Shown here piece after piece: positions 1 through 64,000 of a DNA stretch of 64,000 nt; within the stretch, counting starts at the first letter, position 1; each line of letters opens with the position of its first letter. The notes under the pieces were generated by a model. It was not told the origin of the DNA and did no database searches. It saw only the letters and a list, made by a program, of their open reading frames with translations. The position numbers and the translations under genes are program-made. The stretch comes from Mya arenaria. Lineage: Eukaryota > Mollusca > Bivalvia > Myida > Myidae. The stretch spans positions 36,459,725-36,523,724 of the forward strand of contig NC_069126.1 in the NCBI RefSeq assembly GCF_026914265.1. Reading direction: 5' to 3'.

Positions 1-299
1 AACTATTAACTGGTCACGATGTGAAATATAATGCAATCCCATTCACGCTCGATTGTTCGCATTGATACGGGCTAAAAAACAACAACGAACAACAGTGAAG
101 TAAGGATGTACATGTATTCTAAAATAATATATCAATCAACCATCGAAAAGCATGAAACAAAATATTTCATTAATGATTTCGAGCGACATGACAAAAGGAT
201 ATAGATTGCAAGTCAGTGACATAAATGAAAAAAAAATGTTTAGTAAGTTACGTAGTTAAAGTCGCGCGTATTTCTTTATTGACAAAGGTTAACTGCTAT
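1..299. other. Gene-free A+T-rich DNA
   Basis: No open frame of useful length, splice-consistent exon or repeat unit was seen here. The following array seems to fade into this stretch. Confidence 0.5.
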
Positions 300-3200
300 A
301 AGGTTGTAAGTAACGCCGATTCTATGTTTATGTAGCAGAATTAGGACGAATCTGCGGTTATGTAACAGAATAAGGATGCACCTATTGTTATATGACACAC
401 TTAGGACATGTCTGTGGTAAAATAATACACATCGGATGATTGATTGTATGGTTATGTAAAATACATAGGACGATTATGTGGTTATGAATCAGACTAAAGA
501 CGATTATGTGTTTATATAGCAGGACAAGTTTATGTTTATGTGACAGCTAAGGACGATTATGTGTTTATGCAGCAGACTTATGACAATTGTATGGTTATGT
601 AACAGCAAAGGACGATTCGACGGATATGTTACAGACTTAGAACGATTATATGGTTATAAAACAGACTTAAGACGATTTTGTGATTTTGTGGGCTTAGGGC
701 GATTGTATTGCCATATAAAAGGCTAAGGACGATCGTATGGCCATGTAAAGAGCTTAGGACGATTGTATGGCCATGTAAAAGGCTTAGGACGATTGTATGG
801 CCATGTAAAGGGCTTAGGGCGATTGTATGGCCATGTAATAGACATATGACGATTGTAAGGCCATGCAAAATGCGTAGGACGATTGTATGACCATGTAAAA
901 GGCTTAGGACGACTGTATGGCCATGTAATAGACATATGGCGATTGTATGGCCATGTCAAAGGCTTAGGACGATTGTATGGCCATGTAAAAGGCTTAGGAC
1001 GATTGTATGGCCATGTCAAAGGCTAAGGACGATTTTGTGGCCATGTAAAGGGCTTAGGACGATTGTATGGCCATGTCAAAGGCTTAGGACGATTGTATGG
1101 CCATGTCAAAGGCTAAGGACGATTGTATGGCCATGTCAAAGGCTTAGGACGATTGTATGGCCATGTAAAAGGCTAAGGACGATTGTATGGCCATGTCAAA
1201 GGCTTAGGACGATTGTATGGCCATGTAAAAGGCTTAGGACGATTGTATGGCCATGTCAAAAGCTTAGGACGATTGTATGGCCATGTCAAAGGCTAAGGAC
1301 GATTGTATGGCCATGTCAATGGCTTAGGACGATGGTATGGCCATGTAAAGGGCTTAGGGCGATTGTATGGCCATGTCAAAGGCTTAGGACGATTGTATGG
1401 CCATGTAAAGGGCTTAGGACGATTGTATGGCCAAGTCAAAGGCTTAGGGCGATTGTATGGCCATGTCAAGGGCTTAGGACGATTGTATGGCCATGTAAAA
1501 GGCTTAGGGCGATTGCATGGCCATGTAAAAGGCTTAGAACGATTGTATGGCCATGTAAAGGGCTTAGGACGATCGCATGGCCATGTAAAGGGCTTAGGGC
1601 GATTGTTTGGCCATGTAAAAGGTTTAGTAAGATTGTATAGCCATGTAAAAGGCTTAGGACGATTGTATGGCCATGTCAAAGGCTTAGGACGATTGAATGG
1701 CCATGTAATAGTCATATGGCGATTTTATGGCCATGTAATAAACATATGAGGATTGTATGGCCATGTAATAGACATATGACGATTGTATGGCCATGTAATA
1801 GACATATGACGATTGTTTGGCCATGCTATAGACATATGACGATTGTATGGCCATGAAATAAACATATGACGATTGTATGGCCGTGTAAAAGGCTTAGGAC
1901 GATTGTATGGCAATGTAATAAACATATGACGATTGTACGACCATGTTAAAGGCTTTGGACGATTGTATGTCCATGTAAAAGGCTTTGGACGATTGTATGG
2001 CAATGTAAAGGGCTTAGGACAATTGTATGGCCATGTAATAGACATATGACGACTGTATGACCATGTAAAAGGCTTTGGACGATTGTATGGCAATGTAATC
2101 GACATATGACGTTTGTATGGCCATGTAAAGGGCTTTGGGCAATTGTATGGCGATGTAAAAGTCTTAGGACGATTGTATGGCCATGTAAAGGGCTTAGGAC
2201 AATTGTATGGCGATGTAAAAGTCTTAGGACGATTGTATGGCCATGTAAAAGTCTTAGGACGATTGTATGGCAATGTAATCGACATATGACGTTTGTATGG
2301 CCATGTAAAGGGCTTTGGGAAATTGTATGGCCATGTAAAAGTCTTAGGACGATTGTATGGCCATGTAAAGGGCTTTGGGTAATTGTATGGCCATGTAAAA
2401 GTCTTAGGACGATTGTATGGCCATGTAAAGGGCTTAGGACAATTGTATGGCCATGTAAAAGTCTGAGGACGATTGTATGGCCATGTAAAAGTCTTAAGAC
2501 GATTGTATGGCCATGTAAAGGGCTTTGGGCAATTGTATGGCCATGTAAAAGTTTTAGGACGATTGTATGGCCATGTAAAAGTCTTAGGACGTTTGTATGG
2601 CCATGTAAAGGGCTTTGGGCAATTGTATGGCCATGTAAAAGTCTTAGGACGATTGTATGGCCATGTAAAGGGCTTTGGGCAATTGTATGGTCATGTAAAA
2701 GTCTTAGGACGTTTGTATGGCCATGTAAAGGGCTTTGGGCAATTGTATGGCCATGTAAAAGTCTTAGGACGATTGTATGGCCATGTAAAAGGCTTTGGAC
2801 GATTGTATGGCAATGTAATCGACATATGACGTTTGTATGGCCATGTAAAGGGCTATAGGCAATTGTATGGCCATGTAAAAGTCTTAGGACGATTGTATGG
2901 CCATGTAAAGGGCTTAGGACAATTGTATGGCCATGTAAAAGTCTGAGGACGATTGTATGGCCATGTAAAAGTCTTAGGACGATTGTATGGCCATGTAAAA
3001 GTCTTAGGACGTTTGTATGGCCATGTAAAGGGCTTTGGGAAATTGTATGGCCATGTAAAAGTCTTAGGACGATTGTATGGCCATGTAAAGGGCGTTGGGC
3101 AATTGTATGGCAATGTAAAAGGCTTTGGACGATTGTATGGCAATGTAATCGACATATGACGTTTGTATGGCCATGTAAAGGGCTATAGGCAATTGTATGG

Positions 3201-3545
3201 CCATGTTAAAGTCTTAGGACGATTGTATGTCCATGTAAAAGTCTTAGGACGATTGTATGGCCATGTAAAAGTCTTAGGACGATTGTATGACCATGTAAAG
3301 GGCTTAGGACGATTGTATGGCCATGTAAAGGGCTTAGGACGATTGTATAGCCATCTAATAGACATATGACGATTGTATGGCCATGTTATAGACAGATGAC
3401 GATTGTATGGCCATGTTATAGACATATGACGATTGAATGGCCATGTTATAGACATATGACGATTGTATGGCCATGAAATAGACATATGACGATTGTATGG
3501 CCATGTATAGGGCTTAGGGTGATTTTATGGTAATGTAACGGACTA
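300..3545. repeat. 30-bp minisatellite, about 105 units
   Basis: A 30-bp unit repeats for about 3.2 kb. Its core reads gattgtatggccatgtaa and is joined to a variable third such as ggcttaggac, gtcttaggac, ggctttgggc or gacatatgac. Units before about 700 are strongly decayed; those from 900 to 3300 are very uniform. The variants are not random: a unit with gacatatgacgtttg recurs at 2101, 2281, 2821 and 3151, spacings of 180, 540 and 330 bp, all multiples of 30, which indicates multi-unit duplication. Because 30 is divisible by three and the unit lacks stops in several frames, long frames of a 10-residue repeat appear on both strands; I read these as artefacts. Confidence 0.97.
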
Positions 3546-5848
3546 AAATTGATTCTACTGTTATGAAACATGCTCAGAACAATACTGCATATTTCTAAAT
3601 GTAATGTCATAACTCTCCAAATCACAAATATAGCCAAAAGAAAATCTCTCAAAACAATTCGACATTTCAAAAGGAAGACATTCATATAAATAATTTCACT
3701 TTCCGTTCAAACCAAATCAAAAACTATCGACTTAGATTGAAGGACACACAGACTGCAACCGCCCGCTGTCATATTGCATCCCTTTTTTGTCCGTATATTT
3801 TTTCGTTGGCGTCTTAATGTTTTCGTGTGTCACACGTATATGCCATACATTGTGACTTTACTTCATAGAGCAAGGTAATTTTCGAAGCGGTAGTAAACTA
3901 AAAATACGCTGGTGTTAATTCAATGGACTTGTTACTTCACATAGTTGATTAGGGTCATTACAGAAATCTACATGTGATCCTCAATATTATTTTGGCCCCT
4001 GATTCAATTAGATATTTTGGGTCTTCGGCTTGTTTGGTCTTTTGCTTATTTAGTCAGAAACCGTCCATTCAATTGACATTAAACTTCCACACAATGTCAA
4101 AATTAAGCTCGGCAAATCTTTATAATATTCAATAGAAGTTCCCACCATTGATTGACATAGAAAATTAAGTATTTCTTTTGTCATTTGTACACCTTTTTAC
4201 ATATATTCTTAACTCATGCAAATATCGAGCAGACAATATGGTGTTATCTGTATTTTATTGATTTTGATTTTCAGTCCTGAGTTAATTTTACTATTATGGA
4301 CATATTTCTTTTATCATACGTGTAAATAAACTATATATCTCATAGACAATCGGTGTCACAGTCGAACACGTTGTCATACGAACGCATCTGTTGAGAAGTT
4401 TCTAGGTATTTCATTCACGTTTTTCTGTATAAAATGTATATTATAATTCAGACATTTCGGCATCAGGAGTGGATTTTACTTTACTGTGTTTTTCGACGCA
4501 AATATTCGTAAGTGTACAAAAGCTTTGTTAATATTAGAACTATATGCAATCGTCAGACAATCTACCCGCCCGTACACCTGCCTGCGTCTGTCTGTGATAT
4601 AACTTCAAAATTGTGTTCGTCTGTTTGACAAACCTTCGTCCAGTATTAAAATTTTCGCTTAACTAAAATATCTTAATACTTATCTGTCCTCGGTATGGGT
4701 GTTTTTTTTTATGATCGGCCTGATATTCTTACTGTCTTTTCCGTCAGTCGATTTAGCCGCTGATCGTTCGCACGTCTCATGAAATTATCGTTATGTCGAT
4801 TAGTATTTGTAACATATAAATCTCGAATATCATGGCAGGCCTACTGTGCTCTCCGATTTTAAAATCAAGCAAACGGAAAGACAAACTACCAAAAGACGAA
4901 CATTATCAATACTCCTAATTTTCACAGGATGTTTAATAGGAACATCATGTGTAGACATCGGTGTATACAATGTTGTATTGCTCATCCCGATTTTTATGGT
5001 GATGTTTTAAGGAAAATTCGTATTTTTTTTTCAGCAGCTTGTTTGGCAGATAGACTCAATAAATTCCTTGAATTAACGGCAATACTTTAAAAAGTACTAG
5101 CTTTCATTTTTTTTTCATCATGAATTCCTCCTACAAAATATAAGGTTGAATATGGCGTCCTTACATAACTAGACTTTCAGGGCTTTGATTTATGAAAATT
5201 TTGTAGATTCACGTTCTCTTTAAAACCGCTTTTTTTCTGCTGGCTAGGGGTGCCCCAGTGTGTGACGTTCATTTCTGGTCTTTTTATTCAATAATGTTTT
5301 TTCTTTGTTTGTTTTCATACAATGATTCTTTTTTATGAATCTCGATGATCACAGAGTTTTAAACCTTTTATTTGCTAAGGCAGACTGTGTTTGACACTCA
5401 TAGTTTCAAACAATAACTGCATCGTATCTTTGAAAAGTTTGCATTAGGTACTCTGAGTTGTATTTCTTCGTCTGCATAGAGTAGGAATCTCTAATCATTG
5501 AAGTACTTGGGGTTCACGTAATAGTTTACTATCATTTGTTTTATTATTAAATTTCCTGAAGTTAATGTATACTTTCATAAGATTTACCTTTTGCAGTTTT
5601 ACTTTTTACGACTATACCCCTAGCGGAGCTATTGAAAAAGTGTCTTCTTACGGTTGTAAGCGGATCGTGCACGAGAATTTCTATTAATCCCACCTGCCGA
5701 TACATTGTATTTGGAAAGGCGATGATAATAATCTAATGTTTATCTTTCGAAAAACTATTTCTATTTATCTATTGATATATCTGTATGTATTTATTTATGC
5801 ATTTATTGGCTCACTAATATATGCAATGCACTTTTCTTTGTATAAGTC
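3546..5848. other. Intergenic DNA, nothing recognised
   Basis: A+T-rich sequence with homopolymer T runs. I saw no coding trace, RNA gene or clear transposon. A short stretch near 5640 (cttcttacggttgtaag) faintly resembles the arm of the foldback element that follows. Confidence 0.5.
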
Positions 5849-6030
5849 AGATACAGTTACTCGTTTTTTCTTCGAAAGTGTTCTCTTACAGACGTAAGAA
5901 ACCGTTTCGCTAGGACAAACACCAATTTTGTCCGAGGCAAAGCCCGAGGGTAAAATTGGTGTTCGTCCTAGCGAGTCGGCTTCTGACGTCTGTAAGAGGA
6001 CAGTTTGGAAAAAAATCTTGTACTGTATCT
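5849..6030. mobile_element. Foldback MITE, palindromic, about 180 bp
   Basis: The two halves are near inverted copies. It opens with agatacag and closes with ctgtatct. Inside, the left arm runs cttacagacgtaag, tttcgctagga, accaattttgtccgagg, and the right arm repeats these in reverse complement around a short centre near 5938-5946. There is no coding capacity, so this is a non-autonomous element that would fold into a long hairpin. A single half of the same family lies at about 43129-43227 inside the aminotransferase gene. The superfamily is not identifiable from the ends alone. Confidence 0.8.
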
Positions 6031-7589
6031 TTTACTTTTCCAGCAGTGTTGGGATAAGGGTGATGTAGTGCACGCAAAGTGGTTAAAACTCCAGTAAATG
6101 TATTTTACTAATCGTTCCAAGGCGGTACCTAACAACTCTTGATAAGCACACCTAATTTTATATAGTATATATGCACTGTGTTATTTGTGGAGGCTTATGT
6201 ATAAACTTTTGGCTTCTGAGCTTGTTTTTTCTGAAATAATGAAAGGAAATAGTAAGTTGAAACCTCATCAGTAGATACAATGTTTGAAGAGATCAGTTAA
6301 AGCATTCCATAAGTGTGTACTTGACGGCAGATATTCACTCCAGTCATGTTTCAGTTTTCAGTTTTCAGTTTCATAAAAACAGCATCATCTTGAAACATGA
6401 AAAACAAAAACATAAAACAACTAGCAAACAAGAACAACGTATTTTATAGATTAGACAGCTATAGACACAACTGAATTAAAGATAATGATTTCTAGTTATT
6501 TAACTGAATAAGGTTGCTCACAAAAATGGACAATTTCAATATTGGAAGTTCAGAGTAATTTGACATTTGAGAAAATGGGGGAAAGGTATTTATTTCTATC
6601 AGCACAAAAGTGCTTCAACTCAAACACACATGTACCACATTCTATGATTGTATTGAATAGCATTAACTTTTCCTTTTTAATTGGTAATTTATTATTACAA
6701 CATCTATAATGACAAAGGGCAATAGCTAACTTCCTGTGTATTAACATGACTGTTCATGTATTTTCGCAGTGGGAAGTGTTTGGGCAAATATTGGTCCCTC
6801 GTAGAATGAAATATACAGTGACCATATTTTATATAAAACGTCAATGTCTGAAAATAATTGGCTGTACTAAACTCGTTAACTAACATACTTTGACGTTCAT
6901 ATACATTTTAAAACTTACCGTTCACATAAAATAATTAAGACATATCAACTAATATTAGCGAGCTGGTATAAGGGCCACGACCCCTCCGATAATTCATTGA
7001 ACAACCCTTATTATGTTATCTTTACATATGCCTGACCTTTTGACGTTACGATATAGTGCTAGAAATCTCTGAATTTAATTTCATTACTATTGATATATGT
7101 CACGATGTAAAATTGGTTGGATCTGAACCAATTTTTGTTTGAATATTTTATTTCATCATAAAATAACACATACTTAAATTGTAATGTAAGGCCTCCAGCT
7201 CATAATAAGTACTTTATGCATGTATATTGTTATAACTTATTTTATTATTACGGTGATGAACAAGGCATATTAAAACGATCAACTGATAGGAAGTTATAGC
7301 AAAATCATTTCACCAGTAATATAAATTATGTGTACTCGTTTTACGTCAACAAGTAGTAGTAGTTCACAACCACTCTAGTTTGACTCTGGCTAGATTAACA
7401 CTGAGGCTCCAAGGACGACAAAACCTGCGAAGCAAACTTAATCGAACCGGACAACTTTCAACCATATCTTAATAATCAATAATCATTTATCCAATAAGTA
7501 GTTTTGTTAAAATTCGACTAAATCTTAACGGTAAAACAGTGCATGTTTAAAGTGTGACATTCGCACTAAAAACTTGGCCTTCTAACAAA
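6031..7589. other. Intergenic DNA, nothing recognised
   Basis: Low-complexity A+T-rich sequence. A small perfect 9-bp hairpin (aaattggtt / aaccaattt) lies near 7109-7133. No gene, RNA gene or clear repeat family is supported. Confidence 0.45.
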
Positions 7590-8202
7590 AATGATATCCC
7601 ATACCCCAACAAAGAAAAAAGAGAGTAAAAGCCTAAACCTGAGGGCCTTCCATCGAATGATGCTATCCCAAGGACAGATCATAGTAGAAACCTAAAAGTA
7701 TGGGCCTACAACAGACGGGTGGTATCTTTCACCTCAACACACATCATAGTGAAAAATTAAATATATGGGACGACTACCGACGTATGATATGCAAAACTTT
7801 AATCCTCTGAGCCTACCACCGACTAGTGGTATTCCAAACCCTAACAAGTACATGTATAATGAAAGCCCTGATCTATGAGCCTACCTATGATATCCCAAAT
7901 TATAACGGAGATAATGCAAGCCTAAACACATCGGTCTACTACAAACGGGTGATCCTAATCCCCTCAATTAGAAATTGAAAGCCTCAATTTGTAGGCCTAC
8001 TTCCAACAGAAGCAAAACCTTCGCAAAGGTAGTGAAAACCTAAACCTATGAGCCTACCACCAACGGATGATATCCAAAATTCTAAATGAAAGATCACAAG
8101 GAAAGCCTTAACAACTTGGTCTACCACTAACGGATGATATCCCAAACACCAACAAAGCTAATGAAATCCTAAACCAATGGGCCTAACACTTACGGATGGT
8201 AG
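7590..8202. repeat. Worn tandem array, unit about 60 bp
   Basis: About ten strongly diverged copies share the order: cctaaacctatggg, cctaccaccgacgg, atgatatcccaaac, then an A-rich spacer with aacaaag. Unit lengths vary through small indels. Divergence far exceeds that of the other arrays in the window, so this is an old array no longer being homogenised. It has no open frame. Confidence 0.75.
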
Positions 8203-8449
8203 TTTTTTTATTGCTGTTGTTTTCAATGATTTGTTTTATAGGTTATGAATGTTTCGGGGAGGTTTAAAGTGCTAACCTGCCTGCTTCATAAAAACACATT
8301 ACACAGTTTCCTTTATAAATTATTATCATTAAAAAAAGTTGGAATATGTGTTAATGTAATACTGAAATATCACTGTTAAATGACATTAAAAGATATCGGT
8401 TTAATCCAAAATGCAGCTTTTAGATAACCCTAATATTTCCCACTGTTAC

Positions 8450-8690
8450 GTTTGTAGAAGTGACTGTCATTGCTTGTGTTGTAGCAGTCACTGCTATTGT
8501 TGACGAAGTCACTGTTAATGTTGACAAAGTCACTGTTTATGTTATCAAAGTCCTTGTTTTATGTTGTGAAATTCAATAATGATGTTTATGTAGAATTTTA
8601 TGTTGTAGAAGTCACTGTTTACGTTCCTGAATTCAATGGTTATGCTGTAGTAGTCACTGTGCATGCTATAGAAGTCTCTATAATGAACTT
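8450..8690. repeat. Worn short tandem array, unit about 24-27 bp
   Basis: The words agtcactgtt and atgttg recur roughly every 24-27 bp, with substitutions and indels. The 65-residue frame across it is a by-product of the repeat. Confidence 0.6.
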
Positions 8691-9064
8691 CTGAACAAAT
8701 AACTTAAGAATTCCCTTCATTTACTTTATGTTTAGGGGGGATAAGTTCATTAAATACAATGTTTACAGTAATCTGGTGCTGGAGCAGGCATGTTAGTAAG
8801 AAGCAAAAAGCCACAGGTAATGACTGAATGTACATATAATTTGATCATAAATATGATCACCCTTGCACTTCACAGTTGAGAGGTTTCTTTTTGAAATTTG
8901 AACATAATACTAAAAATGAAAAAGGAAAACTTGGGCTGAGAAAGGTGACAACCAAAGAATGTTCTTGACTGCCAAATTCAAGCTAACGGAGTTTTAATCA
9001 TTACAGAAGAATACGAAAAAAAGTTTTGATATTGAATGAATCCTTATGTTAAACAATGTTAGCT

Positions 9065-9070
9065 TTTATT
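9065..9070 (-). terminator. Candidate poly(A) signal of the TLR gene
   Basis: An AATAAA on the minus strand lies about 320 bases past the TLR stop codon. It is the first canonical hexamer I noticed on that strand; a closer variant signal could be the one used. Confidence 0.35.
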
Positions 9071-9392
9071 TTAACATTTTGTTATCAACAATCAATAATC
9101 ATACAAATCTAGGCTAATAGAAAACAAACTTAAACAATACACTACATGTATTTAAATCAAAGCATTAAAACACAGCCGTTTTTGAAGTATAAGTTTCCCA
9201 ATTGTTTCCTACGGTGTCATGTGACAAGTTTAAAGTGTCAGACCAGATTCGTTGAGTGAATTAAGTGGGAGATTACATGATATACAAGAATGATAGTTTT
9301 ACTATTTATGTATTGTATTTACAGTTCAAAACACCAATGCTATAACAATATCAACGGTCATAGTTTGAGATTGAAGAGCAAGTTAATACAAT

Positions 9393-11681
9393 TTACAGAA
9401 TTGTCTCTGCATTCTCGTTGTGATATCCAGACGGATGTCCGTCTTCTGACATTAAACATCCATTGTTACCCACGATAACGTTGCTGTCGTCTTGTTCTTT
9501 CGCCATCAATTGTACGATTCCTCGACAAATGGTTTGTACGTCGGGTTTTGGCGTTATATCGTGTCTAGTCCATGTAACACGTGTTGTGGTCAAAAAATGC
9601 TTTCTCAAAACCTTAGGCATCAATGACAGTTCTACCTCCTCTAGTAAAATGAGTACCACAGGTCTTTGTTCGTGAATAGCTGTAAACACTTCATTTTTAC
9701 ACCATGTCTTTTTACAGAAGGCTTTTGACACACATGCTACTAGGACAGAGCAATTTGAAATGCACGTAACAATTTCCTCAGCTACGTGGATGCCGGGCCG
9801 AAAATCGAGATCTCCAGTAGCAATACATGTTTTATCAGTTTTAAGAATCTTCTGTAGAGAACTGTTCAAAGTTGGATATATTACATTTGAAACGAAATCA
9901 TCATTTTCACTGCAATATGATAGAAATATCGGAGTTTGTTCATCAGCTGTCCTATCATTTCTTTTAGCAATAAAGAGAGCGAGCTTTCTTTCTTTTCGCT
10001 TTGAACGGTACCGTCTACACATCAGTAATGTTGCAATGCCTAAGATAATGATAAGTGTTCCTGACACTGCAGAACATACACCAATGATCAATGTCAATTT
10101 GCATTCAAACTCCGCATCTGCTGAAGCATTTTCGTCAATACTAATGGAAGTTTGAGATTGGCTTTGAAGGCATTTAAAGTTTTGAGGTTGTATGTAGTTT
10201 GAAAAGCCTGGATCAAGTATCCATCTGAGGAATTCTTTTGATTCGCAAGAACATACAAAAGGATTTCCACTCAACTGCATTGAAAATTCTTCACTATACA
10301 ATAAAACTGATTGTCGATAAAAATATAATCTTGAAAGCATATTGTGTTCAAAGTAATGGATTTCGTTAAAACTAACATTCAAAACTTTCAATTTTATAAG
10401 ATGAGAAAATTTAAAATCTAATGTAGAAAGTCTATTGTGAGATAAATCCAAATATTCCAAATTAGTATTTGTACTGAATATGTCATCAGGTAGTTTCGAT
10501 AAACGGTTATTTGAAAGATTGATTCTGTAAATGTTGGGGGTGTTTTTGAAAATATGTTTTATTTTGCTAGTATCCATTAAATATAGCTTGTTATTTGAAA
10601 GATCAATGTCTTCCATGTACCTTGACATTGCAGTTAAGTTCAAGTCCATAGATATAATTCCGTTTTGCGAAATATCTAGGACCTTCAAAGGTATAGCACC
10701 CATACTGTCTACAGGCAAGGCAACTATAGGTCGGCTGATGTTTGTAGCTTCATACTTCATGTAAAGTATTGCTCTATTTTCCAACGAAACGGCAAACGGA
10801 ATGGACTCAAATTCGTCCAACACACAGTTACGAGCCCACAAGTGTGTGAGATTGAGTTGCGCGGTCGCCGATATATCACTGTCTGCTGGAAGTAGCAACT
10901 TCGCGTCTGTTAATGAGTCAGGGAATAATGCATTGTTAATGTTAAGTTTTCTTAGAAATTTGAATGAACGTCCGTTTGGATTTAAGTACATAGCCGCCAT
11001 GAAATTGGCAGCAAGGTATCCACTGTCTCCAAGATTTATACTTTTCAGAAACGGGAGCGCATCGGCAATTTCACCCGGAATCATTAAACTGTCTGTTTTG
11101 CTCAAATCTAGCTCCTCCAAGTGGCTGCTGCGAAAGCAATCGAAAAACTCACCCCCAAACGTTCTGATTAACGGTGACCGTACGGATATCTGTGATATGT
11201 TAAGTATTTTCAAATTGTCCATGTTATTTCCAAGCAATGCTGCTGTAAAATTTGTCAGCGTTATTCCAACGTTGCCAGCAAAGTCAAGAACTTCAAGCTT
11301 TGTCAGATTATGGAACGCCCCTTTATGAAGTCCGATAAGGTTTTCACTCGTCACCGAGAGTTCAACTAAGTTGTACAAATAGTCGGAAAATGTTGAGGGC
11401 AGTACAAACGATGGTCGAGTTTCAACATCTAAAGAGTTACCGCCACTGCTGTCCATATCAGGTTTAAGTACGAGGTGTTCCACAGTTCTCCATGACCTGT
11501 GTTGAAATATATCTGTCTGTAGGTAAGCGTTTAAATCCACGTTGAAGATCTTAACAATAGTGATTCCAGCCTGAACCTCATTCGGCATGTTATCATCGCA
11601 CAACAAAACATCCCTTTGTCTCCAACACTCTTCAGAACTCACAACTGCTATCAAGCAACCTACCAATGTTGTAAAGATCAT
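9393..11681 (-). CDS. Toll-like receptor, complete, intronless, 762 aa
   Basis: This is a pattern-recognition receptor that would sit in a plasma or endosomal membrane and signal through TIR-TIR contacts with MyD88-type adaptors (family knowledge). Visible in order: signal peptide at residues 1-16; an N-terminal cysteine pair (C19, C28); leucine-rich repeats from about 60 to 450, with clear LxxLxLSxNxL units at 355-440; one C-terminal cap with CxC at 477-479 plus C504 and C527; a membrane segment at 529-555 followed by a basic stop; and a TIR domain at about 583-725. TIR box 1 is PIFLSYCSENDD, box 2 is DLDFRPG with the BB-loop proline at 629, and the box 3 region is VTWTRHD. A single cysteine cap is the usual invertebrate/vertebrate layout. 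Length and start are family-typical: the ATG directly precedes the signal peptide. Box 2 lacks the usual Arg-Asp pair before xxPG, a mild departure. The ligand is unknown. Confidence 0.96.
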   Translation of the reverse strand: MIFTTLVGCLIAVVSSEECWRQRDVLLCDDNMPNEVQAGITIVKIFNVDLNAYLQTDIFQHRSWRTVEHLVLKPDMDSSGGNSLDVETRPSFVLPSTFSDYLYNLVELSVTSENLIGLHKGAFHNLTKLEVLDFAGNVGITLTNFTAALLGNNMDNLKILNISQISVRSPLIRTFGGEFFDCFRSSHLEELDLSKTDSLMIPGEIADALPFLKSINLGDSGYLAANFMAAMYLNPNGRSFKFLRKLNINNALFPDSLTDAKLLLPADSDISATAQLNLTHLWARNCVLDEFESIPFAVSLENRAILYMKYEATNISRPIVALPVDSMGAIPLKVLDISQNGIISMDLNLTAMSRYMEDIDLSNNKLYLMDTSKIKHIFKNTPNIYRINLSNNRLSKLPDDIFSTNTNLEYLDLSHNRLSTLDFKFSHLIKLKVLNVSFNEIHYFEHNMLSRLYFYRQSVLLYSEEFSMQLSGNPFVCSCESKEFLRWILDPGFSNYIQPQNFKCLQSQSQTSISIDENASADAEFECKLTLIIGVCSAVSGTLIIILGIATLLMCRRYRSKRKERKLALFIAKRNDRTADEQTPIFLSYCSENDDFVSNVIYPTLNSSLQKILKTDKTCIATGDLDFRPGIHVAEEIVTCISNCSVLVACVSKAFCKKTWCKNEVFTAIHEQRPVVLILLEEVELSLMPKVLRKHFLTTTRVTWTRHDITPKPDVQTICRGIVQLMAKEQDDSNVIVGNNGCLMSEDGHPSGYHNENAETIL

Positions 11682-11750
11682 TGTAAAGATTTTATGTCGC
11701 GAAAATACAAATATACACGCTGAAGTAAAAATAAGCGTGCTACACTAGTC

Positions 11751-11760
11751 CATATATATC
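11751..11760 (-). promoter_or_regulatory. TATA-like element upstream of the TLR
   Basis: An alternating A/T run (gatatatatg on the minus strand) lies about 70 bases before the TLR start codon. Spacing suits a TATA box with a short 5' UTR, but such runs are common in this A+T-rich DNA. Confidence 0.25.
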
Positions 11761-11762
11761 TT

Positions 11763-13765
11763 AACAATGGGCTAGTTGTATAACGTTAACATGCATTGAG
11801 GTAGTTTGACCCAGTAAGTCTTTCATTCCTGCACTGTTTACATTATCTAATGTCATAATCATTGATCCAAAGTGTGAACGCCAACAATCGATTGGAATTG
11901 GAACATAATATGAATTAAATGTTATTAAACTAGTCAAGTTTCTTAAACATTACTTATTTCTTTATGTTTTAATTAATATATGTCAAATGATGATTCAAAT
12001 CTTAATAAATGAATGGCATGAGCTTATGAATGGATTATTTAAATTATAAGAGTCATTTGAAGCCTAATTACTACCTTGAATTTGTTGACATAATAGACAT
12101 TAAAAGTCTATCTCAATCAGCTGATTTCGAGGAAAGAGTGGCAACAAAACTAGAATAAGCAATGTTACATACCCACATGATCGGCAAAGTATGTCGTTTG
12201 TGGAACTGGTGTCCATATAGCACTAAAACTGTCTGGTCAAGGTCATTGCCACGTCAAAGTTCCGAAAATTCCGCAGGATATTTCATGTACACATTTTCCT
12301 TTAAAATGTTAATTTTGTCTCAAATAATAGTAGCAAACGTTTTATCCAGAAATGTACTTTTAAGAATAACAATGGTTTCATACTGTAGAAGGAGATAAAA
12401 TGAGATATCTTCTCGTCATCTTTTCGAAATTTTCTTTTGAAAGTTAATTATAATGATCCTAATTTTGGAAATTGTCTCTCAAAATGATATCTCTTAAGCG
12501 CAGGGTAAGTTTGGTTAAACAGTTTTTTTTGCAATTTTTTTTTTATATTTAATTATCTTACACTATAAAGAGGAAACAAGAAGCAATAGCAGGTGTTTTG
12601 ATTTTGAAAAATAAAAATAAAGGAACATCTCCAAGTAAAAAAACACAAACAGTGTTGCGTTGTTGGTTTAGTTCTTACAACAACCTGTGGAATGGGTTAG
12701 ATTCATAAGATCTCAAATGGAGTTACATGTTTATTCATTCATACCCAAGCATCAAGTGAAATACAATACTACAGGCATAGCTATATATGAAACATAGTAT
12801 TCAGTATGAATAACTACAATAGAGAAATATGCTGTAGTATATAAAGAATTGTGTCCCTTAGATACATTAAGATTAAGAATGCAACAAACAGTACATACAA
12901 AATTCAGAACAAAGCTAATCAACACATTTCATGGGTACAATGTTGTATTATATTTGTGTATATTTATCTGTTTTGTATTTCACTTTATCGGCCTAAATAT
13001 GTATGCTAGCGTTAGGCTGCAATAGGGTTTGTATGGACCCCAATGTGAATCACCGGAGTCGCAACCCGATTCATTGGGCAAGCTTTTGTATACAGAATAA
13101 CGAAAGAGCTAAAATGAGGTTTATATTGTACTGAGTATGGGTCTGGGAATAGGTTTGTGTGGCTCTAAATGGACTTTCAGTGTTGTCAACATGTGGTATT
13201 CTTGGCCCTTAGTAGGCTTAAGAAGAATTGCATGAGTAGCCTAAATTTAAGTTGCACATAGTATTGTTTTGTTCTTAATTAGCTTTATGGAGAGAAACAT
13301 AGTAGGCTCGTCTTTCGTTTTAATTCGATTCAATATACATGTATCATGTATATTATGATATACAATGTTGCAATGTATGATATTTGTGTTGAGTAGATAT
13401 GTTTTAGCTAATTAGCTTTATGGTTGCCATCATGTGGTATACTGTAATACTGTAATACAGTATAGGGGTGTTTTTTTTTTCAAATCTCATTTTATGTTTA
13501 TGGCAATGTATTATATTGATGATATATATGTTCAAGTATGTATAGAATATAATTTTGGCTAGTTGAATTTTTTTATTGTGACTTTAAAGAGCCTTTGTCA
13601 TCAAGCCACTGTGCTCTGTGCCACTGTAGGAAACAGACAGCAACTTGTTCCTTTATACGCATAATTTCCCTCTGTGTAAGCCGATCCTGAATACTGTTAT
13701 GAATGTTATCTAAAAACGTGAATCAGTCATAACTTAAGTGGTGCACCGCTTGGCCTTTCCAACAT
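11763..13765. other. Intergenic DNA, nothing recognised
   Basis: A+T-rich sequence without a splice-consistent exon, RNA gene or clear repeat. The longest frame (about 78 codons near 12162) has no family resemblance. Confidence 0.45.
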
Positions 13766-13805
13766 ATGGCGGCGTCCAGATTGATATTCAGGGCATTAAG
13801 ATTGT
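13766..13805 (+). CDS. Possible first coding exon, mitochondrial-presequence-like
   Basis: An ATG in the context catATGGCGGCG is followed by 13 codons reading MAASRLIFRALRL, and the frame meets a good 5' splice site (T|GTAAGT) in phase 1. The peptide is arginine-rich, without acidic residues and amphipathic, like a mitochondrial targeting presequence. ATGGCGGC also resembles the YY1-linked start context of housekeeping genes. I found no downstream exon to join to it. It does not suit the Ly6 gene at 16523, which needs a hydrophobic signal peptide. A chance ATG-to-GTAAGT run is possible. Confidence 0.22.
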
Positions 13806-14113
13806 GTAAGTTTATATTTCAACTATGTAAGAAACTAACGCTAAATGTTTAAATTCATCTTTTATTAAATTGTTATTTCCTATTTATTTCGTAACATGCT
13901 TAAAACTATAATAATTATCGCTTTTAAAGTCTATTTTGTTAAAAATTCTTCAGGTCTTTTTTCTTCTTAAATAGTGGCTGATACATTTCTACAATTATTG
14001 TTGTTCAAAATGAAAACTTATTCTAAACTTGTACAGAATTTTACCAGATAGTATAAGACATATGTTTTCATCGTTTCATAATGGCAAGGCCAATACCTCA
14101 AGTATAGCAAACG

Positions 14114-14227
14114 AAAAAGGTTTCGAAAAAGATGTTTAGTATTTATTTGTATTTGCTTCTGACCGGAAGAAAAAAGGTTTCGAAAAAGATGTTTAGTATT
14201 TATTTGTATTTGCTTCCTGACCGGAAG
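14114..14227. repeat. 57-bp direct tandem duplication
   Basis: Two nearly identical copies, 14114-14169 and 14171-14227, run from an A-rich start through ggtttcgaaaaagatg to ctgaccggaag. They differ by a single-base insertion near the end, so the duplication is recent. Confidence 0.9.
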
Positions 14228-14257
14228 TTGTGATGACTGGGATTCAAGCGCATGCGC
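14219..14257 (+). promoter_or_regulatory. ETS-like and NRF1-like sites, possible promoter
   Basis: An ETS-type core (accggaagt, 14220-14228) is followed 20 bases later by the perfect palindrome gcgcatgcgc (14248-14257), the consensus of nuclear respiratory factor 1. Together they are common in CpG-rich housekeeping promoters. No start codon or exon downstream could be tied to them, and they lie about 450 bases past the possible mitochondrial-type exon, inside what would be its first intron. Confidence 0.25.
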
Positions 14258-14789
14258 GTTGATGGACCAGTCTCAATCGAATCTTTGTGGTGCAGACTCA
14301 GGGCTGGCCAACAACGCATGCAGACGATAATGTGGAAATTGTCGTACGTGAACTAAACAAACGTTTAATAAATGGCATTGAATGCTATGAATAATTGTAT
14401 AAAAAAATTGTACCAGGAAATAAAAGGCATTTTATAAGCCAACATATACGAATTTAAGGCTGGAATAGTATCATATCTTAAGAAATTTAAATTTGGACCC
14501 CTTTGAGAGATGCCATTACCGCCGTAGAGGACAGCCATCACCATGATTTCAATCTTAACACGTAGTATGTATCACAATGATCCGTTACTATTTACAGCTA
14601 GCGATATAAGTTCGGAAACTGTTTCTTTTTCAGTATCGCAATGATAATATGTATTCATGGTAGAGATTCCACTAATTTCCAATGTTTTGCTCAAATATTT
14701 AAACTCACCCATTATTGTTTAAGACACATACTTTTTACTATTTTACCATTTGGCCAGGCATAACTGGTATTTTTTAGGAATAACATCCA

Positions 14790-16171
14790 TCACCTGATGC
14801 ACCCATCCTCAACATGGAACCGTTTTATGTTCTATAACAGAGCATGTTCCGATTGTACGGTGAAGTCCCTGACGTACAAATATGTTTGGTGGGTTTTCAC
14901 GCAAAAAACATTACAAGTATTCCAATTCACAGAGTAAGATTTTCCCCCGTTTCAGGAGTTTCATGTTCACATTGTCGACGGAAAAGATCATGTTTTGATG
15001 TGGTGTAACAACGCCGCACCAGTGCAAAAATCAAATACATCAGTATTTAAGCGTTTTCCAAGATATGTATCTTCATAGTAAGGGCCCATTGGAACGCCTG
15101 TTGGTGGTTTTACTCCCATGCTACTATATTATTTTTTTGACACATTCCAACTTAAATCACCGGTGAAACCAACGCTTTATGCACCAACGCTGTACTGTGA
15201 TGACCAGTCAAATCCGCCTGTCCAATTATCTCCAGATTGGTGATATCCTCATGTTGTTGTATGGTCAAGTATGTCGTCTTCGTAGTTATCTTTCCCTTGA
15301 TATCCCCATACCAACTTCATCATCATATAGATGAAGGCTGCTCCAGTTTGTACTAGGACAAATAGCATACATTTATTACGTCTAAATTGTATATTGCCAG
15401 TTTCTGCTGTGAACACTGTCATGTGTATGGAACTTTTAGTTACCTCTAACTGTCAGTACCATTTGTAAAAAAGCTATCGTCTCTCATGCTTTATGTCATT
15501 GATGTTGTCCATGTACCAAACTTGTGGTGGCAAAAACTCCCTAAAATGAATACTGAAACTAATTGTATTGGTACAAGAACAACAGTGGAGTTATATTTCC
15601 ACTGGGATTTCTTTCTGCAACTTATTATTGCACCTCGTGTTCGATGTCGTCGAATTTGGAAAATGGAACTGGATAGGGTTTGACCCTATCGGTTTTGTTG
15701 CGGTGCGGTCAATACTGTGGTCCTCTGGAATTCGGGAAATAGTTATCCACTGCTCCTTCTTCAATGTCCATGGTGGCTGATACAATTTCTTCCAAATGTT
15801 TTTCAGTAAACTGATAATGATCACTTAAGTTGTGTCTAACGCAAAAATCTTTGTTGGTCCTTATAGGTATTGCCGCGACATTTCTGCGGGGTTTTATGCT
15901 ACCTACATGATATTCGAATTATAGCATTGCGAGTTTAGCTCCTTTCCAGTCAGCAGCGTTCTAATACTGATAGCCTTACTATTTTCCCCCACCTTTTGAT
16001 TATATTAAACCGTCCGAACCGTCTCCATATAGTATAGTTCTCCATACTGTTCTTGTTTTTTTTATAACTTCGGCAGTTTATACCGTAACGACTTTGGTCT
16101 ATTGTTGAAGGCCGTCGTTTACTTCCAGCTTCTGTTTTATTTGTATTAAACCATTCTTTACATGGCAACAA
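14790..16171 (-). pseudogene. Degraded coding fossil of unknown family
   Basis: On the minus strand, several stretches between about 16171 and 14790 read like ordinary protein (mixed composition, with aromatic, glycine and proline patterns) in more than one frame, and no intact gene is present. The base composition is a little less A+T-rich than its flanks. I do not recognise the family; a captured viral-type or transposon-borne gene is one possibility and a dead host gene another. It is heavily broken and looks old. No terminal repeats were seen. Confidence 0.35.
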
Positions 16172-16180
16172 ACTTCATAA

Positions 16181-16500
16181 ATCATTGATGCAAGCTTATG
16201 ATGACCGACAGTGCGGCTTTATCATTGATGCAAGCTTATGATGACCGACAGTGCGGCTTTATCATTGATGCAATCTTATGATGACCGACAGTGCGGCTTT
16301 ATCATTGATGCAAGCTTATGATGACCGACAGTGCGGCTTTATCATTGATGCAAGCTTATGATGACCGACAGTGCGGCTTTATCATTGATGCAAGCTTATG
16401 ATGACCGACAGTGCGGCTTTATCATTGATGCAAGCTTATGATGACCGACAGTGCGGCTTTATCATTGATGCAATCTTATGATGACCGACAGTGCGGCTTT
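16181..16500. repeat. Eight perfect 40-bp tandem units
   Basis: The unit opens with atcattgatgcaagcttatg and closes with gtgcggcttt. It is repeated exactly eight times with no length change; only units 3 and 8 differ, sharing the same g-to-t change (caatcttatg). Such uniformity implies very recent expansion. The array ends 22 bp before the Ly6 exon, so it occupies the region where the branch point of that exon's 3' splice site would normally lie. Confidence 0.98.
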
Positions 16501-16522
16501 AGTTTGAATGGTTCTATTTCAG

Positions 16523-18935
16523 CCCTGGAGTGTTATTCATGTCTCACGCCCGTTCGTCACCCCGAGGACTGTAACACGACAGCATCATGCTCTTTTTCAC
16601 AGGTACATACAACATTACAAAGCTATTCAGCAGAAAAAGTTTTCAAATGGTTTTATCGTCCATTTGTGTCCGTTTTTGGGGAACATTTACCTTGTTCTTG
16701 GCTTAATTAGAAAGAAGTTTAATATGTTAGTCTAGCTTGCTGTTAACTGCAAACCTTTGATATACACATTTTTGCTGCGGTAAATTTAAGTTCAGTACAA
16801 TCACATTAGACTCAAATATAAGGCCTAAGATCTCGATCATTCGCATGATATGTTTCATATAAATATCATTCTCCATAAAAGTATTAATACAGTTCCGATT
16901 AAAAAAAAGTTTATTTTCTGGTAAATGGTTTCAATAAAGAAAGAAACCAAATAACCACTATGTTCGAAGGCAATCCAGACTCTTCCTTTCGGTTTCAAAA
17001 ACAACACCTTGTATTGGTTGAAATTTGGCGATAAACTGTTACTGTTTAAAATGTATCTAAAGATATCGACACTGGAACTCATCAAATCTCTTCATTAATC
17101 TAGACCCTCTCAAGTAGAAAATATGACTTCCAACATTTCATTCAGTAAAAATGTTTAGTAATTTGGACTAGCAATGTTTTTGAAAAATATCCGGATATTG
17201 CGGTCAACGACGAAGGGTGACTGTGGTTTTGTTAAATTATCAAATTTGCTTATTACATAATGACGAATTTACGGTTTAATCCAATGTAGGTATGTGGCGG
17301 ATTTGGTCATGGCTTTGGTTCAGTCAGCCAGGTTCTTATAGGCAAACGTCATGAATATGAAATGCTGTCAGTCGAACGACATGACGTAACGTCAGCAGGA
17401 CATCATTCAAACATGGACAGGAGAAAACGTCAAAACATTATGATATCCTGCTGCGCCACTGATTTGTGTAATAAACCTGCATTACCTAGCACGACGGTTA
17501 AAACAACTACAGCAGCAACACCAACGACTAACCCCGCAACTACAACTGACCATGTGACTTCGACTCACACATTCAATGGTATGAAAACTATTTATTACGC
17601 CTACTTTCAATTGTACATGTATGAGAACAGTACTTCTGCTACTGCTACTTTTACACATCCACGTGGTCTCTCTTTGTCTGATTTGCACGCAATAGTCTGA
17701 GTCTTATGCTATTTTAAAGCCATAATAATATTCAACCCTTTAGGTTCCACGTGTAACCGTGACCTCATGTTTGTGCTGGATGACTCCCACAGCGTGACGG
17801 AGACCAACTTTCGGCACGCCCTCTCCTTTCTGTCGGGCCTCGTTCAGCGCGTTGATATAGGTCCCAATCAGGTTATGACGGGCCTCATCACATTCAGCAC
17901 CACATAGCACGTACGCAGTTTGTGTTGTTATAGGGACGGTCACGTATTGTTTTCGCTACTGTACTTTTAAAGCTGCACCTTCACAGATATACCATTTTTA
18001 CCATATAACTTTTTGTTTTTTTTTGTCTTGGAAAGAGCAATTTTTTGCGTAAATATCTGCAAACCAATGATATAAGATTGCTGACAAAAAATCAGATCGT
18101 AGATTTTCATATTTCCGTTCGAAAATTAATGTTTTATGGCTTAAACCGTTACTAATTGTTTAAGAAACATGTATAAAACATCAACTTTTGAACTTGAATA
18201 TAAAAATCTCTAATCTGTTGTTTTTTTTTTGTCAGCAGTCTTATATAACTAGTTTCCATGGATTTTCATAAAAATGGGCTCGTTCCAAGACAAAAAATAA
18301 AAAAGTTGTCAAAACGTCCAACCTGTGAGAGTGCAGCTTTAAAGTGACACTTACCGTTTGTGTGTTTCAGATTCACTGGTTATTAAACACGTACGAGACG
18401 CAACAGAACGTTACCACCGCCCTGACTCAGGTGCCGTACGAAGGCGGAAGTACGCACACCGGCGAGACACTTGAGACTGTGCGGACGCGCATGTTCACCG
18501 CCAATGCAGGGGACAGACCGCAGGTGCCAAACGTTGTGCTTGTGATCACGGACGGACGGTCGAACACTCCTGCGGTCACCATCCAGCAAGCTGACCTACT
18601 TCACACAATCAGTCATGACGTCATCAGTGTCTACGTAGGCTCTGGTAATCTAATTTTTTTTGTAATTCCTATATGCGTTCTGTGTGCGAACCACCCTTTC
18701 CTCTTGGAGGAGAAGATACTTAAAAAAGGAATGTTTCCTGTTTGAATCTGCGTCTAAAAATAATCTGACCTTGGTTTATTTTTCAGCCGCCTACATGCCG
18801 GAGTTGATCGCCATAGCAACGGACAGCCACCACGTGTTGGTCGTTGACGACTACATCCGTCTCCATGCATTAGAAACTCAGCTTTTAACATCATCTGTAG
18901 CGCATGACCTCGCGCCAAGCCATGGATATATATGA
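16523..18935 (+). CDS. Ly6/uPAR-VWA protein gene, 5' incomplete, in-frame stop
   Basis: Exons by splice signal and phase: 16523-16602, 17290-17578, 17744-17910, 18371-18644, 18787-18935; all junction phases agree. Exons 1-2 encode a three-finger Ly6/uPAR domain (LECYSC at the start, ISCCATDLCNK at the end), then a Thr-rich linker. Exons 3-5 encode a von Willebrand A domain with the MIDAS motif DDSHS, then VVLVITDGRS. VWA domains bind protein ligands through a metal ion; a secreted or surface adhesion or recognition role is likely. The signal-peptide exon was not found. Two oddities: the VWA frame meets TAG at 17905-17907, just before the exon 3 donor, where family members continue; and in exon 2 the expected Y-x-x-G-C region reads correctly only out of frame (near 17356-17370), so a cysteine is lost. 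The gene may be a young pseudogene, a null allele or an assembly error. Confidence 0.72.
17967..18342. mobile_element. TTAA-flanked MITE, copy 1 (intron of the VWA gene)
   Basis: Imperfect terminal inverted repeats open with ttaaagctgcac and close with gtgcagctttaa, and the similarity continues inward (a tcttgg-agagc block in both arms). The flanking TTAA on both sides suits a TTAA-targeting superfamily such as piggyBac (inference). It has no coding capacity. It lies between exons 3 and 4 of the Ly6-VWA gene. Related copies are at 27410-27670 and 58826-59120. Confidence 0.85.
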
Positions 18936-18977
18936 ATAGACTATGTTCTTTATTTATCAGGAATTTTAACTTCTTGT

Positions 18978-18983
18978 AATAAA
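18978..18983 (+). terminator. Poly(A) signal of the Ly6-VWA gene
   Basis: AATAAA begins 43 bases after the stop at 18933-18935, supporting exon 5 as the terminal exon. Confidence 0.65.
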
Positions 18984-20557
18984 CTAAAAAGCTGTAAAAT
19001 GGTTTCAAAATCTGGTTGTTTAAAAAGCTGTCATTTCTTTTTCCGGCTCGTGAAAAAATAGTGCTCTAAAAAAATTATATACAAGAAAAACTGTGATACA
19101 AAGTATCACAGCGGGCCCACAAACAGATCTACCATGTAAATATTTTGAAGTTGGTGATGGCTGATGTCGAGTCAAGCCTATGAAGGAATTAAAAGAGACC
19201 TATTTTTGTAAAACATTAGTCTATGCACAACTACAGTTTATATTAAACACTTCTTCCAGGTTTCAGTACAACTATAAGTTTTACAGGGGACAAAGTTTTG
19301 TGACAGACAAGACAGCACTAAATCAATATGTCTCTTGCTTAATCGGGAAAAGACATAAATACGGCAAACCAAAGTTACAGTTCTTGCACAAGCACAGCTG
19401 TAACAATGCTTTTTTTTATTTTGGTACGCATTTTTATATTCAGTAACAATTCTCGGGACATTTAGTTACTTATATTGAAAATAAGTTTCAATAACATATT
19501 AGTTAAATCGCTATGTAAATTGACACTAACTTTACAATGCATCAGAGTCAAGTTTTCATATATGTTACATTGGTCAGCTGAGGAATTGGTCAGTAACTTA
19601 TCAATACGGCAGTATCGAGTTTTCCTTTAGTACACATTGGTCAGCTAAGAAATTGGTCAGTAAATTCTGAATGAGGCAGTAATTGGTCATCTATATGCAC
19701 TGGACCATGAAATGTAATGACCATACAACAATTCAACACCCCGAGGGGCTTTGTGCGAAGTGTGACAACACGCCTTTGACTGGTGTATCAGTGAAAACAT
19801 TTTATGAAAATTCATCAATGCATCTTTGTTCCAAATAAGAACAGATAATGAACGAAAGTTCTTTTAAATTGAACAGGGCATGAATACATGGCCAAATTAC
19901 ACTTTTCGGCATTTAGTGAATGATGATTGGAGAGGTCGAACGTGTAAAGAAAACAAAAGCGAATTATCATCGGATTTAAAACAGTTTTTCCAAGTTTTAT
20001 CCCTCACTGTCAGAGATCAGTCTTACTCGCTTGCTTGAAAAAGGGTCGTTTTCCAGATAAAGAGGGACCACGCTTAGCTGTTGACAAATTTTTCGGCGTG
20101 GGTAGGGTAAAAAAAAAATGAGTTATTTGTTCATTCAAAGCTCCTCGGCCATCTTCATTTTGCATGTAGATCGCGTAGTAATTTAATTTAGCAGTTAAAC
20201 TTAATGACTTTATTCTAAGTAATCTTAATTATGTTTGCAGTAATACACTTCACTGGCAATGAATTAAATCTAAGATTGATATAAGAACTGGCTAAAACGC
20301 AACATTTAATTAATGATATAATTCAAAATTTTACGAACTACTTCTACTGATGTACCGGCATACATCCGAGGTTGTGTTCGATGGAAAATGGCCGAGATGT
20401 TCCTAATGCGGATAACCTTAAAGCACATAATGCAATTGAAACAACAGGTACAACCCCGGCACTTAGAAATTGTTTGAAGGTAAAATGATTCAAGCCCGAG
20501 ATATACACAACCATACGATGCATACAAACAACAACACGAAAGTTATTAGATCTAACA
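18984..20557. other. Intergenic DNA between two convergent genes
   Basis: No gene seen. A perfect 9-bp hairpin with an AAA loop (ctgtgatac / gtatcacag) lies at 19091-19111. A direct duplication of about 30 bp (attggtcagct, aattggtcagtaa) starts near 19570 and 19638, with a partial third echo near 19680. Confidence 0.5.
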
Positions 20558-20563
20558 TTTATT
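20558..20563 (-). terminator. Poly(A) signal of the metallopeptidase gene
   Basis: AATAAA on the minus strand lies about 57 bases past the stop codon at 20620-20622. Confidence 0.65.
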
Positions 20564-20619
20564 TAAAGCGCAAGCACGGTTGTTTTTAACTATAAATATG
20601 CATCTGTTCAAACGCATGA

Positions 20620-23600
20620 CTATTTGGTGCAGGTTCCAATGTTGATATCGTTGCTATTGTTATCTGCGAACACCTCGTTGATGATGTCATACAGTGTGAC
20701 GTCACGGTTGCGGAGTAGTGCCTTTCCTGCGTTCCCCGTGCTACAGGACGTTGAAACGCATCTATGAAGAAGCGTGGTAAACATGGTTATATTAAGCATT
20801 AGGAGGTATGATGACATGCTTTTGATTTTGCTTGAGATTATTTAAGTGGCTTAGAATACAACCCCATTGGCTGACTCATTGTCAATGCAAAATCTGACAC
20901 AGGAAGACTTAGTCTGTATCGGATGAGTGGTAGAAGGCGGACCTTATGAACACCCGCGAAAGTTGATTAAGCCCAGAACTTAATTGGCTTAAAATGTAGG
21001 TTTTAATCTAAATAAATCAACATTGCAAAAATAATTGCATTTTAATGGAGGAATAATTAATACTATTGTTTCCCATTTTTTATTAAATATATGGTGCAAT
21101 AAAAAGTTAACATTCAAACAGTAATATAATTCAGTGACGTTCGTCGTCAATGCTCTGCTTAAAGGAATGTAACAATGAACTTTGCAATATTGAGTCTTAA
21201 GTCTGAACTCTTGAGATTGTTCGAAATCATGGGCAAAGGACCTTAGTTTTCAAATTGTATTCAAAACACTGTCGGTTCACCTTATGTGAGGTCCGTTTAA
21301 GTTCTCTATCCGATGGTCGGAGTTGAAGAAAACGGAGGTGCCGACGGCGAAATACTCCATGGCGTTTGCCATCGCGTACGTGTCGTTCCAGAGCCGACGA
21401 TTTCTGACGGCTGTATAAGCTGACAACAGCTGGAATACACGCCATTTTTTTCATTCTTGCATTAAATGGTTTAAAATGTGAATACTTATAGTCAAACACG
21501 TATTTCTGCTGTTTATAAAACAAAACTTTCTTTTTCAAAAGTTCTTTTACTTTCATGCGATAACTTAATACCTAATTAAAACCAAGTACCCTTTTCTTCA
21601 TGCCTGTATCCAAGCCGTACTCGTGCACAGTGTGCGCAAACTCGTGCACGAGTACGTTAAGTGAACCCCGGTACGGATCCGCGGCAGTGCACAGTACATT
21701 GACGTCAAGTACCGCCGTTCGCTGACCACCCGCGCCCGCCACATTGATCCACTTCCGTCCGTCAAACGTGCATGAGCGGGCACAGCTGCCCCCACAACCT
21801 AAGACCGAACTCTGTTAAACTAACTAAATCAGTGACATCATGCCTTATCAATCCCTAATACATAGAAATGATTTATCAAAACAATGGAACTATCAGCAAC
21901 ACCATAACGGGAAGTAACGTACAGAGATGGTACACATCTGAAAGGGACAAACAATACAACAAGGTTAAAATCCCTTCTCCCCATGAATACTCTTTTATTT
22001 CATAATTGATTCCTGTGCGACAAATACTGTTAAACGCGATAGAAAGATTGCGTACCGAATAACGCTTTTATTTTTATTTGTTTGCGTACGGCATGCAACC
22101 CCCTTGAATACCGAGTTGTTTCTGAATACCGCGTACTTATAAGGTGGGTTTTAGCCTCATACAAGCGAGCTTATATCACGGGGCTTACAGTTATAGTCCT
22201 CTTGACAGCATTCCGGCGGGTTGGAGTTGGGGTAGTAGGATGGATACACCGTCAGCGTCTCAGCGGCCGTGAACACGCCGACGGTGACGGGACCGGTCGC
22301 AAGGCGAGTGAATATAGGCGGCGGCATACTCATGGTCATAAGGTGTATTATCTTTGTGGCCTGAAATTTAGACGACATAAAAGATCAAAAACGAAATATA
22401 GGCAAGGAGATAAATTAAAACGTGGCATATTTGGTACAAATCATGTCGTGTCGATTGCAAATACGTATGTGTAGGAACGTCATTGGATACGCGTGTGAAC
22501 CACCGCACCCTTATCGTCATGTTTCGATTGATCAGAATAGTTATATCAATCAGAAGGAAAGATTCGTTACCGTATCAAGCGCGGCTTTCGACACGGCGGT
22601 CGTTGCATCCACCCGAATGTTAATGTCGCCAGGGTCCATATGGGAAATATGCGTCAGGTTCACCCAGCGGGAGTTAAGGGACAAGCGCGCAAGACGTTGC
22701 AGTCCGACAGGGGGCGCCCTCGTTCTCAATGGTAAATAGGAAACACGATGAGTTTTATTACAAGGATCTGATATATTAGGGTTTATACATGTTATGACTG
22801 TTATTTTATGACTGATAATCTTTTATATATAAGGCTTCTTATATTCATTTACTACCTTTCGTTCATTATCTTTCCATGTTCATTGGCATGGATTAAGATT
22901 TGACAGAATAATAACAAGTTCAAATCCTTTAACTTAAAGGAATAACATTTGTTTGCATGAATATAAACACAAAGATTATGTTTTAAGCAAAAATAAGATG
23001 ATCAATATGATAATAACGAGGTATTTTTGCGATATATCTGAAAGGTTTCGAAACTTCACATGAATGTGTAGCTACACGAAAATAAGAAAGTTGCAGGTGA
23101 TTTCATTTAAATTTAAACTTGGAGGCTGACTAATACTCGTGATCATATTTTAAAAGTGTACAACACACACCAGGATGACGAAGCGCATAAAAACTAGTCC
23201 ACATGTAAAGGTATCCACAAGTTCTGAATGCTAATATATAGACCTTGGACAAGGTGTTTTTAATATAGTGTAATAAAGTGTTTGACGAACAAATACAACT
23301 ATAATCAGGACTGATACTTCAATGGTCATATTCACATCAAATGTATACACAAAAATGGCCTTTACATTTCATAATACATTGTAGTTGACTATCGCTGCTG
23401 TAAATGATACAGTACCAATTGTTCTCGCTATTATTCCGTTTCTTCTATCATGTAACAATTCCCATCACTTTAACAATCACGCATTCAAATATCCCCAATG
23501 TTCCGTGCAAAAAATGTGTTCAACTCGGAAGACCCTAGGAGCCGTCAAGTGCATAAAAAGTCGTTGAACCTAAGCACCGTGGTTATGGGCCATGAATTTT

Positions 23601-23820
23601 AAAACGCCATTTGCCTCACTATTATGTCATGGTTTTAAACATGCTTTAGGGCCATATTTAAAAAAAAGCACATTCGGTTTAGGTCCATGATTTTAAAACA
23701 AACTATCAGTTTCAACTTTCAGTTTAAACTTAGATATGCATGCTTTATGAGACACTCACATGCTCCCCTCGAGACCCTCATGTGCAGTGAGCGCTACAGG
23801 AGGCGGCGTCCCCACGGAGT
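20620..23820 (-). CDS. Secreted-type HExxH zinc metallopeptidase, 5' incomplete
   Basis: Six minus-strand exons with fully consistent phases: 23760-23820, 22571-22724, 22189-22360, 21590-21798, 21281-21429, 20620-20761; at least 294 residues. The third and fourth exons carry a cysteine-rich segment (ECCQEDYNC, then CGGSCARSC). The fourth holds the zinc motif HEFAHTVHEYGL, with two His ligands and the catalytic Glu. The fifth holds NDTYAMANAMEYFAVG, whose Glu is the likely third ligand, so the fold is gluzincin-like. The last exon has LYDIINEVF. This matches an uncharacterised metallopeptidase family with YAMxNAxEYxAxG after HEFAH, known to me mainly from microbes. Many cysteines suggest secretion. 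Substrate unknown. The signal-peptide exon must lie upstream of 23820 but was not found. The gene converges on the Ly6-VWA gene. Confidence 0.85.
22725..23759 (-). other. Intron of the metallopeptidase gene
   Basis: Intron between the first two visible exons; its ends suit GT-AG splicing on the minus strand. A+T-rich, with no other gene recognised in it. Confidence 0.6.
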
Positions 23821-24050
23821 CTGAATGGAAACACGGAACTTATATAGCTAACCAGTCAAATATCTACATGCCAACTGACAAAAACACGTAACCTTAATAC
23901 AATGTTGATCATTGACAATATTTATATGACTTTCATCGAACGATTATGTATCTAAAGAAGATTTTCAATAGCAGGATTTTTTCTCGGGAAATATTTCCTT
24001 AATGCGAGCTTGGTTTTAGAATTTATATTAAACAATAATATAACAACTAT

Positions 24051-24141
24051 ACCCCCCCCCCCCAAAAAAAAAAATTAAAAAATTAAAAAATAAATAAATA
24101 AATAAATAAAAAATAAATAAATAAATAAATAAATAAATAGA

Positions 24142-24204
<63 letters not shown>

Positions 24205-24305
24205 AATAAATATTAATAGATTAATAGATAAACAAATAAATGAGTGAGTGAGTGAGTGAGTGAGTGAGTGAGTGAGTGAGTGAGTGAGTGAGTGAGTGAG
24301 TGAGT
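24051..24305. repeat. Compound microsatellite: poly-C/A, (ATAA)n, (TGAG)n
   Basis: A C run and an A run near 24051-24075 are followed by a long ATAA/TAAA tetranucleotide tract to about 24240, then a pure TGAG tract to about 24305. The 97-residue minus-strand frame across it is a repeat artefact. Confidence 0.97.
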
Positions 24306-24784
24306 CGCAGGAAACATACAATTTAAACTTCTATAAAGTAACAAATAATTTAATAATATTTTCCATCAAGTGCTTTGGAAGTAAACACAATTTATGTTCT
24401 AATCTTTTTAAAATCAACACAAAACTAAATTTTGATAAAATCACTTACTTTTAGTGATGACAACAATTAAAAGAAATTTAAAGACCTTTTTTAACATACT
24501 GATAACTCTTATCTACCCGAATTAGACGTTGATATTAAAGTATATGCATAGATATACTTATGATATGGCATTAAGTATTAATACTTGGCTACTTTCTATC
24601 GGGGTCGTTAAAAATATCTATCTGAACAAAACTATAGCATTTAAAGGCCGATCAGATTGCTTTGATGTAATTTGAAAATAAAATATTTCAGAAAATTGAA
24701 TAAGATAAAACAAACAAAAACAATAAAAGCAGACAACTTCATAATATACTTTCACAGTGTTTTATTTAACATTAAGCGGCATCA
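24306..24784. other. A+T-rich DNA, nothing recognised
   Basis: No exon, RNA gene or repeat unit seen. It may belong to an intron or the promoter side of the metallopeptidase gene. Confidence 0.4.
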
Positions 24785-25965
24785 CTTAACTCAAGCATAA
24801 CCTACTCATCTCAGTCGGTAAGCTCGACGTCATTTCACTGCTAGGGGCGTCCCTGTCGCGGGGGATGGAACTTTACCCACGCTGTACTTACTCACCTCAG
24901 TCGGCAACGTTGACGTCATTTCACTGCTAGGGGCGCCCCTGTCTCGGGTGGATGAACTTTACTCACGCTTTAAAAACTCAGCTCAATCGGTTACGTTGAC
25001 GTCATTTCACTGCTAGGGGCGCCCCTGTCTCAGGTGTTGGAACTTTACTCACGCTTTACCAACTCAGCTCAGTCTGTAACGTTGACGTCATTTCACTGTT
25101 AAGGGTGCCCCTGTCTCAGGTGTTGGAACTTTACTCACGCTTTCCAACTCAGCTCAGTCAATAACGTTGACGTCATTTCACTGCTAGGGGCGCCCCTATC
25201 GCAATGGTTGGAAATTTACTCACGCTTTACTTACCCAGCTCAGTCGATAACGTTGACGTCATTTCACTGCTAGGGTCGCTGCTGTCTCAGGTGTTGGAAC
25301 TTTACCCACGCTATATTTACTCAGCTCAGTCGGTAACGTTGACATTATTTCACTGCTTGGGGCGTCCCTGTTGCGGGGGTTGGAACTTTACCCACGCTTT
25401 AGTTACTCAGCTCAGACGATAAGCTCGACGTTATTTCACTGCTAAGGGCGCCCCTGTCTCGGGTGTTGGAACTTTACTCACGCTTTACCAACTCACCTCA
25501 GTCGGTAACGTTGACGTCATTTCACTGCTAAGGGCGCCCCTGTCACAGGTGTTGGAACTTTACTCACGCTTTACCAACTCACCTCAGTCTGTAACGTTGA
25601 CGTTATTTTACTGCTAGGGGCGCCCCTGTCTCAGGTGTTGGAACTTTACTCACGCTTTACCAACTCAGCTCAGTCGGTAAGCTCAGCGTCATGTCACTGC
25701 TAGGGGCGCCCCTGTCTCAGGTGTTGGAACTTTACCTACGCTTTATCAACTCACCTCAGTCGGTAACCTCGACGTCATTTCACTGCTAGGTGCGCCCCCG
25801 TCGCATGGCTTGCAACTTAACCCACGCTTTACCAACTCAGTTCAGTCGGTAACGTTGACGTCATTTCATTGCTAGGGGCGCCCCTGTCTTGGGTTTGAAC
25901 TTTACCCACGCTGTACTTACTCACCTCAGTTGGTTAATTCGACGTCATTTAATAACCAGGGGCGT
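24785..25965. repeat. 85-bp tandem array, about 14 units, CRE-like sites
   Basis: The unit is 84-86 bp: cagtcggtaacgttgacg, tcatttcactgctag, the palindrome ggggcgcccc, ctgtctcaggtgttgg, aactttactcacgcttta. About half of the units (seven counted) keep the perfect palindrome tgacgtca, the binding site of CREB/ATF-type factors; the others carry near misses such as cgacgtca. The array is more G+C-rich than its flanks. It lies upstream of the visible part of the minus-strand metallopeptidase gene, in an intron or the promoter region. Confidence 0.93.
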
Positions 25966-27039
25966 ACGTCGCAGTATTGACGAATTAAACTGTAAAATGA
26001 ATCACACACGGAGCACTTCTTAGAAACGAACGGTTGAGCATTTGAATCAATTTGAAATTAAAAAAAGACTGGACGGCATTTTAGAATGACTAGGGATGCG
26101 GGGGGTGGTCCTGTCGCATTGTATACTTTAACATCTACAATACAGAGTGTGAAGTGAAACAAGACTTGTGTTTATTATATATTGCTGGTACCACACACCT
26201 GGACATATGTAACAGTTGTTTAGATCTTGTACCCTTTCCCTACTAACTACATTTATAGTAGCATGAGCTAGCCTGGGTATACAAAAAGTATTTTTTTTTA
26301 AATATCCAGAGCAGCCAGAAGGTAAGCATAAGCTCTGTTGGTCACAGTTGGGATCGAGACTTGTCTATCCCAAACTACTTTTTTTTCAATTTTCTTGCGG
26401 TTCTGAAAACATTGCAGCTAGTAATGGGACTTGGACTGGGGACTCCCTGTTTGCAAGTTTGTGCTCTATCAACTTGGCTCACAGGCCCTTAGAACTTAAA
26501 ATAACTGAAAGCTTGCAGTTAAATTTTTCAACCAGCTCGACAAACTGTTCCTGATAACTTAATTTGCAAACAATCTGACCTTAGTGGGTTAGTACTGGGA
26601 CACACTCATGAACGGTATAATATTAGTATGGTAAACCTGGGTGCAAAAGTGGGACAGGTTCAGATCTTGAACCCCATGACTGATGACTACTTGAGTTCAA
26701 GCAATGGCTTTATTAAAACAGAAACCACCTTGCATTTAATGAAAAATGTCAACCATATTTTAAGCTTCACAAAGAAAACAGCCTGTTTATAAATAAATAG
26801 ATTATTCATTTTTTATTTCAGATCCTGACATGAATCCAAGATGCTGGTAACTAGGCGGGACGGATTGTTACACAGAACCGCAGGTTTCTGGATGGGTAAC
26901 TAAATTTCCATATTTCCGGTTTACTTGTGTTATTTATAAGCAAGAACTTATTAAACTGGCTATATTTTGTAAATCCCTTTTATCTAATGTCAAATAGTCA
27001 TTCTCCTTTAAAAACAATACGACTTATTTGTCTTAGTAT
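25966..27039. other. Intergenic DNA with possible SINE traces
   Basis: No gene seen. The stretch 26330-26560 (gggacttggactgggg, ctctatcaacttggctc) loosely resembles a degraded tRNA-derived repeat, but no B box is clear. Confidence 0.3.
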
Positions 27040-27186
27040 TTCCTATTATAGGAAACTGTATGTAATATATGTCCACTTTGTTTATATATAAATGTTTAAT
27101 TAATTGTTTGTTAAAGCGTTATTGTTCTGATCACATGGTTGTAATAACCCATGATCTAAATAAATCTTGAATCTTGAATCTTGATA
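27040..27186 (+). mobile_element. Probable 3' tail of a non-LTR element
   Basis: An A+T-rich segment ends in a short run of the heptamer cttgaat (about 27166-27184) just after aataaat. Tails made of short direct repeats of this kind are typical of invertebrate LINEs and the SINEs that borrow their 3' ends. No reverse-transcriptase coding remains. Confidence 0.45.
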
Positions 27187-27409
27187 AAAGTAAATACACC
27201 ACAAGAGCGAATCAAGTGGAAATCGTGCATTATGTATGTATTTACAGTCAGTTTGTAGCATTTTTTTTTACCAAATCTCAATTTAATACAAACTTTTAAG
27301 CTTATCATGCATATAGTTTGATGCACATTCTATAATTATAATAATAAAGATGTGCAGCATATATATGGAATGATCCACATCACTGGATACTGTATATATG
27401 TAACATTGC

Positions 27410-27670
27410 ATGTGAAAATGCATAGCAACAAGTGATATAAGACTGCTGAAAAAATCACATTACAAGTTTTCATATTTATTTTCAAAAATTGATGTTTTAT
27501 GCATTTTTCAAAAACATTTATTTGCGACAGAAATATGAAAAACTGTGATAAAATCTTTTGTCAGCATTCTTGTATCGCTGGTTTTCAGATGTTTACACAA
27601 AATTTGCTCATTCCTGGACAAAAGATAAAATATTATTAAAACTGTTAATCTGTAAGAGTGCAGCCTTGAA
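27410..27670. mobile_element. TTAA-type MITE, copy 2, 5' end worn
   Basis: It shares blocks with the copy in the VWA gene: gatataagactgctga, catatttattttcaaaaatt, gatgttttatg, a ttgtcagca-ttcttgtat block, and the end gagtgcagcc followed by ttga. The left terminal repeat is not recognisable. Confidence 0.7.
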
Positions 27671-28539
27671 GAAAACAAATGAAATAAAAGGGTTTTTAAT
27701 GATTTCTAGCAGATAAATCTGTTGTTAAAGAACCAAATTCAAGGTATCATTATAGCTGTCCGTCATGTCAGAGACAATACACTAATGTTATTGTATTATA
27801 TTTGTATATGATGTATAGGTCCCAATTATTAGGTCTATAAATCCGGCTTTAAGTGATTTTGAGTTGTGCCCTTTATTTAACTGAGAAAACAACTGATGTT
27901 TTATTATACATATTTTACAAGTGGCTCTGTGAAATATTCTGTGACTGTTAAGAGGTGTAAATTTAAAATATTTTGTATATGTACTCAATTTTTTATCATT
28001 GTTTTTTTATCTTAAATAATTTTTGTTTTTCGTTTCAGAGACTCAGCACCATATCACAAATACTTCGGAACCTAGAATGAAAGTTACCGAAAGAGCAATA
28101 GACTTTCCAATCTCTACAAAATTCATCTTAACTGTTTTTCAAGGTGATACTTGAGACTACCAAAGACTTTTCAAAGACAGAATTCACAAAACAGTTTATG
28201 CCACCATCTCATATCAAAGGATTGTGCTTGAGTTGAACAGCCTTCAAACAGAAACTGCTTCAACACCTTCAATGGATTCATTCTGATTCAGTTTACCCTT
28301 GCTGTGATCTGAGCAACTATTTACATCAATTCAACATTGTAAATTGTTTAAACTTGAAAATTCTGTCTTCGTGCAACTCACATGAATCTATTTACTGTGG
28401 ACTTTGATGTTGACTCTATACAGGAAGAAGAGACCATCTTTATACATGCTGGCATATCTTTTAAAAAGGAAACAAATATTTTAACCAACATACTACACTG
28501 TTATGTCATCCAAGGACTCAGCTACTGAGTCTGTAAACC
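27671..28539. other. Intergenic DNA, nothing firm
   Basis: A polypyrimidine tract and cag at about 28030-28039 could act as a 3' splice site, but the sequence after it has no long frame. No gene is supported. Confidence 0.35.
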
Positions 28540-29520
28540 AAAGCTTGTCCGAGTGATAACTCAACAATTCCTGGACGTATGGTCATCAAACTTGACATGA
28601 AGGTTGGGCCTGACCAGTAGATGATTTTAGGGCTCATCGGGTCAAAGGTCAAGGTCACAGTGAATGGTAAATTAATTTTAAAGCTTGTCCGAGTGATAAC
28701 TCAACAATGCCTAGACCTTTCGTCATCAAACTTGATATGCAAGTTGGGCCTCACCAGTAGATGACCCCTATTGGTTTTGGGAATCATCGAGCCAAGGATC
28801 AAGGTCACAGTGACCTTGAATGGTGAAAGGTTGTCCAAGTGATAAATCAACAATGCCTGCCCCCATGGCCCTCAAACTTGACTCGGAGGTTGGGCCTTAC
28901 CAGTAGATGACCCCTATTGATTTTAGGGGTCAAAGGTCAAGGTCAAAGTGATCTTGAAAGCAAACTCGACAATTCCTGGACCAATCATGCCATTCAGTCT
29001 GAATGGTCATCAAACTTGACATAAAGGTTGGGCCTGACCAGCAGATGACCCCTCTTGACTTTGAGGGTCATCAAGCCAAGGTCAAGGTCACAATATCCTT
29101 TAATGCAAAAATGATAACAAATCCTCTCTCAGGGATATCTCAACAATGCCTGAACCTATGATCATCAAACTTGACATGGAAGTTGGTCCTGACAAGGAGA
29201 TGATGCTTATTGATTTTAGGAGTCATTGGGCCAAAGGTCAAGTTCAAAGTGACCTTGAATGCGAAAATGTTTCGAGTGATAACTTGACAATGCCTGTACC
29301 CATGGCCCTCAAACCTGATTTGGAGTTGTGTCTGGTCTGTAGATGAGTCCCTTTCATTTTAGGGGTCATCGGGTCAAACGTCAAGGTCACAGTGACATTG
29401 ATTGAAAAAAGCTTGTCTGTGTGATAACATGTCAATGCCTGAATCCATGTCCCTCAAACTTGACATTTAGAATTTTGTTGACCAGCTGATGACTCATATG
29501 GATTTTGAGGTCATTTCGGT
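28540..29520. repeat. Tandem array, unit about 145 bp, seven copies
   Basis: Units read: agcttgtccgagtgataact, caacaatgcctg, atcaaacttgacatg, aggttgggcctgaccag, agatgacccctattg, ttttaggggtcat, caaggtcacagtgacctt. Copies differ by many substitutions and one or two truncations. Repeats of this wording are widespread in bivalve genomes (from memory, not searched). One unit holds the perfect palindrome aggtcacagtgacct (28802-28816), equal to an estrogen-response-type nuclear-receptor site; the others have diverged versions. Confidence 0.85.
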
Positions 29521-30597
29521 CCATGCTTATTTCATTCAATTGTTCATATAATCCTGACAACATGGCGGTCAGGTGGGACATAATGTTTGACAAACATCTC
29601 TTGTTGATACTTGGCTCATTTCTTACATGTAGCTGTAACATTTTGGGCAACTTCTCAATTATTTTGTTTAAGACATTTTTCATTCAGCTCATCTAAGCCT
29701 AAGTTAGTGTTCATGTTAACTTTTATGACTGCCTGTTTATTGTACTTTTTATAAATTATTTTTAATGACTTTTTCTCAAGAACCATTTGGCTAAGTATGT
29801 CTCCTCCTGAAATAGACTAATTCTTTTAGCTCCAGTTGTCTGTCTGTCCATCTGTAACAAATTGTGTCTGCTCCATGTCTCTTTAACCTTTTGAAGGATT
29901 TGATATAACTTCCCACAAATGTACACCATATTGAGAGGAAGGGTTTATTATTATAACTGTTGTGCAGTTTCTGAACTTGACTGTATTATATCTTGCATTT
30001 ACCTCAAGCTGTTAAGTGAACAATATAACATTGACCAATACAAGGAACTAAACCTTCTAGGTCACCATTTTGGAATAAAGTAATACTTAAAGCTCATATT
30101 TCCATAAGAATCTGCTCATATACATTTTAAATAGCTTATACAAGTATATCATTTCAACATAACATCAGATCCTCCACTGTTTTATGTTTGCAACATTTTT
30201 TTTTAAACTTTGATTTATATATCATGACTTTTATGAACAAATACCAAACAGCAACTCACAGATCTATACTCATTTGGGTAGAATTTTGTAAATCCAAGCT
30301 TTGACAATTGATATTCAATGCTTTTTGGCAAATTGGGGCATTTTCTGTCACATTAAAATCAATATTAACAATAAATCTCCAACTTCAATATTCTTATATT
30401 TTTTGTGCCCATTCTTTGCCATTTATTTGTTTGACTATTGGTATACATGTATGTTTATTCATACTGTTTTTTTTTCAAAATAACGAATTGATAAAATGTT
30501 TGAAAAATGTTATTTGTTCATAACTTATTTAATATAACAAAAAGATGACTGCATTTTGTTTTATTTCACATCATGATCACTCATAGAGCAAGACTTA
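29521..30597. other. Intergenic DNA, nothing recognised
   Basis: Strongly A+T-rich. Short frames only, none with family resemblance. Confidence 0.45.
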
Positions 30598-30735
30598 AAA
30601 GTATAGTGATATAGCCACAGGTGTTTGTCTGACTTTCTCCTACCCAAGAGGGCATGTGTTTGAATCCCAAGTTGGAAAACACAGTTCAAAGGTCAGTTGA
30701 TGTATCCTGATTGCAGGCAAAGAGAAACACTCTTT
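30598..30735 (+). mobile_element. tRNA-derived SINE remnant
   Basis: tagccacaggtg resembles an A box, and tgtttgaatcccaag about 40 bases later is a good B box of the RNA polymerase III promoter. The intervening tacccaagaggg also appears in the SINE at 34085-34160, so the two probably belong to one family. Confidence 0.5.
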
Positions 30736-32456
30736 GATGGGCACCTGTAAAATAGAAGATACATAATCTTTACTGTTATTCATAAAACGTGAAAGTTGTT
30801 AGTAAAATTAAAAAAAGAAATGGTCTAACATTTTTTTCAAATACAATTCTTGATAATATTTCTTGTAAAAGTACACATTTATCTTAAGGGATAAAAAAAC
30901 ATTACACAACAAATTTGTTTTGTAAAAGCCATTTCTCAAATTCAAATGAAATGCCTGCCTTGACAGTGATATTTTGTATTAAGATTACATATATTGGTAA
31001 AAAATCGGTAGTTTGCAAGAAGCAGTAGCAAGTATTTTCTTATTTCATACTATCTGTTTTTGAAAGACTGGGTCTAATAACACTAAAAAATATAATAATA
31101 ATCCTACTCCCCGATTACTGTTTGCATAGTTTTTGAAATAGTTGGTTTAATAATACGCTGAGATATACAGTCATACTCAATGCTCTTAAGTGCTGCAACA
31201 CTGCATCTTAGATGACTGAGTTTTTCTTTCAAAAGATTGCCTGCAATGAAAAACTTAATAAATCATATCAATTACAAACAAAGAGGATACTGTAATTGAC
31301 AATGGGTCTACCTATTTGTAATGAAAAATATCATTTGTATACTGGTTAGTATATATGATTGTATATTAAAACATATTTGAGTGTGTAAACTTAAATACCT
31401 TAAGTAAACAGTTCAAATAATATTCCCTAACTAAACTTTTTCTTAAATTTGTACTTCCGGGGTTTTCAATCGAATAGAACAAAGAATTAACGAATGTAAT
31501 AGTACATTTACCTTTTTGGATGTGATTATTTAACATGTTAACGCCAAAACAATTATTATACACAATACAAGCGATAAGAAATGAATACAGTTGGTATCGA
31601 ACTGTGTCATAACCTGAAAACATTGCAATGTGACACAGGAAACAGCTGTTTAAACGGGTCAAACCATGCCGTAGCAACCGTAGTCGACAAAACGTTACCA
31701 CCCACTGTATCTATCAAAATAAATAGTAAATGTCTATTTTGATTATTCGAAAAGCGAAGCAGATCAAATCACTATTTGTGAAATATTTTTAGTATACTCA
31801 CATCTACGGTTTGTTTACATTTTCGTCCGATCCTTCCTCATTTTGAAGAGTAATTACGTACGAAAGCGTTAATAAAACGGTCGCAGAAATCTTCGCATGC
31901 AACTTCGTACGAAGTGATCGCTTGCTTAACATGCATTCATAAAAAATAGTCATGCATGACGAAAGTTGGCTCTTGAAATAACCAAACTGTCAATAGATGA
32001 TAACAACGACACGATTTTGAAACCAGGCAGCTCTCCCTGTATATTTTTCTGCACATACACCAGAGGCACCGTCCCTCAGCACTTTCAGTGCTTTGATTAT
32101 TTTTATTCGTAAATTTAAAGAAATACACAGCCTAGAGTGTAGCTCTTTAAGAGATTCATTATGCATCACTTAAGCAGAAAATGCTGAACACGCGTATGCA
32201 ATTAAAAAGCAGATAACTATGGAGGCATATTACTGCCGTAAAATAACATGTTTACGTTTGAAAATTGTTTCGAGTTAGCCACTTAATTTTCGCGATAATT
32301 ATCTAGCTATCTAGTTAATATTCGCGAAAAAAAATCCGTACAATAAATATTATAATACTTAAAACAGACTTGAAAGTGCCCATTTTTATCTGTACATCAT
32401 TAACAGGTTATAACTTGTTATGGTTCGTTAAGTCCACAAATTAAGTAACATTATAA
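30736..32456. other. Intergenic DNA, nothing recognised
   Basis: A+T-rich sequence. Frames of 60-110 codons near 31366-32128 show no domain, no splice structure and no codon bias. Confidence 0.45.
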
Positions 32457-32784
32457 TGCACCAGTCAATTTTAACCACGCCCCCCCCCCCTCCCAGGTCC
32501 GGGAAATAGCGGGGACTTTGACTTTCGGTCCAGCCAAGCCCGGGTAAAACTCCGCCCTACGGGGACGAACTGCTGGTAATATCCCCGCCAAATGCCCCCG
32601 CACCCGAGGCACCCTAGGTAAGGCCCATTACTTGTCATTTTTGGCGCGAAAACAAAACCACCGCATTCACCCGGCACTGCGGGGCCACCTGGAAGGTAAA
32701 AACACGGCCCATTTCCCCGGCTGTCCCAGATATACATCCGGACCTGGGGGAGGGGAGGTGGCGTGGTTATAATTGACTGGTGCA
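32457..32784. mobile_element. GC-rich MITE, 328 bp, long terminal inverted repeats
   Basis: The ends are inverted copies of about 25 bp: tgcaccagtcaatt then taaccacgcc on the left, and ggcgtggtta then aattgactggtgca on the right, with a one-base difference. The flanks read taa on both sides, compatible with a 3-bp target duplication as made by Harbinger/PIF-like elements. The interior is far richer in G+C than all surrounding DNA and holds C and G runs. The 104-residue frame spanning it has no family resemblance, so it is taken as non-coding. Confidence 0.88.
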
Positions 32785-33310
32785 TAACTGGTTAGCTAGA
32801 GAAGATTCGGCCTACCACTTATCTATTAAAATGCATTTCTGGCTTCGAGAAGTAACTGGACATCTATAGTTATGAATTGCGAGTTCCACTTGGTAAGTAA
32901 CATAGTACTGCATGGTTTACTAGTCATTATGTTCACTTTTTTCAGATTCAATATTTACCAAGTTTAAGCACACTATTAAAGGATTAAGTGTGGTAATATG
33001 ACATGGAAATTAAACAAGAGATATATGCACCACACCAAAGAATCACTACAGAATAAAGATGGATGTTAGAATGATATGCCACGTCTCATCTCTCACGTCT
33101 CGTCTGTTGCAATTCTTATGTAGAAAATCGGATGTGGAAGTAATGTACATTTCGCTTCAGAATGAATAATACAACAATGAAAAACACAGACAAGTAATCA
33201 TCCATCTCGGCTGTTTCGTATCGTTTTATTTTCCTCAAAGTCATATAACAGTTCCTCGTTTAGTTGTGTCCATTGCAGGCGTTAACCTTACGTTAAGTAA
33301 ATCACTCAAG
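32785..33310. other. Upstream region of the Ig-like receptor gene
   Basis: A+T-rich DNA without a recognisable core promoter. A 5' UTR must end at 33310. Confidence 0.35.
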
Positions 33311-36300
33311 ATGGACATTATAATAGCGTACATACTTCTAGGTACATTGTATTTATGTTTTAATAGCTTACTTCATTTATCTAAGTCAACGAGTATTCTA
33401 CCAGAATTGTTTGTCTTCATTTTTACAAGTTAACTTGACAACTTATTTATATACTGACTCGGCTTAAGAACACTATAATCTTTAAAGGTTTTAGTACAAA
33501 GATCACAGGCATGTTACAAAAAAAGTGTAAAGAATATTCGTCTGAGAATTAAAATCTTAGAAACGATTTTATTCAAACGTTTACACGTTTGCTTTCGTTT
33601 AGTACTTCCAGTGTATGCCACAAGTGCAGCAAAATCACCGACGTATGCAGCATTTCCGACAGAGGAAAGAAACCTGTATGGCACTTTGACAATGACGACC
33701 GACCAACAACTCCATGGAGATGTGATATTGAGGCTGACCCCGAATTTTGAAAGGAATATCAGCGTTGTTTGGAAATACCTTATCAATGGTGAAAATATTG
33801 CCCGAACAGTTTCTCAAAACGACACCAACTTCAGACTGTATGAAAATGGTTCGTTATACTTGATGCTGATAAACGCAAGCATTGGTTACAACGGCACGTA
33901 CTTTTGGGTTGAGCAGTTGGACAGGAAAAAAGTTATGTCGCCATTTATACAGCTGATTCTGACAGGTATTTGATTTAGTATTCCAATTTACGCTAGGAAA
34001 GTTTTAAATCTAAAACTCCAACGGAATGATCTCCCCTGTTTTTCCGGTATTGCGGGTGAAGGTACCCACCATTCGGAGCTCCTCGGCAGATGAGTTCCGA
34101 TAGGGTATCCGCCTTCCACCCAAGAGGCTGCGGGTTCGATCCCTCACTAGGAGTACTAGTATCTTATGGCCTTTCAAAGTGGTCACCATTTTCGGTTTCC
34201 ACAGACTTGGGAGTGAGCAGTAAGCAATCAGCTTTCATTATTGGGCTAAACTAAATAAGTATAGACTAATTTTTGTGAATTGAAAAAAGTAATACGTTGG
34301 CATGAGTTAAGCATGGATCCTCTAATATAGAATGGTTAGTTTAGTTATTTTTCAGGTAACACAAATAACAACGGAGATGCAGATGATACTTTGTTTCCTC
34401 TCGTTCTGTCAACGACCATTGGAATCTGCGTTGTGTTCTTGCTCTTTATAGGAAACTTGATATTCTTCATCACTGCTTTCAAGAAAACGGGTAAGATTCG
34501 AGATACTTATTTATGAAACTTGCATGTAAAGCTGCGGAGATCTAGATGTATAGATACGTGTCCGCCTCGCACAAACGTGTTCATGTATTGGTTCGGTATA
34601 GATACGTGCCCCCATCGCACTAAAGTGTTCATGTATGTGTTTGTATAGACACGTGTCTGCCTCGCAACAAAGTGGCCATGTACTGGTTCGGTATATATAC
34701 GTGTCTGCCTCGCACCAAAGTGGCCATGTATGGGTTCGGTATAGATACGTGTCCGCCTCGCACTAAAGTGGCCATGTACTGGTTCGGTATATATACGTGT
34801 CCGCCTTGTACCAAAGTGGTCATGTAGGGAGGGGTTCAGTAAAGGCACGTGTCCGCCTCGCACCAAAATGGTCATGTAGGGGTTCGGTAAAGACACGTGT
34901 CCGCCTCGCACCAAAATGGTCATGTAGGGGTTCTGTATAGACACGTGTCCGCCTCGCACCAAAGTGGTCATGTAGGGGTTCGGTAAAGACACGTGTCCGC
35001 CTCGCACCAAAGTGGTCATGTAGGGGTTCGGTAAAGACACGTGTCCGCCTCGGACCAAAATGGTCATGTAGGGGTTCGGTAAAGACACGTGTCCGCCTCG
35101 GACCAAAGTGGTCATGTAGGGGTTCTGTAAAGACACGTGTCCGCCTCGGACCAAAATGGTCATGTAGGGGTTCGGTAAAGACACGTGTCCGTCTCGGACC
35201 AAAATGGTCATGTAGGGGTTCGGTAAAGACACGTGTCCGCCTCGCACCAAAGTGGTCATGTAGGGGTTCGGTAAAGACACGTGTCCGCCTCGGACCAAAG
35301 TGGTCATGTAGGGGTTCTGTAAAGACACGTGTACGCCTCGGACCAAAATGGTCATGTAGGGGTTCTGTAAAGACACGTGTCCGCCTCGGACCAAAATGGT
35401 CATGTAGGGGTTCGGTAAAGACTAGTGTCCGCCTCGCACCAAAGTGGTCATGTAGGGGTTCTGTAAAGACACGTGTCCGCCTCGGACCAAAGTGGTCATG
35501 TAGGGGTTCGGTAAAGACACGTGTCCGCCTCGCACCAAAGTGGTCATGTAGGGGTTCTGTAAAGACACGTGTCCGCCTCGGACCAAAATGGTCATGTAGG
35601 GGTTCTGTAAAGACACGTGTCCGCCTCGCACCAAAATGGTCATGTAGGGGTTCGGTAAAGACACGTGTCCGCCTCGGACCAAAATGGTCATGTAGGGGTT
35701 CTGTAAAGACACGTGTCCGCCTCGGACCAAAATGGTCATGTATTGGTTCGATAAAGACGTGTGTCCGTCTCGCACCAAAATGGACATGTATGGGTTCGGT
35801 AAAACACGTGTCCGCTTCGCACCAAAAAGGTCATGTATTGGTTCGGAATAGTAACCTGTCTGGCTCGCATCAAAGTGGTTATGAATCCTTGCTCCAAAGT
35901 GGCCATGTATGATTTCGGTATAGATACGTGTCCGCCTCGCACAAAAAGGTCATTATTAGTTCGTTTCCAAACACGTTCTCTTGGCATCTCAAAAGGACGA
36001 TGTAACTGGTCCCTACATTGTGAACAGACCCGAACTGTTTTTCAGCTTCGTCAAAATCGAGTTGAGATATATAATTATGTGATTCATTTAAACTTAACGA
36101 AACTAAACTAAAATAAACATGTATATGTTACAAAGCTTATACATATGGTAGTGTTAGGGGAAACAAAGGCTTACATTCCTTAATTTAACATGTAACAGAC
36201 GATATTTGGTTTCCAGCTACTAGTATATTTCCGAATTCGACCCTATGATCACTATGGGGAGTTTGCTTGTAAAGTATATACATGTACATAATTCTACACA

Positions 36301-36397
36301 TATTTCTGACTTGGTAGATGTATATCAAAATCTGGTGTTGAGAAGAAAAGGCGATGCTAACAGAACCCAGGACCAGGATTACATCGCTTGTGATTAA
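33311..36397 (+). CDS. Ig-like single-pass membrane receptor, complete, 199 aa
   Basis: Four exons, all phase-1 junctions: 33311-33341, 33612-33965, 34356-34490, 36318-36397. Residues 1-16 form a short signal peptide. Residues 35-128 resemble a V-type Ig fold: the strand-C tryptophan (VVWKY, W64), then YENGSLYLMLINAS and YNGTYFW, the usual GTYxC region. Both canonical Ig cysteines are absent; the whole ectodomain has none. N-glycosylation sequons occur at N59, N89, N98 and N104. A membrane helix spans about 144-169, followed by a KK stop. The 26-residue tail has YQNL (Y176), a YxxL motif as used by hemITAM/ITIM-type receptors, and a second tyrosine (Y195) in DYIAC. The last intron carries a 1.4-kb minisatellite. 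A cell-surface recognition or adhesion role is inferred; the ligand is unknown. Confidence 0.83.
34085..34160 (+). mobile_element. tRNA-derived SINE head in an intron
   Basis: gatagggtatccg (A-box-like) and gcgggttcgatccctc (strong B box) are spaced like a tRNA, but the fold is incomplete and there is no clear acceptor stem. It lies in the second intron of the Ig-like gene. Sequence to about 34230 may be the SINE body. Confidence 0.6.
34540..35960. repeat. 48-bp minisatellite, about 30 units, in last Ig intron
   Basis: The unit reads catgtaggggttcggtaa, agacacgtgtccgcctcg, caccaaaatggt. The central 35 kb-side units are nearly identical, while both edges are diverged and slightly shorter or longer. 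Nearly every unit contains cacgtg inside the larger palindrome acacgtgt, so more than 20 E-box motifs are present. The 298-residue minus-strand frame with a 16-residue repeat exists only because 48 is a multiple of three. Confidence 0.97.
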
Positions 36398-36504
36398 ATA
36401 TCAGATAAAAGCCGTCGTCTCGAGCTGACCAGTACGTACTCTTTGCACCTATACCTTCTACAGTAGCACCGCAAGGCCTCCCGAAACTTCCACATATAGC
36501 GCTC

Positions 36505-36740
36505 AGTGCTCCCGGAACACCTCGGCCAGTATCAAACAGAAATGAGCTTGCCGTAGATGGCCGAGTTATTACGATTGACAGTGCGCCCGGAACACCTCGG
36601 CCAGTATCAAACAGAAATGAGCTTGCCGGAGATGGCCGAGTTATTACGATTGTCAGTGCGCCCGGAACACCTCGGCCAGTATCAAACAGAAATGAGCTTG
36701 CCGGAAATGGCCGAGTTATTACGATTGTCAGTGCGCTTTA
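36505..36740. repeat. 75-bp tandem array, about three units
   Basis: Units share cccggaacacctcggccag, tatcaaacagaaatgagc, ttgccggagatggccgag, ttattacgattgtcagtgcg, and are almost identical. A decayed echo (gagagatgaccgaagtgtta) lies near 36908. It follows the last exon of the Ig-like gene by about 100 bp and so probably falls in its 3' UTR or just beyond. Confidence 0.92.
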
Positions 36741-38810
36741 AATACCACATCACGTTGACAAAGTTATTCGTATTAAAGCACGTATTGAAACTCTTAAATG
36801 TATATATAAATAATACTTATATTTTCGTACTTTATCTATGCAGGTTGTTTTTGACAACAGTCAATTTGAGGCATAAGAGTAAATCGGAACTCACTCTTTT
36901 CGGAGCTTACGAGAGATGACCGAAGTGTTACGATTTCACGAGGGCGTCTAGATACATTAACACATTTTAAGGAAAGGAGGCACCAGCGACTACAAAATGC
37001 TACAATCAGTTAATACACAGAGGATTCCATTGCAAAACTGCTAGCTGTTATAAACACAATAAGCCGAACAGTGATGTTCATAGATATTCAGTCGTCCTGT
37101 GCCAGAAAAGAAACTGCATTTTTGTTCATGACATATACAATATCAACACATAACATTCACTGTAATCATGAAACCACATTTTTTCTCTCGTTATATCAGA
37201 TTGGTTTGTATTAAATAAAGGAAAAAAAGTATTTTGGTTAATAGTGCTTGATACAATTAAGAATTAAAATTAATAGACAATTTAAGTAAAGACAGTGACT
37301 ATAGAAGATGTTAGCTATGTCGAAGTCGTTTGAGCGTAGGAAATACTTCGAGAAAATGAACATTCGATATAACCGAAAAACAAATCACGTTTAATTCATC
37401 CCAAAAAATCGGAAAAAAGGTTCGACATACCAGAACATCGAGATAACAGAGTTCGACATCGCGAGTTTCGAATGTACAATTGCGGGTAACAGAGAATATT
37501 TAAACCAAATCACGATCATCGAATATTAAAGGAAAACATGAACCCATTTCTTACTCGAAGGAAAGAAACGTATCGAGCTGGATTCCTCATATTCCTACAA
37601 ACCCTTAACTAAGCTGTATAATTATACAATGCTAATACCCTCAATTAATTAACCTACCTGTTGTAATATCAAACGCGGCCTTATCACTTTGGAACCGTAA
37701 CTTCTTCAATAATTGAGACCGCGGTCGCGGCGCCTGCGGCTACGGCTCCGACGGGCCTGATTCAGTGCACTTAATTCATTATCACTACGGTCATTTTGGT
37801 TTGTCAATACCAGTAAAATCGTAACTTGTCTAAAACATGTAAAACAATGCTCTGAAAGAAACATAAATCAATTTGACCAAACCAAATTAAATCCCTTGAG
37901 AACAGTGTTTAGCCTCTTTAAGCGTATTTGGTATTTGCAACGTGTTTATATTATCTGACTACATTTAAATATGCATCTGAATCTTATTCTGAATATTATT
38001 GCCGCTATAAAGGGACCCACTCAAAGATTTTGCAACGTTTTTTTAATGGTTGCAATTTAGTTTTTCTACATCCTTTTATAAACAAACCGCACATTTTGTA
38101 AATACAAGCTCCAAATAAATTAATTTTCAGTGGCATATATTTCAATATTTGTTATCTATAGAACTCTTGTTTGAACTTGTGGTCGCGTGTTATCATTGTT
38201 GCAGTAATATTATTAAAAATAAAATTTACACGATTTTATGTCTGACCCAATAAAACGTGAACAACCCCCAACGATGGTCGCAAAGTACATTGTAAGTTAG
38301 TAAGTACAAAGTACATGCAATTTGCCTTTCATAATTATGAAAATAAATATATATGTGTCCATTGTCCTGGGACCGTTTTCAGTGAAGTCTTTTAGTGAAA
38401 CCGTTCAATTAGAGAATGTTTTTCGAATTTTTAACAAAGGCTATTTTAAATATGTTCTATTATTCATAACAAATATTCATATGAATTTAATTTTTGGATA
38501 TTTTTTCTTGCTTATTTTCATATCTTAAGTGTATAATCAGTTTAGTTTCCTTAAAATTCAACTTAAAAAAAGGATGTTGAACAATTTCACGAACAAGCTT
38601 TACGGACTTCGTTCCCTGATAATTGTTCTATCAATTGTTGAGAAATGCGACTTCAGAACAGAACAGTATGACCACACCATCTAGCGATCTTGCCTGCCTG
38701 TATAGCACAGTTACCGGTCTGACAACCACCTAGTTTCCGTTAATGTATAACCACATAGTTCCTAATATTGTATAAACACAGATCGAGTTCCGGGTGTTGT
38801 AGTTAGACAT
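36741..38810. other. Intergenic DNA, nothing recognised
   Basis: A+T-rich apart from a small G+C-rich patch at 37715-37760 (gaccgcggtcgcggcgcc) that holds no gene. No exon or RNA gene seen. Confidence 0.45.
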
Positions 38811-39819
38811 CCTTAACATAAAGTACGGACCTTAACCGAAAGTACGGACCTTAACATAAAGTACGGATCTTAACATAAAGTACGGACCTTAACATAAAGT
38901 ACGGACCTTAACATAAAGTACGGACCTTAACATAAAGTACGGACCTTAACATAAAGTACGGACCTTAACCGAAAGTACGGACCTTAACCGAAAGTACGGA
39001 CCTTAACATAAAGTACGGACCTTAACATAAAGTACGGACCTTAACATAAAGTACGGACCTTAACATAAAGTACGGACCTTAACATAAAGTACGGACCTTA
39101 ACATAAAGTACGGACCTTAACCGAAAGTACGGACCTTAACATAAAGTACGGACCTTAACCGAAAGTACGGACCTTAACATAAAGTACGGACCTTAACCGA
39201 AAGTACGGACCTTAACATAAAGTACGGACCTTAACCGAAAGTACGGACCTTAACATAAAGTACGGACCTTAACATAAAGTACGGACCTTAACATAAAGTA
39301 CGGACCTTAACATAAAGTACGGACCTTAACATAAAGTACGGACCTTAACATAAAGTACGGACCTTAACATAAAGTACGGACCTTAACATAAAGTACGGAC
39401 CTTAACATAAAGTACGGACCTTAACCGAAAGTACGGACCTTAACATAAAGTACGGACCTTAACATAAAGTACGGACCTTAACATAAAGTACGGACCTTAA
39501 CATAAAGTACGGACCTTAACCGAAAGTACGGACCTTAACATAAAGTACGGACCTTAACATAAAGTACGGACCTTAACCGAAAGTACGGACCTTAACATAA
39601 AGTACGGACCTTAACATAAAGTACGGACCTTAACATAAAGTACGGACCTTAACATAAAGTACGGACCTTAACATAAAGTACGGACCTTAACATAAAGTAC
39701 GGACCTTAACATAAAGTACGGACCTTAACATAAAGTACGGACCTTAACCGAAAGTACGGACCTTAACATAAAGTACGGACCTTAACATAAAGTACGGACC
39801 TTAACCGAAAGTACGGACA
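38811..39819. repeat. 19-bp minisatellite, about 53 units, two variants
   Basis: The unit is cataaagtacggaccttaa or ccgaaagtacggaccttaa. Outside the three variable bases the units are virtually identical over 1 kb and period 19 is kept throughout. I count about 12 of the ccg type scattered among some 41 of the ata type. The perfect uniformity points to ongoing homogenisation. Confidence 0.98.
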
Positions 39820-40046
39820 CAATGTTTATCTTCCGCAAAGGCGAGGTTAGGGAGTGTCTACTTACTTCTTGTAATGTCGATAAGACATTTTAATGTATAG
39901 ATTAGCAAAGTTACAATAAATAGTATCATTTTGAGATGGTGAACATTTATATACTTAATAAGAATGCATATTTTACCGAGAGAACAACAGTAATTATTTC
40001 GCTCGTCGATACGCCTATCGTGTATATAGCTTTTTGTATTCACTCG

Positions 40047-40048
<2 letters not shown>

Positions 40049-40138
<90 letters not shown>
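40049..40138. repeat. (TA)n microsatellite
   Basis: An uninterrupted TA dinucleotide tract of about 90 bp. Frames of alternating Tyr-Ile across it are artefacts. Confidence 0.98.
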
Positions 40139-40140
<2 letters not shown>

Positions 40141-40618
40141 GCGATCTTACAATGAAACAAACAATTATACTCAATTTATACTATGTTTTACGGTGGTTAG
40201 TAGAGACTTATCAGTGAAATAAAAACTATATTTCACTGTTCCACCGGTGAAAATATCAGACCTCCTTTCCGAAATGACGAAATACACGATGATGCTTTTC
40301 TGAAAAAAAACTACAACTAACTGTCATTTTGTATTGTTGTGGGTCACAGCGTATACACTTGCACCGCAAATTCCCCAAAGTCAAGCACTGAGCAATGAAA
40401 ATACAGATGTGAAATGAGTGTAGACGCAACAGTTTGATAATAAAATGCAACAATAAAAGGTTAACTATGCCAGAGCTACCCTAAAACCTACAGAGCGATA
40501 GCAATTGGATCATTAATATTCAAAGCCACGAAGTTAAAAGCGCAGTGGGCTGCAATCAGCCCTATCGAACGAATAAGTTCTCTTGGCCTATTGCATTTCA
40601 CACTGGATATCGACCCGG

Positions 40619-40950
40619 TTAGTGTGCTTGTAACAACCGCTGAATCTCGCGTACTCTGGGAAATATATTTATCGGATTAAGCTCAATGTGTGGACTATAA
40701 ACTAAACAATAGGAAAAATGGCTTTGCAAATCGTAAGTATCTTTTAATTTGTGTCACAGTATTAAAATTGTTAGTAGATAAATTAGTGTGCTAGTAATAA
40801 TAGCTGAGTCTTGCGTGCTCTGGGAAATATATTTCTCGGATTAAGGTCACTATGTGTGACCTATAGAGGAAACAAAAGGAAATATGACTTTGCAAATCGT
40901 AAGTATCTTTCAAAATTTAATTCGCGTTACAGTAGTACATTTGTAGATAT
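40619..40950 (+). promoter_or_regulatory. Tandemly duplicated promoter and first exon
   Basis: Two diverged direct copies, about 40619-40782 and 40783-40950, offset by about 165 bp. Each contains, in order, ttagtgtgct, gctctgggaaatatattt (tactctggg in copy 1), cggattaag, a start codon, tttgcaaatcgtaagtatct, and a downstream A/T-rich piece ending gtagata. Both copies keep the ATG, five codons and a perfect 5' splice site, so the aminotransferase gene has two alternative promoters/first exons encoding MALQI and MTLQI. Divergence by many substitutions with conserved coding and splice parts suggests both may have been kept by selection. Confidence 0.8.
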
Positions 40951-41626
40951 AAATGCATGTACACATGTATGTAAGTATGTCCTTTGAAGGTTATTTCCCC
41001 AATTTCCTCAACAATCCTAAGTCTAGGATCAAACTTTCTGTATTTGAAATGTTCCCCTTTTAACTTCAAGATTTTTAAAATCGGGCAGAATGATTTAAGA
41101 TACTTAAAGTGTTAGGCTTAAGATATCTTAATAAAATGGGGCAAGGCGAGTCGTTAAAGTTACGTATTACACACAGGGGACAGTGGCATTGCCTACTTAA
41201 TTCGAGATATTCCATGTCTATTTTGTAGCTCAGGTTACAGTACTCTGGTTTTGTCAATGTGGAAGTGGTTGATCCACGACAGAGTTGAATCGGATACCAG
41301 ATATTGTACTTCCTAGTTAACAGCCAGAGCTTCAATTACAGGGTTTTAAAAATACTGTTCTCTCTTTACCATAATTGGGTTCTAAATCATTCTCGTGGAA
41401 AGACTAGATTTTAAAGGCACACTAACTGACTAGGTAAATCCACAAATTTGCTGAATCATGGGTGTCACAGTAAAATAAATATGAAGAGCTTGCGGAATAC
41501 AACAAGTTGATATTATAATGTCTCCATTCATCATTCTTTAAGTCTGTAGCTACATTCACCGTAAAACAGGTCGATATTGCCAGTTTCTTGTGCCAACGAC
41601 CCACAACCACCACCACCACCAACACC

Positions 41627-41658
<32 letters not shown>

Positions 41659-44600
41659 CGACGACAAAGTTGACAACCATACATAGCTATATTCATGCTC
41701 GAGCCAGAATGTTCTTGATCTGCGTTGCCCATGTTAAGTCTGCCTGATACATCGAGCACTTTGGCGAATGTACCTGTTCTCGTTTGACGTTACTAATTCA
41801 GCCAATGAAATGCGTTTATATGTTTCGCCAGCCAATACAATTCCTGGCTTTAAGTATAATATGATGCGCCATATTACTTCTTAATTATGCATACCCAAAA
41901 TGCCACATCCCGTTAAATTAACATTTTTTACCAGGACATTGGCCGGAAGTCGCTAGTTCGCGACACCCTGGAGAACTACTCGGCCGCCTCAAACCTAATG
42001 CACAACGAGCGCGTCCGGGAGCTTATGGCCGCCGGAGACACCATCTACCACTTCGGCTTCGGTCAGGCACCATTTCCGCTCATGGACAAGGCCGCCGACC
42101 GTCTTCGGAAGTTTGCAGACCGGAGCGCGTATCTACCAGTTGCTGGTGAGTGTCTCTGTGAGAGTCTACAGGCGATTCCGATTGCGCCCCTTTATATTTT
42201 AATAGCACATGTTCATCAAACATGGCATGTAATGCGATTTTTTATATCCTTCAAAACTGCTATACTCTAATTGAGAAGTAAGTTTATGTCTGTATTTTTC
42301 AGGTATCAAAGAACTAAGGGATGCGATCTGTGACTTCCATAAACTCCATGACGACATAGATCGAAGTGCTGATGACGTCATCGTGGGGCCTGGTAGCAAG
42401 GAGCTCATTTTTCTGCTTATGAACATATTTCATGGAGGTGAGTTATTGACGTCATATAGAGTGAATGCAATTCTCTATAACATTTGTCTGAGTTATGTTG
42501 ATGATCAGCAACAGCTTAGGAAGACGTTGATGATGTAGTTAAGTTTATTATGCAATAATGATGATGATTCTTACAGACGTGCTGGTCATTTCCCCGTCGT
42601 GGACCTCGTATAAACCCCAGGTGCAGCTGTCCGGTCATAAACCGCACGTGATCACCGCGTGCCAAGCAGACGACTGGAAAATCACACCGCAATTAGTCAA
42701 AAATGTAAGTAGAGACGTCCACGCATGTATGACGTCATTATCTTACCAATTATATATTCATGACGCCACATCATGACGAGAGTTTTGAAAGGATATCCAG
42801 GGTAAGAAAAGTCAGTTTCTGCAGCATATCCTTGTTTTCATAGTATTCTCTTTTATATGACCTTTTTTACTGAGATGTCTCCTAAATCAGTGAAAATATA
42901 ATACGAACGCTATATATCAAACAATGTTTTTTATGTACGTATATTCCAGTTTCTTCAAACAAGAGATCTTTCTCCGGTGAAACTGTTGATCTTTAATAAC
43001 CCAGACAACCCAAGTAAGCATGTATAAATTACGTATTTTCTTTAGTGTCATAATAATTCAGCCTAAAATTTGCTCGATTAACAAAATCCAAGCTGCAATT
43101 TATAACGCTATGGTGTAATGTCGTACCATATTTGGGCTTCGCCTCGGACAAAATTGGTGATCGTCCTAGCGAAACGGCTTCTTACTCTGAAAAAGGACTC
43201 TTTTGAAGAAAAACTAGTACCGTATCTATTAGACGGTACACATTACGCACATTATACATTAACAGTAATAATAACTCGGGTAGAGGGTGCTGTAATAATA
43301 ACTCGGGTAGAGGGTGCTATAATAATAACTCGGGTAGAGGGTGCTGTAATAATAACTCGGGTAGAGGGTGCTATAATAATAACTCGGGTAGAGGGTGCTG
43401 TAATAATAACTCGGGTAGAGGGTGCTGTAATAATTACTCGGGTAGAGGGTGCTATAATAATTACTCGGGTAGAGGGTGCTATAATAAAAACTCGGGTAGA
43501 GGGTGCTATAATAATTACTCGGGTAGAGGGTGCTATAATAATTACTCGGGTAGAGGGTGCTATAATAATTACTCGGGTAGAGGGTGCTATAATAATAACT
43601 CGGGTAGAGGGTGCTATAATAATTACTCGGGTAGAGGGTGCTATAATAATAACTCGGGTAGAGGGTGCTTTAATAATTACTCGGGTAGAGGGTGCTATAA
43701 TAATTACTCGGGTAGAGGGTGCTTTAATAATTACTCGGGTAGAGGGTGCTATAATAATTACTCGGGTAGAGGGTGCTATAATAATTACTCGGGTAGAGGG
43801 TGCTATAATAATAACTCGGGTAGAGAGTGCTTTAATAATTACTCGGGTAGAGGGTGCTATAATAATAACTCGGGTAGAGGGTGCTTTAATAATTACTCGG
43901 GTAGAGGGTGCTATAATAATTACTCGGGTAGAGGGTGCTATAATAATTACTCGGGTAGAGGGTGCTATAATAATAACTCGGGTAAAGGGTGCTGTAATAA
44001 TAACTCGGGTAGAGGGTGCTGTAATAATAACTCGGGTAGAGGGTGCTATAATAATAACTCGGGTAGAGGGTGCTATAATAATTACTCGGGTAGAGGGTGC
44101 TATAATAATAACTCGGGTAGAGTGTGCTATAAAAATTACTCGGGTAGAGGGTGCTATAATATTTACTCGGGTAGAGGGTGCTATAATAATTACTCGGGTA
44201 GAGGGTGCTATAATAATTACTCGGGTAGAGGGTGCTATAATAATTACTCGGGTAGAGGGTGCTATAATAATTACTCGGGTAGAGGGTGCTATAAAAATTA
44301 CTCGGGTAGAGGGTGCTATAATAATTACTCGGGTAGAGGGTGCTATAATAATTACTCGGGTAGAGGGTGCTATAATAATAACTCGGGTAGAGGGTGCTAT
44401 AATAATTACTCGGGTAGAGGGTGCTGTAATAATAACTCGGGTATAGGGTGCTATAATAATTACTCGGGTAGAGGGTGCTATAATAATAACTCGGGTAGAG
44501 GGTGCTATCATAATTACTCGGGTAGAGTGTGCTGTAATAATTACTCGGGTAGAGGGTGCTATAATATTTACTCGGGTAGAGGGTGCTATAATAATTACTC

Positions 44601-47600
44601 GGGTAGAGGGTGCTATAATAATTACTCGGGTAGAGGGTGCTTTAATAATTACTCGGGTAGAGGGTGCTATAAAAATTACTCGGGTAGAGGGTGCTATAAT
44701 AATTACTCGGGTAGAGGGTGCTATAATAATTACTCGGGTAGAGGGTGCTATAATAATAACTCGGGTAGAGGGTGCTATAATAATAACTCGGGTAGAGGGT
44801 GCTATAATAATAACTCGGGTAGAGGGTGCTATAATAATTACTCGGGTAGAGGGTGCTATAATAATAACTCGGGTAGAGGGTGCTATAATAATTACTCGGG
44901 TAGAGGGTGCTATAATAATTACTCGGGTAGAGGGTGCTATAATAATTACTCGGGTAGAGGGTGCTATAATAATTACTCGGGTAGAGGGTGCTATAAAAAT
45001 TACTCGGGTAGAGGGTGCTATAATAATAACTCAGGTAGAGGGTGCTGTAATAATAACTCGGGTAGAGGTGCTATAATAATTACTCGGGTAGAGGGTGCTA
45101 TAATAATTACTCGGGTAGAGGGTGCTATAATAATTACTCGGGTAGAGGGTGCTATAATAAAAACTCGGGTAGAGGGTGCTATAATAATTACTCGGGTAGA
45201 GGGTGCTATAATAATAACTCGGGTAGAGGGTGCTATAATAATAACTCGGGTAGAGGGTGCTATAATAATAACTCGGGTAGAGGGTGCTATAATAATAACT
45301 CGGGTAGAGGGTGCTATAATAATAACTCGGGTAGAGGGTGCTATAATAATTACTCGGGTAGAGGGTGCTATAATAATAACTCGGGTAGAGGGTGCTATAA
45401 AAATTACTCGGGTAGAGGGTGCTATAATAATTACTCGGGTAGAGGGTGCTATAATAATAACTCGGGTAGAGGGTGCTATAAAAATTACTCGGGTAGAGGG
45501 TGCTATAATAATTACTCGGGTAGAGGGTGCTATAATAATAACTCGGGTAGAGGGTGCTGTAATAATAACTCGGGTAGAGGTGCTATAATAATTACTCGGG
45601 TAGAGGGTGCTATAATAATTACTCGGGTAGAGGGTGCTATAATAATTACTCGGGTAGAGGGTGCTATAATAATAACTCGGGTAGAGGGTGCTGTAATAAT
45701 AACTCGGGTAGAGGGTGCTATAATAATTACTCGGGTAGAGGGTGCTATAATAATTACTCGGGTAGAGGTGCTATAATAATTACTCGGGTAGAGGGTGCTA
45801 TAATAATTACTCGGGTAGAGGGTGCTATAATAATTACTCGGGTAGAGGGTGCTATAATAATTACTCGGGTAGAGGGTGCTATAATAATTACTCGGGTAGA
45901 GGGTGCTATAATAATTACTCGGGTAGAGGGTGCTATAATAATTACTCGGGTAGAGGGTGCTATAATAATTACTCGGGTAGAGGGTGCTATAAAAATTACT
46001 CGGGTAGAGGGTGCTATAATAATTACTCGGGTAGAGGGTGCTATAATAATTACTCGGGTAGAGGGTGCTATAATAATAACTCGGGTAGAGGGTGCTATAA
46101 TAATTACTCGGGTAGAGGGTGCTGTAATAATAACTCGGGTATAGGGTGCTATAATAATTACTCGGGTAGAGGGTGCTATAATAAAAACTCGGGTAGAGGG
46201 TGCTATCATAATTACTCGGGTAGAGTGTGCTGTAATAATTACTCGGGTAGAGGGTGCTATAATATTTACTCGGGTAGAGGGTGCTATAATAATTACTCGG
46301 GTAGAGGGTGCTATAATAATTACTCGGGTAGAGGGTGCTATAATAATTACTCGGGTAGAGGGTGCTATAAAAATTACTCTGGTAGAGGGTGCTTTAATAA
46401 TTACTCGGGTAGAGGGTGCTATAATAATTACTCGGGTAGAGGGTGCTATAATAATAACTCGGGTAGAGGGTGCTATAATAATTACTCGGGTAGAGGGTGC
46501 TATAATAATAACTCGGGTAGAGGGTGCTATAATAATTACTCGGGTAGAGGGTGCTATAATAATAACTCGGGTAGTGGGTGCTATAATAATTACTCGGGTA
46601 GAGGGTGCTATAATAATTACTCGGGTAGAGGGTGCTATAATAATTACTCGGGTAGAGGGTGCTATAATAATTACTCGGGTAGAGGGTGCTATAATAATTA
46701 CTCGGGTAGAGGGTGCTATAATAATTACTCAGGTAGAGGGTGCTGTAATAATAACTCGGGTAGAGGTGCTATAATAATTACTCGGGTAGAGGGTGCTATA
46801 ATAATTACTCGGGTAGAGGGTGCTATAATAATTACTCGGGTAGAGGGTGCTATAATAATAACTCGGGTAGAGGGTGCTATAATAATTACTCGGGTAGAGG
46901 GTGCTATAATAATAACTCGGGTAGAGGGTGCTATAATAATAACTCGGGTAGAGGGTGCTATAATAATAACTCGGGTAGAGGGTGCTATAATAATAACTCG
47001 GGTAGAGGGTGCTATAATAATAACTCGGGTAGAGGGTGCTATAATAATAACTCGGGTAGAGGGTGCTATAATAATAACTCGGGTAGAGGGTGCTATAAAA
47101 ATTACTCGGGTAGAGGGTGCTATAATAAAAACTCGGGTAGAGGGTGCTATAATAATAACTCGGGTAGAGGGTGCTATAAAAATTACTCGGGTAGAGGGTG
47201 CTATAATAATTACTCGGGTAGAGGGTGCTATAATAATAACTCGGGTAGAGGGTGCTGTAATAATAACTCGGGTAGAGGGTGCTATAATAATTACTCGGGT
47301 AGAGGGTGCTATAATAATTACTCGGGTAGAGGGTGCTATAATAATTACTCGGGTAGAGGGTGCTATAATAATAACTCGGGTAGAGGGTGCTGTAATAATA
47401 ACTCGGGTAGAGGGTGCTATAATAATTACTCGGGTAGAGGGTGCTATAATAATTACTCGGGTAGAGGGTGCTATAATAATTACTCGGGTAGAGGGTGCTA
47501 TAATAATTACTCGGGTAGAGGGTGCTTTAATAATTACTCGGGTAGAGGGTGCTATAATAATTACTCGGGTAGAGGGTGCTGTAATAATAACTCGGGTAGA

Positions 47601-50600
47601 GGGTGCAATAACTATTACTCAGGTAGTTGATGCAGTGACATACATTGGAAGTGGGTGCAGTAGCTATAACATTGGTAGTGGATGCAGTAGCTATTACATT
47701 GGAAGTGGATGAAGTAACTATTACAGCTAATTATTCCAATGCTATATTTATGGTTGTTGACATCAGTTTTGTTTCAGCGGGAACGATGTACAACAAACCA
47801 GAGCTGGAAGCACTGAGGTAGGTGGCTGGTCTCTTTGCTGTGCTTACATTCAGTAAAACTGGAAAAGGAAACAATTCACAAAAAAGAATCACAGAAAACA
47901 TTTTTCGGAAAGAGTATTTTCGAATTTACATGCAAACAGAGGAGCCTTTAATAATTAAGGTGGTTTCAACATTTCAATAGTTAGTATTGTCCTGACGCGT
48001 TTGTTGAAAGATTTTCATGAATTTTTCACTTATGAATAGGACGCTTACAAGAACAACATAATGTAATTTTCTCTTAAACATGGATATTACATTTCTTGTT
48101 TCGTAAGATGTTTGTTTTACAACAAAATATCAGCCAGTCTGAGCTGAGCGGACATTACATTAATTTATTTGGCCTTAAATTGTCTCTTTGGATCCGCTGA
48201 TTTAGATAACACTCACTCGTATAGCACGAACCGAAACTGAGTGCAAATATCTTGAGTTTATTTAAGATACGAAGTACAAACAAGGTAATGGAAAATCCTG
48301 GTTTAATGAAATAACCATACATAGGACGATATGGGCTGACATGGATTTAACCTTTAATGTGCAAAAAAAATCCTTTCGTCTTCATATTATCTATTTTGAA
48401 TGCATTTATATCTTGCTTTATGTAATGAAATGAATTGTAGAGATAGCAAATTGACAATGTAATCTGGTCGTGTTCTTGATTTCATCGTCGCAGACGCGTT
48501 ACAAAATTGAGTCAATCACTGGAGGACATGCTGGTCCATTAATGAGGTCAAAAATATAAAACGTATGGTATAACGCGTCGAAAAAGTACAAATGCATATG
48601 AATTTTAGGATTTAGGAAAAGACCTCAACTATTTTCCGTCGCGATATTGAAAACGACACAATAAAAGACAGCCCACATGGTTTAGAGAATAATTAATTAA
48701 CAGGGGCGGTTACAGGATTTGACGTTAGAGAGGGTGTAACTTATGGGAGTAAGCTTTTGACTTGCACCCCTCCTTCCGAACTGAAACTTATAGGGTTTAA
48801 GTGTTGGCAGAGGATAGGGAGTATTCCCTTAAGATATTTTAATCATTTCTAGTCCGAAATTGTTCATTTTGGGCGTATTAAAAAAAATCTCATATATTGA
48901 ATTAAAAAATAATCGATTTTAGGGGATCCGCTAGTGATTGCTTATCTGAAGTTGCATTGGCTAAAGACATATAGGTTGATTACTTAGTGTATTTATCTTC
49001 ACAGTATTCGCTGCAATGGTGATGAATCTCGACGTACATGTATGAATTTATGTTGTGTTACATAACACATGTAACTTTATGGTCGGCAAGCAATCCAGAA
49101 CTCCCAGAACCGAATCATACTGCAAACCTAAAACTTTCTTTTCCTTTTTCACTATTTTTCTTTTATTGTTTTAGACGTTTAGAATACAAAAAAATAATGC
49201 ATTTTTTATGTTCTTGTAAAAAATCAAAAATGTTTCATATTTGATAACTTCAATACCGCAGCTTATTGGCCTAAATTGTTCTCCATGCCCAAAAAACACA
49301 ACATGTAAGCTAGCATGGGCGGATCCAGGAGTTGACGTGAAAAGGGGTGTAACTTAGGGGCGTAACCTTTTGATTTACGCCCCAAATAAGTTGGTTAAAA
49401 TGTTGGCAGGTGGGTTTTGGGTTTCTCCCACAAGATCATTTTCACAATTTCTAGTCCGAAATGGTGCTTGCTGGGTGTGTTTTATAACTTGTTCCCCTAT
49501 ATTTAAATAAAACGTAAACTTGAACGATTTTACGGGGGCCTGCGTATGATTTAAAATGAAACTTCAGTTTGAATTCATTTACGTTTTAATAAGTATTTGT
49601 CTGGTAATGTACGTTGCCCATCGTCTGTAGAAAATGACGTCACTCTTTTAGCGAGGTGTTCCGATCGAATGGAATACTTGTACTAGCTGACGAGATCTAC
49701 GCGCGACTCACATATGGCGGCAACTTCACTTCCATGGCAAAGGTAATTTGTTTTTCTACTGGGGTACAAAACTATCAAGCGTAGATATGTTTTGTTGTTA
49801 ATACCTCTATAAGTTCAATATATAGAGAAGATACTTCATCCTGCGCACGTCCAAACCTATTCCATATGAGAGGCCATAAATTTGTCCGGCCCATGACTAC
49901 ATTTAAGTGTCTGTTGGGGATTGAATCTTGGACAGCTTTGTAAGACGTGTTGTGTCTTTTGTGGGAACGTACATCGGTTAAAATGGAGTCATGGAGTTAC
50001 TTAAACGACGCTTTTGTTTTATTTGTTTCCAGGTGTACCCGGAAGGAACGATTCTGTGTTCCGGGATGTCCAAGTGGGCCAGTATGGGGGGATGGAGGGT
50101 AAGTGGGCCAGTTTGAGCGGATGGAGGGTTAGAAGGCCAGTATGGAAGGATGAAGGGTAAGTGGGTCAGTATGAGGGGATGGAGGATAAGTGGGCCAGTA
50201 TGCGCGGATGGAGGGTAAGTGGGCCGGTATGCGCGGATGGAGGGTTAGTGGGCCAGTACGGGTGGGGGGAGGGTGAGTGGGTCAGTACGGGTGCATGAAG
50301 GGTGAGTGGGCCAGTATGGGTGGATGGAGGGTAAGTGGGCCAGCATGGGTGGATGGTGGATAAGTGGGCCAGTATGGGTGGATGGAGGGTTAGTGGGCCA
50401 GTATAGGTGGATGAAGGGTAAGTGGGCCAGTATGGGTGGATGAAGGGTAAGTGGGCCAGTATGGGCGGATGGAGGGTTAGTGGGCCAGTAATGGTGGATG
50501 GAGGATAAGTGGGCCAGTATGGGTGGATGGAGGGTAAGTGGGCCAGTATGGGTGGATGGAGGGTAAGTGGGCCAGTATGGGTGGATGGAGGGTAAGTGGG

Positions 50601-53600
50601 CCAGTATGGGTGGATGGCGGGTAAGTGGGCCAGTATGAGCGGATTGAGGGTAAGTGGGCCAGTATGGGTGGATGGAGGGTTAGTGGGCCAGTATGAGCGG
50701 ATGGAGGGTAAGTTGGCCAGTATGCGCGGAACGAGGGTAAGTTGGCCCGTATGAGTGGACGGAGGGTAGGTGGGCCAGTACGGGTGGATGGAGGGTAAGT
50801 GGGCCAGTATGGGTGGATGGAGGGTAAGTGGGCCAGTATGGGTGGATGGAGGGTAAGTGGGCCAGTATGGGTGGATGGAGGGTAAGTGGGCCAGTATGAG
50901 CGGATGAAGGAGGTGGGCATGTATGTGCGGATTGAGAGTAAGCGGGCCAGTATGAGCGGAGGGAGGGTAAGTGGGCCAGTATGGGTGGATGGAGGGTAAG
51001 TGGGCCAGTATGGGTGGATGGAGGGTAAGTGGACCAGTATGGGTGGATGGATGGTAAGTGGGCCAGTATGGGTGGATGGAGGGTAAATGGGCCAGCATGG
51101 GTGGATGGTGGGTAAGTGGGCCAGTATGGGTGGATGGAGGTTAAGCGGACGAGTGTGTGCGGATTGAGTGTAAGTGGGCCAGTATGTGTGGATGTAGGGT
51201 AAGTGGGCCAGTATGGGCGGATGGAGGGTTAGTGGGCCAGTAATGGTGGATGGAGGATAAGTGGGCCAGTATGGGTGGATGGAGGGTCAGTGTTCCAGTA
51301 TGGGTGGATGGAGGGTAAGTGGGCCAGTATGGGTGGATGGAGGGTCAGTGTTCCAGTATGGGTGGATGGAGGGTCAGTTGGCCAGTATGGGTGGATGGAG
51401 GGTCAGTGTTCCAGTATGGGTGGATGGAGGGTCAGTGTTCCAGTATGGGTGGATGGAGGGTAAGTGGGCCAGTATGGGTGGATGGAGGGTAAGTGGGCCA
51501 GTATGGGTGGATGGAGGGTCAGTGTTCCAGTATGGGTGGATGGAGGGTAAGTGGGCCAGTATGGGTGGATGGAGGGTAAGTGGGCCAGTATGGGTGGATG
51601 GAGGGTAAGTGGGCCAGTATGTGTGGATGGAGGGTAAGCGGGCCAGTATGTGCGGATGGGGGGAAGGTTGGCCACTATGGGTGGGTGAAGGTTAAGTGGG
51701 CTGGTACGTGCGGATGGAGGTTAAGCGAACGAGTATGTGCGGATGGAAGTTTGGTGCAATTAGGGTTTGTGGGCCAGTATGCGCGGATGGAGGGTACGAC
51801 TGAATACTTATGTGTTTTATGTTGTCATTTTGCTAAATACACTCTATCCAACTGTGGACTTTCATCCGAGACGTTTCGGATTGGTTAAGAATTTCCTTTA
51901 TTTGAAGCCATGTCAGTAAGGTTTTAAGTTTCATAAGAAATAAAAGTGTTTTTATTATATTTATTTTTTATTTTGTTATACCATAAACATCACTGTATTG
52001 TTTACCTTACAGTTGGGTTACCACATATACCCGCCCGGTCTAGCAGCCTTGAAAGAGGCCGTCCGGAGCGCAGCCAGCCACACATACACGTCTGTTGCTG
52101 CGCCCATGCAGTACGCCATGACTGAGGTACGTTTGCCTTTAATATCCATCCAACGTTTGTCAGAATGGTTCAAAACTGCGTTTTGAGACTAATTATATAA
52201 TCATAATATCATTCTGTTTTACTCTTTTTATTCACGTTAATTAATGATATATTCAGATCGTTATTCTATTTATTTTGATGTCCGTCCAGGTTCTACAGGA
52301 CACAGAAACCTGTCGACAATATCAGCAACACACGACCCGCATCATGGCCGCCGTCGCCAAATACTGCCATAGGTCTGCTGTTTGTTTAATTCACGTTCCA
52401 TGTAACGCCTGTCTTGCCACCATCTCTGTTGTTTTCAATGGTTTGCAACGAAGCCTGTAACATCGTATGTGTCGGTCTTCCAGGCAGATAATACGACTCA
52501 CTTATGTACATAATAATAATAATCCAAGTATTCTAAAACAAACAAAAAAATATCATGAAAAGGTAATCAAGGTCGGTATTCATAAAACATTCTTAGTTAA
52601 GTCAATTTCCTAGTATTTTTTTATAAAATATTATTTCCGTTTTAATTTGTTTCGAGTATTATGAAAATAAAGTACTTTTGACATTATTAAATGATGATGA
52701 TACATTTCACTTAGGAAAATGACTTAAGTAAAGAAATGGCTTAAGATGTTTTATGAATACCGCGATCCTGGTAACACAAGAATCACTTTGTGCACTTACA
52801 GGGAGGCATGTCTCCACAATTTAAGCGATTCAATAGATCTTCTACCAGATCCTATGTGCCATGAAGGTATTTTAATTACGCGGTTCATTATTGGAAACGA
52901 TAAAAACTCGAACGCGAATTTTCAGTGAGCTTACTGCGGTCGGGGTGACGGCCGTGCAGCCTAAAGGCGGATACTACATTTTCCCCAACTTCGAGGTGAT
53001 TAGGGAGCAGCTGAGGCGTCGTGACGTCACTTCCTGTGAGCAGATGGTCAACACCATCTTCTGCGAAACAGCGGTCTCGGTGAGTAATCGAGAATAATTG
53101 TTTTCTTTAAGGGGGCAACATCGGTTATTGATATTAGGATATTAAACATAACTGAATGGATGACTTAAATTATAAATATATATCAACACTTTCTATGCAA
53201 ATCTAGTACTAATCAAAGCTACGATTTGATCTTATTAGTTTGACCTGCGAGACGAGGATAACAAATCTATATTTTCTAAATACGTAAACCAGTAAAAATA
53301 GGAATGAAACTATGAAAGTAGTCAAGGCGTGCATACATCTAGCCGATCTGTCCTTAGGGTAAAAAATCGTGTTCACAACTCTGTCCCGACATTTCTGCAG
53401 CTGATGGCCGGTGGCCCTGGATTCCTACGACCGGAAGACGAGTTGACGGTGCGGTTGTGTTTCGTTCATTTTGACGGAGCGAAGGCGCTTGCAGAAAGCG
53501 AGCGTCTAGGTCTGGAGCGCCCCCTACCGGACAACTTTGTTCACACGCATTGTACTACCGTATACGAGGGCATTCAGGTAGGGCACCATGCAGCATGTTT

Positions 53601-54041
53601 TTAGGGGTGCAAGAAGGTTTTGAATGATTTCAGATAAAGAAGTATTTAGAACCATTTTGCATCAGTCCTTGTAAACATGTAAGTGTTATCCAATCACCAA
53701 ATCAAAGCTCGGGTGTTAACGTTAAAAATAATTTATGATCGACATTCAGTGTTTTCAAAGAATTTTTTGAATAAATACCATGAAATACTTGTTTAAATAT
53801 GTGGTATTTAAATGCCTTATCAAGTTTATTTACATTAATGTTTGAATACTTTTTATAATTCATATATATTTAAAAAAACTTAATTGAAAATATTCGAGAT
53901 CAGGCAGTCACTATATATGAAAATGAAGAACAGACATTTAGATCCACGTTGCACTTTTTCAAAAACATTGGTGAGAAGATTTCTGTGATTTATTATTTTC
54001 AGAGACTGGTAGACTGGGTAAAGAAGTTGCTGTCGGAGTAA
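40718..54041 (+). CDS. Class I PLP-dependent aminotransferase, complete, 438 aa
   Basis: Thirteen exons with consistent phases: 40718-40732, 41935-42145, 42303-42437, 42577-42704, 42950-43013, 47778-47817, 49652-49742, 50033-50098, 52013-52126, 52290-52372, 52926-53079, 53401-53577, 54003-54041. The enzyme moves an amino group between an amino acid and a 2-oxo acid using pyridoxal phosphate. Family landmarks: VGPGSKE (cofactor phosphate loop, 103-109), NNPDNPTG (Asn183), LADEIY (Asp211, Tyr214), SGMSKWASMGGWR with the Schiff-base Lys242 and Arg250, GGYYIFPNF, and Arg385 in TVRLCF as the likely carboxylate-binding arginine. No targeting peptide is visible, so cytosolic. It resembles the AspC/aromatic aminotransferase branch; the substrate cannot be settled here. 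Introns 5 and 8 hold 4.5-kb and 1.7-kb minisatellites, the latter grown from the Lys242 exon itself. A duplicated first exon gives a second start. Confidence 0.93.
40884..40898 (+). CDS. Alternative first coding exon (MTLQI) of the aminotransferase
   Basis: Downstream duplicate of the first exon: ATG plus four codons, ending in phase 0 at a GTAAGT donor, and so able to splice to the exon at 41935 exactly as the upstream copy does. It differs by one residue (Thr for Ala at position 2). Confidence 0.6.
41605..41661. repeat. (CAC)n/(CAA)n microsatellite
   Basis: Trinucleotide tract changing from cac to aac repeats in the first intron of the aminotransferase gene. Confidence 0.95.
43129..43227. 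mobile_element. Solo half of the foldback MITE
   Basis: ttcgcctcggacaaaattgg, tcgtcctagcgaaacggctt, and an end with taccgtatct match one arm of the palindromic element at 5849-6030; the other arm is missing. It lies in intron 5 of the aminotransferase gene, immediately before the 27-bp array. Confidence 0.75.
43255..47728. repeat. 27-bp minisatellite, about 165 units, in intron 5
   Basis: The unit is ataataattactcgggt plus agagggtgct, with a common variant aataataac and rarer ones (aaaa, ttta, gtaa). It fills most of the 4.8-kb intron between the exons encoding NNPDNP and TGTMY. Four 26-bp units lacking one g (near 45065, 45575, 45763, 46764) break the 27-bp register. Rare variants recur 1698 bp apart (tgctatcata at 44503 and 46201; actcaggtag at about 45029 and 46727), which equals 63 units minus the three single-base losses between them: a large internal duplication. 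The 3' edge (47605-47720) is decayed. Long frames on both strands are artefacts of a stop-free unit. Confidence 0.97.
48701..48936. mobile_element. Non-autonomous hAT-like element, copy 1
   Basis: Begins caggggcggttacaggattt and ends ggggatccgctagtg, imperfect inverted ends of the CAGGGGCGGATCC type known for hAT-derived MITEs. The interior has ctagtccgaaattgttcatt, shared with the second copy 610 bp downstream. No coding capacity and no clear 8-bp target duplication. Lies in intron 6 of the aminotransferase gene. Confidence 0.6.
49314..49547. mobile_element. Non-autonomous hAT-like element, copy 2
   Basis: Begins catgggcggatccaggag, shares ggggtgtaactta, ttttgattt-acgcccc and ctagtccgaaatggtgctt with copy 1, and ends near gggggcctgcgtatg. 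Same orientation and same intron as copy 1; both are diverged, so insertion was not recent. Confidence 0.6.
50072..51800. repeat. 29-bp minisatellite derived from exon 8 and its splice donor
   Basis: The unit is aagtgggccagtatgggt then ggatggagg then gt, about 59 copies. Its first copy is the last 27 coding bases of exon 8 of the aminotransferase gene (codons for KWASMGGWR) plus the GT of the real 5' splice site at 50099; the next units follow with no gap. About 29 intronic units keep the exact donor GTAAGT after GGAGG; others have gttagt, gtcagt or ataagt. Since 29 is not a multiple of three, the same peptide reappears every 29 codons in each frame. G runs make the strand G-quadruplex-prone. 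Segments such as the taatggtgg variant (near 50490 and 51242) show multi-unit duplication. Confidence 0.96.
52574..52762. mobile_element. Palindromic MITE, about 190 bp, in an intron
   Basis: Left end cggtattcataaaacattct, then tagttaagtcaatttccta; right end has the reverse complements (taggaaaatgacttaagta, ttaagatgttttatgaatac, then cg). Only the middle 80 bases are unpaired. No coding capacity. It lies between exons 10 and 11 of the aminotransferase gene. Confidence 0.82.
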
Positions 54042-54239
54042 AAACCAGTAATTTACTCAAACAGTCCAGTTGGGGCGAAGCGGAGCTGACAAAACCTTGT
54101 ATTTAATCAATAATATACGACCATCAACACCATTCAATTTTCTTTAACAAATTTATGTCTTGTATGTTGCAGCCTCCCATGTGCTCGCTGTGACGTAGTT
54201 TATTATTGTTGATGGTTGTGAATTTTAGATAAATTTCTA

Positions 54240-54245
54240 AATAAA
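54240..54245 (+). terminator. Poly(A) signal of the aminotransferase gene
   Basis: AATAAA about 200 bases after the stop, followed by a T/G-rich stretch (gtgttgtatttat) that could serve as the downstream element. Confidence 0.65.
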
Positions 54246-54419
54246 TGTGTTGTATTTATATCAGAATTCATAGTTGTAATGCTTTTGAGTTTACAGTGAC
54301 AAAGAATGAGACATATACTGAAGAGTGAGAGTGAATGTACTGTAGATATTATGGAAAGCGGAAATGTAATTAGGCTACCATGACCTTTGGGGAATGCATC
54401 AGACCTAACACAGTTGAAG

Positions 54420-56465
54420 AAGTACTCGAGCTAACATGGAAATGTACTGGAGCTACAAGGGGGAGTGAAAAATGTACTGGAGGTAATAGGGCGAGTGAAA
54501 AATGTACTGGAGCTAACAGGGAAAGTGGAAAATGTACTGGAGCTAACAGCGACAGTGGAAAATGTACTGGAGCTAACAGGGAAAGTGGAAAATGTACTGG
54601 AGCTAAAAGGGAAAGTGGAAAATGTACTGTAGCTAACAGGAATATGGAAAATGTCTGAAGCTAACATTGAAAGTGGAAGATGTAATGGAGCTAACATGGA
54701 AAGTGGAAAATGTACTGCAGCTAACGGGAAAATGGAAAATGTACTCGAGCTAACATGGAAAGAGGAAAATGTACTTGAGCTAACATTGAAAGTGGAAAAT
54801 GTACTGCAGCTAACATAGAAAATGGAAAATGTACTGGAGCATGTACATTATGAAATGTAATGAACCTACACGGATATGACGGATATATGTAATGAAGTTT
54901 ACACGGAACTTCGGAAATGTCTAATAGGTAGCATGGACAATGCGAAATGTACTGCGGCTAATAAGGAGATTGGCAAATGTACCGAGGCTAACACGGAGAT
55001 TGGGAAATGTACCGAGGCTAACACGGAGATTGGGAAATGTATTGAGGCTAACACGGAGATTGGGAAATGTACCGAGGCTAACACGGAGATTGGGAAATGT
55101 ACTGAGGTATGTATTGAGGCTAACACGGAGATTGGTAAATGTACCGAGGCTAACACGGAGATTGGTAAATGTACCGAGGCTAACACGGAGATTGTGAAAT
55201 GTATTCAGGCTAACACGGAGATTGGGAAATGTACTGAGGCTAACACGGAGATTGGGAAATGTATTCAGGCTAACACGGAGATTGGGAAATGTATTCAGGC
55301 TAACACGGAGATTGTGAAATGTATTCAGGCTAACACGGAGATTGGGAAATATATTCAGGCTAACACGGAGATTGGGAAATGTACCGAGGCTAACACGGAG
55401 ATTGTGAAATGTATTCAGGCTAACACGGAGATTGGGAAATGTACCGAGGCTAACACGGAGATTGTGAAATGTATTCAGGCTAACACGGAGATTGGGAAAT
55501 GTACTGAGGCTTGCACGGAGATTGTGAAATGTACTGAGGATTACACGGAGATTGTGAAATGTACTGAGGCTTACACGTAGACTGGGAAATGTACTGAGGC
55601 TTACACGGAGATTGTGAAATGTACTGAGACTAACACGGAGATTGGGAAATATACTGAGGCTAACAAGAATATTGGGAAGGGTACTTTAGGTACCAAGGAT
55701 ATTGGGACTATAATGAACTTAAGCAAACACTGAGATTGGGGAACCTACTGAAGCTAACAGTAAAATTGAAATTGTACTGACGCTATTACGGAGATTGGGG
55801 GATGTTCTTGAGCTAACAACGGTATATAGGGTTATGTAGCTAACACGGATATTTAGAAACAAACTAAGGCCAACACGGAAATTGGGAAATGTACTTAAGC
55901 TTACAAGGAAACAAGAATCGGGAAGCGAACTGAAGCTAACAAGAGCTAACAAGAATACTAGTAAATGTACTATAGCTAACAAGGATGTTAAAATGTACTG
56001 AAGCTTACATGGATTTCGGGAAATGTACTGGAGCTAACAAGGATATTGAGAAATGCACTGGAGCTGCCAGGAAGATTGAAAAACATACTGAAGCTTACAC
56101 GGCGATTGGAAAAGGTACTGAAGCTAACACGGAGATTGAGAAATGTTTTTGAACTAACAAAGTTATCGGAGAATGTACTGCAGCTAATACAGAGATTGGG
56201 AAACATACTGTAGCTAACACGGAGATTGGAAAATGTGCTGAAGCTAATAAGAATATTGGGAAGCATACTGGAGCTTACACGGAGATTTGGAAATGTAATG
56301 TAGCTAACAAGGATATTGAGAAATGTACTGAAGCTAACACGGAGATTGGGAAATGTACTGTAGCTAAAAGGGATAAACGGAAATGTACTGTTGCTAACAA
56401 TGAAATTGAGAAATGTACTGCAGCTAAGTCGCAGGGTTTTAGATGTGCTTTGGCTAAAATTGAGA
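54420..56465. repeat. 30-bp minisatellite, about 68 units, three subfamilies
   Basis: Unit: gagctaacagggaaagtgg plus aaaatgtactg. Three blocks: 54420-54860 uses ggagctaacagggaaagtgg; 54940-55640 uses gaggctaacacggagattgg and is almost uniform; 55640-56465 is a diverged mixture. The array begins about 180 bp beyond the aminotransferase poly(A) signal. Its 234-residue frame (10-residue repeat EANTEIGKCT) has no start context or splice link and is taken as non-coding. Confidence 0.95.
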
Positions 56466-56525
56466 GCGGAAAATATTGGAGGTCAAACAGGGAGTAAAAT
56501 GATCAAATAAAGTACACGTACGATG

Positions 56526-56531
56526 TTTATT
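56526..56531 (-). terminator. Candidate poly(A) signal of the lectin gene
   Basis: AATAAA on the minus strand about 315 bases after the stop at 56845-56847. Confidence 0.4.
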
Positions 56532-56844
56532 TCACACAAAGCACACACTACCCCGCCAACTTATGATATTTCCTCATTTAGAACTTATCACAGTGTCAAT
56601 TGACTAGAAGAAATGTTCTTACATATAAAAATTACAAAATATAACATAAAATGAGAAATGATCAAGCACTGACAAGAAGCATAAATAAACATAGATGAAT
56701 GAGATGCACAGAAAGTTTGTAAAAGGGTGAGCACGATAAAATAATGGACGAAGGGAAGAAAAATGTACAATTATTTGACTGGCTTATCAGTTATTTCCAA
56801 ATAAATAGCACAGCGACACTGTATGCGCGTGGTTGTTAAATAAT

Positions 56845-59800
56845 TCAGATAATGAACAGTGCTAGATTAACACTAACTACGAGAACCGACGAGATGATGC
56901 CATTTATTGTTTGAAATCCCTTAAAAAGGGGCGACGATCCGGAAGTCACGCTCACCGGAAGCGCTTCAGTGTTTACAGTTGGCAAGGGACGCGTCGTACT
57001 TGTTGATGACGTCATAATCGGGGTTGTTTTGGCAGCAGTTGGAGGACGTGTTGTCGTTGTGGTGATGGTGGCGGTGGTGGTTGTCGTTAACTCTGAAAAA
57101 AAGGAGAATAAGGTTTTGTTTTGGGGAGGGTCGTGTACTATGTGTTCACCGATTTCATTATGGATTGATAATATGGTCGGGAAAAAAAGAAGTTGGACAT
57201 GCACATCTTCCCCTAGGAAACCCATACTTGAAACATGACACATTAAACATGGACATTTTAGTCTCTGACTAAAGTCAGTAACTTCCAAGAAATGAAGGCA
57301 ATACCCTGAACGCAAGCAAAGCGATACTGATTTCGGCAAGAATCCGTCCGCCATTCCCACGAGCCATCTGGTCGCTTGGCGACAGCGAAGCACCTGTCTG
57401 ACCTCTCCAGTTGGCTCGAATTGTCGTCTGCAAGAGCATAACGGTACATATATGTAGAAAAAAGTCGGAAGAGTAATTCAAAAACATTATAAGTGGAAGA
57501 CTTCAATGTTTTTACAAGCATGATTGTCTTTTATGAGAACAATCTTTTACAAATGCTCTAATTTTACCTTGTAGCCAAACAAAGACATGAACACACTGAA
57601 AGTCCATTCAATATGTAGAATTGGCACATGCCAAATTGTCGTGATATGTACCAGAACCTTGTGTAAGCAAACCAGTATACGTTTTTGTCGATAATCTGGA
57701 TGAACTCTTATATATTTTTTAAACACGCCATAGGAAAGATGCCTCGTATCGGACGTACGGTTACAAACTACTAATATTTTGTTAACATTTAAAGTATTGC
57801 GCACCATAATTCCAGACAACTATTTCTTTCCTGTGCAATCCCGTCCAGTAGTTTGGATTTCCGAGCACAACTCTGTCCTGAAAGGTCGCACTCAAGGTCA
57901 CATTAACCGGTGCTAGGTAACCGATAGTCTCACACTGCGCACGCGCGCCGTACCACGTGTTTGCAGCATTACCATTGACGATACATTGGTTTATGGGCCC
58001 AGCACACTGCTCTAGAATATAGAGGGAAAAAATAATATTAAAATATAAATATTCAATACAGAAGAATACCGAATTTGAAAAAAATATTATATATAAGTCA
58101 TATTATATTAATTATACTATCATGTGAATAATACAATAGTTAGACTCTCTCTCTCTCTCTACATATATATATATAGATATATATAATTTTAAAATACTAA
58201 AATATCAATAGATGCATTTTTTACGGATCGAATCGGATACTATAAACAAGCAAAACACAGTCCTCACTTGAAAGGCAGAGAAACGGCGTTTGGATGCCGC
58301 AGTCCCCGGGGGCCCATGTGTCCGTCATCAGGTTGTAGGCGAAACACTCTCCCTGGTTAGCAACGTTTTGCGCCCGCTTGATCTCCGTCGGCCGGACTGA
58401 AACAGTTTCACTGTTGTAAGATTATCCTGAAATATGTTGAGCTGACATGATTGTCTGCGTCAGTTTTACTTTAATAATAACTCTACTAAAACTCTAGACA
58501 GCCAGGGTGGCAACGAATAAGGGCTGGGAGAACTAGGTTTCCAAGACAACCGTTTCCTTCCGGCATATCATAAAATGCTACTGGAAGCGCATCCCCTTCC
58601 CATGCCCATCAAACTCACCTCTTCTGTAAACAGCCACCGTATCAACGTTTGGGCCAGTATTTCCGCACTCGGAGACAGAGGCGTCCGTAGGTGCCGCTGC
58701 CGCCTCACCTGGACAGGAAGTACGACAGAAAGTTCCCGGCACTGCAGCGCTACCGGTAACAATGCTGTCCAGGCAATAACACATCTGTCCCTGTGTACAG
58801 AAAATGCATTATTTGTAAATCCATCATAAAGCTGCACTCTCGCAGACTGTCGTTGTGACAACTTTTTTATTACTTTTTGAATGCGTTAAAGCTTCGAAAC
58901 CAGCGATATATAAGACTGCTGACAATTATCAGATTGCAGTTTATCATATTTACGTTCGAATAATGATGTCTTATGGCAGTTTTACCAAACATTTGAGATT
59001 TTATGTTGTGAATTATCTAATATGACTGAATTGAAGGCATTGATGCACAAATCAGCCGACTCCGAGACAACTTTTTTTTTAAAGTGTCAAAACTGACAAT
59101 CATTCAGAGTGCAGCTTTAATATGCATATGTGCGCTCATGACCGGCGAATTCTAGTTATTTACAAATCCTTGTCATTGACGATGATGTTAAAGCTGCAAT
59201 CTTAAAGTAAGTTATATATATATATATTATAGTAAAGGTCACAATTGCCACTAAGGTTGACCTACTGACCTCAAAATCAGAAGCGGCCATCTACTGACCA
59301 TGACCAATTAGCATACCAAGTTTGAAGATTCCTGTTTCAAACGGCGACAAAATGCAACAACATTCGTATGCATGACACACAATCACTGAGTACATATGTA
59401 CAAGTATCCGTGACCACAAGTTTCAAAGCGTTGCTGTTGTTGTTTTTGTTGTTGCTGTTGTTGTTTCGACCTAATAACGGATTTAAATCCAGCTGTACCT
59501 GCATCCCTATGTAGAGGGATCCTGGACACTCTCGTAGACACGTGACTAGATAGTTGTCAACCAGCACGCGTGACTTCCGCGTGCCAAGAGTCTGGTTTCT
59601 ATAGCAACCTGAAAGATGTAAAAGTTGACTGTTATTTCCATCTGCGTATCCGTAGCAAGAAGATCAAGGTGATTTCAAAAATCGACAGATGAATTTTAAA
59701 ATAAAGATATAGCAAAATATCTTTTTTAATATTTAATGTTTCTATGTGGTTTTTTTTTTCTTAAGTTTAGACTGTTATTTAATGTCGCACAAACGCTTGC

Positions 59801-60020
59801 GTGTACCAACCTTCGATGGCGACAACGGCGGTGTAGCCGACATATCTGCCGACCCAGACTGGCTCTCCGACAGGTGGCGTCACCTGGCGGTTGAAAAGCC
59901 CCTGCAGCTCCAAATTATCCAGGATGGCAAGGCGACCGCCGCCTCCCCCACACGAGTCCGCCGCCGTTTCCCATGTGGCGGCCGTCGTTGACAGTCGGAA
60001 CACAGCCTCGCTTCGGACGG
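56845..60020 (-). CDS. CTLD-WSC-CTLD lectin, probably GPI-anchored, 5' incomplete
   Basis: Seven minus-strand exons with matching phases: 59811-60020, 59499-59608, 58619-58790, 58268-58396, 57805-58011, 57305-57427, 56845-57092; at least 398 residues. The first exon gives the N-terminal half of a C-type lectin domain (FRLSTTAATWETAADSC, then PVWVGRY). The next two exons encode a complete WSC domain (GCYRNQT, CLRECPG, CYCLDS, FCRTSCPG, ECGNT). The fourth gives the missing C-terminal half of the lectin domain (ECFAYN, TWAPGDCGIQTPFLC). Exons five and six form a second, uninterrupted CTLD (CIVNGNAANTWYGARAQC to RFAC). The last exon is a Thr/Pro mucin-like stalk and a hydrophobic end (SSVLVVSVNLALFII) without cytoplasmic residues, suiting a GPI signal. 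Classical EPN/QPD sugar-binding motifs are not evident, so carbohydrate binding is uncertain. The signal-peptide exon was not found. A surface recognition role is inferred. Confidence 0.87.
58826..59120. mobile_element. TTAA-type MITE, copy 3 (intron of the WSC module)
   Basis: Opens ataaagctgcactctcgcag and closes gagtgcagctttaa; inner blocks tatataagactgctgac and catatttacgttcga match the other two copies. About 295 bp, non-coding. It lies in the intron that splits the WSC domain of the lectin gene. Confidence 0.83.
59225..59345. repeat. Fragment of a dispersed repeat
   Basis: gtaaaggtcacaattgcca, gttgacctactgacctc, gcggccatctactgaccatg, accaagtttgaagattcctg: wording I associate with a dispersed repeat common in molluscs. 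It lies beside the MITE in the same intron. Confidence 0.5.
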
Positions 60021-60850
60021 CTATCGTTAATTAAAGCAATAAATCACATACTTATTTTTCCCATAATAAAATCTTCAAAGTTTACTGAAGTTGTGCTGTT
60101 GCAAAATTCAAAAGTAGTTTATTTAGAAATTTACGCGTATTGAATAATATTTCAAAAGCAGTTGAATTATTCTTGAAATAATAATAATATTAATTGAAAA
60201 TATAATTATCAGAACGACATGCAAAACCATGTAAGATTCTTGGTATATACGAGTTTAAGTAGGTACAGGTCTTATAAATCGTTTCTGTTTAGTTTAAGCA
60301 ACAATTCTTAATTTTAATACGTAAATGATCTTTATTAAAGGCAGTGAAGGGCGCTTGTAAAGTGGTCGCAATACGAGGATTTCAAAACACTATAAACGTT
60401 AATGATTTTCTTTATTTGTATACTATCAAATGCCTTTCTAATGTCAATGAAAAGTCATAATCAGTCACATGGCCTGAGGGGTTTACACGTTCTTCCTTGA
60501 ATCAGTCAATAACATATTAACTGGGACAAATTATATCTTAGATAAAATATTTTACGCACTAGTTGAAAATAAACGTGATTAAAAACAACTGATTATAGTG
60601 GGTATTTTTACATAAATATTCTGCTTTACCGGTTAAGTCTAATAATCGACCTAAGAAAAACATACTACTTTTTGTTTGTTTTTACATTCAACATATGCTT
60701 TTGAATCTTGGTGTATAGCAATGCTAATATGATGGTGCCATCCCTTGAAAAGGCTTTTCTAGTGGTTATATAAAAATACGAGACCAAATGCATAGGGTAA
60801 ATATTTTGGAGTGAAATTGAAGGGGCAGAAGCTATATAGGAACAAAGCAA
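60021..60850. other. Upstream side of the lectin gene, nothing recognised
   Basis: A phase-1 exon with a signal peptide is expected somewhere upstream on the minus strand, but none could be supported in this A+T-rich stretch. Confidence 0.4.
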
Positions 60851-61339
60851 GAGACAAGTCACAATGTATATACAGGTAACGTCGTGTTAGAGACGAGTCA
60901 CAATGTATATACAGGTAACGTCGTGTTAGAGACGAGTCACAATGTATATACAGGTAACGTCGTGCTAGAGACGAGTCACAATGTATATACAGGTAACGTC
61001 GTGCTAGAGACAAGTCACAATGTATATACAGGTAACGTCGTGCTAGAGACAAGTCACAGTGTATATACAGGTAACGTCGTGCTAGAGACAAGTCACAGCG
61101 TATATACAGGTAACGTCGTGCTAGAGACAAGTCACAGCGTATATACAGGTAACGTCGTGTTAGAGACAAGGTAACGTCGTGCTAGAGACAAGTCACAATG
61201 TATATACAGGTAACGTCGTGCTAGAGACAAGTCACAGCGTATATACAGGTAACGTCGTGCTAGAGACAAGTCACAGCGTATATACAGGTAACGTCGTGCT
61301 AGAGACAAGTCACAGCGTATATACAGGTAACGTCGTGTT
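60851..61339. repeat. 39-bp minisatellite, about 12 units
   Basis: Unit: gagacaagtcacaatgtat, atacaggtaacgtcgtgcta. Units are nearly identical, with gtt/gct, acg/aca and aatg/agcg changes in blocks; one unit near 61165 has lost its middle. Each unit carries cag followed by gtaacg, a serviceable 5' splice-site sequence. The 13-residue repeat frame is an artefact. Confidence 0.97.
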
Positions 61340-61585
61340 TCGAAAGGAAATATTTTTCATCATCATTAGATTATTTTTATATCATGGTGCATTTTAGATG
61401 CATGGCAAGACGATGTTTTATGATTAAAGGAAAGAGTATAAATAAGACACGATTGGAGAATCGTACTAGTACAATTTAACAATTTACCAACAAAATATGA
61501 AGATGGAAATAAGTGTGGTCATGTTTACAGAGAAGTATCAATGTATCATTTTAAGTAATATAATGATGACTACGTTACGGCTTCT
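61340..61585. other. Short A+T-rich spacer
   Basis: No feature seen between the 39-bp array and the GAT microsatellite. Confidence 0.5.
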
Positions 61586-61646
<61 letters not shown>

Positions 61647-61657
61647 AATGATGATGT
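61586..61657. repeat. (GAT)n microsatellite
   Basis: About 23 tgatga trinucleotide repeats with one interruption near the 3' end; the poly-Asp frame is an artefact. Confidence 0.97.
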
Positions 61658-61784
61658 AATAAGTGTCTGTCAAAAGCAATGAAAAATCAAATTATAAAGT
61701 GAACAAGAATCGAGATGTGACAAAACCGGATTTTTAATGATTGGCAGAAGAGATTCAGTTTCAATTGCTTTCTCCTATTTTTTG

Positions 61785-62050
61785 TAACAGTGACCTTGAT
61801 CCTTAGGGCCCCTAACACAATCCCATGGAAGTCCTCCATGAACTCTTCCTACATATCAAGTTTGGTCACAGTATGTCAACCATAACTAAAGTTATTCAGT
61901 ACCAAACTGTAATCTATTTTTTAGTAACAGTGACCTTGACTATAGGGGGCCAAAAAGCAATCTGATGAAAGGTCTCCATAAACATTTTCGTATATACCAA
62001 GTTTGGTCACTTTATGTCAAACATACTTAAAATTATTCGATACATAAGAT
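61785..62050. repeat. Two-unit dispersed repeat, about 140 bp each
   Basis: Both units read: tagtaacagtgaccttga, agggccc(c)taa-type block, aatc-catg, ctccat(g/a)aac, ataccaagtttggtcac, tatgtcaa, and acttaa-attattc. The wording resembles the dispersed repeat at 59225-59345 and the 28.5-kb array (gtgaccttga, accaagtttg). Confidence 0.7.
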
Positions 62051-62179
62051 GACTTTGACACTGCCCTCCTACCAGCCCGCCCTAACAATGACGCAACGCA
62101 TTCCAATAACTTTAGGAAAACCTGGTTAAGAATATGAAAATGTGCCTTTCAAAAGAAATTAAGAGTAAAATTTAAAAAA

Positions 62180-62712
62180 AAATCAAGGGCCATATTTTGT
62201 ATTTAGGGTTAAAATGTAGTTATGTGACCTAATTGTTAGATGGTCGTCATTAATTGTGCGAAGTATTATGTGAAATGGATGAAGGGTATAGAAGTTTGTT
62301 TTTATTAAAATCCCAACTTGCCCTAAAACTTTAACCTAAGTTTCTAAGTCAATCAGGGGCCATTACTTGTTTTAAGGATAATACGGAGTTTTGTAACCTC
62401 ATTGTGTGATGGTCCTAAACAACTGTGTGAAGTATTAAGTCTATTGAATGAAAGGTATATAAATTATTAATAAATATACCAAGCTTCCCTAAAACTTTAA
62501 CCTAAGTTCCATAGTCAATCAGGAGCCATAATTTGTATAAAAGACAATATGGAGTTATCTAACCTCGTTTTGTGATGGCCCTGAACAACTATGTGAAGTA
62601 CTAAGTGAATTGAATGAAGGGTATTGAAGTTATAAGTGAAAATCCCAACTTGCCCTAAAAGTTTTAACCGGACGACAACGCCGAGGCCGGGGCGAGTAGT
62701 ATAACCTTCCTT
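62180..62712. repeat. Three-unit tandem repeat, about 167 bp each
   Basis: Units start near 62183, 62351 and 62517 with agtcaatcaggggccata, and share gatggtcctaaacaactgtg, gaagtattaagtgaattg, aatgaagggtat and cttgccctaaaactttaac. The block ends with acgacaacgccgaggccg, gggcgagtagtataac, an ending I associate with a widespread molluscan repeat. Confidence 0.8.
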
Positions 62713-64000
62713 ATTCTTCAAATAGTCTTGCTAATAAAAAGGGTTTCATATTTGTCGAGTTTTATTCAACTTTAGCACTGGCGTATTCGGCTGTTTGGCT
62801 GCCTTTAGCAATCACGGCGACAAGTATTACAACAATTATGTTGAATACCAAAACTAGTATGATCGTTGATTTCTCATAATACCTTTACAACGACGAAACT
62901 TGCTGGCAATGACTTAAAAAACAACATATTCCTAGCAAAACAAGATTATAATGCATTTTTTTACTATCATATGGGTCATTTTCAAGAAAAACTGGTTGGA
63001 ACAGAAATGCAGCCTAAAATTTCCGTATGCACTTTTTACTTGGCCAGTTTTACCATCTATTCTCAAATGTTTTACTTACCATACACGAAAAGAAGCCATA
63101 TACAGAATCCTCTACAATATCCTTCAAAATCCATTTTCTAGTCTTGTTGTAATACCTCTGATAGAACACATCGAAACTGAGTCGGTAATATTGTCAATTT
63201 CCTATCCTTCGCAATTTCTCATCTACGAGTCACAATTAAAACTCATTCACTCACGATCTTTAAAATGGATCACTTACGGCAAATTTATTTCAAATTAGAC
63301 ATTTTACCACAAACTAATAAATTAATCACGTGGAGAACATAACTAAAAGTTTTAAAACCAATCACAATATTTTGAACCTGTCACACGGTTAATTTTCCTT
63401 GAAATACCAATAATTCAATAATACGTAAAACTTTAAATAGCTCATCAATATAATTATTTAATTTCAATTTAATATTGGATTGGAGAAGTAACGCACGCCA
63501 AACGTCACCGCCCGCGGCGTTGAACGGTGTTTACGGCGACTGACAGTCGTTGATGAATGACGGTCGGTCAGGAGAAGCGGACCGTCACTTCCTGCATCCC
63601 CACTGATAGAAACATGGTATTTTTAATAATGAAATGGGAGAGAAGGGACCGATGCAGAGTCGGGATGAATCTGACATATACAGTGATGCCAACGCAAATT
63701 TGAAAAAAAGGGGAAAGTATTTCGGAATAGAAGTATCCCCATCACAACACATACACAAATATAATTAGTGTATAGATCAGATAAAAGGCAACAATTTAGA
63801 TTTTAAAGTTTTGTGGCCAAAAAAGACAAAATAAGCCGAAAAAAAGTCATCCCCGTATACAGCGGTCACTCTCGCTGATGGACGCAGAACGCGCTAATTT
63901 CACTTCTGTCATCATCGTGCACTGGCATTTTGACTAAACTAGAACCATCACTGAATTAGATTTATACCCCCGAACGCCGAAATCATAGGAAATGGCAGTG
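62713..64000. other. Unassigned DNA to the window end
   Basis: No gene supported. Frames of 91-115 codons at 62866-63298 overlap in two frames and resemble no family. A slightly G+C-richer patch at 63490-63600 (cgtcaccgcccgcggcg, an inverted gaccgtca/tgacggtc pair) could be regulatory or part of an exon that continues past the window. Confidence 0.35.

Follow-up and report, generated by a model that had tools for sequence, protein, structure and literature searches.

The end of a conserved aminotransferase exon of Mya arenaria and its 5′ splice site form the first unit of a 29-bp minisatellite, which comprises 59 units by segmentation and runs from 50072 to 51795 on the + strand of the window (the whole analysed stretch of 64,000 nucleotides of contig NC_069126.1). 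The array is a boundary minisatellite of the 'mirage' type, and a large example of a rare kind of repeat that has already been described. We consider it probable that the exon boundary was duplicated in tandem and later expanded, and that the array is tolerated while the exon-proximal donor is still used.

Host gene and array-seeding exon

The host gene occupies 41935-54042 (+). We recognised 12 coding exons in it, with an open frame through to the stop; this set begins at 41935, and the 5′ start of the gene lies upstream of that position. The exons are found at 41935-42145, 42303-42437, 42577-42704, 42950-43013, 47778-47817, 49652-49742, 50033-50098, 52013-52126, 52290-52372, 52926-53079, 53401-53577 and 54003-54042 (all +). 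A further candidate at 52802-52866 was dropped, as it breaks the frame and 52372 joins to 52926 in frame. The host protein matches PF00155 (class I/II aminotransferase) over residues 43-336 of 433, with an E value of 1.4e-50 and 173 bits (cut-off 19.7), and its best PDB match is the aspartate aminotransferase 1bjw (E 1.7e-36). We read the gene as an intact-looking class I/II aminotransferase. Of the best candidates that were scored, none proved to be a close paralog from the same genome: out of 13 matches, 10 were exons of the host gene itself, and the other three were weak, one lying on C14 (E 0.0025) and two lying on C8 (E 0.6). A search for prokaryotic relatives among the genome contigs gave 19 pattern matches, none of them confirmed.

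The exon that seeds the array, 50033-50098 (+), is 66 nt long and in phase 0/0 (VYPEGTILCSGMSKWASMGGWR). It is flanked by the acceptor TTTCCAG and by the donor GTAAGT (50099-50104, +), the latter recognised from its sequence and its duplex with U1, and it joins both neighbouring exons in frame. Its end at 50098 is fixed by protein alignment, in which GWR and the LGY of the next exon match GWRIGY of 1bjw without a gap. The exon encodes SK....GGWR, a motif that is conserved in bacterial aspartate aminotransferases, falls within the PF00155 match and contains what we take to be the PLP lysine.

Extent and edges of the array

TRF describes the array with period 29, 57.9 copies and 86% matches over 50072-51747, and our segmentation returned the 59 copies that the first-pass annotation had counted. 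That annotation had called the array gapless, which is nearly true, with 54 of 59 units measuring 29 bp, but not strictly so: the remaining five measure 23, 27, 28, 28 and 30 bp, and an irregular 16-bp stretch precedes the last unit. The unit consensus, ambiguous at a single base (position 18, K), matched 43 times in the window when as many as 3 mismatches were allowed. All of these matches lie within the array, and none arose in 100 shuffles.

Unit 1 (50072-50100, +) consists of the exon's final 27 nt (50072-50098) and the GT of the donor (50099-50100), as had been proposed, and differs from the consensus by a single mismatch (28/29 identity). The repeat therefore lies across the exon-intron boundary, and 58 further units fill the intron from 50101 to 51795 (+). 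The left edge falls exactly on 50072, where the Lys codon AAG begins, and the exon bases 5′ of it bear no likeness to the unit tail. The right edge follows GGAGGGT; this places the end of the array, earlier put at 51800, at 51795, with unique sequence from 51796. The two edges are in register, which fits the duplication in place of one segment. Judged from the sequence, the direction of copying is from exon to array and not the reverse, because the exon copy, with SK....GGWR under aminotransferase-motif conservation, must be the source; the earlier proposal that the exon end and its donor seeded the array agrees with this.

Units 54-57 are diverged, with 5 to 8 differences from the consensus. 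An exact 92-bp block occurs twice within the array. The two copies are offset by 752 bp, a distance that 29 does not divide, and point to block duplication of the ordinary kind. No tested lag exceeded 0.885 identity in a search for higher-order periodicity, a test that assumes no indels. Inverted repeats of at least 12 bp were absent from 49950-51900, and tRNA genes from the window.

Donor sites and reading frame

Positions +3 to +6 of the true donor (AAGT) are the start of unit 2, copied from the Lys-Trp codons. This GTAAGT pairs at -11.1 kcal/mol with the sequence that we assumed for the 5′ end of U1. A GT is present at 50 of the 59 unit junctions (49 of the 58 downstream), and the full GTAAGT at 30, true donor included. 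The 29 downstream GTAAGT sites agree with the number given before, when all of them had been placed after GGAGG; only 19 are in that context (20 of 59 junctions overall). Pairing with U1 at least as strong as that of the true donor, with GT present, is found at 28 of 59 junctions, again counting the true donor. Downstream copies thus carry donor-like sites, as the first-pass annotation had stated.

Read-through from the exon meets an in-frame TGA at 50114-50116 (+), five codons past the exon end and, as noted earlier, in the first intronic unit. A transcript spliced at any one of the 49 GT junctions downstream would reach this TGA after five codons, so that every decoy is a poison site. For this allele, the suggestion that multiples of three units could keep the reading frame thus loses its point. 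Nothing in the array resembles an acceptor: the pyrimidine content ahead of any AG is 47% at most, against 71% for the true acceptor. Copies can therefore only make the exon longer. We found no signal of selection for or against decoys, either by position-wise divergence (mean of 4.3 changes per column at donor positions against 3.8 elsewhere, 53 intronic units, p 0.89) or by distance of intact GTAAGT from the exon (rho -0.13, p 0.34).

Beyond the array, unique intron sequence runs from 51796 to 52012 (+) up to the acceptor CTTACAG. It starts with ACGACTGAATAC, and this GTACGA is a candidate remnant of the intron start before duplication; a candidate array-free ancestral intron would start like GTACGACTG. 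By this reckoning the intron would once have measured 219 nt and, with the array, now spans 1914 nt. The duplex of GTACGA with U1 has an energy of -5.0 kcal/mol, against -11.1 for GTAAGT. It is conceivable, if somewhat short of an even chance, that duplication strengthened the donor, turning an earlier GTACGA into GTAAGT with the AAGT of the copied Lys-Trp codons. Alternatively, GTACGA may be a decayed GTAAGT, since the last units are diverged and the 16 irregular bases lie nearby.

Relation to known boundary repeats

The first-pass annotation knew of no described case of this kind, a claim that the following precedents overturn. Amphioxus 'mirages' are minisatellite-like tandem duplications of an exon-intron boundary, many of whose units carry splice signals; they occur in Adh3, the globins BflGb6 and BflGb9, troponin C and PGBD5, and those of Adh3 and the globins reportedly leave regular splicing undisturbed (PMC3087553; PMC3902484). 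Adh3 mirage units measure 10-72 bp, 29 among them (PMC3087553), the length found here, and two BflGb6 haplotypes are given 3 and 6 units, against 59 in the present array. The phylum is different, and splicing in Mya is predicted from the sequence; the reference genome study of the soft-shell clam made use of RNA-seq from six tissues (PMC10663159).

In humans, the 31-bp VNTR of CBS is named c.1444_1467+7(16_21) (PMC2630376), which makes its unit 24 nt of exon end and 7 nt of intron, against 27 and 2 here; in both arrays, then, the unit is an exon end plus an intron start. Both host genes encode PLP enzymes. The CBS name gives 16-21 units, against 59, and polymorphism and an association with activity are reported for it, whereas the present array is known from one assembly.

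The minisatellite of human IFI6 (6-16) is summarised as providing multiple splice donors, with two downstream units serving as such (Turri 1995, via PMC4526556). Whereas the IFI6 unit keeps the frame and yields protein isoforms, the 29-bp unit and the TGA at 50114 make the present copies poison sites. The IFI6 unit is 12 bp long. Tandem duplication over a boundary also supplies the splice signals in the Rogers model of intron gain from AGGT-containing segments, illustrated by potato RdRp (PMC4974935); there a new intron arises, whereas here an existing one would have been lengthened. An abalone TSSK1-like gene has in intron 3 a minisatellite of 27-bp units, 62 copies being shown, whose length differs among individuals (PMC6905558). 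Both arrays are intronic and molluscan; the abalone one is not known to adjoin the end of an exon or to copy it.

Tolerance and alternative explanations

We infer the mutational steps and the identity of the used donor as follows. A 29-bp segment, 27 nt of exon end plus the donor GT, would have been duplicated in tandem and expanded to about 59 units through ordinary minisatellite turnover, by slippage and unequal exchange. The spliceosome would use the exon-proximal donor, the closest to the acceptor delimiting the 66-nt exon, and occasional splicing at a nearby copy would give a premature-stop transcript that is degraded. The intronic array is most likely tolerated, for which the reportedly harmless Adh3 and globin mirages of amphioxus may serve as a precedent. 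Two points weigh against tolerance. Strong downstream copies can beat upstream ones in duplicate-donor experiments, which would predict decoy use, and the CBS VNTR, or its longer alleles, is said, in the title of a 2001 paper by Lievers, to be linked to reduced activity.

The first-pass annotation had suggested that donors could vary and that enzyme output might depend on copy number. The analogy with CBS could suggest a copy-number-dependent attenuator, in which decoys compete, a longer array brings more premature stops and decay, and enzyme output follows array length. The 28 junctions that match or beat the U1 pairing of the true donor (itself counted) and the stop met from all 49 downstream GT junctions would suit such a device; neither donor positions nor exon distance bear the mark of selection, however, and amphioxus mirages reportedly do not disturb splicing. 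We judge the attenuator unlikely. Titration of U1 snRNP, raised in the first-pass annotation, is implausible for one intron with some thirty sites, because few nuclear RNAs are as abundant as U1.

A broader reading holds that exon-donor boundaries repeatedly seed minisatellites, that duplication improves the donor, and that the array is a length-tunable poison-splicing element setting enzyme output; we regard it as very unlikely. It draws on the present array and on two places, L047 and L059, from a genome survey. Arrays that carry donors abound in this genome: one pattern scan gave 1975 matches against 1240 for the reversed control, and another 603 against 481. Among the matches listed (about 100 for each of the two scans) we surveyed 27 regions (19 + 8), leaving aside a place on C1 near 45175510, two near-duplicates of examined arrays on C3 and simple-repeat places on C4. 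Several regions are copies of one another (L043, L044 and L050; L045 and L049; L046 and L048 share sequence), so that independent arrays number fewer than 27. A loose open-frame test was passed by 8 of the 27, and by the present array as positive control. L047, on another contig, is the sole one of the eight to combine repeated exon-side sequence with a long open frame, and is a second, weaker candidate boundary minisatellite; its exon has no significant Pfam (best E 0.077, below the cut-off) or PDB match, nor have the three neighbouring frames. L059 is a possible further candidate, L051 and L067 begin with a donor but have no clear copies of exon-side sequence, and the remaining four were unconvincing as boundary arrays on inspection.

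The unit is G-rich, as had been noted: G makes up 48.7% of the array, and a G4Hunter score of 1.2 or more is reached by 19.9% of its 25-nt windows, compared with 0.3% of those in the rest of the window. GGG triplets close to donors can enhance splicing, and four overlapping GGG lie within the first 70 nt of the intron; as intronic splicing enhancers, or as G-quadruplexes, the G-runs might aid the first donor. Yet they come from coding sequence and need no function, the strict pattern of G3 with loops of 1-7 has only 9 starts (68 with loops to 12), and the exon, folded together with the first three further units, gives a predicted RNA structure around the donor that does not surpass those of shuffled sequences (z 0.57). 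We hold a G-run function to be highly improbable.

Finally, despite the genome-wide excess of donor-bearing arrays over the reversed controls and the 26.5% of the window that lies within its 13 larger arrays (those with a TRF score of at least 300), we reject an intron-born minisatellite resembling the exon by chance or by invasion of its end as extremely unlikely, since the 27 bases on the exon side encode conserved protein sequence and the shuffles yielded no unit match; GTRAGT, moreover, is present in only 1 of the 13.

Implications

Boundary minisatellites, so far on record for lancelets and for two human genes, are now extended to a mollusc. What distinguishes the present one is its high copy number and that each copy of the unit is a premature-stop donor. 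It shows, as an experiment of nature, a spliceosome that must select one of about thirty nearly identical donors, and it offers a model for the birth of minisatellites at gene boundaries.

Host gene and exon junction

The gene that hosts the array comprises 12 coding exons (41935-54042), which assemble and translate into a single open frame of 433 residues with a terminal stop; the model begins at 41935, the true 5′ end lying further upstream. A Pfam search identified the product as a class I/II aminotransferase (PF00155, E 1.4e-50), and the nearest solved chains in the PDB were bacterial-type aspartate aminotransferases (1bjw, E 1.7e-36). NCBIfam returned 67 families, none of the 25 listed reaching its curated cut-off, and the best-scoring candidates in the genome included no close paralogue. 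The exon at 50033-50098 (66 nt) codes for VYPEGTILCSGMSKWASMGGWR, and its lysine that aligns with 1bjw is the PLP lysine. Because GWR/LGY of the host protein stands opposite GWRIGY of 1bjw without a gap, the exon end can be fixed at 50098 without RNA.

Anatomy and origin of the array

The 29-bp array spans 50072-51795 (57.9 copies by TRF, 59 units by segmentation). The first-pass annotation had described it as gapless, which is nearly so: 54 of the 59 units measure 29 bp and five have another length. Its left edge coincides exactly with the first base of the aligned lysine codon, exon sequence further left being unlike the unit, and its right edge at 51795, after GGAGGGT, keeps the same register. 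The intron measures 1914 nt with the array and 219 nt if the array is removed. The earlier reading of an exon end amplified together with its donor was correct: the resemblance is real, the array is well defined and the first unit starts at the lysine codon. The exon is the source, since its copy is under protein constraint. In the simplest history, the last 27 exon nucleotides and the donor GT would have been duplicated in tandem where they stood, and the duplicated segment would have expanded later.

Of the seven arrays checked around the host gene, the 29-bp array is the sole one in contact with an exon. Most of another host-gene intron is occupied by a 27-bp array (about 162 copies plus related units, 43266-47725) that stops 53 bp short of the exon starting at 47778. 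An antisense open frame of 324 aa (50166-51140, minus strand) crosses the 29-bp array; there is no evidence that it is a gene, and it is accounted for by the antisense of the consensus unit, which is stop-free in all three frames.

Donor sites and decoys

GT is present at 50 of the 59 unit junctions, GTAAGT at 30 and GGAGG/GTAAGT at 20, the true donor (50099-50104) included each time. The true donor pairs with the 5′ end of U1 at -11.1 kcal/mol, and 28 of the 59 junctions, the true one among them, combine a GT with U1 pairing at least as strong. Positions +3 to +6 of this donor are the AAGT of the following unit, where the Lys-Trp codons are copied. A donor drawn from the sequence 3′ of the last unit would read GTACGA (-5.0 kcal/mol), which would not be out of line since the remaining donors of the gene span -4.2 to -11.5 kcal/mol. 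The duplication may hence have created a stronger donor (GTACGA to GTAAGT); the 3′ units of the array have decayed, however. Divergence at donor positions is no higher than elsewhere in the unit and intact donors follow no trend with distance from the exon, so that there is sign of neither purging nor maintenance of decoys.

The in-frame TGA noted earlier in the first intronic unit lies at 50114-50116, five codons past the exon end, and would fall within transcripts from all 49 downstream GT junctions. Use of any decoy would therefore bring in a premature stop. The array yielded no acceptor-like site, and unit copies can consequently only lengthen the 66-nt exon. We infer that exon definition would favour the first donor and that transcripts leaking from decoys would be degraded.

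Donor-bearing arrays in the genome

The genome, of 1,216,080,610 bases on 18 contigs and with the window at C5:36459725-36523724, was scanned for donor-like patterns. Triplets of AGGTAAGT at 23-53 bp spacing gave 1975 matches against 1240 for the reversed pattern, and triplets of GGTAAGT with a period of 28-30 bp gave 603 against 481 for the control, ratios that are weak evidence because matches cluster, many per array. Such patterns are frequent, and tandem arrays that contain a donor are accordingly nothing special here; this one stands out by its identity with the end of a conserved coding exon. Only one of the window's 13 larger arrays, those with a TRF score of at least 300, contains GTRAGT. 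Together these 13 occupy 26.5% of the 64 kb. A 39-bp array at 60850-61339 carries 13 donor-like AGGTAA sites (ACAG/GTAACG), its flanks having been read, and a 75-bp unit (25 codons) repeated 3.1 times at 36503-36736 is protein-like in one frame (SVRPEHLGQYQTEMSLPEMAELLRL), a single stop interrupting the first copy.

In a survey sample of 27 donor-bearing arrays, region L047 (C1:39073500-39078500, region positions 2472-3901) looks like a second boundary minisatellite: a 190-nt open exon ends at GTAAGT, and after it a 52-bp unit combining roughly the last 42 exon nucleotides with about 10 intron nucleotides is repeated 21.6 times. This candidate exon had no significant Pfam or PDB match. Region L059 (C2:45208800-45213800, around 2000) shows what may be a short exon end, repeated with a 42-bp period; in L051 and L067 an open frame leads up to a donor-like GT from which the array starts, the exon sequence not being clearly repeated.

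Precedents

The human CBS VNTR is reportedly associated with reduced CBS activity, to judge by the title of Lievers 2001. The first-pass annotation knew of no donor-bearing exon end turned minisatellite; precedents exist, and the literature describes mirage genes in amphioxus, troponin C and PGBD5 among them (PMC3902484), and the 31-bp CBS VNTR, c.1444_1467+7(16_21) (PMC2630376). By its name the CBS unit joins 24 exon to 7 intron bases (PMC2630376); ours joins 27 to 2. Variable tandem repeats at exon-intron boundaries of human duplicated genes are also discussed (PMC2812944), and a mollusc gene has a polymorphic 27-bp minisatellite inside an intron (PMC6905558). Non-exhaustive word searches of one open-access library found no mollusc boundary array of this kind. 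The array is one more case of an already known kind of repeat, and its interest lies in its copy number and its frame-breaking unit.
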